Below, piece after piece: positions 1 through 33,676 of a stretch of DNA of 33,676 nucleotides (positions are counted from its first letter, which is position 1; each line of letters opens with the position of its first letter). The position numbers were made by a program, and so were the translations under genes. The stretch is from a virus. The stretch is from positions 1 through 33,676 of IMG/VR virus record IMGVR_UViG_3300025132_000148. One strand, written 5' to 3'. The notes under the pieces were generated by a model. The model was not told the origin of the DNA and did no database searches. It saw nothing but the letters and a program-made list of their open reading frames with translations.

Positions 1-473
1 TCGGAAATAGCAGGTGTAAGAGCAAGAGAATCCCAGATAAAAAGCATCCGATTTTCATTATTAGCCAAAAGGTCTTCGATAGTTTCGAGCACAAACTCAA
101 CAGACTGAGCTTGAACATATAAAAGAGTACTGACATCGCATCCTGCCTTTTCCAAAAACGCAGGGTCAATAGCTGACTCAGAGTCGAAATAGACAACATC
201 AATTCCCTTTTGCTGTGCACTTGCTGCGACTTGCGCTGCCAAGAATGACTTACCTGTTGCTTCAAGACCTGCAATCTCCGTTACTTTGCCGACTGGAATA
301 CCAGCCAACTTTCCTTTACAAATAATAGAATCTAGCCACCTAGATCCTGTAGGAATCCAATCCGTAACTTCGGTTGGGTTTTCCTCGTTTAGGTTGTGTG
401 CCACAGTCATGCCCGCTCGCTTATTAATCAGCTTACGCATATCAGCCATGGACAGTTTACCGGCTTTTGCCAT
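1..473 (-). CDS. uvsX: UvsX/RecA-like recombinase, N-terminal part (runs off the window)
   Basis: This is the first 157 codons of a RecA/UvsX-family strand-exchange ATPase; the 3' end lies outside the window. I see a Walker A motif GLEATGKS at about residues 62-69, a 'VVYFDSE' strand typical of the RecA core, and 'LFIWDSLAL' near the edge, which matches the RecA Walker B region. The family loads on ssDNA coated with gp32-like SSB and drives recombination-dependent replication. The start ATG (471-473) is supported by an AAGGAG site 6 bases upstream. It follows gp32 directly, but the gp32 terminator hairpin sits just before its ribosome binding site, so its transcription probably depends on read-through. 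RecA and UvsX proper cannot be separated on this fragment; the T4-like context favours UvsX. Confidence 0.9.
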   Translation of the reverse strand, partial: MAKAGKLSMADMRKLINKRAGMTVAHNLNEENPTEVTDWIPTGSRWLDSIICKGKLAGIPVGKVTEIAGLEATGKSFLAAQVAASAQQKGIDVVYFDSESAIDPAFLEKAGCDVSTLLYVQAQSVEFVLETIEDLLANNENRMLFIWDSLALTPAIS

Positions 474-483
474 TGTATCTCCT

Positions 484-515
484 TATAAAAAAGAAGGGGG
501 GCAGACGCCCCCCTT
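484..515 (-). terminator. Intrinsic terminator after gp32
   Basis: On the minus strand a perfect 9-bp stem (AAGGGGGGC / GCCCCCCTT) with a GTCT loop is followed by CTTTTTTAT. It begins 4 bases after the gp32 stop codon, and the T tract runs straight into the AAGGAG of uvsX. Confidence 0.92.
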
Positions 516-518
516 TGG

Positions 519-1259
519 TTACAGCAACTCGTTAAGAGCCGCCTGTACATCGTTGGATGGAGCAGTGTACTTGCTGGTTTCTTCCGAATTTGCTTCGGCG
601 TCCAGATCAGCATTCATGGCTTCATCCAAGATTCCAGCAACTTCTTCGCTGGTTTTGCGCTCAAAAAGAGTGTCAAAATCAGGAACATTGCTGATCAACT
701 CTTGACAATCTGCGTCTTCGTCTTCGCAAAGAAGAGACGACTTACGGCGGGGTGTCAAAGAGGTTTTCGGGTAAAGCATACCCGGATCTTTAGCATACTT
801 CAGAACAAGGTCAACACCCTCGTCTGCATCAGTAATATCTCCGAAGTCTGGATTGAGTACGAGGCTTAGGAGTTCTTGATACACTGTTTTGCTGTATCCC
901 CAGACTCGAACCCCTGCTTTCTCTTCTCCTCGGACAAGGACGGGGGAGAAGAATCGTTGGCGAGCAAATAACTTCTTTGCCATATTGATGCTCTCTGTAT
1001 CTCCTTGATTAAATAATTTTGTGGCAAAATCACACACAGGGCAGTCGTCACCAAAATTACGCTTCGGGCAAAGGAAGCCGTTCTGCTTACCGACATTGTA
1101 GTGGAAGTGGTACTCCTTAAAGGGGTCGCCATCCTCCGATGGTAGAATTCGAACCGTATGCTCTCCCTCTGTTAGTTTCCAAAAATCAGATTTGCCGCCC
1201 TTTCCATTGTTTTGAGCAGCCGTCAATTTTGCTTTCATTTTCTTAAGATCGATTCCCAT
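519..1259 (-). CDS. 32: gp32-like single-stranded DNA-binding protein
   Basis: A 246-aa protein matching T4 gp32 in architecture: a basic N-terminus (residues 1-25, Lys-rich) for cooperative binding, an OB-fold core, and an acidic C-terminal tail (from about residue 205) for recruiting partner proteins. A zinc site is visible: a His near residue 53 (in FHYNVGK), then C64, C73 and C76 (LCP...DDCPVC), the His-Cys-Cys-Cys pattern of gp32. It coats ssDNA and organises replication and recombination. T4 gp32 is 301 aa, so this one is shorter. The start has an AAAGGAGAA site. The gene has its own sigma70-like promoter and its own terminator, consistent with high expression. Confidence 0.9.
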   Translation of the reverse strand: MGIDLKKMKAKLTAAQNNGKGGKSDFWKLTEGEHTVRILPSEDGDPFKEYHFHYNVGKQNGFLCPKRNFGDDCPVCDFATKLFNQGDTESINMAKKLFARQRFFSPVLVRGEEKAGVRVWGYSKTVYQELLSLVLNPDFGDITDADEGVDLVLKYAKDPGMLYPKTSLTPRRKSSLLCEDEDADCQELISNVPDFDTLFERKTSEEVAGILDEAMNADLDAEANSEETSKYTAPSNDVQAALNELL

Positions 1260-1288
1260 TAGTTCTCCTTTATCAAAGTTATGTGTGT

Positions 1289-1317
1289 ATTCTATAACAC
1301 TGTTTTTTGTTTGTCAA
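1289..1317 (-). promoter_or_regulatory. Sigma70-type promoter for gp32
   Basis: On the minus strand TTGACA (1312-1317) and TAGAAT (1289-1294) are separated by exactly 17 bases. The -10 box lies 29 bases upstream of the gp32 start codon. This is the best host-type promoter I found in the window, and it marks the switch from late structural genes to early or middle replication genes. Confidence 0.8.
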
Positions 1318-1329
1318 CACTTTTTTTTA

Positions 1330-2172
1330 TTATTGTATCTGATTGCTTCTCGCAACAAAATAAGCGTATTTCTGCTCGTAATTGGTAAGAAAGACCCCAT
1401 AAGACACATTTGCATCTTCCATTTGTGGTTTTTCTAAAATTTGCTCTTTAATGTTGCTTAAGAGCTTCTTATCAGTCCTTAGTTGTTCTTCGGGGATTGC
1501 ATAATAATATGATTTTTCGCTTAAGTTATTCAAGTCAAAAAACGGATTCTCCTCTCCCGAATCTGGGTTTAAAATGCCAAAGGTTGCCAATCTAGTTGTT
1601 TCGTTTGGTTTGGAAAAAGTTCCGATGACTTTCTTTTGATTTTTAAAAACATTTATCATGTGAATGGTTGACACAAGAACTTCATTCAAAAAATCATGAT
1701 AACCCATGATGGGGGCTCCGTCAATAATCTTATCTAACAATGCATTGTCGGCAATATACATGTTTTGAAAAACACCTGAGCGGGTGTATTCTTGCAACAC
1801 ATTAAAACAAGTCCTTTCCTGAAGGGTTCTTAATTCGGATAAAGAACTCATGTCTGGTCTAATATAGAGAATGTTTATCTTGGATTTCTTGTGAAGATAT
1901 TCCAGAACTCTTAGTGCTGCTCCAGAAATAATTGACGCACCCGAGACAACGAACAATGATTCGCCCTCTATGTTATTAAATCTTTTGGATAAATCTGGTA
2001 CGCTCTTTTCGTATTCCTCGGGGTGGTCGCACTCTGGTAGTTCAATAAACCTAGAGTTTCCAATTTCCTCTGGCAACTCACAGTCGATTGTGTACCCGTT
2101 ATATTCAGGGTATTGTAAAAACTTATTCACAATATTGTGCCCTACTGAGCCTAGTCCTACTATTGTATACAT
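1330..2172 (-). CDS. Divergent FtsZ/tubulin-like protein (putative)
   Basis: A 280-aa protein. The N-terminus VGLGSVGHNIVNKF (5-18) resembles the FtsZ/tubulin T1 glycine loop. 'LFVVSGASIISGAALRVLEYL' is in the place of the FtsZ strand plus GGGTGTGAAP signature loop (about 73-93), but the glycines and threonines are largely lost. 'LYIRPDMS' (102-109), 'NVLQEYTRSGVFQNMYIADNALL' (124-146) and 'FLNEVLVSTIHMI' (161-173) follow in the same order and spacing as the FtsZ H6, T6 (NDKLL) and H7/T7 (AANDVLKGAVQ) segments. The gene overlaps the polymerase by 13 bases, so translation is probably coupled, and it precedes the gp32 promoter. The alternative is a Rossmann nucleotide-binding protein, since GLGSVG alone fits both. 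The family assignment is my inference from motif order. Confidence 0.5.
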   Translation of the reverse strand: MYTIVGLGSVGHNIVNKFLQYPEYNGYTIDCELPEEIGNSRFIELPECDHPEEYEKSVPDLSKRFNNIEGESLFVVSGASIISGAALRVLEYLHKKSKINILYIRPDMSSLSELRTLQERTCFNVLQEYTRSGVFQNMYIADNALLDKIIDGAPIMGYHDFLNEVLVSTIHMINVFKNQKKVIGTFSKPNETTRLATFGILNPDSGEENPFFDLNNLSEKSYYYAIPEEQLRTDKKLLSNIKEQILEKPQMEDANVSYGVFLTNYEQKYAYFVARSNQIQ

Positions 2173-3350
2173 AATTCTTTCATTTCTCCGAAGTTCTTTC
2201 CTGCCGACACATTTACTTTGAATGCGCCAAAGGGTGTATTTGAGAACTCTTTGACCAACATGTTTATCACACTTAGGTCTTTTTTGTCAAGGTCTAAAAC
2301 GATACTGTCATGAATAACAAATGCAATGTTTGATTTTAAATCTTGCAGAGCCTCTTTTATCAAGAAAGCCCTGTCCATAATCAAATCACTACATGTGCTT
2401 TGGATGATATAGTTTAGCGAGTGGTACTCATCACTTTCTATTTCTCTTTTGTAATAGTTTTTTACGGACTTACCGTCCCAATATTTATTCATTACCTTCT
2501 TTCTGTCATAGTGCTTGTCTAAGGCTTTGTCCTTGGAATTAGGATTATAAAGCCATGAAAAGATATTCTTCTTTGCCTGCTCTCTACCAACACTTCCCTC
2601 GTAGAGATTCTTAATGTTCCAGTCATGAATGTCTTCATCTGGTTGGGACATATCAAGTAGTCCGATCAGAACCCTTAGTTCGGCCGCATTATAATCCAAC
2701 TCCACAAACATGTCGTTGTTTGGCTGGAGAACTTTGCGAAACCTTTTGTCCATAGTGAGTATGGGAAATGAATTCTTTCTGGTTGTGAGCCTGCCCGTCT
2801 TTGTGCCATATGGATTGTAGTTTACATATGGGGTGGCTGCTTTGAATCTCTTGAAGAACTCCCTTGTTCTTGGATTCTCGAAAGATTCCTTGAGCGGATC
2901 TAGGTCTACATTTAGTCTTTGGTTAGATATTTCTGTGGTGATAGATACGATTTTCTGTTGTAGTTCATAGTTGTCTGGTCTTTGGTAGTTATCAAAGACA
3001 TGCTGCGTGATCTTGTTTTTAACCTCGCAAAAATCTTTAACGAATTGCTCTGGTAAGAGATCGAAGAAACAGTTCTGATTTAGATCTATCTTAGCAATCC
3101 CAAAAGATTTGTAGAATGCCTGCATCTTTTTCCAAGCCAAGCCAAACTCTTCTTCATGTTGGGGTGGGCAAACTTCTTTTAGGGTCTTGCCTTTGGCGTA
3201 GATCTGGGCAAACTCTATCCCTTTGTTCTGCAAAAATGATGAATATGACCAAGTTTTAGTCAAATTGGGCGGAATGTGGTCGTATACCATTTTGCCATCT
3301 AGGTAAATGCCGACACAATACTGCTTATCATCTAACGCTTGAAATAACAA
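2160..3350 (-). CDS. Family A DNA polymerase, polymerase domain only
   Basis: A 396-aa family A (Pol I-type) polymerase. I see TGRLTT (185-190), motif A LDYNAAELR with catalytic D219 and E224, motif B REQAKKNIFSWLY (256-268; Pol I has R...K...F..YG), LNYIIQSTCSDLI (312-324, the Pol I LNYPIQGTAAD helix), and motif C IHDSIVLD with H347-D348. The palm and fingers begin only near residue 175. There is no room for a 3'-5' exonuclease domain, and no DxE exo motif is seen in the first 170 residues. T4 itself uses a family B enzyme. The start is probably TTG (an in-frame stop lies just upstream; AGGATGAG gives the binding site). The gene lies 7 bases after a structural-type gene and overlaps the next gene by 13 bases. 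Confidence 0.88.
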   Translation of the reverse strand: MLFQALDDKQYCVGIYLDGKMVYDHIPPNLTKTWSYSSFLQNKGIEFAQIYAKGKTLKEVCPPQHEEEFGLAWKKMQAFYKSFGIAKIDLNQNCFFDLLPEQFVKDFCEVKNKITQHVFDNYQRPDNYELQQKIVSITTEISNQRLNVDLDPLKESFENPRTREFFKRFKAATPYVNYNPYGTKTGRLTTRKNSFPILTMDKRFRKVLQPNNDMFVELDYNAAELRVLIGLLDMSQPDEDIHDWNIKNLYEGSVGREQAKKNIFSWLYNPNSKDKALDKHYDRKKVMNKYWDGKSVKNYYKREIESDEYHSLNYIIQSTCSDLIMDRAFLIKEALQDLKSNIAFVIHDSIVLDLDKKDLSVINMLVKEFSNTPFGAFKVNVSAGKNFGEMKELCIQ

Positions 3351-3357
3351 ATTATAC

Positions 3358-4536
3358 TCATCCTAATTGAGATTTTACATTGTCATTAATATACTCTAGA
3401 ACCTGAGAATAGTCAAGAGTTTTATACATCTGTCCTATTTTAAACATCTCTTCGGTTAATACACTGTCTGGCAGTAAAGTATTTGTTTCCACCAAGCGGA
3501 TGCGATAATATAGTCGGAGCCAGAAAAGTTCTCCATACTTTTGATCGTAATTTTCAGAACTTATCTTTTCCCTTGGAACTGCGATGTACTCCGCCTGCTC
3601 CAGATCTCGGCAATAATTGGATGTATATTTTTCGTTTTTCTTAATTAAAATGGGAGACAGGGTTGTAAACGCATCGTACATTTGCTTTATGTATACTTTT
3701 AAATTATCAATATCATATTTATGCGTCCTAATATAACAAAGGTCAAATACATTTTCCAAATTTATATCATATTTTGCCATATAAGCTTGCATTGGCTTGG
3801 AATTTAGATTTGCAACAAGGCGCCATGGGGCATTTTGGTCGACTAAAAAACCATATTTCGCAGCGGTTATAGTATAGAATGTATAATTATTGCTTTTCAA
3901 GTACTTTTTAAGCTTCTGATAGTCTAAGGAAAAACTATCTTTTGAAATCTCTATGCACAACCCGGTCGAAGTGGGATTGTAGTATTTTGACATTATCGTG
4001 CCACTCTTTGTTATAGGGGTTTTGCCCTCCAGTGATGGATAAAAATCATTAAAAAACACATCAATAAAATTTTCAATGTTTTGTATTTTTTGATCGTTAT
4101 TTTTGAGTGACAATGAGCTAGCTACAAAAACTTTATATAAAGCGTCCATCTTTTTATTATAAAATATATGCGGAGAGTCCCACGAGGTACAGGCATCCCA
4201 CTTTGTCGTTAGAAAATTATCTTTAATCAATCTAGACGAAGAGGTTGTTTTTATAAATTTCTTCATGTCAGTAAACGCATCTGCCACAAAGTTTAAGCAC
4301 ATTACATTTTTGCTTTTTCTTGATTTAATTTGTTTTAAAAACCTCTCATTGACATGCACAGTGCTGTTTGCAGGGTCAATACGACCATAAAACATACTCT
4401 TGTCGTTGTAGAAGCTGTAAGATGGTATATTTTCAGAATAAAGCTGGTCATAGACTTCTCTAAGCTGAAATGCTGCTTTGGGACTGTTGGCGTTGAGATT
4501 ATCGATCTCTATGCCTCTAAATTTTTCATAAGCCAT
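3358..4536 (-). CDS. Unknown protein, possibly virion-associated
   Basis: A 392-aa protein with no motif I recognise for certain. It is rich in Tyr, Lys, Asn and Phe, with no signal peptide or membrane segment. The block 'APWRLVANLNSKPMQAYM' (about 239-256) looks like a conserved core and recalls uncharacterised structural proteins of marine T4-like phages, but that is from memory and not tested. It starts 11 bases after the hub-like gene with a GGGGG-type binding site, and the polymerase follows within 7 bases. Context alone suggests a tail, baseplate or late protein. It marks the boundary between structural and replication genes with no terminator in between. Confidence 0.6.
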   Translation of the reverse strand: MAYEKFRGIEIDNLNANSPKAAFQLREVYDQLYSENIPSYSFYNDKSMFYGRIDPANSTVHVNERFLKQIKSRKSKNVMCLNFVADAFTDMKKFIKTTSSSRLIKDNFLTTKWDACTSWDSPHIFYNKKMDALYKVFVASSLSLKNNDQKIQNIENFIDVFFNDFYPSLEGKTPITKSGTIMSKYYNPTSTGLCIEISKDSFSLDYQKLKKYLKSNNYTFYTITAAKYGFLVDQNAPWRLVANLNSKPMQAYMAKYDINLENVFDLCYIRTHKYDIDNLKVYIKQMYDAFTTLSPILIKKNEKYTSNYCRDLEQAEYIAVPREKISSENYDQKYGELFWLRLYYRIRLVETNTLLPDSVLTEEMFKIGQMYKTLDYSQVLEYINDNVKSQLG

Positions 4537-4547
4537 AAATTTGCCCC

Positions 4548-6605
4548 CTAGTAATATTCAAATTCCACACGAGTATTATAAGCCTCTTGCTTACTAGCTG
4601 GTATGATGCCGGTTGCAGTAACTGATGTTGTCCAATTTGGATAATAGGTGTGATTGATGCTTTGAACCATATAATATCCCCCAAGCCCCATGAGGTTGGA
4701 GACTGTATTCTGCTTAAATGGAGAGCCTAACCCTCCAATAGTTGGATCTAAGTATATTGTGTTGCCGACAGATAATAAATTATTGCCAACCAATTCCACA
4801 CTAACATCAAAAATTGTCCACAGTTGTCGTAATGGGTTACCTTCATTCTCAAAATTCTTCACCACCGCTAGCGCCTCTCCAAAATCAACCTTCTGGAAAG
4901 AAAAGCCCTTAAGAAGACCTTTATCTGCGCCTATTAAAAAGTGCGGGATTCCCGCATCTAGATTCGCATCATACCTGTCCTCTTCTGATATCAATTCCAT
5001 ATGTATGGCATGTTTATCTTCGTAGTATTTTTCATCATATATAATGTAATATTCATGATACGAATCCCGAGCAGATTTTGAGAAAAAATAATTTCTTGGC
5101 TTTGTCTTTAAATTAGTCAGCCCATGTATTCCATTGTTGTCTTGAAATCCGTCAGGAATTGAAGCAATTTGCCTAACTATATTCGGTCTATAATCCGAAC
5201 CCTCTTGGTCATTTGGTCTAGTTCCAAGAATCGATGTTACAAAATTTTGCACGACATTCTTTAAAAAACTCATCAACGGGAAAATATTAATATTTTTATC
5301 AATAACATTTTTTTGAAACCAATCATCCCAAGCACTAGTTGCTATAGGTAGCTTTGCTATATTAAACGCTGAGATTTTTTGCCCTTTTATATATTGATAC
5401 CCTGTGTTGTCCAAAACAATGCCATATCTTCGACCTACCATTTCCGTGTATACTCTGGGGTTGATTCTTAAGACGGCTTCGATCAAATCTCCAAAATAAA
5501 AGTATGTAACAGTGTAGTCTTTTTTATTGATCTTTGATAATTCTTCTTTCACTTTCATGGGCGGTCCAGAATTCTTGTTTGCTTCGGCCGCTGCATCAGA
5601 AATGTAATCATTTTTTGGCTCACAATCAGGTTGAAGAGCTTTGTTTTCTTGTAAACCCAACAATATATCCAACTCCGTAGTTTTAAAAACCCTTATCATA
5701 TCATTGTGCAGCATGTAGTCCCCAAGTTTTTTATACAGGGATATTTTATCTATTTGAGGCTTAAGCTCGTCTGCCTTGGCATACTCCGGATCTGCTTCAG
5801 GTGCAGCCAACAAATCTTTTAAACCTAGAATTTCATTCTTCTTGGTGCCAAAATATTCCATGTTTGCACTTGAATATTGAACCTGTATATTTAGCTTTCC
5901 ATCCGGGTCGAATTGCAAGTCATATCCCGTCAAGCCTAGTGTATACATCTTTTCTTGAGTCCTCAAGGCATCACGGAGATCATAAGATATCAATTCTGTG
6001 ATGCCGTCGAGTTCATATCCAACCTTCAACACGATTTCGTAGTACTTTTTATCGTTACTGTCGCTCACTTCTGTCTTGTTCCAAGCGAGCATGTCTGCGT
6101 ATCGAAAGCCCTCGCCACGGTCTTTAACTAAAGCTTCTGCATTGCCAAGAACAAAATTGACTGAGCAGTTCAACAGGCGGTCTGAGACGGCGACATCCTG
6201 TTGGTCATAGGTGAAGGTGACGCCTTGTATACCCACATCATCTCCCCTTGATTGCCTATTGCCAAAAATGTCTTCTATATAATTTCTAGAGTCCTGTGAA
6301 TATGGCATGTAGATCTCATCTACTATTTGACCATCTTCGTTGGTATATATTTTCCAAAGTTGAATTTTTGGCACCAAAGATCCAAGCTCAATATTGGTCA
6401 TCTCCAATATTCTTCTCATTTCTTGCTTTTCTATTTTAGTCAATTTCTGAGTCGGGCTCAGATTCGTGTCGACCTCTGTGGTCCTGATATATCTGGTTGG
6501 TGGAACACTAAAGTGTTCATTAGAATCTTTCAATATCTTTGGCAAAGAAGCTAATAAAACCTGCTGATTTGAAAGCTTCGGGGTTATCGTATTCCCTTTA
6601 GTCAT
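4548..6605 (-). CDS. Putative baseplate hub protein (late-control/gp27-like fold)
   Basis: A 685-aa protein and the largest baseplate-region gene here. The C-terminal part (about 590-670) has the pattern of late-control D/hub proteins: 'VELVGNNLLSVGNTIYLDP', then 'GGYYMVQSINHTYYPNW', then 'TTSVTATGI', i.e. a 'G.P.L..GD.I.L ... G.Y.V..V.H' signature, where a beta domain joins tail tube to baseplate hub. The N-terminal region holds a possible inserted acidic and Lys-rich linker (about 270-370). The gene is tightly packed between a gp53-like protein and an unknown, and has a GGAG site. The tail role is fairly safe from context; the hub identity is inference. Confidence 0.5.
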   Translation of the reverse strand: MTKGNTITPKLSNQQVLLASLPKILKDSNEHFSVPPTRYIRTTEVDTNLSPTQKLTKIEKQEMRRILEMTNIELGSLVPKIQLWKIYTNEDGQIVDEIYMPYSQDSRNYIEDIFGNRQSRGDDVGIQGVTFTYDQQDVAVSDRLLNCSVNFVLGNAEALVKDRGEGFRYADMLAWNKTEVSDSNDKKYYEIVLKVGYELDGITELISYDLRDALRTQEKMYTLGLTGYDLQFDPDGKLNIQVQYSSANMEYFGTKKNEILGLKDLLAAPEADPEYAKADELKPQIDKISLYKKLGDYMLHNDMIRVFKTTELDILLGLQENKALQPDCEPKNDYISDAAAEANKNSGPPMKVKEELSKINKKDYTVTYFYFGDLIEAVLRINPRVYTEMVGRRYGIVLDNTGYQYIKGQKISAFNIAKLPIATSAWDDWFQKNVIDKNINIFPLMSFLKNVVQNFVTSILGTRPNDQEGSDYRPNIVRQIASIPDGFQDNNGIHGLTNLKTKPRNYFFSKSARDSYHEYYIIYDEKYYEDKHAIHMELISEEDRYDANLDAGIPHFLIGADKGLLKGFSFQKVDFGEALAVVKNFENEGNPLRQLWTIFDVSVELVGNNLLSVGNTIYLDPTIGGLGSPFKQNTVSNLMGLGGYYMVQSINHTYYPNWTTSVTATGIIPASKQEAYNTRVEFEYY

Positions 6606-6607
6606 TC

Positions 6608-6946
6608 TTATACTCCGTAAAAGCTCATTACCCTTTCAATAGGGTGGGGAATGTAAACTATGCTTCCAAACCTCAAATCTGATTCAGTAGGCTTTTGGTT
6701 GAAAAAAGCAATGACCCACCACTTTGAGGGATCCCCGTAGCTACTGTGAGCCAATTTATAATATTGATCTCCATATGCCCACACATGTGTAAGTATTGTC
6801 AATTGAGACATTTGGCTTGGACTAGGATACTTTAAGTTCCTCGTTCCATATTGCGTTACCTGATTTAAACCCCTGTCTTTAAAAATATTGTGATATATTC
6901 TATCAGAATTGTTAAACACATTTGTACCGTCGTATCTAGATGTCAT
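6608..6946 (-). CDS. gp53-like / LysM-type baseplate protein
   Basis: A 112-aa protein. The segment 'WAYGDQYYKLAHSSYGDPSK' followed by 'WWVIAFFNQKPTE' and 'GSIVYIPHP' (about 56-103) is the small LysM-like module seen in contractile-tail baseplate proteins: a GD-x-x-x-x-LA start, YGDP-x-x-WW-x-IA-x-x-N core and a final G-x-x-x-x-IP. T4 gp53 (baseplate wedge) has this kind of core. It is probably a small wedge or hub-linker subunit. The start has a GAGGAAAAG site. It sits between the tube-junction protein and the hub candidate. A Mu-type LysM tail protein is an alternative reading; both are baseplate components. Confidence 0.6.
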   Translation of the reverse strand: MTSRYDGTNVFNNSDRIYHNIFKDRGLNQVTQYGTRNLKYPSPSQMSQLTILTHVWAYGDQYYKLAHSSYGDPSKWWVIAFFNQKPTESDLRFGSIVYIPHPIERVMSFYGV

Positions 6947-6970
6947 GTCTACTTTTCCTCACTAAGTTAT

Positions 6971-8119
6971 TTAACCACTTGTTCCACCAGTTTCTCCGCC
7001 GCCACCTAGAGGTGGTGGTCCACCAGTTCCACCAGTTTCTCCGCCGCCACCTAGAGGAGGGGCTGGCGGAGAAGGTGGAGGTGATGGCGCTGGTGGCTTA
7101 TTCCCCGGCTGCGAGGGTTCAGTCGCCGGACCTCCGGCCTGTCCGGGTACGGGAAGTGGAGATGGCGCATCTCCAGCAGGGGCCGTATCATTGGGGTCTG
7201 GCGTAATTATGATGCCGTCGTTTGGGTCCGGCTCGTTGTTATAAAAAACCGAATCTAGACCTGCGTCTGCCAAAATTCCGCCTGCTGCGCCGACGAGGGC
7301 TCCAAATTCTCCCCCTAGTTTTCCGCCTAGCGCTGTGCCGATGTCTTCACCTGTTCCGAGTTCAGGGAAGAGTTCGGCAATGAAGCCTGTGGAGGCTTCG
7401 AAGCCTTGATCATAGTCGTGCAGTACATTAAAGCCCATCCCTATGTCAATCACTTTTGGATATATAAAGTTTCCCTGCTCTCCATCCTCGTATGCGCCGC
7501 CCTCAAAGTTTGGAGTCATTGAACAGTTTGTTAAATATCCAACCAGAAAACCGCCGTCAACTGAGGAGCCGTAACTTTGAAGCAATTGCACATGCTTGAT
7601 TGCAAGAATGGGAGGTGAGGCTATCGTTCTATAGTTTTGAATATTTTTATATGTTGGGTACATCATGTTAGTCAAACTAACTCTTTGCTTTCCACCTCTG
7701 CCCAAAGTCTTGTTGTAATTAAACCTAGCCTCTGCTAAATTTGCCGCCGTTAATTTAAAGTTTATTGTAATGCTTCTGCTTGTATTCTGATATGAAGGAA
7801 TTGGGTCTGCTCTGCCATATACCGGTTCCTGACCCCATCCAACATTGTAGCTGTTTGAGAGAGAAGTCAAATCTGCAAATAGACCGATTTTCTTCTTACT
7901 TGGAACATGCATTATTTTGAGAAGCTGGTCTTTCCTAGCGACTGCCAGATGTGGATCCCAGTATTTTGTACCTGTAATACCCCCGAACTGATCGATTCCC
8001 ATGCCGAGGACTTCTTTTAACCACTCCTCAACAAAATCTCGTCCCCACTCCAAAACTTCGCCCACAGGTTGTTTAAGTGGCTGCGGCAGGTCTGCTATAA
8101 CTCCTTTAAATATTGACAT
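6971..8119 (-). CDS. Putative baseplate-tail tube junction protein with Gly/Pro-rich tail
   Basis: A 382-aa protein. The central domain (about 85-245) contains 'TSRSITINFKL', 'MMYPTYKNIQNYR', 'ASPPILAIKHVQLLQ', a 'FLVGYLTNCSMTPNFEGGAY' stretch and 'YPKVIDIGMGFNVLHDYDQG', matching the type of tube-initiator/tube-cap proteins (T4 gp48/gp54 role) that start tail-tube polymerisation. From about residue 290 the chain turns into a low-complexity Pro/Gly/Asp tail ending in two copies of a 15-residue unit containing PPLGGGGETGGT. It follows the tape measure gene, where such proteins belong, and has a GGAGAT site. The tube-junction role is inference from position and fold pattern; which T4 equivalent it is cannot be settled. 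Confidence 0.5.
   Translation of the reverse strand: MSIFKGVIADLPQPLKQPVGEVLEWGRDFVEEWLKEVLGMGIDQFGGITGTKYWDPHLAVARKDQLLKIMHVPSKKKIGLFADLTSLSNSYNVGWGQEPVYGRADPIPSYQNTSRSITINFKLTAANLAEARFNYNKTLGRGGKQRVSLTNMMYPTYKNIQNYRTIASPPILAIKHVQLLQSYGSSVDGGFLVGYLTNCSMTPNFEGGAYEDGEQGNFIYPKVIDIGMGFNVLHDYDQGFEASTGFIAELFPELGTGEDIGTALGGKLGGEFGALVGAAGGILADAGLDSVFYNNEPDPNDGIIITPDPNDTAPAGDAPSPLPVPGQAGGPATEPSQPGNKPPAPSPPPSPPAPPLGGGGETGGTGGPPPLGGGGETGGTSG
6981..7057. repeat. Tandem repeat encoding the C-terminal tail of the tube-junction protein
   Basis: Two copies of an identical 32-base segment (6981-7012 and 7026-7057) at a period of 45 bases, encoding a 15-aa unit with PPLGGGGETGGT. The period is a multiple of three, so copy-number change keeps the frame. 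Confidence 0.85.
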
Positions 8120-8135
8120 TTACTAATCTCCAGTA

Positions 8136-10034
8136 TTAAACATACTTTTTATTGAGGTATTGCTCGGCTGCTTGTCCCACCACCTTACCATCTAATTTGA
8201 CCGTTGTATAGATGTTTATAGGTTCTTTCGAGCCTCTTTTTTCAAGCTCATTAACAAAAGCGGTAGCCATTTGTGTTGCATTTTGCATAGTTTGTTCTGG
8301 GTCTTGAGCTGACCTGATTGTTGCCACCGGCTGGACTGGGGCATTTAATGCTTGAGTTTCCCCGGTTAGCTCTTCTATATCTGTTCTGATGATTTCTGGG
8401 TTGTTTACTCTGTCTCTTATGGCGCCCAGTATTTCTTTCACGCCATCGGGTATCGTTACGCCGAGGGCTTCGGCAGCTTTGTCGGCGCCGCCTTTAAAGT
8501 TTTTCATGGCATCTATTGTAATGTTGATACCTTTTTCAAGATTTGGACCAAAGTTTTGGAAGTCAACGCCTCCGCCTTGCAAGGAGCCAACAATCGCCCT
8601 CTCACTAAGGGATTCGAGTCTCTCAGCCAAAGTCACAGTTTTGTTAGCTAGATTTGCAAATTGTTCGGCGGCTTTTTGTTGAAGTTCTGTTGCCACACCT
8701 CCTGCGGCAGGGGTGGCTGCGGAGGTGATTTGCTCCGCTTCCTCTGCTGTTATCATCTCATCGGAGCCGAAGACCCTCATGGTTTCATCTCTTGTCATTC
8801 CAAACTGCTTGGCAAGGAAAGCAATTTTTGTTCTTCCTGCGGCAGTGTTTGGATCGATGTCAATGCCAGCTTGAATCAGCTTGTTCTGAACAAGCTCTAA
8901 GACTCCGGGCTCACCAAGCGTATAATATGCAGTGACTAGCTCTGCTGGGTTTCTAATAACAGGCTTCCCAAAGACAGCATTGATTGCCTGTGCTGATCTT
9001 GCAGCATCGCTATATCCCGAGAATCTTTCTGCAAATCCCTGCAATGTCCCGATGTCCACTCTTGCTTTTTTTGCCATCAAAGAAAGCTTTCCAATATTCG
9101 CCCCCGCTTGTGCGCCGAACATAGCCATTTGAGGAATCACCTGTGCATAATCTTTTGCAAGCTCCTTGGGAAGAACACCAAGCTCGCTCATTTGCATTGT
9201 CAGCGATGAAAGCCCAGTTTTGGCCTCTTCGATGTTTTTCATACCTCCAGTAGTGACCATTTGCTCTATTATATTTGCCGTTCCTGAAGCGCCTAACTTG
9301 TCCATGATAGCGGAGAATCCGGCAAGACTAGCAATTGCTTCGTCGTTCTCCATATTGAGCATTCTAAATTCATCTGATGCTGTGCCTACAAATTTCGCAA
9401 CATCCTCTATAGGCATTTGCAATTCTTTAGCTTTTTCAATTAGTTGGGCTTGTAGAGCAATCGATCCTTGCAATCCTTGTGTATATGGTATTAGGGATCT
9501 TCTGGCGTTGTCAAATTCTACGATTTGCTTAACTATTTCTTTTTTGGTTCTTGCTATCCCCATTCCAAGCTGACCTGCAACCGCTACTGTTGCTGCCATG
9601 GCGGCGGAAGCCGCTGCACCACCTAGACCCAATTCTTGAAGCTTTTTGGTAGCTTCATCCATTGCCGAGGAAAGGTCGCCAAAAAGACCGACTTCCAAAT
9701 CAATTGATTTAGATAATTCTTCTGCTCGCTCTTTGTTAAGATCTATTGATTCTTTAACAAACTCTCTTTCTGCTTCGTTTATTTTTTTTCTGGCGCCGGT
9801 GGAGAGGGCGATATCTTCATCTAGCTGTCGTTTTCGTCTTTCGAGGGAGGCTGTGCGTTGGGCGTCTTCTTGCTCTAATATTTCGCCGTAGGTTGCCCTA
9901 AAAGCTTCTATTTCAGACCTTCGTGCACCTTCAGTTTTCGCAACCTCTTCGAGTTTTTTCTTATACTTCTCCAGTGCAGCTTCTGCCTCTTTAAGCTGTC
10001 CAGATTGATCTGTTGGGAAATCGCCTTCTGCCAT
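8136..10034 (-). CDS. Tail tape measure protein
   Basis: A 632-aa, mostly helical protein. Residues 10-130 are a highly charged coiled coil (Lys/Glu/Arg heptads). Then come a small hydrophobic Ala/Gly segment (about 136-162, GLGGAAASAAMAATVAVAGQ), a long amphipathic helical region and a more folded C-terminus. This is the tape-measure layout: the protein fills the tail tube, sets its length and is ejected. Using the usual 0.15 nm per residue, 632 aa predicts a tail of roughly 95 nm, close to T4 (gp29, 590 aa). It lies after the tail chaperone-like frames and before baseplate genes, as expected. The start has an AAGGTAAT site. Confidence 0.85.
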   Translation of the reverse strand: MAEGDFPTDQSGQLKEAEAALEKYKKKLEEVAKTEGARRSEIEAFRATYGEILEQEDAQRTASLERRKRQLDEDIALSTGARKKINEAEREFVKESIDLNKERAEELSKSIDLEVGLFGDLSSAMDEATKKLQELGLGGAAASAAMAATVAVAGQLGMGIARTKKEIVKQIVEFDNARRSLIPYTQGLQGSIALQAQLIEKAKELQMPIEDVAKFVGTASDEFRMLNMENDEAIASLAGFSAIMDKLGASGTANIIEQMVTTGGMKNIEEAKTGLSSLTMQMSELGVLPKELAKDYAQVIPQMAMFGAQAGANIGKLSLMAKKARVDIGTLQGFAERFSGYSDAARSAQAINAVFGKPVIRNPAELVTAYYTLGEPGVLELVQNKLIQAGIDIDPNTAAGRTKIAFLAKQFGMTRDETMRVFGSDEMITAEEAEQITSAATPAAGGVATELQQKAAEQFANLANKTVTLAERLESLSERAIVGSLQGGGVDFQNFGPNLEKGINITIDAMKNFKGGADKAAEALGVTIPDGVKEILGAIRDRVNNPEIIRTDIEELTGETQALNAPVQPVATIRSAQDPEQTMQNATQMATAFVNELEKRGSKEPINIYTTVKLDGKVVGQAAEQYLNKKYV

Positions 10035-10040
10035 AATTTA

Positions 10041-10367
10041 TTACCTTACTGGCCACTTAATTCCGGTCATTTTTTCAAATTCCGCAATTGCTTCTTCTAG
10101 CTTGTGACGCACACTCATCGCATCTGGGGAGCCCCCGTTTGATGCTGCTAGCACAGTGATATATTTCTCCTCCAATCCCAAGGCTTTTGCGAAAGCCCTA
10201 ACTTTGTCTGGGGATCCGGAAACAGAAACCGGGCTGTGGCGCCCTGTTGTCATTGCTTTGAGTATTTCTTCAACCTTGTGTGCAAAAGTCTTAAGGTATC
10301 TCTCGTTAAGCTCTAAGGAAAAATCAATATCGTGCTTTCCTAATTTATCTTCGTTGATTGAGTTCAT
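10041..10367 (-). CDS. Small unknown protein upstream of the tape measure
   Basis: A 108-aa soluble protein, probably helical, without a motif I recognise. The C-terminal half has an 'LEEAIAEFEKMTGIKWPVR' helix, and there is a SPDKVRAFAKALGL helix in the middle (about 52-65). It lies 6 bases before the tape measure gene with an AAGGAG site 9 bases before its ATG, and directly after a terminator, so it opens the tape measure/baseplate transcription unit. A chaperone or tail-assembly role is possible from position only. Confidence 0.65.
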   Translation of the reverse strand: MNSINEDKLGKHDIDFSLELNERYLKTFAHKVEEILKAMTTGRHSPVSVSGSPDKVRAFAKALGLEEKYITVLAASNGGSPDAMSVRHKLEEAIAEFEKMTGIKWPVR

Positions 10368-10385
10368 AACATCATGCTCCTTTAT

Positions 10386-10394
10386 GTAAATAGT
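10386..10394 (-). promoter_or_regulatory. Weak copy of the ACTA(A/T)TTAT motif
   Basis: ACTATTTAC on the minus strand, in the 35-base gap between a terminator and the 108-aa gene. It lies only 18 bases before the start codon, too close for a normal leader, so it may be a chance match or may drive a near-leaderless mRNA. Confidence 0.25.
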
Positions 10395-10402
10395 TGTTTA
10401 TT

Positions 10403-10439
10403 ATAAAAAATAAGACCAAAAACACATGTCGTTGGTCTT
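10403..10439 (-). terminator. Intrinsic terminator before the tape measure unit
   Basis: Minus-strand stem AAGACCAA / TTGGTCTT (10432-10439 and 10412-10419), 12-base loop, followed by ATTTTTTAT. It closes the sheath-tube-gp26 unit just after the small chaperone-like frame. Confidence 0.85.
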
Positions 10440-10447
10440 ACAAATAC

Positions 10448-10741
10448 TTACAGTTTTTTCGATGCAGTCTTTTCTCTTTCGGATTTCTCTTCAAAATATC
10501 TGACTAGTCTTCTCAAAAACCATCTTCTAATTTTAATTGGGAGATTATAAGCTTCTGTAAAGTGCCAATTTCCATGCATTTTTAAAGAAAAAATCTCCTC
10601 ATAAACGGACTCAATATATTTGCTCGTCAGGCCAAAAAAAGTCGATATTAATCGGTACCTCCAATTCCTGTTGATGATTGCATTTAGCACAGGAGTAGGG
10701 GCTTTGGACTGAAGCTTGTGGCACAATATTCTTGTACACAA
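10448..10741 (-). CDS. Tail-assembly chaperone-like frame overlapping gp26-like gene (likely entered by frameshift)
   Basis: An open frame of up to 97 codons that overlaps the 3' end of the gp26-like gene. The protein-like part is the last 61-63 residues, starting at FFGLTSKYIESVYEEIF and continuing with 'GNWHFTEAYNLPIKIRRWF' and a basic helical end. This is the small downstream partner type found beside tape measure genes. No good ATG introduces it: the frame opens at a TTG (10739-10741) 6 bases after AAGGA, inside gp26 coding sequence, and the first ATG is well inside the conserved part. A run of seven T's (10634-10640 on the plus strand as A's) lies exactly where the two frames meet, so a +1 or -2 shift there would fuse the frames. 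Independent TTG initiation is the alternative. Confidence 0.6.
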   Translation of the reverse strand: MCTRILCHKLQSKAPTPVLNAIINRNWRYRLISTFFGLTSKYIESVYEEIFSLKMHGNWHFTEAYNLPIKIRRWFLRRLVRYFEEKSEREKTASKKL

Positions 10742-11471
10742 TTCTTATCCTTCTAGAATACCTAGCAGGGAGAGCCTCGATAAATTGATTAATGTAAGCT
10801 CGGTCTCTGTTTCCATTGACGGAAACAATATAAGAACGAAGACCATCTGTTACAATGGATTCTTGCAAATTATTTTTGCTTTTTGCAGCCGCTATTGAAG
10901 ATAGTTTTTTTTCATCATGCCCATTTAGAGGCTTAACTTCTACAACAGCATTAATCTGTGTTAAGGAAAAGGAGAAGGTTCCGTGTTCAGTCTCTTCAAC
11001 CGAAAATGTGTCATAAAACGACTCATTGACACCATTTGATGTTGTCGTTTTCGATAGATCAAATTTGTATTTTGAAACTGCGGAACACGCTGGGCACCCG
11101 ACATCGGTTAAATACTCTGCACCGTATCCTGTTATCCTAGCGGCAATTAATATAGCGTTTTTGTCGCCAATTAAAAGGTCATTTGGGTCAATCTTGTCCA
11201 TAAGTATCGATTGCAAAAATCGATCAAATACAACACCAGATTTAATCAAAGAAGATGAGGCAAGAATGTCCTCCTCTTTGGCAGTCATGTATTTTATTTC
11301 AACAGATTTCTTACCATGGAGCGGATGGTCCGGAGGATAATATTTCCCCCCTGAAGGCAGTTCTACAAATTCAGTTGGAACTGAAAATTGCATAGCTGGC
11401 GCAGGAGAGGGGTGGTCTGGAGGTGGCTGGGCTGGACCAGCCATTCTATCTAGATTGTTTCTTTCGGTCAT
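10611..11471 (-). CDS. gp26-like baseplate hub / tail assembly protein
   Basis: A 286-aa protein of the T4 baseplate gp26 type. After a Pro-rich N-terminus (10-27) come 'FVELPSGGKYYPPDHPLHGK' (35-54), 'IKYMTAKEEDILAS' (59-72), 'ILIAARITGYGAEY' (107-120) and two zinc-binding CxxC pairs, C126-x2-C129 and C261-x2-C264, forming a likely zinc knuckle. The end 'VPINIDFFWPDEQIY' is typical. In this family the protein acts in hub assembly, and in many phages its homologues sit immediately before the tape measure gene as chaperones. The ribosome binding site is AGAGGAAAGA. The last codons overlap a second frame (see 10448-10741) at a slippery T run. Confidence 0.7.
   Translation of the reverse strand: MTERNNLDRMAGPAQPPPDHPSPAPAMQFSVPTEFVELPSGGKYYPPDHPLHGKKSVEIKYMTAKEEDILASSSLIKSGVVFDRFLQSILMDKIDPNDLLIGDKNAILIAARITGYGAEYLTDVGCPACSAVSKYKFDLSKTTTSNGVNESFYDTFSVEETEHGTFSFSLTQINAVVEVKPLNGHDEKKLSSIAAAKSKNNLQESIVTDGLRSYIVSVNGNRDRAYINQFIEALPARYSRRIRIVYKNIVPQASVQSPYSCAKCNHQQELEVPINIDFFWPDEQIY
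10634..10640 (-). other. Candidate programmed frameshift site
   Basis: On the minus strand the gp26-like frame reads gac-ttt-ttt-tgg. The run of seven T's lets a P-site tRNA-Phe re-pair after +1 or -2 slippage. Either shift leads into the downstream frame at GLTSKYIES and would give a protein of about 340 aa. A -1 shift would instead stop two codons later (ttg gcc tga). Confidence 0.45.
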
Positions 11472-11538
11472 TCTTTCCTCTTTTTAATATTGAAGACATG
11501 AATAACTATAACATAATTTAAAAAAATGTAAAGTTTTA

Positions 11539-12150
11539 TTATGGGGCGAGAACTGCATCCGGTACTGGTGGGTTCTGAACTCCGGACTGGAATGGTGCTC
11601 TACCGTCGAGTTTCTCAAGTGTCGCCCAGTCATACTTTAGAGTTACGCCAATTCTGATGATCTCCTCTTGGCTGTAATCGAATGACCCGTTTGAAACGCT
11701 TTCAATGTATGCGTTTTTAAGAGTCCACTTTTCAACAGACTTGCCTTGACCATCAAAGGCTGTGATTGTCACCGGATTGAGTGCGTCAATAGCATCAACC
11801 TTGTTAACTGATCTAAAGTTATAACCATCTCCACCAAACTGCTTATCGGGATATTCATAACCAGAGGCGTAAAGCATCTTTAACAAAATACCAGATGCAT
11901 CAGGGCTGATTGGGTCAACTGTCTCGAAAGACACGGGGTCCCATGTTAGCCTGCCCGGATAGTTAAAAGTGTGATTGTAGAACTTGTGCTCAAGACTTGT
12001 TGTTTTGAACGAAGGTCTGTCAACCTTAGTGATAGTCCAAATTGGCAACCCAGCAACATCAAATGTAAATCTAAAAGATCTTTTTGGCTCACTAATTGGA
12101 TTAGACCAAAAACTATCCGCTGAATCAAAGCTGTCTGTATAAATTGGCAT
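11539..12150 (-). CDS. 19: Tail tube protein, gp19-like
   Basis: A 203-aa protein matching T4 gp19 tail tube in length and pattern: 'RFTFDVAGLPIWTITKVDRPSFKT' split by the first beta strands (26-49), 'HKFYNHTFNYPGRLTWDPVSF' (55-75), 'LLKMLYASGYEYP' (89-101), 'VTITAFDGQG' and a late 'EEIIRIGVTLKYDWA' strand. It polymerises into the inner tube through which DNA passes. It lies directly after the sheath gene, as in T4. It has a GAGGAAAAT site and an upstream copy of the ACTATTTAT motif, but no terminator separates it from the sheath gene, so it may be transcribed both with the sheath and from its own promoter. Confidence 0.88.
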   Translation of the reverse strand: MPIYTDSFDSADSFWSNPISEPKRSFRFTFDVAGLPIWTITKVDRPSFKTTSLEHKFYNHTFNYPGRLTWDPVSFETVDPISPDASGILLKMLYASGYEYPDKQFGGDGYNFRSVNKVDAIDALNPVTITAFDGQGKSVEKWTLKNAYIESVSNGSFDYSQEEIIRIGVTLKYDWATLEKLDGRAPFQSGVQNPPVPDAVLAP

Positions 12151-12190
12151 TTTTTTATTTTCCTCTTATGCGGTTTATTTTGTTTATACT

Positions 12191-12199
12191 ATAAATAGT
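12191..12199 (-). promoter_or_regulatory. Putative late promoter motif upstream of tail tube
   Basis: ACTATTTAT on the minus strand, extended to ACTATTTATAGT, 40 bases before the tube start codon and in the 64-base gap after the sheath gene. It matches four other intergenic copies. The complementary strand reads TATAAATAG, identical to the T4 late -10 box but pointing away from the gene. Confidence 0.5.
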
Positions 12200-12214
12200 A
12201 TTTAATTTATTTTT

Positions 12215-15200
12215 TTAGTCGTCAAAACTTGCACCAGTGTTTGTAATATTGAAATCAATGGCAATATATTCGATTGCTCTGGCTGGCTTCAAGAAGATTT
12301 TCGCATACAAAATGTTCCTATCAACCAACTCTGGTGTTGTAGTTGATTCATCTAACACTACTTTGAAGTCTGTAAGACCGAACGCAGATCTAATGTTACT
12401 AAGGAATGGATCGACTTGTGCTTTGAATCTATCCCATGTCGCTGGTACATTCTGGTCGAACAGCAAATTAGCCGCAATTCTAGAAACTTGCTTCTTAACA
12501 AAAATCATCAAGCGTCTTACATTGATTCTATCCAACGCAGATGGGGTTATTTGAAGTGTCTTTTGCCCAAAGACTACGATGCCCTCGTTCGGGAAAGAAG
12601 CAATTGGGTTAATGTTTGCCTCATAAAGATCATCTCTGTCAGCCGCTGTCAACTTAGAACGAACATTTACCACAGGGAATCCTGCTGCGCCCTTGCTTAG
12701 TCCACCTCGGTTAAATCCTGCTGGTGCAAACCATACTGCTTTTTGCTTATCAGAGAATGCCATTGTTCCAATTGCTGCAACAGATGGTGGCACATAAAGA
12801 GATCCACCTTTAATATCATCTACAATTCGAACCCATGGGTAATAAGCACAACCATAACTAGAGTTAAGGGCTCTTCGCTCCATGTTGGATACAACATCTG
12901 CAACATGTGTTGCACTGATTCTTTCTTGCTCGGTTTTGGTACCATCTTCAGATGCCGGTGTATACCCGCCTCTTGGGTCGATGATAGCCAAAGCATCTGC
13001 TCTATCCTCACAAACATTAATCAAGTGCTGTGTAAGAGGCTCATTCGTAACACCCGGAATTGTAACCAAATTCATTTCTACAAATTCTGGATCTGCCAAG
13101 ATGTCAATTGCTTTCTTCACCGAGTAATACATTGCATACCCTGTTTCAGATCCGGCATTATTAGCTAAAGCGTATTTATTGTTGAAAGGCTCTGCCTCTG
13201 TTACATCAAGACCATCGAATCCACCAAAGAGTGGCACTGTAAACCTGTCATATCCTGCGTCTAGGATGTCTTTGTAAGATCCGCTTCTCGCCGTGATTGA
13301 TACACCTGCTGCTCTGGATCCTGATGCGTATGCATAGGTGCCTCCAGCAGATGCTGAAATGTCGTCAAGCGTAAACATGAACATTCTTTCTAGGTATTCA
13401 TTCGTTGTGAATTGACTGTAATCGCTTGGCAATGCTGTTAATAGATCCAAGTTACTTGCCTCGAATGTAGTATCAGCGCTTCCACTAGTGGTGCTGTATC
13501 CGAAATAAGCAAGAGTTGGGTCGCTCAGGTTTCCGTCACTAGCAGTAGCTCTCAAGAATACATCTGGGAACTTGATTGTTGCCTCAAGGTCGCCAACTGC
13601 TCCCGTGAAATAGTTGGTTGCCGAGCCGGATCCCTTATGGGCTCCGGTCCAAATGACAGCGTTAGCTGGAGATGCTCCAACATTGGTTTCGATCCACTTG
13701 AAAGAGTCCACTTCATTTCTGAGTACATTAACATATGTGAGGGTTGTACTTCCCTGTGAGTCCTTGAATGAACCTGTTTGGAACTGCGAGTTGGATCCAG
13801 TGCCAGCTAAAGCAAGCTTGAAACCTTTTCTTTTTACTGGTCCTTGGGCACCAAATGGAAGCATTTCAGCATTGGTCTGCCCTAAGTCGACTTCGGTTGC
13901 CATTTCAATTCTAATGAAATTTGACTGGTTTGGGTATGATCCATACTCAACAACTCTCTTTTTTGTCTCATCCCATTTGTAGTACGCATCTCCGACAACT
14001 GCTGCGACATAGTTTGTAGAATTTGGATTCAAATTACAATTATCGAATCTCTCAACAATTCTTGGAGATGTGTCATTATCAAACAATGATCGCAACACAA
14101 CAGAGAATGTTCCATAAGGGTCAACATCTGCCCTGTTAGAATACTTAACATTTTCGATGGATATCTTGAAGGATCGCTGTTCTTGGGCTCCTTGGCTAAG
14201 TGTATGGAACTTGAACAAGCGAGAGATAATTGCTGTGTTATCTGCGTCAAAAGCTGGTGTTAGCTCGTTTTCCGAAGGTGTTGCACTGCCCGGAGTCGTT
14301 CTTAAGTCCTGACTCACAAACCAGCCAGTTTGCCCTTCTGTGGCAGCTTTCTTGAATTTCCAAGCATTTTTTGCATCTGCACCAAGAGGTAAAATGACGC
14401 CGTAGCACTTAGTTCCTTGAATTACATCTTCAACTGATTTTTCAAATGTTTCTCCTAAGAAATAGTTTGAATCTGTGCTAGTCAAATTGCTATTTGTTTT
14501 AGTTGGGTTCGTATTAAAGACCTTTCTAGCGTAGTATTTTGAGTTCTTGTCAAAGTTAAACCTGAAGGTTTCACTTGGTGTACCTGCCCCTGCCGCTCCT
14601 GATGTGAACATCTGTGCCGTAAATTCAAATCCCGGAGAAGTGCCTGTTGACGATTCAACCAAAACACCAGACCCGGAGACAGCAGTTGATGAACCACCAG
14701 CAATTGTGCCGGAAAGAATGATTCCACCTTGGTCAAAATACCAAGTTGCTGCCAAAACACCGTCCGTGGATCCAGTAAGTCCAGCGGCAGGTAGGGCACC
14801 TGATTGTACCAAAAATAGACCGTATGCGCCGCCTGTGTTTCCGTCGGCGGCAGGGGCTGCGCCCATGCTCCAGCCAGCTTTGGCGTCTGTTTCGTTTGAA
14901 GGATTTGCACTTTGATCACCCAAAAGCCTAACTACAGTGATCGGGGAGCCGTTCTTTAGCCATGCGGCTGCGGCGTATGCTCCGTAAGTTGGACCGGTTG
15001 GAATACCACCTCTCCAAGTATCACTAGCTTCCTCGCCTCTTACTGGCTCACCAAAAATCCGAATTAATTCTGATAATGACTCTACTCTAGTTGGTAAAAA
15101 TGCCGGTCCTCTTCTGAATCTACCGATGACTACGGGACCAATTGGTGGCGCTACCCTCGGTAATTGTGAATTATCAATTTCGTTGATAAAAACACCGGGG

Positions 15201-15229
15201 GAAACAAACTTGAAATTCTTTGCTGACAT
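12215..15229 (-). CDS. 18: Tail sheath protein, gp18-like (enlarged)
   Basis: A 1004-aa contractile sheath subunit. The N-terminus 'FVSPGVFINEIDNSQLPRVA' and 'GPVVIGRFRRGPAFLPT' followed by 'ELIRIFGEP' (7-62) is a typical sheath start. The C-terminal third (about 660-1000) carries the conserved domain: 'IDILADPEFVEMNLVTIPGV', 'AIIDPRGGY', 'YGCAYYPWVRI', 'YVPPSVAAIGTMAFSD', 'VWFAPAGFNRGG', 'NPIASFPNEGIVVFGQKTL' and 'DRINVRRLMIFVKKQ'. T4 gp18 is 659 aa; here about 350 extra residues, rich in Gly, Ser, Thr and Ala, occupy the middle (about 110-620), probably surface-exposed insertion domains. The sheath surrounds the tube and contracts at infection. It has an AAAAGGAGA site and an upstream late-promoter motif. 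Confidence 0.92.
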   Translation of the reverse strand: MSAKNFKFVSPGVFINEIDNSQLPRVAPPIGPVVIGRFRRGPAFLPTRVESLSELIRIFGEPVRGEEASDTWRGGIPTGPTYGAYAAAAWLKNGSPITVVRLLGDQSANPSNETDAKAGWSMGAAPAADGNTGGAYGLFLVQSGALPAAGLTGSTDGVLAATWYFDQGGIILSGTIAGGSSTAVSGSGVLVESSTGTSPGFEFTAQMFTSGAAGAGTPSETFRFNFDKNSKYYARKVFNTNPTKTNSNLTSTDSNYFLGETFEKSVEDVIQGTKCYGVILPLGADAKNAWKFKKAATEGQTGWFVSQDLRTTPGSATPSENELTPAFDADNTAIISRLFKFHTLSQGAQEQRSFKISIENVKYSNRADVDPYGTFSVVLRSLFDNDTSPRIVERFDNCNLNPNSTNYVAAVVGDAYYKWDETKKRVVEYGSYPNQSNFIRIEMATEVDLGQTNAEMLPFGAQGPVKRKGFKLALAGTGSNSQFQTGSFKDSQGSTTLTYVNVLRNEVDSFKWIETNVGASPANAVIWTGAHKGSGSATNYFTGAVGDLEATIKFPDVFLRATASDGNLSDPTLAYFGYSTTSGSADTTFEASNLDLLTALPSDYSQFTTNEYLERMFMFTLDDISASAGGTYAYASGSRAAGVSITARSGSYKDILDAGYDRFTVPLFGGFDGLDVTEAEPFNNKYALANNAGSETGYAMYYSVKKAIDILADPEFVEMNLVTIPGVTNEPLTQHLINVCEDRADALAIIDPRGGYTPASEDGTKTEQERISATHVADVVSNMERRALNSSYGCAYYPWVRIVDDIKGGSLYVPPSVAAIGTMAFSDKQKAVWFAPAGFNRGGLSKGAAGFPVVNVRSKLTAADRDDLYEANINPIASFPNEGIVVFGQKTLQITPSALDRINVRRLMIFVKKQVSRIAANLLFDQNVPATWDRFKAQVDPFLSNIRSAFGLTDFKVVLDESTTTPELVDRNILYAKIFLKPARAIEYIAIDFNITNTGASFDD

Positions 15230-15280
15230 TGTTGTGAGTCTCCTTTTATATTCTCTTGGAATAAAAACATTTTTTCTTTA

Positions 15281-15289
15281 ATAAATAGT
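15281..15289 (-). promoter_or_regulatory. Putative late promoter motif upstream of tail sheath
   Basis: ACTATTTAT on the minus strand, 51 bases before the sheath start codon in the 123-base gap after the gp15-like gene. It is an AT-rich region with no competing gene. Confidence 0.55.
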
Positions 15290-15352
15290 AAGGAGTAACT
15301 AGAAAGGACAAAATTATTCAATATAACCAGTTCTCTAAAAATAATGGAAAAT

Positions 15353-16261
15353 CTATTCCCTATATCCACTAGCCAGATCGTGTTGTGGAATGTCTCCGAA
15401 AATAGCTTTTTCTCTTGGGATTCGTACCTCTACAGCATTCTCTCTTATTGAGAACCTCGGTCTTTCGTCATTTGGACCATCTCCAACAAGATATCCCAAT
15501 ACTTTTATATCTATTTTTGTCTCAAATCTTCTCTCTTCGCCATCCATTGCGCTAATATTGTTTGATTGTGCAAAATCTCCCTGTATAAACCCTTCATACT
15601 TGTGATCATCTCTTTTAAGCATTAAATAATTTATTGTTCCGGGTCGGGCAACGAACACTTGCATTATTTCATTCATTTGTTGTTGATATTCAGTTCTTAA
15701 TGTTACCGTATAAGCAACATCCACATAGACAACTGGTGGAATGGATATCGTTTCATACACGACTTTTCTTTTGTCTGTCCTGCGAATAAACTTTGGACCC
15801 TTAGCGGGGCTAAATGAGGGTCCTTTTCTATTTTGATCTGCATTATTAAACTCTGAGGTTTTCTTTTGCTGGATTCTCCTAGCAATAATAGACCCTCCGC
15901 CTTTTGCATCCTGATTGATGAACTGATCTCCGTATCGAGAACCTCTTTTATTTAGATCTTTCGTAACTGAGGCTCTTTCGATAGTGATGACCGGCATTAT
16001 TATAGACCCTTCGTCATCACGAAGCTCTTTTCTGTCTTTTATTTGGAATGATCGCTCAGAAGAGACCCATATAATTGGCACTTTTTCAAATCCCTTGTTT
16101 GTTGTTACATGGAAATTGATCTTGTCATTAATATAGTCATAAATAGAATAATCTATTGTCTCAAGAGTGGAGGGGGCGAAGTTTAACTCTCTCAATCCTT
16201 GAGGGTCTTTTAGTGATGCTGGCTCGGGCGGTAAGTCCCTAAATTTTTCATCATGTGGCAT
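15353..16261 (-). CDS. gp15-like tail sheath terminator / completion protein
   Basis: A 302-aa protein (T4 gp15 is 272 aa). The match to gp15 is by ordered blocks: 'VPIIWVSSERSF' (60-71; T4 has VPITYASKEHF), 'IIMPVITIERASV' (88-100), 'IPPVVYVDVAYTVTLRTEYQ' (175-194) with 'QQMNEIMQVFVARPG', and 'MDGEERRFETKIDIKVLGYL' (240-259), as in the T4 'DNLSRRRIEWSLTFEVNGW' region. gp15 caps the sheath and tube and joins tail to neck. A Lys/Arg/Gly-rich insert (about 105-165) is unlike T4. The gene overlaps the preceding gene by 11 bases and starts after GAGGAG. Confidence 0.7.
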   Translation of the reverse strand: MPHDEKFRDLPPEPASLKDPQGLRELNFAPSTLETIDYSIYDYINDKINFHVTTNKGFEKVPIIWVSSERSFQIKDRKELRDDEGSIIMPVITIERASVTKDLNKRGSRYGDQFINQDAKGGGSIIARRIQQKKTSEFNNADQNRKGPSFSPAKGPKFIRRTDKRKVVYETISIPPVVYVDVAYTVTLRTEYQQQMNEIMQVFVARPGTINYLMLKRDDHKYEGFIQGDFAQSNNISAMDGEERRFETKIDIKVLGYLVGDGPNDERPRFSIRENAVEVRIPREKAIFGDIPQHDLASGYRE

Positions 16262-16742
16262 CGAAAACTCCTCTTCTTGCTCTTGTGCATTTTGCTAAAA
16301 TTTCCATTTTATGGTCTACTTGTCCGAATATTTCCGTTGGTTCGTTAAGAGATAGTATCTCATATAAAAAAGTACCATACAAGAGAAAATCTCCCTCCCT
16401 AACAAATAGATCTTGATCTTCGGTTAACCTTCTCTTGTGAAAGAATACATCAATTGAAGATTTCTTGTCGATTCCCAGATTTGTATTCGTAGAATCAATT
16501 CCTTGCCATTGAACTAGCGCATGCACTCTTACTGGTGGTAGGAATGTCTTGTTTATAGCCTCTCCGTATAAAGGATGAAAGTTTGTGTGCTCAAGACTAA
16601 TCGGATAATAGAGTACAGTTTGACCTATAACTCGCTCAATAACTTCATCATTGATCTTCTTTACAAGATCTCTCTCCTTCTTCCCAGTGAAAAGAGGAGG
16701 AGGAGGATTGCTAGGTTGTGTCCATTTGTTTTTCTTAGCCAC
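16251..16742 (-). CDS. gp14-like neck protein
   Basis: A 163-aa protein with 'VLYYPISLEHTNFHPLYGEA' (43-62), 'PVRVHALVQWQGID', 'IDVFFHKRRLTEDQDLFVRE' and 'GDFLLYGTFLYEILSLNEP' (115-135), and 'GQVDHKMEILAKC'. This is the pattern of the small neck or head-completion proteins of T4-like phages (gp14 role): a beta-rich subunit bridging portal and tail. T4 gp14 is longer (256 aa). The start is probably GTG with a GGGGT site inside the end of the previous gene, and the 3' end overlaps the gp15-like gene by 11 bases, so the neck genes are translated as a block. Confidence 0.6.
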   Translation of the reverse strand: MAKKNKWTQPSNPPPPLFTGKKERDLVKKINDEVIERVIGQTVLYYPISLEHTNFHPLYGEAINKTFLPPVRVHALVQWQGIDSTNTNLGIDKKSSIDVFFHKRRLTEDQDLFVREGDFLLYGTFLYEILSLNEPTEIFGQVDHKMEILAKCTRARRGVFDAT

Positions 16743-16749
16743 TAGTTAT

Positions 16750-18042
16750 CTACCCCACAAATACAGGCAGAGGAACCCCCTGCATTGTTTTTACTGTGTT
16801 TTCTATTTCCTGCGCTGTCTCTTCAGCTAATTTAGGATATGTCATATCAGCCAATACAGTCTTTAGCTCATCTCTTAGCGCTGTTTGTTCTGCCTTGCCT
16901 TCTGAAACAAGAGCTGGACCGTTGAGAGTTACACTATTTCCCGGTATGGGAAGTGATGCAAACTTGCTCCTAATGTTTCCGAGCATTTCTTTTGATACAG
17001 CTAGTGCAAACCTTCTAATCCATTGCTTACCAATTGAGTTAATATTAAGATATTCAATATTTTCAAATGGGAGCGTATTCATGTTGTTTATTCCCTTGAC
17101 TCCCGTGTCCTCGTCTCCAGTCTCTTCCCATGCGCTGGATTTAACGCTGAATTCTACCCACATTTTACTAGGACCAACGCTAGTTGGATTAGGGAAAATT
17201 CTCAACTGATTGTTTTTAATCTCGTAAGAAAAGTGAGAGGTTCGGGTCCAAATGGCATCCTCAAATGCCATGGCTTGAGCCTTATTTTGCCAGACTGGGA
17301 TGACTTCAAAGGTGGAATCATCTGCATACTGTCCATAATAAGATAGATTTCCTACGGTGTTTAGTCCCCCATAGTATCCATAAAATCTCCACATGGCATG
17401 CGGTGTTTTATAGAACACCTTTCTAATTGTAACCTTGTTGTTTCCAACTGCGTTGTAGAAAGGCAGGCTTGAGTCAGCAGAAGCAGATGCCTCTATAATT
17501 GCTTGTAAGTCATAATCTTGTTTTCCAACTTCTGTTGTAAATGATGCGGAGTATATTGGTACATCACCTCCAAATCCGCCTTCAGTGGCTAGAGTGTTTG
17601 CTATCCTTTTGCTATACTCAAAATTAAACCTTGGATATCTAGTCTCGATGTTTGATCCACTTAGAGCATCTCCACTGACCATTTCTCCGTCTTGATCAAA
17701 TGTTCCCGTTGGGTTGCCAAGAAAGTCGGACATTGCATTTTTTGCTTGGTGGATATTAACAATATAAGAGTATTCCAAAACCGCTTCTTCATATGCAGCA
17801 TAGACTTGATACTCTGACAGTTCAATGTCCAGAATATCGCCACCAAGCTTTTGATATACATAAGCCACCTGATCGACGGCTCCGGAAATAAAAGCGTTTG
17901 CTGCCGTGTCTGTCCCTGCTTTTGTAACATAAATTCCATACGGAAGGGGATTTGTCGCAGAATTGACATTATCACTATTTCCAGTTATTGGTAAAATAGA
18001 CACACTAGTATTGCTAGAAGGTGTCAAGGTTGGAAGAGCCAT
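16750..18042 (-). CDS. gp13-like neck protein
   Basis: A 430-aa protein (T4 gp13 is 309 aa). The C-terminal part carries 'WIRRFALAVSKEMLGNIRSK' followed by 'FASLPIPGNSVTLNGPALVSEGK' and an 'EQTALRDELKTVL' helix (about 340-405), the conserved helical end of gp13-type head-completion proteins. 'LRIFPNP' and 'WVEFSVK' strands precede it. Gp13 binds the portal after packaging and carries gp14. The gene opens the neck-tail unit after the capsid terminator and has its own ACTAATTAT motif and an AAGGAGAT site. Confidence 0.65.
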   Translation of the reverse strand: MALPTLTPSSNTSVSILPITGNSDNVNSATNPLPYGIYVTKAGTDTAANAFISGAVDQVAYVYQKLGGDILDIELSEYQVYAAYEEAVLEYSYIVNIHQAKNAMSDFLGNPTGTFDQDGEMVSGDALSGSNIETRYPRFNFEYSKRIANTLATEGGFGGDVPIYSASFTTEVGKQDYDLQAIIEASASADSSLPFYNAVGNNKVTIRKVFYKTPHAMWRFYGYYGGLNTVGNLSYYGQYADDSTFEVIPVWQNKAQAMAFEDAIWTRTSHFSYEIKNNQLRIFPNPTSVGPSKMWVEFSVKSSAWEETGDEDTGVKGINNMNTLPFENIEYLNINSIGKQWIRRFALAVSKEMLGNIRSKFASLPIPGNSVTLNGPALVSEGKAEQTALRDELKTVLADMTYPKLAEETAQEIENTVKTMQGVPLPVFVG

Positions 18043-18081
18043 TATTTAGATCTCCTTATTTCAAAATAAAATACGCTATAT

Positions 18082-18090
18082 ATAATTAGT
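18082..18090 (-). promoter_or_regulatory. Putative late promoter motif upstream of gp13-like gene
   Basis: ACTAATTAT on the minus strand (ACTAATTATATATAG in full), 39 bases before the start codon and downstream of the capsid-gene terminator. This is where a new promoter is needed, which makes it the most convincing copy. Confidence 0.6.
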
Positions 18091-18113
18091 CTGCGACAAC
18101 CTTTAAGGAAGGT

Positions 18114-18151
18114 AGAAAAGAAAAAAGCCCCGCCAAATTAATGACGAGGCT
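18114..18151 (-). terminator. Intrinsic terminator after the major capsid gene
   Basis: Minus-strand stem AGCCTCG / CGGGGCT (18145-18151 and 18126-18132, one G-U pair), 12-base loop, followed by TTTTTCTTTTC. It begins about 28 bases after the capsid stop codon. Confidence 0.85.
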
Positions 18152-18178
18152 CTTTGTGTTACTTAAGATTATCTTGGA

Positions 18179-19972
18179 TTATCCGAGAAGATCTTGACAA
18201 ATAACAAGACCATACATATCAGGTCTTACCATCTTCTTGGCGTAACGGGTCATGACACCCTTGCGAGGTACGAAGTCCTCTACACCGAAGATAGTTGGAG
18301 TTACCTGAAGTGGTACATATGGTGCGTACACATAACCGCTCTCAAGGAACGATCCACCTTTTCTACCCACGAGAATAACATTTCTCGGGAAGTAAGGATC
18401 TACATACACTTCCCACTTCTTGCTCAATGATCCAACATTGACTGCACCAACTGTTCCTCTGTCGGAATCAGCAGTTACATTAGCTCTGAATCCAGCAGTG
18501 AACTCAAGGATGTTTGCAACTTCTGGTGAACAAACAACAAAGTTAGCGCCTCCACGGAGTGTCTTTCTGTGGATTTGAGCAGATACATCGTTAATGGTTT
18601 CGATCAATGTCTCGTACCATTCGGAAACAGTACCAGTGAAGTCTGCACCCATCAATGATTCGTTGGAAACATTTCCACCAACCTGTGCTCCAGTCTCTCT
18701 GTTTACAAAGCGACCCGGACGGCGAGACCAGTAGTATTTACCAGCAGTTGAGCCTGCGATAAGGTCCTTAAGGATCTCTCTGTCAATCTCAAGAGCAATT
18801 TGCTCAGAGAGAATGCTTGTAAGCTCAACTTCTGCATCAAGGTTGTGGTATGCATTAAGGTCTTGACCCAATTCTGGTGTCCACTTAGCCTTGAGCTTCT
18901 TGGTTACTGCTGTCACGCTGACGGAATCAACTTTGATGTTGAGTTCTGGAATATTGATGTTATCTTCAAGACCCCAGTCGTCATCACCTGCAACTGCTCC
19001 GATAGCTTCGGCTGCACCTGCTGCTGGTGTTCCGTTGAAGTTATCAACGAGTGCAAATGTAGAATCTGCGGTTTGTGCTATAGCAGCATTCAAGCTTGCT
19101 TGAGCGTCGGCATCGGTAGATGATGTGGACACGAAAACAAGATTCAATGTCGATTGGCTTGACCCTGTTGCAAAAGAAGTTAATCTTCTTTGGAGAAGAC
19201 CAGCTCTACCTTTTGCTCCGTCGTGAATAACATCCAATCCAATAAGGTTGTCCAAGTTAAACTTTGTACCATTGGATCCAGTAAACTCAGAAACATTCAC
19301 AGTCGCAACAGCAACTACAGAACCAGATGGAATATCCGGATCGAACTGAGCTAATTTGGCAATTCCTGCGCTTGCATCACCCGGATAAACACCGTGTGCG
19401 GCAAGAGTAAAACGACCTGCTTCGTTAGCCTTTGAGCCAGTTGGTGAAGCGTATCCATTATTGAGACCATAAAAGCCTTTTTCTGGATTACTCGATGAGA
19501 GAGCAGTGTTGTTAAGCACAGTGGAATCAAGCTTTGTCTGACCCAAGTTAACACCACCAGTCAACTCCTGACCTACAACTCCACCACCGTAAATAGAACC
19601 GTCCTGTGCAGCACCTGCGGCTGCTCTTGCTCTATCGTAAGTGAAGTCAAGGAAGAAGATGAGTCCCGATGGGAGGCTCATTGGTTGAACACTAACAAGA
19701 TCGTTAGCAATCAAAGATCCGAATACACGGCGTACAATTGGAAATGCAACAGATGCAAAACCTTCAACATCACCCTGACTCATTGCAGAGGATGCCTCTC
19801 TAAGAAGCTCTTTAGCTTGGTTTTCAAGCAAACGAGCCATAGCGTCTTTAGAACGCTCGTCTTTCATTCCCTCAAGAAGTCCAGTGTTTTCCCACTTCGC
19901 AAGCAGGGCAGCACCTTCCTTCTGGAGATCACGATTAACGATACCTTCTGTTAATTTTTCTAAAACTGACAT
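18179..19972 (-). CDS. 23: Major capsid protein, gp23-like
   Basis: A 597-aa capsid protein. The block 'AMARLLENQAKELLREASSA' (44-63), followed by 'FPIVRRVFGSLIANDLVSVQ' and 'PMSLPSGLIFFLDF', is a near-signature of gp23 in T4-like phages. C-terminal 'LRGGANFVVCSPEVANILE' and 'YVDPYFPRNVILVGRKG' also fit the HK97-type fold. T4 gp23 loses about 65 residues to the gp21 protease; here LRE-59 followed by A60 matches the (L/I)xE cleavage rule at almost the same position, so the mature protein is probably about 538 aa. It has an AAAAGGAGAA site, follows the scaffold gene and ends in a strong terminator. Confidence 0.96.
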   Translation of the reverse strand: MSVLEKLTEGIVNRDLQKEGAALLAKWENTGLLEGMKDERSKDAMARLLENQAKELLREASSAMSQGDVEGFASVAFPIVRRVFGSLIANDLVSVQPMSLPSGLIFFLDFTYDRARAAAGAAQDGSIYGGGVVGQELTGGVNLGQTKLDSTVLNNTALSSSNPEKGFYGLNNGYASPTGSKANEAGRFTLAAHGVYPGDASAGIAKLAQFDPDIPSGSVVAVATVNVSEFTGSNGTKFNLDNLIGLDVIHDGAKGRAGLLQRRLTSFATGSSQSTLNLVFVSTSSTDADAQASLNAAIAQTADSTFALVDNFNGTPAAGAAEAIGAVAGDDDWGLEDNINIPELNIKVDSVSVTAVTKKLKAKWTPELGQDLNAYHNLDAEVELTSILSEQIALEIDREILKDLIAGSTAGKYYWSRRPGRFVNRETGAQVGGNVSNESLMGADFTGTVSEWYETLIETINDVSAQIHRKTLRGGANFVVCSPEVANILEFTAGFRANVTADSDRGTVGAVNVGSLSKKWEVYVDPYFPRNVILVGRKGGSFLESGYVYAPYVPLQVTPTIFGVEDFVPRKGVMTRYAKKMVRPDMYGLVICQDLLG

Positions 19973-19996
19973 AGTTTTATTTCTCCTTTTTATAGT

Positions 19997-21025
19997 TTAA
20001 TTAATTCCAGCCAAACGCTTCATTCTGTCCATATTTGGATCAGCTTTCGGTTTAGCCTCGCTGCCTTTAAGCAAAGCTGAAGAACGCTTTGTTACCGCCT
20101 CGCTAAGTGATTTTGGAGCAGATTTTCTTTGTCTCTGCTCTCCCACTGCGCCTTGAAGGGTTTCATAAATTACTTTTGCCTCTTCAACTGTTTTAGAATT
20201 TGAGATAGCCTCGACAAGTTTATCTTTTTGCCGCCCATTCAACGAGTCACTACTCAAAGCCTTGTTTGTATAAAGTAACCTAGCATTTTGTAGGTTAACT
20301 TCACTTAAAGTTCCTTTTACCTTATTGGCAAATGACTGCATCTCTTGGATGCTAATAGCCATTTTTTCTAATTTTCCTCTAAGGTTTTCATTTTGTGTTT
20401 GAGAAAGCTCTAGTGCTTCCTTTAACTTATCCATTTCTTCGCTATCATCGTCATCGTGAGCGGCAAGAGCCTCGGCTTCAAGTTCTGCTTGGCGAGTCTC
20501 ATATTGCGGCTTCTCTAGCCAGCCTGTTTTTACTGGTTGGAAATCGAGGGTGAGCTTCTCTACGATGTCTTTAATCTCTTCTTGGGTGATTTCAATTTCC
20601 TCTTCTCCCTCAAAAAGGTTGGTCAAGTCGATTTCTTCGTCAATGTTTCCAACTTCAGCAGAGGGCTCAGAAAGACTATCTGCTGTTTCAACATTTTCCG
20701 CCACATCTTCGTGATTTAACATTTCACTAAAATCAATTTCTTCTGCCATTGTTTCCCTAGCCATTTTTTCCAACTCTGACAAATCCAATACGACCTTGCC
20801 TGCTCCTGAAGCTTCTGTCTCTTCATTTTCTTGGCGAATGGAATGGTTCGGTGGTTCCGTTGCGGCAAAAGGTGCATCCTCTTCTGGGGACTCAGATAAC
20901 ATGCTGTTAACAGTTTCTTTGATTTCTTTTGAATACTTCTCCAAAATGGCTGCTTCAGCGTTTTTCATTGCTGCCTCTTTAAGCGCAGTTGCATCAACAA
21001 TCGCTTGTTCTAACATAGATGACAT
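19997..21025 (-). CDS. 22: Prohead core scaffold, gp22-like
   Basis: A 342-aa, very acidic, helical protein. I start it at the ATG for MSSMLEQA (21023-21025), which has AGGAG 9 bases upstream; a longer open frame to 21103 would run through the late-promoter motif and has no binding site. Glu-rich stretches fill residues 40-210 and a coiled coil lies about 200-250. The conserved end is 'NARLLYTNKALSSDSLN' and 'RQKDKLVEAISNSKTVEEAK', as in T4-like gp22 proteins. The scaffold fills the prohead and is degraded by the gp21 protease; LSE before AVT near the C-terminus fits the (L/I)xE rule. It lies directly before the capsid gene. Confidence 0.85.
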   Translation of the reverse strand: MSSMLEQAIVDATALKEAAMKNAEAAILEKYSKEIKETVNSMLSESPEEDAPFAATEPPNHSIRQENEETEASGAGKVVLDLSELEKMARETMAEEIDFSEMLNHEDVAENVETADSLSEPSAEVGNIDEEIDLTNLFEGEEEIEITQEEIKDIVEKLTLDFQPVKTGWLEKPQYETRQAELEAEALAAHDDDDSEEMDKLKEALELSQTQNENLRGKLEKMAISIQEMQSFANKVKGTLSEVNLQNARLLYTNKALSSDSLNGRQKDKLVEAISNSKTVEEAKVIYETLQGAVGEQRQRKSAPKSLSEAVTKRSSALLKGSEAKPKADPNMDRMKRLAGIN

Positions 21026-21071
21026 CGTATAATCTCCTAAATATTTAAAGAAAAAGAATAAATTTCCAGTA

Positions 21072-21080
21072 ATAATTAGT
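21072..21080 (-). promoter_or_regulatory. Putative late promoter motif upstream of scaffold/capsid
   Basis: ACTAATTAT on the minus strand, 46 bases before the scaffold ATG chosen here. It would serve the scaffold and major capsid genes. Confidence 0.55.
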
Positions 21081-21119
21081 CGCATTATTGTTAAAAACGC
21101 CAAAAAATTAAAGTTTATT

Positions 21120-21374
21120 TTAGGATATCACGAGGTTACAATTTTCATCCCAATAAATACTATGCTTTCCCTCTAAAAACGAAGAGATCGCTTGAAGATA
21201 AAATTCCATTTCATCGGGGTTCATTCTTTTTGTATTGACTTGATGTAGACACCATTTTATCACGGTGTTAACTAGGAAGGCTTTTCTAGCATATATGACA
21301 TTTTCCTCTGTGCGGTATTCAGAGTCAACCGATTTAACATACTCCAAAATGTCTTTTCTAGATACGATTTTCAT
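21120..21374 (-). CDS. Small unknown protein
   Basis: An 84-aa protein starting at MKIVSRKD. An upstream extension of the frame would read through a hairpin and start at TTG, so I prefer the ATG at 21372-21374. No strong ribosome binding site precedes that ATG; a 9-bp perfect hairpin ends 12 bases before it. The sequence is helical in the middle ('ARKAFLVNTVIKWCLHQVN') and ends in a probable beta hairpin ('HSIYWDENCNLVIS'). I recognise no family. It lies between the fibre gene and the scaffold; T4 has small core proteins (gp67/gp68) in the head region, but I see no specific match. Confidence 0.55.
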   Translation of the reverse strand: MKIVSRKDILEYVKSVDSEYRTEENVIYARKAFLVNTVIKWCLHQVNTKRMNPDEMEFYLQAISSFLEGKHSIYWDENCNLVIS

Positions 21375-21386
21375 ATTATAAAGGGT

Positions 21387-21416
21387 GAGGGCAGGAACCC
21401 GTAGATCCCTGCCCTC
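21387..21416 (-). terminator. Hairpin between fibre gene and 84-aa gene (weak terminator or leader structure)
   Basis: Perfect 9-bp stem GAGGGCAGG / CCTGCCCTC with a 12-base loop, 15 bases after the fibre stop codon. It is followed by ACCCTTTATAAT, a poor T tract, so termination may be partial. Confidence 0.5.
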
Positions 21417-21431
21417 GGTTATCAAAAAGAT

Positions 21432-23627
21432 TTACTTCTTGAGGGCTTTTTTCAAGTCTTCGATCTGTACTTGTTGTGCTTTAACAGCCTCAACGAGAAC
21501 GGAAGTAAGTCTTGAGTAGTCAACTCCCTGTACTCCATCCTCTGCCACATGGACAGCTTTTGGAAGAACAGCTTGAACATCCTGAGCGATGAAACCGAAG
21601 TCTCTTTCACCGGAATCTTTCCAAGTGAACTCAACACCTTCAAGGGACATGACAGTATCAAGCGCAGTGTTTCTCATAGAAGCAACATCTTGCTTAAGGC
21701 TTTCGTCCGAGTAAGTAACGAATGCAGCAGCACGAACCTTGTTAATGTTATTGGATCCGTTTACAACATCAATAGCATACTCACTAGTGGCGTCACCACC
21801 GATAGTAAGCATGGATGCGTCAGAGCTGTCTTTGAATTGAAGAACATGGTTTGCAGCATCGTAGCGCATGACTTCGTTAGCAGCAGCACCGTGGAATGTA
21901 GCATTAACACCAGCGCCGTCAGCACCAATTGTCAAAGCGCTCTTAACCTGTGCCGTTCCGTCAACTGTGAGGTTTTCGTTCATCTGGAGGCGTCCAGCGT
22001 TAGTGATAGTAAGACCACTTCCACCGCCGTATCCGCCACCTAGAGACATGGAGTCAGCAGTGACACTAGAAGCAACATATACAGATCCGGAGAAAGCAGA
22101 TGTTCCTGAACCGCCGATAATAGCATTTCCGTCGATTTGGAAGTTTCCAGATCCAGACATGTTTCCTGCCAATGCAAGATTAGTTCCATCGAACTGAAGG
22201 TTTGCATTGTCTGCAAGTTCACCAGAGGCGCCAGCGAGAACAAGTCTTCCTTGTGTGAGGTCAGATACCTGAAGGCTAGCGAAAGCTGGGCTGTCGCCAG
22301 TTCCAAGTCCAAGACTTGTTCTAGCAGTGTTTCCGCTTTCGTAAGCGAATGCACCAGCGCCAGTTGCAACGATGAATTCACCGTCAGCAGACGCAGCACC
22401 GAGTGTATCAAGGTCCTCAAGAACACCATCAACTGCAATTGCGATGGATCCACCAAGAGAAACAGCGCCGAGAGAAGCCATACCAGCACCCTGTGTAAGG
22501 GTTACGCTGGAGTTAGCCAATTTGGCGTTTGCAACTGATCCAGCCAAGTGATTGCTTTGAATAGATCCAGTAGCGTAGTTTTCTGCACCAAGAGTACCTT
22601 GTGCAACATGTCCACCTTGGATAGAACCAGATGCGTAGTGCTCTGCGTCGAGTGCACCAAGAACGATGTGCTCGGAATTAACAGAGTCATCAGCAATGTT
22701 GTCACCATCTACAGCGTCACCAGCAAGCATAGCATGCTCAACAGCGCCAACAGCAATAGTCAAAGCACCACCGGCAGCGATTGTAGCATCACCAGAAACA
22801 TTTCCAAAGATAGCATCTTCGAAGTCAGAGAAGGTGATTGACTTAAGGTTGTTGGAGTCATCAACATCACCAGCGTACATCAAGTCACCTTGTGCAAGAT
22901 CACTCAAAGAAGAAGCCAAAGATCCACCGTCAAGCTTGTCCATGTCGATTGCAGCGTTAGCGGCGATAGAAGCGTTAACAACAGCGTTAGCAGCCAACTC
23001 GTCAGCACCAACAGCATCATCAGCAAGCATGCTGTTCTCAACTGCTTGAGCGGCAATAGTCAAAGCACCACCGGCAGCGATTGTAGCATCACCAGAAACA
23101 TCAGCGAATACAGCGTCACGAACAACACTGAAGTCTGCTCTCTTGAGAACTCCGTCATCAGAAATCATGAGTTCATCTGTATCAGCGAGATCTCCAGTCA
23201 TTTCTGTTTGACCAGAAATTGCATTAGTGTTAAGCATAGAACCTTCAACTGCATTTGCTGCAATTGTCAAAGCACCGCCAGCGGCAACAGTTGCGTCACC
23301 AGAGACATCAGCGAAAACTGCGTCCTGAAGGTTGGAGAAGGTGATTTTCTTCTCAGTTCCATTGTCAGAGAACAAGAAGTGATCTTGTGTCTGATGAAGA
23401 GCGGCACTGCCAAGAGCGTCAAAAGCATCGATGTCGATTGCTTTTGCAACATCTGTAACAACGCCACCTTGGTTTTGTAAGTAAAGTCTGGATTCACCAG
23501 CATCGTCTGATGTACCAGAAGCGAAAAGGTAAATACCACCAACTGGTGCATCAGTTGGATCTCCAGAGCCGGAAACATTCTGAAGTTCGATATATTTACC
23601 GTAACTAGATTCAGTAAAGTAAGCCAT
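21432..23627 (-). CDS. Tail fibre-like protein with C-terminal S74 intramolecular chaperone
   Basis: A 731-aa, Ala/Gly/Asp-rich beta-repeat protein. Residues about 75-320 contain at least three copies of a unit with VSGDATIAAGGALTIA followed by AVE/AQAVENSMLADDAV-type text. The middle is low-complexity beta helix-like sequence. The C-terminus (about 630-731) is a Peptidase_S74 (endosialidase chaperone) domain: 'YSDESLKQDVASM', 'LEGVEFTWKD', 'DFGFIAQDVQAVLPKAV' and a final 'LVEAVKAQQVQIEDLKK' coiled coil. Such domains trimerise fibres and then cut themselves off before the Ser of the SD..LK motif. Its place inside the head-gene cluster is unusual. It has a GGAGG site; a motif and a hairpin precede it. 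Confidence 0.85.
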   Translation of the reverse strand: MAYFTESSYGKYIELQNVSGSGDPTDAPVGGIYLFASGTSDDAGESRLYLQNQGGVVTDVAKAIDIDAFDALGSAALHQTQDHFLFSDNGTEKKITFSNLQDAVFADVSGDATVAAGGALTIAANAVEGSMLNTNAISGQTEMTGDLADTDELMISDDGVLKRADFSVVRDAVFADVSGDATIAAGGALTIAAQAVENSMLADDAVGADELAANAVVNASIAANAAIDMDKLDGGSLASSLSDLAQGDLMYAGDVDDSNNLKSITFSDFEDAIFGNVSGDATIAAGGALTIAVGAVEHAMLAGDAVDGDNIADDSVNSEHIVLGALDAEHYASGSIQGGHVAQGTLGAENYATGSIQSNHLAGSVANAKLANSSVTLTQGAGMASLGAVSLGGSIAIAVDGVLEDLDTLGAASADGEFIVATGAGAFAYESGNTARTSLGLGTGDSPAFASLQVSDLTQGRLVLAGASGELADNANLQFDGTNLALAGNMSGSGNFQIDGNAIIGGSGTSAFSGSVYVASSVTADSMSLGGGYGGGSGLTITNAGRLQMNENLTVDGTAQVKSALTIGADGAGVNATFHGAAANEVMRYDAANHVLQFKDSSDASMLTIGGDATSEYAIDVVNGSNNINKVRAAAFVTYSDESLKQDVASMRNTALDTVMSLEGVEFTWKDSGERDFGFIAQDVQAVLPKAVHVAEDGVQGVDYSRLTSVLVEAVKAQQVQIEDLKKALKK
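22753..23315. repeat. Long direct repeats in the fibre gene
   Basis: A 48-base perfect repeat, 22753-22800 and 23053-23100, spaced exactly 300 bases apart, and a third diverged copy at about 23261-23315. They encode the VSGDATIAAGGALTIA unit. The spacing keeps the reading frame, so recombination between copies would remove or add 100 aa. Confidence 0.85.
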
Positions 23628-23673
23628 TCATAAATCCTCCATAGATTTAAATTATTAAATTTTAGATAAAGTT

Positions 23674-23697
23674 AAAGAAAAAGCGCCGTGGGGCGCT
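23674..23697 (-). terminator. Intrinsic terminator in the leader of the fibre gene
   Basis: Minus-strand stem AGCGCC / GGCGCT with a CCAC loop, followed by TTTTTCTTT. It lies between a late-promoter motif (23724-23732) and the fibre start codon, 46 bases before the latter. Confidence 0.75.
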
Positions 23698-23723
23698 GCC
23701 AAGCATAAATTTCATGCTCATAT

Positions 23724-23732
23724 ATAAATAGT
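23724..23732 (-). promoter_or_regulatory. Putative late promoter motif upstream of the fibre gene
   Basis: ACTATTTAT on the minus strand (extended ACTATTTATATAT) in the 186-base gap before the fibre gene, 96 bases upstream of its start. Unlike the other copies, a terminator-like hairpin lies between motif and gene; a small AGCAT/ATGCT hairpin (23702-23718) lies in the same leader. Nothing else is visible in this gap. Confidence 0.45.
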
Positions 23733-23813
23733 TTTCAATATTAGATTTGGGGCAACAAAAAATTTATTTTGTCTGTTTTACTTGCATTGGGGTAACGAAA
23801 GGGAGGAGAGGGA

Positions 23814-24287
23814 TTATGTCCCGTCTCCGTTAATTCCTGAGCCGCTCAGAGGTATCATTTCTGTTGATGGAATACTTGTTAGCTCTGCGAGCATTTGAAA
23901 GCCGGATTGACCAGAATTAAGGCTAGAGATGTAAATTTCTTTGCACTTAACATCAATTTCAAATGGATTATTTTTTGCAGATCCGCTGATATAATTGTTA
24001 GCTGCACCAGAGCCATAATGATTTAAATCTGACGGTATAATCATGTAATTGTGTTCATTGTGAAGTGCCGGGGATGTCGTTATATCCGCAAAATGAATTC
24101 TAAGCGGAGCGGATCCAGTGTTTACAATTTTTATTGTTTTACTAACTTTGGGAAAAGAAACTTTGAATTGTTGTCCTGCTCCGGAGCCGTCTCCATTTTG
24201 AACGATGGAGCCAGTAATGTATGGCGTTCCAGAAACCTGATAGGCGCCTACGCTACCGAGCCCTTGTTGGTATTTGTATATTGACAT
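23814..24287 (-). CDS. Unknown, probably virion structural protein
   Basis: A 157-aa beta-rich protein. It is rich in Gly, Ser, Asn and Ile ('GSVGAYQVSGTPYITGS', 'FPKVSKTIKIVNTGSAPLRI', 'HFADITTSPALHN') with no signal peptide or membrane segment. The composition, a likely beta sandwich, and the position between bS21 and a fibre gene suggest a head decoration or other surface protein. I recognise no family. The start has AGGAGAT 7 bases before the ATG. Confidence 0.6.
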   Translation of the reverse strand: MSIYKYQQGLGSVGAYQVSGTPYITGSIVQNGDGSGAGQQFKVSFPKVSKTIKIVNTGSAPLRIHFADITTSPALHNEHNYMIIPSDLNHYGSGAANNYISGSAKNNPFEIDVKCKEIYISSLNSGQSGFQMLAELTSIPSTEMIPLSGSGINGDGT

Positions 24288-24298
24288 GCTAATATCTC

Positions 24299-24535
24299 CT
24301 AGTCTTTATATTTTGCGTCGTAATCTCTTTGGAGCTTTTTAATTACTCTATTTCGCTCTTTTCTTTTACGACGGCGTTTATCTGTTGGTTTTTCAAAGTA
24401 CATAAATTTTTGACGCCACTCATCTTGAATGCCTTCTTTTTTTACTTTTTTTATGAATCTCTTAATCATTCTTTCTGGCGATTCATTTTTTCTTGGCGTC
24501 ACTTCTACATGAACTGGTCTAGCTTTGCGTCTCAT
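24299..24535 (-). CDS. rpsU: Phage-encoded ribosomal protein bS21
   Basis: A 78-aa, highly basic protein. It follows bS21 along its length: 'VHVEVTPRKNESPERMIKRF' (8-27) corresponds to the bacterial 'IKVRENEPFDVALRRFKR' start, 'IKKVKKEGIQDEWRQ' to 'CEKAGVLAEVRRR', 'YFEKPTDKRRRKRKERNRVI' (46-65) to 'FYEKPTTERKRAKASAVKR', then a basic tail. Bacterial bS21 is about 71 aa; it sits on the small subunit near the mRNA exit and the anti-Shine-Dalgarno, and helps mRNA selection. Phage copies are known in some pelagiphages and huge phages. It lies between a possible internal head protein and a virion-type gene, 7 bases from its neighbour, with an AGGTG site, so it is probably expressed late. Confidence 0.85.
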   Translation of the reverse strand: MRRKARPVHVEVTPRKNESPERMIKRFIKKVKKEGIQDEWRQKFMYFEKPTDKRRRKRKERNRVIKKLQRDYDAKYKD

Positions 24536-24542
24536 CTTTCAC

Positions 24543-24974
24543 CTATTTAACCATATGCTTCCAAGCGCTTGAGGCGCTCATAAGTCCTGAAATGTCTACT
24601 CCCGGATCAGATGGGTCTACATCTCCCAAAGCCGAGTCGGGGGTTGGGGGAGCCCCTGCGGATCCGCCCTTTTTAATTGGAGATGTCCCTTCAAAAACAT
24701 TAACTCCACCATATGCATCTTTTCCAATTGCATCAAGCATTCGCTTTTTTGTCTCTTGGAGATGATTTCTTTTTTCTCGTGATCTCATTTCCTTAAAGCT
24801 TGCTTTTTCTTGCTTACTCTCTTTCACTATTGGCTTCTCAACAGCCCTTTCAGTTACAACATTCGTGCCGATGCCCTTTACAACTTCAGCCACAATCGTC
24901 GAAAGGAAGCCCTCTGTGACAAGAACTTCCCTTACGCTTTCCTTAATAAGTTGTTTAAATTCTGATTTTTTCAT
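24543..24974 (-). CDS. Unknown; possible internal head/prohead core protein
   Basis: A 143-aa protein. The N-terminus MKKSEFKQLIKESVREVL forms a short amphipathic helix followed by a Lys/Glu-rich helical region (50-85) and a Gly/Pro-rich linker, ending in 'GVDISGLMSASSAWKHMV'. The first 11 residues ending IKE-S fit the (L/I)xE cleavage rule of the gp21 protease and resemble the T4 capsid-targeting leader MKTYQEFIAE. The gene directly follows the protease gene, where T4 keeps small core proteins. No clear Shine-Dalgarno is seen; the ATG lies 4 bases after the protease stop. The function is inference. Confidence 0.55.
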   Translation of the reverse strand: MKKSEFKQLIKESVREVLVTEGFLSTIVAEVVKGIGTNVVTERAVEKPIVKESKQEKASFKEMRSREKRNHLQETKKRMLDAIGKDAYGGVNVFEGTSPIKKGGSAGAPPTPDSALGDVDPSDPGVDISGLMSASSAWKHMVK

Positions 24975-24978
24975 ATTA

Positions 24979-25575
24979 TTAACTTAAAATATCCTGTATT
25001 AGCCTGTTTAGTTTATCTGCTTTAGTAAAGACATTACTTTCTTTGTTTTCTTTCATCATAAACGCACCAGCAGTTGATGGCTCTGAAACCATGTCGAAAC
25101 AAATCAACTGGAAATCTTCATTAACAATGGACCCTTTTGGGCTTTCTTGGAGCGTTCCGGTTCCCCTAGAAGAGATGCCAATCTTGCATCCACCTTCGAC
25201 AAGTGCTCTTAAAATTTTACCAGATGGGGTGTCTAAGACTTGTATCTTCCCATATACATCGTTGCCTTCCATCCAGACTGCTGTCATCTTATGTGAAACA
25301 TTGGCTAGCTCGACAATATTAGATTCTGGGTGGTCTAATTCTCCAAGTGCCCTGTTTTCTTTTACTAATTTTTCATACAGACCAATCTCTCTTTTAAGAA
25401 CACCCTCTGTATATATTCTTCCGTTACCATTTGGTACGCCGCATCTCTGAATTACTCCAGATAAAATCATACCGCCATCTGATACGAATCTTTTTTCAGA
25501 TTCAGTAAGCAGATCTTGACATATTCCGCCATCACAAAGCTCGTAGTATTCTCTAATTACCATTTTTTCAGTCAT
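24979..25575 (-). CDS. 21: Prohead core protease, gp21-like (S77 family)
   Basis: A 198-aa serine protease of the T4 gp21 type. 'CGVPNGNGRIYTEGVLKREI' (45-64), 'NRALGELDHPES' with H82, 'WMEGNDVYGKIQVLDTPSGK' (101-120), 'GCKIGISSRGTG' with S135/S136 as the nucleophile candidates, and 'DMVSEPSTAGAF' with D161. It cuts scaffold and capsid proteins after (L/I)xE during head maturation. I start it at the ATG with AAGGAAAG 5-7 bases upstream; an upstream TTG in frame would add 8 residues but has no binding site. A short hairpin and a 17-codon mini-frame precede it. Confidence 0.92.
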   Translation of the reverse strand: MTEKMVIREYYELCDGGICQDLLTESEKRFVSDGGMILSGVIQRCGVPNGNGRIYTEGVLKREIGLYEKLVKENRALGELDHPESNIVELANVSHKMTAVWMEGNDVYGKIQVLDTPSGKILRALVEGGCKIGISSRGTGTLQESPKGSIVNEDFQLICFDMVSEPSTAGAFMMKENKESNVFTKADKLNRLIQDILS

Positions 25576-25609
25576 GTCTCTTTCCTTCAGCGGGCGCAAC
25601 CCGCACGAG

Positions 25610-25663
25610 TTAGGATCCTTTGCAGCATCTTCTAACTGGCTGTAATTTCCACTTTGCTGTCAT
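25610..25663 (-). CDS. Candidate 17-aa leader peptide upstream of the protease
   Basis: An ATG frame of 17 codons (it ends ...VRRCCKGS) with AGGAG 8 bases upstream, in the 99-base gap before the protease gene. A GCGGG/CCCGC hairpin (25590-25604) follows its stop codon and ends just before the protease binding site. It may be a translated leader, or an intergenic remnant with a fortuitous start. Confidence 0.3.
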   Translation of the reverse strand: MTAKWKLQPVRRCCKGS

Positions 25664-25674
25664 TTTAAGATCTC

Positions 25675-25989
25675 CTATTCGCTAGTATGGTTAAATTTTA
25701 TGCCGCTATCGCTAAAAACTATATTTAATGCATACGATGTAGCAGATGAAATACAACCTAAAATAAATAAATTAGCGATATTATACTCAAAATTAAATAG
25801 TTCTGTAAAGCCATTTATTCCAAACAAAAAAACGCCGGTCCAAAAACCCGTACACATTGGGCACTGAATTAGCGTTCCAAACCAAAAAGATCTTTCTGAG
25901 ATCCATTCTCTTGTGTTTTCAAATATACTTCCATAAACTATGATTTGCGTCATGCCCCAAGAGGCTAATATAAAATAAAGTAAGTCCAT
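25675..25989 (-). CDS. Small membrane protein with CPMC motif
   Basis: A 104-aa protein with three hydrophobic segments: about 3-22 (LLYFILASWGMTQIIVYGSI), 36-58 around 'LIQCPMCTGFWTGVFLFGI' and 70-90 (NIANLFILGCISSATSYALN). The QCPMCTGFW motif is of the kind seen in DUF1360-type small membrane proteins; the function is unknown. The start codon overlaps the stop of the preceding gene (TAATG), so translation is coupled. It is unusual among head genes, where membrane proteins are rare. Anchoring prohead assembly at the membrane would be one possibility, but I have no direct evidence. Confidence 0.65.
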   Translation of the reverse strand: MDLLYFILASWGMTQIIVYGSIFENTREWISERSFWFGTLIQCPMCTGFWTGVFLFGINGFTELFNFEYNIANLFILGCISSATSYALNIVFSDSGIKFNHTSE

Positions 25990-26531
25990 TATTCTTCATA
26001 CCTGTAAATTCCTGCCAATCCATACGAATAGCCCGGATAATACGGCTGCATAGACCCTTTTGTGGTTTCCTGTGGGACTTCACCAAATTCAGTTGAATTT
26101 TCATCTGATGGGTGAAGCAAGTCCTCTTCTCTTTCCATTTCAACTCTTTTCATAGTCTCCATGTAGTCGTTTTCTTCCAACATAAATGTCGCTATATTAT
26201 ACAACACAATGTCAGATAAGTTTTTAATTTCTTTATTTTCAGGATACTCTGCCAACAGAGAGCCAAATACATTTGAGCCCCTAATTGTCTCTGGTTCTAC
26301 TACCCCATGCTCGGCCAAATAATTGAAAAACCTATTTTGCGTATTGTATACAATGTCACTAAAATTGCTCTTACTGTATGCAACAATTTTTCTTTCATTC
26401 AACTTTACAACAACATTAATATCCTTGTGATTAAAAATCATCAAGTGACCAGCCAAAGACTTCTTTACCTCTAAAGTGTTAATGTATTCTTGTATAAATT
26501 CTGGTGGTCCTCCAATTGTTATCTTAAGCAT
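25989..26531 (-). CDS. Unknown protein in the head gene cluster
   Basis: A 180-aa protein with no family I recognise. The first 90 residues look like a mixed alpha/beta domain ('LKITIGGPPEFIQEYINTL', 'HKDINVVVKLNERKIVAYS'), followed by a helical stretch and an acidic, disordered C-terminus ending in a Tyr/Gly-rich tail (GYSYGLAGIYRYEE). It overlaps the upstream gene by 8 bases and the membrane protein gene by 1 base, so all three are made as a translational block between portal and protease. Confidence 0.6.
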   Translation of the reverse strand: MLKITIGGPPEFIQEYINTLEVKKSLAGHLMIFNHKDINVVVKLNERKIVAYSKSNFSDIVYNTQNRFFNYLAEHGVVEPETIRGSNVFGSLLAEYPENKEIKNLSDIVLYNIATFMLEENDYMETMKRVEMEREEDLLHPSDENSTEFGEVPQETTKGSMQPYYPGYSYGLAGIYRYEE

Positions 26532-27336
26532 CTTTCTTGGACTCCTCTAGTAGATGTTGAATTTTCATTATCTTTGTCAACTCTCGCTGCCCGATCTCTC
26601 TCTCCGAAAAAGACTCTACCAAATCTAGCAATTCCTGCTTTTGTTCTGGGAACACTTCTAGCTCTGCGGATTCATTAAGTTCTTTCTTTATGCTAGAAAT
26701 TTCGTCATCCAAATACACTTTCATTTCCAAATCATCTCCAACTGAGGCGATATAAACTTGAAGCAAATTCTTTTGCCTGTCACTCAATCCATCATAAGAT
26801 TTATTAAACCTTTTTGTGAATGATTCATATACAATATTGTCAATATGATCGATATTTTGCTGCTCTGATTTTTCTTGAATTGTCATTCCAGAGACGATGG
26901 TTTCCTCTAAAAGCACCCGTTGTTTTGCCTCTATTTTTGGATTATTAAAAACTTGATGCAGTGTTGCCAAATCTTTATAGTTTGGAACAAAGTTTGTAAA
27001 AACTTCCGAGGAAAGCTCTTTATTTATCCTAGATATTAGGGCACTCTGTTCATTAAAAAGTCTTTTGCTATCTATAGCGCTTTTTTCTAGCCTAGACTCG
27101 AATACGATCTTTTCTGCCAACCTTTTATCATCCACTTTGGTTTCCAATATGTTCTGGTATAATCTCAAGTCCCTAGCCAAAGGGCTGTCGGGCTTGAAGA
27201 ATTCTTTGAATATTGAAACAATTGTATTTTTCTTTGCCCCATCCTTTCCCATGGTAGCCTTTGTGAGTTCCCTTACTAGAGCCTCATAAAGAAAAGCGGT
27301 ATTTCTTTTCTTATTATGTTTAATCTTGCTTGACAT
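26524..27336 (-). CDS. Unknown helical protein after the portal
   Basis: A 270-aa, almost wholly helical charged protein. The N-terminus is basic (MSSKIKHNKKRNTAFLYEAL), with no signal or membrane segment. It overlaps the end of the portal gene by 17 bases and the following gene by 8. It could be a portal-associated or prohead core protein; the Lys/Glu-rich helices would suit a core role, but I see no T4 homologue by eye. Confidence 0.65.
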   Translation of the reverse strand: MSSKIKHNKKRNTAFLYEALVRELTKATMGKDGAKKNTIVSIFKEFFKPDSPLARDLRLYQNILETKVDDKRLAEKIVFESRLEKSAIDSKRLFNEQSALISRINKELSSEVFTNFVPNYKDLATLHQVFNNPKIEAKQRVLLEETIVSGMTIQEKSEQQNIDHIDNIVYESFTKRFNKSYDGLSDRQKNLLQVYIASVGDDLEMKVYLDDEISSIKKELNESAELEVFPEQKQELLDLVESFSEREIGQRELTKIMKIQHLLEESKKDA

Positions 27337-29278
27337 TTTTCTTTGTCTCCAACTCTGTTATTAGTTTTTTAATTTCGTTATTATGCTCAAGAATTTGCTG
27401 TTCTTGCATATCATAATTAGATTGCTGGTCCTCGGAAACCCCTCTAGACAACCTATTCATGTCTTTGTAGCCGTGTGGTATGCCACTAATTCCACGCATT
27501 GATCCTTGAGATTTCATAGATCTTGCCAAGGCTCTTTTGTCAGATTCGCCTCTAGGCTCATACCATTTACCTTTTGATCTATTTGTCGTAGTGTACACTT
27601 TTCCTTTTGGACCTTTTGCAGCCATTTTTACCACATCATCGTCTCTTTTGCCGGGTACTGCCAAGAGATTTCCTTCTGGTTCGGCTGGGGCTGGGGTATC
27701 TGCGGCAGGTTCGTCTACTGCGGGGGCTTCTTCGCCGCCAAGGGCATCGCCGAGATCATCGCCTCCAAGACCTCCGCCACCGAGAAGGTCATCGCCTCCA
27801 AGACCTCCGCCGCCGCCGCCAGTGCCTGCGTCTGCATCTAGCACATCATATTGGGCGAGCATCAGTTTATCGTAAGAAATTTCCCTTTGGTTTCTCAAAA
27901 ATTCTTCCTCAGAAATATTAAACAAATTGTCAGCAATCCAGCGCTTGGAGAAGAAGCCTTCTGCCGCAGCGGATGCAACATCAAATTTTGTCCTCCACTG
28001 TTCAAGTTCTTGTAGTTCTGCAATTTTGGAAGGATTATTCAAGGACATTTTGAACGAGATAAGATCATTCCCACGATATCCAAGGGTGTAAAGATGGATA
28101 ATCCCTATCTTTTCAAGCTCTGAAATTACTGCTCGCTGAAGTCTCTGAATTGTTCTAGCGAATCGTATATCTTTTTGAGCTAAGGTTGTCTGATCCTCGT
28201 TTGCTCCCTCTCCTCTGAACAGATACGACTGTGGGATTTTCAAAGCAGAAAACAACTTATCCTTAAGATACTTAACATCGTCAATATCTCCTGTATATTG
28301 TCCTCCCGGCAATGATTCAATCTTTGTTGATTGACCTCCACGCACTGGGATAAAATAATCTTCGTCTACAGATAGGGGATTGTAACGGAGGTCGACCCTC
28401 CCTGTGCCTGCATCCACAACTTGATTTCGCTTCATTTGCGTAACAACTTTCTGCATGTACTGTTCTACTTCGTTTGCATTAATACCACCTACATCAACAT
28501 AAAACACCCTGCGCTCGGGGGATCTTACAATTCTGTATGACATCATCGCATCCTCCAACAAGCTTAACTGCCGGAATATTCTGCGAGCTGGGTCTAAGAT
28601 TGATGTGCCATATGGCGCAAACTTGTCGTTACCTAGAATTCTAAAATGTGCGATTTGCCAATTTTCAAAAGTCATACCTGCGGAATTCCACTGGTATTGG
28701 ATATAGTTTGGGTTTGTTTTGTCCTCACCCTCTAGCCTCTCTACTTCTCTCGTTGGAAGACCGATAGCGTTAACAACGCCTTGACTCTCCTCAATGTCCA
28801 GATACAACATAAAGTCGCCGAATTTACACATTGTTCTGCACCAGTTAAAAAGATTATGCTCAATGTTTAACACATTGTGATACAGAGAGTTTAAGATGAG
28901 CTTAATTTCTTCATTTGGACAATGGATTCTCAGCAAAGGGTGCAAGTGTGTAGAGGTAGTCATCTCATCTGCATAGATATCAAGCGCAGAGGCGATGATA
29001 GGCTCATATTCCATTTGATCAAAATCAATGTACCTCTGGCTTCTGGAGACATTTGCCATGGTTGCAGAGGAGAGGTTGGAAAATGGATTGTAGCTGGTTT
29101 TTTTAAATTGCTGACCGCTGGCTGATTTAAATTTGGATGCAAACTTATCTGCATCACTTCTTGAGTTTCTAACCACCATCTGGGCATCGTAGTTGACCAG
29201 AGGTCCTGAAAGTAGTTTTGTTAACCTCCTAAACAGCGGAGATGTTTGATTTCTAGGGTTTCTATTTCTATCAGCCAT
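27320..29278 (-). CDS. 20: Portal protein, gp20-like
   Basis: A 652-aa portal subunit (T4 gp20 is 524 aa). Typical blocks are 'RYIDFDQMEYEPIIASALDI' (82-101), 'YADEMTTS', 'DPARRIFRQLSLLEDAMMSY' (227-246), 'RIVRSPERRVFYVDVG', 'LPGGQYTGDIDDVKYLKDKL' and 'FSALKIPQSYLFRGE'. Twelve subunits form the packaging vertex and bind the terminase. The final 150 residues are unlike T4: a Gly/Asp-rich run (about 500-530, GGGGGGLGGDDLLGGGG-type), an Ala/Pro/Glu segment, then a basic region and a helical end. It follows the terminase gene by 3 bases and has an AAAGGAT site. Confidence 0.92.
   Translation of the reverse strand: MADRNRNPRNQTSPLFRRLTKLLSGPLVNYDAQMVVRNSRSDADKFASKFKSASGQQFKKTSYNPFSNLSSATMANVSRSQRYIDFDQMEYEPIIASALDIYADEMTTSTHLHPLLRIHCPNEEIKLILNSLYHNVLNIEHNLFNWCRTMCKFGDFMLYLDIEESQGVVNAIGLPTREVERLEGEDKTNPNYIQYQWNSAGMTFENWQIAHFRILGNDKFAPYGTSILDPARRIFRQLSLLEDAMMSYRIVRSPERRVFYVDVGGINANEVEQYMQKVVTQMKRNQVVDAGTGRVDLRYNPLSVDEDYFIPVRGGQSTKIESLPGGQYTGDIDDVKYLKDKLFSALKIPQSYLFRGEGANEDQTTLAQKDIRFARTIQRLQRAVISELEKIGIIHLYTLGYRGNDLISFKMSLNNPSKIAELQELEQWRTKFDVASAAAEGFFSKRWIADNLFNISEEEFLRNQREISYDKLMLAQYDVLDADAGTGGGGGGLGGDDLLGGGGLGGDDLGDALGGEEAPAVDEPAADTPAPAEPEGNLLAVPGKRDDDVVKMAAKGPKGKVYTTTNRSKGKWYEPRGESDKRALARSMKSQGSMRGISGIPHGYKDMNRLSRGVSEDQQSNYDMQEQQILEHNNEIKKLITELETKKNVKQD
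27756..27811. repeat. Short tandem repeat in the portal gene
   Basis: Two identical 23-base copies (27756-27778 and 27789-27811) at a 33-base period, encoding the Gly/Asp-rich GGGLGGDDL unit of the portal C-terminus. Confidence 0.8.
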
Positions 29279-29281
29279 TTT

Positions 29282-30856
29282 TTATCCTTTCAATATCCAA
29301 GAGTATTTTTGTTGCTCTGCTATCTTATCACTTTTTGCAACAGGTTTATAGCCTATTTGCCCCGGAATTGCAGTATTTATTTCTGTATTGACCTTTGTTA
29401 TTGCGCCCAAAAAAGCTTTGGCATATTCTGTGTCACGCTGATTAACTTCCAATGCTGTATCCCTGACCCAGCATCCAATCGCAAACGCCATCACCAAGTC
29501 ATCGTTGTACATTCTCATCGCTTGGGGGCGTCCATTGTGCCAAACAAAAGTCTCTAACTCACTAAATAGTCTGGCGGAGTATATTGTAACTAGTTTATTT
29601 CTAACGAATTCTTCCATTTTCGCTACAACGAGTGGTCTGGTCTTGGAGGTCATCGAGAATCCAGCGACGGCATTGCTCATGTTTTCGCCCCGATACTGTT
29701 CCACATACTCATGAGTTGACTTAATTGAATAATACAAGTTTGGATATGCCATGTCTCTCAATTTGTCTAGGACCGCATATCCCACAGAGTTATTTTCTAC
29801 AACCATTAGGCAATTTCCATACTCACAACCAACATCATTAAGCATATTTGCAAAAAGGTCTGGTGTGATTTTAGATTTGTACTCTGCTACGATTTCCATC
29901 GTCTCTAGTTTGAATATGTGGAAAACAGAAAAGTCTCTATCATCGCCCCTAGAAACATCTGCCACTAAAAGATACTTACAATCAGGATTAAATTTCTCCC
30001 ATATCCAGAAATTTCTGTCAAAACCCGTTCTGTATTCTGGATCTACTAGGTTGTCCTTAATTCTTGCCATGTCGTCTGGGTGGATTACTGTTTCCCCAGA
30101 CATGTTAAAGCTGCACTCGTATTCTTGTGCGATTTGCCTTTTGGACATGTTTTTGGTTTCTTCCTCGAACCATTCGTCATCTCGATCAGGGTGGACTTGC
30201 CAAGGCAAATTTGTAGGAAAAAAGTCGTTGTTGCCCAGATCAGCATCAATGTATGTTTGGTGGAACCAGTTTCCTACACCATTTGGGGTAGATAGAGCGA
30301 TGCAGCGACCTCCTGTTGATAGGGTAGGGTAAAGACCTGTCCAAAGCTCGTCGAGCCCCTCTACATGCGCTGCCTCGTCGACAACAAGAAGAGATAGAGC
30401 TTCTGAACGACCAGCGTCACCAGAAGTTGTGGAAGCTTTGATTTGAGATCCATTGTTTAACTCAAAAGATGTTCTATTGTCAATTTCAATATTAGCAATC
30501 TGCATCCAATCTGGTAAGTTTTTCATTATTGCTTTGACTTTTTTTACCAAATTGGCTGCCGTCTGAAACTTGGTTGCCATAACAAGGATGTTCTTGTCCT
30601 TGTGGAAAAGCATCATCCAAGCAACATAACCGGCAGTAATTGTAGAAATACCTAACTGTCTCGCTTTTAAAATAATGTTGAAGCGATAGTTGTTGAAGTC
30701 TTCCAACAATTGATCTTGAAAATCGTAAGTTTTAAAAGGAATTTGCCCCTTAATAGGGTGTGAAATTTTGGTGTAATTGTTTATGAAGTAAGATGGGTTT
30801 TTGCCACACTTAACAATTTCTTTGAGTTTCTCTTTTTTTGTTAATTGATATGACAT
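29282..30856 (-). CDS. 17: Terminase large subunit, gp17-like
   Basis: A 524-aa packaging ATPase and nuclease. Adenine-binding Q47 region 'TYDFQDQLL', P-loop 'KARQLGIST' (64-72), Walker B 'LLVVDEAAH' with D160-E161 (157-164), coupling motif 'LSTPNG' (188-193). The RNase H-like nuclease has D300 (LLVADVSRGDD), E354 (MVVENNS) and D452/D453 (YNDDLVMA). It cuts concatemers and pumps DNA into the head through the portal. The P-loop has Ile where T4 has Lys (RQLGIST versus RQLGKTT), an accepted variant in some T4-like phages. It lies immediately upstream of the portal gene. The ribosome binding site is weak. Confidence 0.95.
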   Translation of the reverse strand: MSYQLTKKEKLKEIVKCGKNPSYFINNYTKISHPIKGQIPFKTYDFQDQLLEDFNNYRFNIILKARQLGISTITAGYVAWMMLFHKDKNILVMATKFQTAANLVKKVKAIMKNLPDWMQIANIEIDNRTSFELNNGSQIKASTTSGDAGRSEALSLLVVDEAAHVEGLDELWTGLYPTLSTGGRCIALSTPNGVGNWFHQTYIDADLGNNDFFPTNLPWQVHPDRDDEWFEEETKNMSKRQIAQEYECSFNMSGETVIHPDDMARIKDNLVDPEYRTGFDRNFWIWEKFNPDCKYLLVADVSRGDDRDFSVFHIFKLETMEIVAEYKSKITPDLFANMLNDVGCEYGNCLMVVENNSVGYAVLDKLRDMAYPNLYYSIKSTHEYVEQYRGENMSNAVAGFSMTSKTRPLVVAKMEEFVRNKLVTIYSARLFSELETFVWHNGRPQAMRMYNDDLVMAFAIGCWVRDTALEVNQRDTEYAKAFLGAITKVNTEINTAIPGQIGYKPVAKSDKIAEQQKYSWILKG

Positions 30857-30865
30857 CTATCTTCA

Positions 30866-31366
30866 CTATCTTGAAGCCTTAATCCAGTTTTTAATACTTT
30901 CTTCTAGTCTTTGCTGCGGGGGAAGGGTTTCCTCTTCACCGAGACCCGGCACTCCCCCGAGCTTATAAATAGAAGATGTCTGGTACCAAGTTCTAATATT
31001 TGACATCTTTTGTACAAGGATGTCGGTTTCACCTTCTTGAACTAGCGAAAGATTCTTTCCGGATGCGGATTTATATTCTTTTTTAAGAAAAGAGACAATA
31101 TCTGCAATTTTTTGGTCGACCTTAGATTCAAACTTTGGGTCGGCTACGCTTTTAATATTGCATTCTGATGAATAGCTTAAAATCATTTTATTGCCCTGAA
31201 ATCTTACTTTAAATCCATCCACAAGTCTGCTGTCCGTGACAACATTGTCGACCTCTCTTCTCAGTCCAATCTCAACAGGTTTCCCTTCTTTATCGAGGGC
31301 ACCGTCGTATCCTTTCTGTGCGACAATATTTTGAATTGTCTGTACAACATCTAAAACACTAGCCAT
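30866..31366 (-). CDS. Unknown protein upstream of terminase
   Basis: A 166-aa protein. The first 110 residues look like a compact alpha/beta domain ('VRFQGNKMILSYSSECNIKS' about 54-73; 'KVDQKIADIVSFLKKEYK'), followed by a linker and a helical C-terminus ('QRLEESIKNWIKASR'). T4 carries the small terminase gp16 at this position, but I see no helix-turn-helix or gp16-like central helices, so that is only a positional guess. It overlaps the zinc-ribbon gene by 8 bases and has an AAGGGGAAG site. Confidence 0.65.
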   Translation of the reverse strand: MASVLDVVQTIQNIVAQKGYDGALDKEGKPVEIGLRREVDNVVTDSRLVDGFKVRFQGNKMILSYSSECNIKSVADPKFESKVDQKIADIVSFLKKEYKSASGKNLSLVQEGETDILVQKMSNIRTWYQTSSIYKLGGVPGLGEEETLPPQQRLEESIKNWIKASR

Positions 31367-31775
31367 TATTCTTCCCCTTATAAAAGTTTCCTAAAAACTC
31401 TACTCTTTGGTCTATGTTCGCCCATCTTTCTTCTCTGTTTTCTACAAAATGTATGTAACATTTCCAGCAGCAATCATACTTGTTCATGTATATGTCGTCC
31501 TTTAGACTAAACGAATATTCAAAACAAGCAGGGCAAACACGGTCTTCGTCTCTAGTAAGTAGTTTTTTTGAAAGGAAAAAACCATCTTTGTTAATCTTTT
31601 CAGCTCTTTCCCTTTGTTTGTTGTCTTTTTTTTGCCTGTCTTTGATTTGATCTAGGTAAGAAAGCTCTTTTTCTTCTGTCCAGCCGTATCGGGGATGTTG
31701 AATAGCTTCTTGTCCAAACTTGTCGGCAATTGCCTTTTCTAGTTTTACAATGTAGTTTGGATCTTTGTTTTTCAT
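31359..31775 (-). CDS. Zinc-ribbon protein upstream of terminase
   Basis: A 138-aa, strongly basic protein. The N-terminal 60 residues are helical and Lys/Glu-rich. A four-cysteine zinc ribbon follows: C81-x2-C84 (RVCPACFEY) and C101/C102-x2-C105 (YDCCWKC). It could bind DNA or RNA. Its place just before the terminase, without an obvious gp16, makes a packaging or late-gene regulatory role possible. The ribosome binding site is AGGGTGAA. No close family is recognised. Confidence 0.7.
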   Translation of the reverse strand: MKNKDPNYIVKLEKAIADKFGQEAIQHPRYGWTEEKELSYLDQIKDRQKKDNKQRERAEKINKDGFFLSKKLLTRDEDRVCPACFEYSFSLKDDIYMNKYDCCWKCYIHFVENREERWANIDQRVEFLGNFYKGKNNG

Positions 31776-31792
31776 TTCACCCTATTATACAC

Positions 31793-32704
31793 CTATTTAT
31801 CTAGTTTTTCAATTAAAAGATCAAGTTTCTTTTCTAAATTGGCTATTTTTTTGTCTTGAGCCTTGGCCCCTTCGACCAAAAATGAAATGATGCGGATGTA
31901 GTCCATACTGTTTGCATATTCCGGATCTTGGGACCACTCCACGATCTCTGGTAGGACTTTTCCTACCTCTTCTGCAATAAATCCATAATCTATTTTTCCT
32001 GTGTCTTTCCACTTGTAAGAAACGCCGTTGAGTCTTTTAAGTGTTTCAATGGGGTTTTTTAATGGCTTTACCTCTTCTTTGAAACGGATTGAGGAGTAGG
32101 AGAGAAAAGCGTTTGCCTTAACTTGTCCGTCTGGACCGCTGCTGTCTGGTAATGTTATTGCGTGAGTTGCGGAGCAATCGCCCACAGCCAAATATTTAGC
32201 CACATGAACGCAAGAGCCCGACAAGACGAGCCCCCTGTGTTCCGACCCTGAAACAATCAGCGCCCCGTTTCCGCCGTCTTCGTAGTATATTTTCGCTTCG
32301 TTATTTGGTCCGAAGTTAAAGGCGGCTGCATCTCCTGTGGATACAAACTGTAGTTCACCGCCGATCTTTAGAGGAGAGGCACCTTCTAGGGTTCCCGCTA
32401 TCTGAATTGTTGAGCCCGAGAGGACAATGCCATTAGATGAACCTGATATTACTAAAAAATCGTCTTGATTTTCATTGTATTCTATGTGAGCATCGTCATT
32501 GGTGCCAAACTTTATTTTTGTGTCATCTGCAACTTTTAAATCAGTGCCGTCAAAAGTGAAGGTAGATATGCCTGCGAAAGAGCCGCCGTTATTGTATTGA
32601 AGGTGGGTGTTGGAGCCGCCCGGAGTGGTCAGGTCGTCTGTTTCAGGCGCAGTGCTTTTTATTATGGAGACCAATTTTCCATGACTATATTTACCTATTG
32701 CCAT
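31793..32704 (-). CDS. Fibre-like protein with C-terminal S74 chaperone
   Basis: A 303-aa protein. Residues 30-185 are repeated beta strands of the fibre type ('HLQYNNGGSFAGISTFTFDG', 'DDFLVISGSSNGIVLSGST', 'GALIVSGSEHRGLVLSGS'), with the ISGS..G.VLSGS unit occurring twice. The C-terminus (about 195-303) is an S74 domain: 'YSSIRFKEEVKPL', 'LNGVSYKWKDTGKIDYGFIA', 'EEVGKVLPEIVEW' and a final coiled coil. The Ser and Lys of the self-cleavage motif are kept, but the usual Asp after the Ser is absent. It is a second S74 gene in the window, and much smaller than the one at 21.4 kb. Its start overlaps the stop of the preceding gene (TAATG). Confidence 0.85.
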   Translation of the reverse strand: MAIGKYSHGKLVSIIKSTAPETDDLTTPGGSNTHLQYNNGGSFAGISTFTFDGTDLKVADDTKIKFGTNDDAHIEYNENQDDFLVISGSSNGIVLSGSTIQIAGTLEGASPLKIGGELQFVSTGDAAAFNFGPNNEAKIYYEDGGNGALIVSGSEHRGLVLSGSCVHVAKYLAVGDCSATHAITLPDSSGPDGQVKANAFLSYSSIRFKEEVKPLKNPIETLKRLNGVSYKWKDTGKIDYGFIAEEVGKVLPEIVEWSQDPEYANSMDYIRIISFLVEGAKAQDKKIANLEKKLDLLIEKLDK

Positions 32705-33141
32705 TAGTTAGTGATTCCCGCTGCAATCGCAAAAACGCCCACTGTCAAAACCACGCCGCCAATAACGCCGCCGACAAACCACCAGTGGGTATAGTCGCTT
32801 GGTCTCCTAAGTGCTAGTTCTTGTAGTCGCTTATTTTCCTCGTCTTTTATACTGAGGAGGTTTGTGTATTTGTCTGTTGCCGATGTTAGTTTGATCTCGC
32901 TGATTTTGAGATCTAGTTCTAACTTGGCTTTTAATATTTCTATCTCTCTATCCATTTCCAACCTACACTCTTCTGCGGTGTATTTCTGGTCAGTTAGGAC
33001 TTTGGCTGCTGCTTTAGCATCCAACAAAACACCCGTGAAGGGTGCTCGCTTGCCTTTCTGTAGTTCAGTTATAACTCCCTCTTGCGCCCAAGCAGGGAAA
33101 GCAAAGAGTATAACTAAAAATATGGATAGTAGTTGTTTCAT
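32704..33141 (-). CDS. Exported coiled-coil protein with C-terminal membrane anchor
   Basis: A 145-aa protein. It has a signal peptide (1-20: basic start, LSIFLVILFAF core, AWA-Q cleavage site), a coiled coil (about 57-105, Lys/Glu/Leu heptads) and one transmembrane segment near the C-terminus (118-142, WWFVGGVIGGVVLTVGVFAI). Such a protein would sit in the periplasm anchored in the inner membrane. A spanin-like role in lysis or a superinfection role would fit, but the topology (N-terminal signal plus C-terminal anchor) is not that of a standard i-spanin. It is coupled to both neighbours (ATGA and TAATG overlaps). Confidence 0.75.
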   Translation of the reverse strand: MKQLLSIFLVILFAFPAWAQEGVITELQKGKRAPFTGVLLDAKAAAKVLTDQKYTAEECRLEMDREIEILKAKLELDLKISEIKLTSATDKYTNLLSIKDEENKRLQELALRRPSDYTHWWFVGGVIGGVVLTVGVFAIAAGITN

Positions 33142-33500
33142 ACTGGTAATTCCAAATATTCTACTGGCTTATAGGTCTTACTATCGCCATAGAACTCGCC
33201 ATCAGCATCATATGCTGTGTCATATATTCTTTCTTCTACGCCACCGTATTTATCAAACTGTGCGGCAGATGGATCTATTACTTCCCCATCATTCATCATA
33301 ATCCAAGTGTGCTCGGTTGGGTATTCGTCGTCGCTATCCTTAAGCCAAACATAGCCCTCAATAACTTTAAAATCTTCTACTCCATCAGAAAGAAGTTTCT
33401 TAACTATCTCTTCGGCGGCAACGATGCATACACCATCTTGTTCGCAATCAACTTCCAAGCCATCAAGGTACTTTCGCCAGTTTTCAAGTAGCAGCTTCAT
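33138..33500 (-). CDS. Small transglutaminase/papain-like protein (putative Cys-His-Asp)
   Basis: A 120-aa acidic protein. 'DGVCIVAAEEI' puts C25 at the start of a helix; 'TEHTWIMMNDGEVIDPSAAQ' gives H64 and D76, with F82 following. The spacing and the HTW...iDP..QF text recall small papain-like/transglutaminase-like proteins of phages and bacteria. The triad is inferred by eye. The first ten residues (MKLLLENWRK) look like a short N-terminal helical tag. The gene starts 1 base inside the stop of the Cys-rich microprotein and overlaps the next gene by 4 bases, so the three are translationally coupled. Confidence 0.6.
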   Translation of the reverse strand: MKLLLENWRKYLDGLEVDCEQDGVCIVAAEEIVKKLLSDGVEDFKVIEGYVWLKDSDDEYPTEHTWIMMNDGEVIDPSAAQFDKYGGVEERIYDTAYDADGEFYGDSKTYKPVEYLELPV

Positions 33501-33595
33501 TACTTTTCCTTACAACAGCAAGTACAGCAGCCGCAACAGCAGCAGCAGTGTGCGTCGTTAAATAAGTTCTTTAATTTGTGTAATACCTTTTTCAT
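33500..33595 (-). CDS. 31-aa Cys-cluster microprotein
   Basis: A short gene. Residues 1-14 are basic and amphipathic (MKKVLHKLKNLFND) and residues 17-28 hold ten cysteines in twelve positions (five Cys, Gly, two Cys, Thr, three Cys), ending KEK. The start has GGAGGA 7 bases upstream. Both Cys codons are used (TGC and TGT), which argues against a simple triplet expansion. The stop TAA overlaps the ATG of the next gene (TAATG). Metal binding, lipidation or membrane attachment are possible; I know no matching family. Confidence 0.7.
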   Translation of the reverse strand: MKKVLHKLKNLFNDAHCCCCCGCCTCCCKEK

Positions 33596-33598
33596 TTT

Positions 33599-33676
33599 TT
33601 ATTCCTCCGCTTTTACGCAGTTTCTGTATGTCTTACCATACATCTTTTTTGTTTTTGTAGTTGGATGAGTCTTGTA
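33599..33676 (-). CDS. 3' end of an unknown gene (runs off the window)
   Basis: An open frame of 25 codons to the window edge, ending in TAA 3 bases before the microprotein ATG. The Lys/Thr-rich end contains KKMYGKTYRNCVKAEE, a C-terminal text I associate with uncharacterised marine phage proteins. Its stop is close to the GGAGGA site of the microprotein, so it is probably the preceding gene of the same operon. Confidence 0.45.
   Translation of the reverse strand, partial: YKTHPTTKTKKMYGKTYRNCVKAEE

Follow-up and report, generated by a model that had tools for sequence, protein, structure and literature searches.

The window, that is, the whole stretch of DNA analysed (33,676 nucleotides, IMG/VR virus record IMGVR_UViG_3300025132_000148), carries near its first letters a DNA replication module in which an ORF for a protein of predicted tubulin fold, hereafter TUB, is placed between the gene of a family-A DNA polymerase and that of a gp32-like single-strand DNA-binding protein (SSB), the latter being followed by a UvsX/RecA-like recombinase gene (Table 1). 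The boundaries of the ORF, 1330-2172 on the minus strand, are exactly those claimed in the original prediction, which described a degenerate FtsZ/tubulin-like protein translationally coupled to a phage polymerase. In the polymerase itself (2160-3350) the polymerase domain alone was recognised, an exonuclease domain not being detected. The coupling arrangement was found as described, with the TUB start lying inside the end of the polymerase gene (13-nt overlap), and 57 of the 108 loci that were selected through TUB and show all three genes have an overlap of this kind (-13 to -1 nt). Such tight coupling is not universal, since in 36/108 loci a 105-aa ORF, beginning near KLVRDRIPEII, intervenes between polymerase and TUB. 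This intervening ORF of about 105 aa is conserved, with a start near KLVRDRIPEIIE (examples L026, L031 and L055), and we take it to be reminiscent of MazG-like NTP pyrophosphohydrolases; a Pfam search of one example returned no match.

Table 1. Features of the TUB locus and of the TUB protein (window coordinates)
Feature	Residues	Coordinates	Strand	Basis
UvsX/RecA-like recombinase, truncated by the window end		3..473	-	PF00154 2.2e-19; phrog_97 9.1e-31
gp32-like single-strand DNA-binding protein, downstream of TUB		519..1259	-	PF08804 1.1e-13; phrog_1192 2.6e-29
TUB (tubulin-fold protein, predicted), 280 aa	1-280	1330..2172	-	ORF with ATG start
Polymerase stop/TUB start overlap, 13 nt		2160..2172	-	coordinates
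Family-A DNA polymerase, 396 aa, upstream of TUB		2160..3350	-	PF00476 2.3e-14; phrog_17
T1 glycine-rich loop GLGSVGHN	6-13	2134..2157	-	family form GLGxAGCN; profile comparison aligns it with FtsZ T1
T4-loop equivalent SGASIISG	77-84	1921..1944	-	motif tally
QEYxRSG family hallmark, end of H5	127-133	1774..1794	-	conservation in 212 relatives
T6 equivalent, including N143	139-144	1741..1758	-	N143 pairs with N165 of IPND in E. coli FtsZ
Central helix H7, including aromatic/His 159 and N163	158-177	1642..1701	-	helix in model
T7-loop/H8 replacement region	178-194	1591..1641	-	DSSP of model
C-terminal domain, four main strands	195-280	1333..1590	-	DSSP of model

The remainder of the window contains head and tail genes that match T4-type PHROGs, in agreement with the T4-like phage that had been proposed; these comprise TerL (phrog_2), portal (phrog_213), protease (phrog_207), major head protein (phrog_138), sheath (phrog_23) and baseplate hub (phrog_150). 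The closest terminases of cultured phages are those of Flavobacterium phage immuto (43%) and Microcystis phage Mel-JY01 (44%). On the other side of the polymerase, the ORF at 3358-4536 (-) encodes a protein of 392 aa, not clearly assignable to any family, that is conserved beside the polymerase in this lineage. It was considered as a replication partner and set aside, its model (pLDDT 90.8) being weakly like VanY/LdcB carboxypeptidases (Z 7.7); since an annotated carboxypeptidase of phage immuto is also found near the end of the tail genes, this ORF probably ends the virion module. A Peptidase_S74 endosialidase-chaperone domain is present near the C-terminus of two window proteins (21432-23627, 31793-32704 (-)), and the 382-aa protein encoded at 6971-8119 (-) has C-terminal Pro/Gly-rich repeats (PAPSPPPSPPAPPLGGGGETGGTGG).

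At the sequence level the likeness of TUB to known families is faint. The window protein alone gave no match in Pfam, PHROG or PDB sequences. The Pfam Tubulin family (PF00091) had no match in the window and was weakly matched by 3 of 41 TUB relatives (best E 0.058), while the NCBIfam FtsZ model TIGR00065 did not match the window protein and was weakly matched by 5/41 relatives (best E 0.0018); neither curated cut-off was reached. TrkA_N matches 15 of the 41 members (best 8.8e-6), and a search of PDB sequences with the TUB profile placed KtrA on top, together with two chance rows. Both results are what would be seen if TUB were simply a Rossmann-type protein, binding NAD or a nucleotide, in which FtsZ-like words had arisen by chance; the KtrA match, however, is limited to the first 40 residues, which correspond to the T1-like segment, and the predicted structure points elsewhere. 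The AlphaFold2 model, obtained from an alignment of 41 TUB sequences and without templates, has a pLDDT of 90.4 and a pTM of 0.90 (89.5-90.4 for pLDDT over the five models), and shows an N-terminal nucleotide-binding domain, then the central helix H7, then a C-terminal domain; because of these last two elements it is not the plain Rossmann domain that would have refuted the original prediction. In a Foldseek search of the PDB, FtsZ and TubZ fill the first 50 matches listed (best E 1.1e-12). With VIA-align, matches were obtained to CetZ (Z 24.9, 258 residues), TubZ (24.0, 272 residues), FtsZ (22.6, 269 residues) and tubulin (21.6, 265 residues), the superpositions on tubulin-family chains covering 258-276 residues and spanning model residues 1-280. 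Among viral predicted structures (BFVD), the top match bears the name 'FtsZ' (TMq 0.80), and below it come two phage proteins named tubulin or tubulin-like. The structure prediction and fold searches thus bear out the divergent FtsZ/tubulin member originally proposed: judging from the model, TUB almost certainly belongs, as a very divergent protein, to the tubulin/FtsZ superfamily, and a mere Rossmann protein appears extremely improbable.

The motifs on which the original prediction was built are all present in TUB (GLGSVGHN, residues 6-13; SGASIISGAAL, 77-87; YIRPD, 103-107; MYIADNALL, 138-146; FLNEVLVSTI, 161-170), but the FtsZ spacing attributed to them does not hold everywhere, since the S2-S4 region is shorter and a helix H8 is not predicted. 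In addition, the GGGTGTG found at residues 105-111 of E. coli FtsZ exceeds the T4 loop of TUB by about two residues. In the T1 loop, the glycines G6, G8 and G11 are kept in 96-98% of 212 TUB relatives. A motif tally showed that the GGGTG[TS]G signature of T4, as defined in PMC12583498, is absent across the family and is replaced by the form xG[SA]Gx[IV][SA]G, which is carried by most relatives; the SGASIISG of the window protein is a sub-clade feature.

Evidence on the nucleotide pocket comes from the comparison of the profile of the 212 TUB relatives with that of FtsZ, which extends over 270 columns with a probability of 48% and, as a single comparison, an E of 1.9e-4. In this weak alignment N143 is paired with E. 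coli N165 and N163 with N186, which lies four residues after F182, the position aligned to TUB residue 159 (F, Y, H or W in 197/212 relatives). The same two asparagines were aligned when TUB was compared with a second phage FtsZ-like family, described below. Each of them is present in 208 of the 212 relatives (98%), and they are the only asparagines conserved in at least 95% of these sequences. From FtsZ and tubulin structures, we take the N165 and N186 positions to be guanine contacts, and the pocket residues indicate that TUB probably binds a guanine nucleotide, GTP or GDP, in the usual pocket. The weakened GTP-binding signature initially noted, which had been taken to suggest loss of GTPase or a new partner-binding role, is to be qualified: GTPase motifs are indeed absent family-wide, yet the conservation of N143 and N163 does not suggest that the family has lost nucleotide binding, and the unusual SGASIISG is confined to a sub-clade. 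Two candidate likenesses were discarded. HMINVFKN, paired with NVDFAD of the T7 loop in the profile comparison, is placed by the model inside H7, and a match to a 'GTP-binding domain' of Vibrio phage PWH3a-P1 was short and, with E = 4, attributed to chance.

Several elements of the tubulin plan appear to have been lost. The NxDxx[DE] catalytic motif of T7 is absent at TUB residues 178-194 and across the family. H8 is considered absent because, in the model, H7 is followed by a strand without an intervening helix, and H11 because the model stops at Gln280, a C-terminal residue found in 200/212 relatives, directly after the last strand (S10). In known members of the superfamily the T7 motif, H8 and H11 are used for longitudinal contacts and hydrolysis (PMC12583498, PMC3678025), and H11 is present in phage and plasmid TubZ (PMC3678025). 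An acidic residue at position 188 or 191, near the expected position of the T7 acid, is kept in 173/212 relatives, so that a relocated catalytic acid is possible. The most conserved positions of the family are Q127 and R131, both invariant, and S132 (209/212), at the end of H5. We know of no counterpart of these three residues, and they may constitute a partner surface.

These data bear on whether TUB is a cytomotive tubulin, whose GTP-dependent filaments would position or segregate phage DNA as PhuZ and TubZ do, with an unusual catalytic loop. The whole-length match to TubZ and CetZ, the conserved pocket asparagines and the acid at 188 or 191 are consistent with such a role, and the PhuZ sequence is likewise very divergent; however, the model lacks NxDxx[DE], H8 and H11, on which longitudinal contacts and hydrolysis depend elsewhere, and this makes a fast-hydrolysing filament of the PhuZ/TubZ type less likely. 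Moreover, a separate and more canonical FtsZ-like protein present in some relatives could do the filament job. This second family was identified on the 165,872-base contig of L132 (L311:887-1981 (-), 364 aa; relatives L312-L391); its T4 loop, GGGGGTGSA, is canonical, it carries a T7-like FDSKDLE, and it matches Pfam Tubulin (3.1e-6), TIGR00065 (9.5e-8) and, in the profile comparison, FtsZ (prob 97%). It comprises at least 107 IMG/VR relatives, was not found in cultured phages, and co-occurs with TUB on 5 of the 16 contigs that carry it. We consider a cytomotive role unlikely, and it is somewhat doubtful that TUB forms ordinary protofilaments at all.

Relatives of TUB are abundant in IMG/VR, where 64 were retrieved by single-sequence search and at least 594 by alignment search; none was found among 50,697 records of cultured or named phages, no PHROG matched the family, and a description of it was not found in the open-licence full-text literature. 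On 16 contigs with lengths of 102-204 kb, the gene occurs once per contig. A match in a WOR-3 MAG (L133, CP070664.1) is not taken as a host link, as the phage-like replication-module stretch is flanked by N-runs and is likely mis-scaffolded phage sequence. The dN/dS is 0.02-0.03 between the window and its near relatives and up to 0.05 among relatives, values that are approximate because dS is near saturation; TUB is under strong constraint. The number of relatives, these low ratios and the predicted whole-length tubulin fold show that the ORF is not a chance one, and the family is a previously unlisted one that combines a tubulin fold without the family signatures with a new genomic setting.

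This setting is remarkably constant. Polymerase, TUB and gp32 follow each other in this order on one strand in all 108 TUB-selected loci showing the three genes. In loci found through the polymerase or the SSB, fetched without TUB as bait and comprising the best 80 matches per query, some of which share a contig, TUB lies between both genes on the same strand in all 94 cases that show the two (77 distinct TUB sequences), which brings the total to 202/202 loci displaying a polymerase together with a gp32-like SSB; since the queries came from this lineage and the best 80 matches were taken for each, the invariant placement is stated for this lineage. The order TUB-gp32-RecA is similarly kept in 107/107 loci showing gp32 and RecA. 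TUB is thus an invariable member of the replication module in an uncultured T4-related lineage with a family-A polymerase. Phages immuto and Mel-JY01 share with these loci a related family-A polymerase, a gp32-like SSB and a RecA close by, in the same order, but their cluster has no tubulin, which indicates that the replication module can work without TUB. In Mel-JY01, the ORF directly before gp32 (L152:4714-6000) encodes an S-adenosylmethionine-lyase-like domain (PF23780, 4.4e-10).

Genomic placement and constraint also weigh on the proposal that TUB mimics host FtsZ, capping or poisoning the division ring during infection. An FtsZ-like fold devoid of its polymerising parts could suit capping, and phage inhibitors of FtsZ exist, namely lambda Kil (PMC3961180) and T7 Gp0.4, which acts on FtsZ (PMC13423816). 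Host-takeover genes, however, tend to be early and variable, whereas TUB is strongly constrained and keeps its place between polymerase and SSB throughout the loci covered, and we regard a division-ring mimic as quite improbable.

Synteny alone does not establish a physical contact between TUB and the replisome. The placement between polymerase and SSB nevertheless suggests that a tubulin-like protein has been built into viral DNA copying, and a role of TUB in replication, or in the organisation of replication centres, seems reasonably likely. With similar, moderate confidence we favour as a whole a divergent tubulin whose role in the replication module is that of a nucleotide-gated scaffold or oligomer rather than that of a classical GTPase filament. 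According to this proposal, TUB would be made in step with the polymerase through translational coupling, would bind guanine nucleotide in the pocket described above, and would self-associate or dock partners through its altered longitudinal faces; as a nucleotide-gated scaffold it could then hold or position the polymerase, the SSB and UvsX. A stronger version, which we put forward only tentatively, is that TUB is an obligatory guanine-nucleotide-binding component of the replisome, produced in step with the DNA polymerase, that no longer forms classical filaments and would define a tubulin class outside the cytoskeleton.

The phage tubulins described in the literature surveyed belong to nucleus-forming jumbo phages or to TubZ partition systems, where their task is to position DNA or capsids. 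TUB instead counts among the core genes of a broad T4-related lineage, uncultured and of normal genome size, and is wired into the replication operon. To our knowledge there is no earlier case of a tubulin as a replisome part; if TUB works with the polymerase and the SSB, it would be the first, and the way in which a cytoskeletal fold can serve DNA replication would become testable. If, on the other hand, TUB is a filament, the intracellular organisation of phages by tubulins would extend far beyond the jumbo phages. In either case, hundreds of natural TUB sequences are available in which the T4, T7 and H8 elements have been lost and the pocket asparagines kept.

Comparison with the known tubulin-family systems shows both shared and differing features. 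Its best viral structural match, A0A6J5RW92 of an uncultured Caudovirales phage ('FtsZ Cell division GTPase', BFVD), is a protein of 452 aa, against the 280 aa of TUB, and is 11% identical. With FtsZ (PDB 2r6r, 1ofu and 4dxd; Foldseek E 1e-12, Z about 22) the T1, T6 and H7 pocket positions align, whereas T4 is shortened and rewritten in TUB, the T7-H8 segment is replaced and the match remains below the FtsZ family cut-off. PhuZ of the phiKZ-like jumbo phages (phrog_4733) is also phage-encoded and has a short T1 of similar style (CGGAGFRIGELF), but the profile match of TUB is confined to the T1 loop and phrog_4733 is not among the matched families; PhuZ has H11 (PMC3678025), while the TUB model ends after S10, and in phiKZ the PhuZ gene is not adjacent to the SSB gene. 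TubZ of Bacillus plasmids (PDB 2xka and 4ei7; Z 24.0 over 272 residues) is likewise a mobile-element tubulin, from which TUB differs by the lack of the H11 tail and of the signature motifs; type III partition consists of TubZ, TubR and a centromere site, whereas the neighbours of TUB are a polymerase and an SSB, and no TubR-like gene is annotated beside it. The best structural match of all is the archaeal CetZ (PDB 3zid and 4b45; Z 24.9 over 258 residues, 13% identity), compared with which TUB is devoid of the GGGTG[TS]G T4, the NxDxx[DE] T7 and H8, and is a phage gene residing in a replication module.
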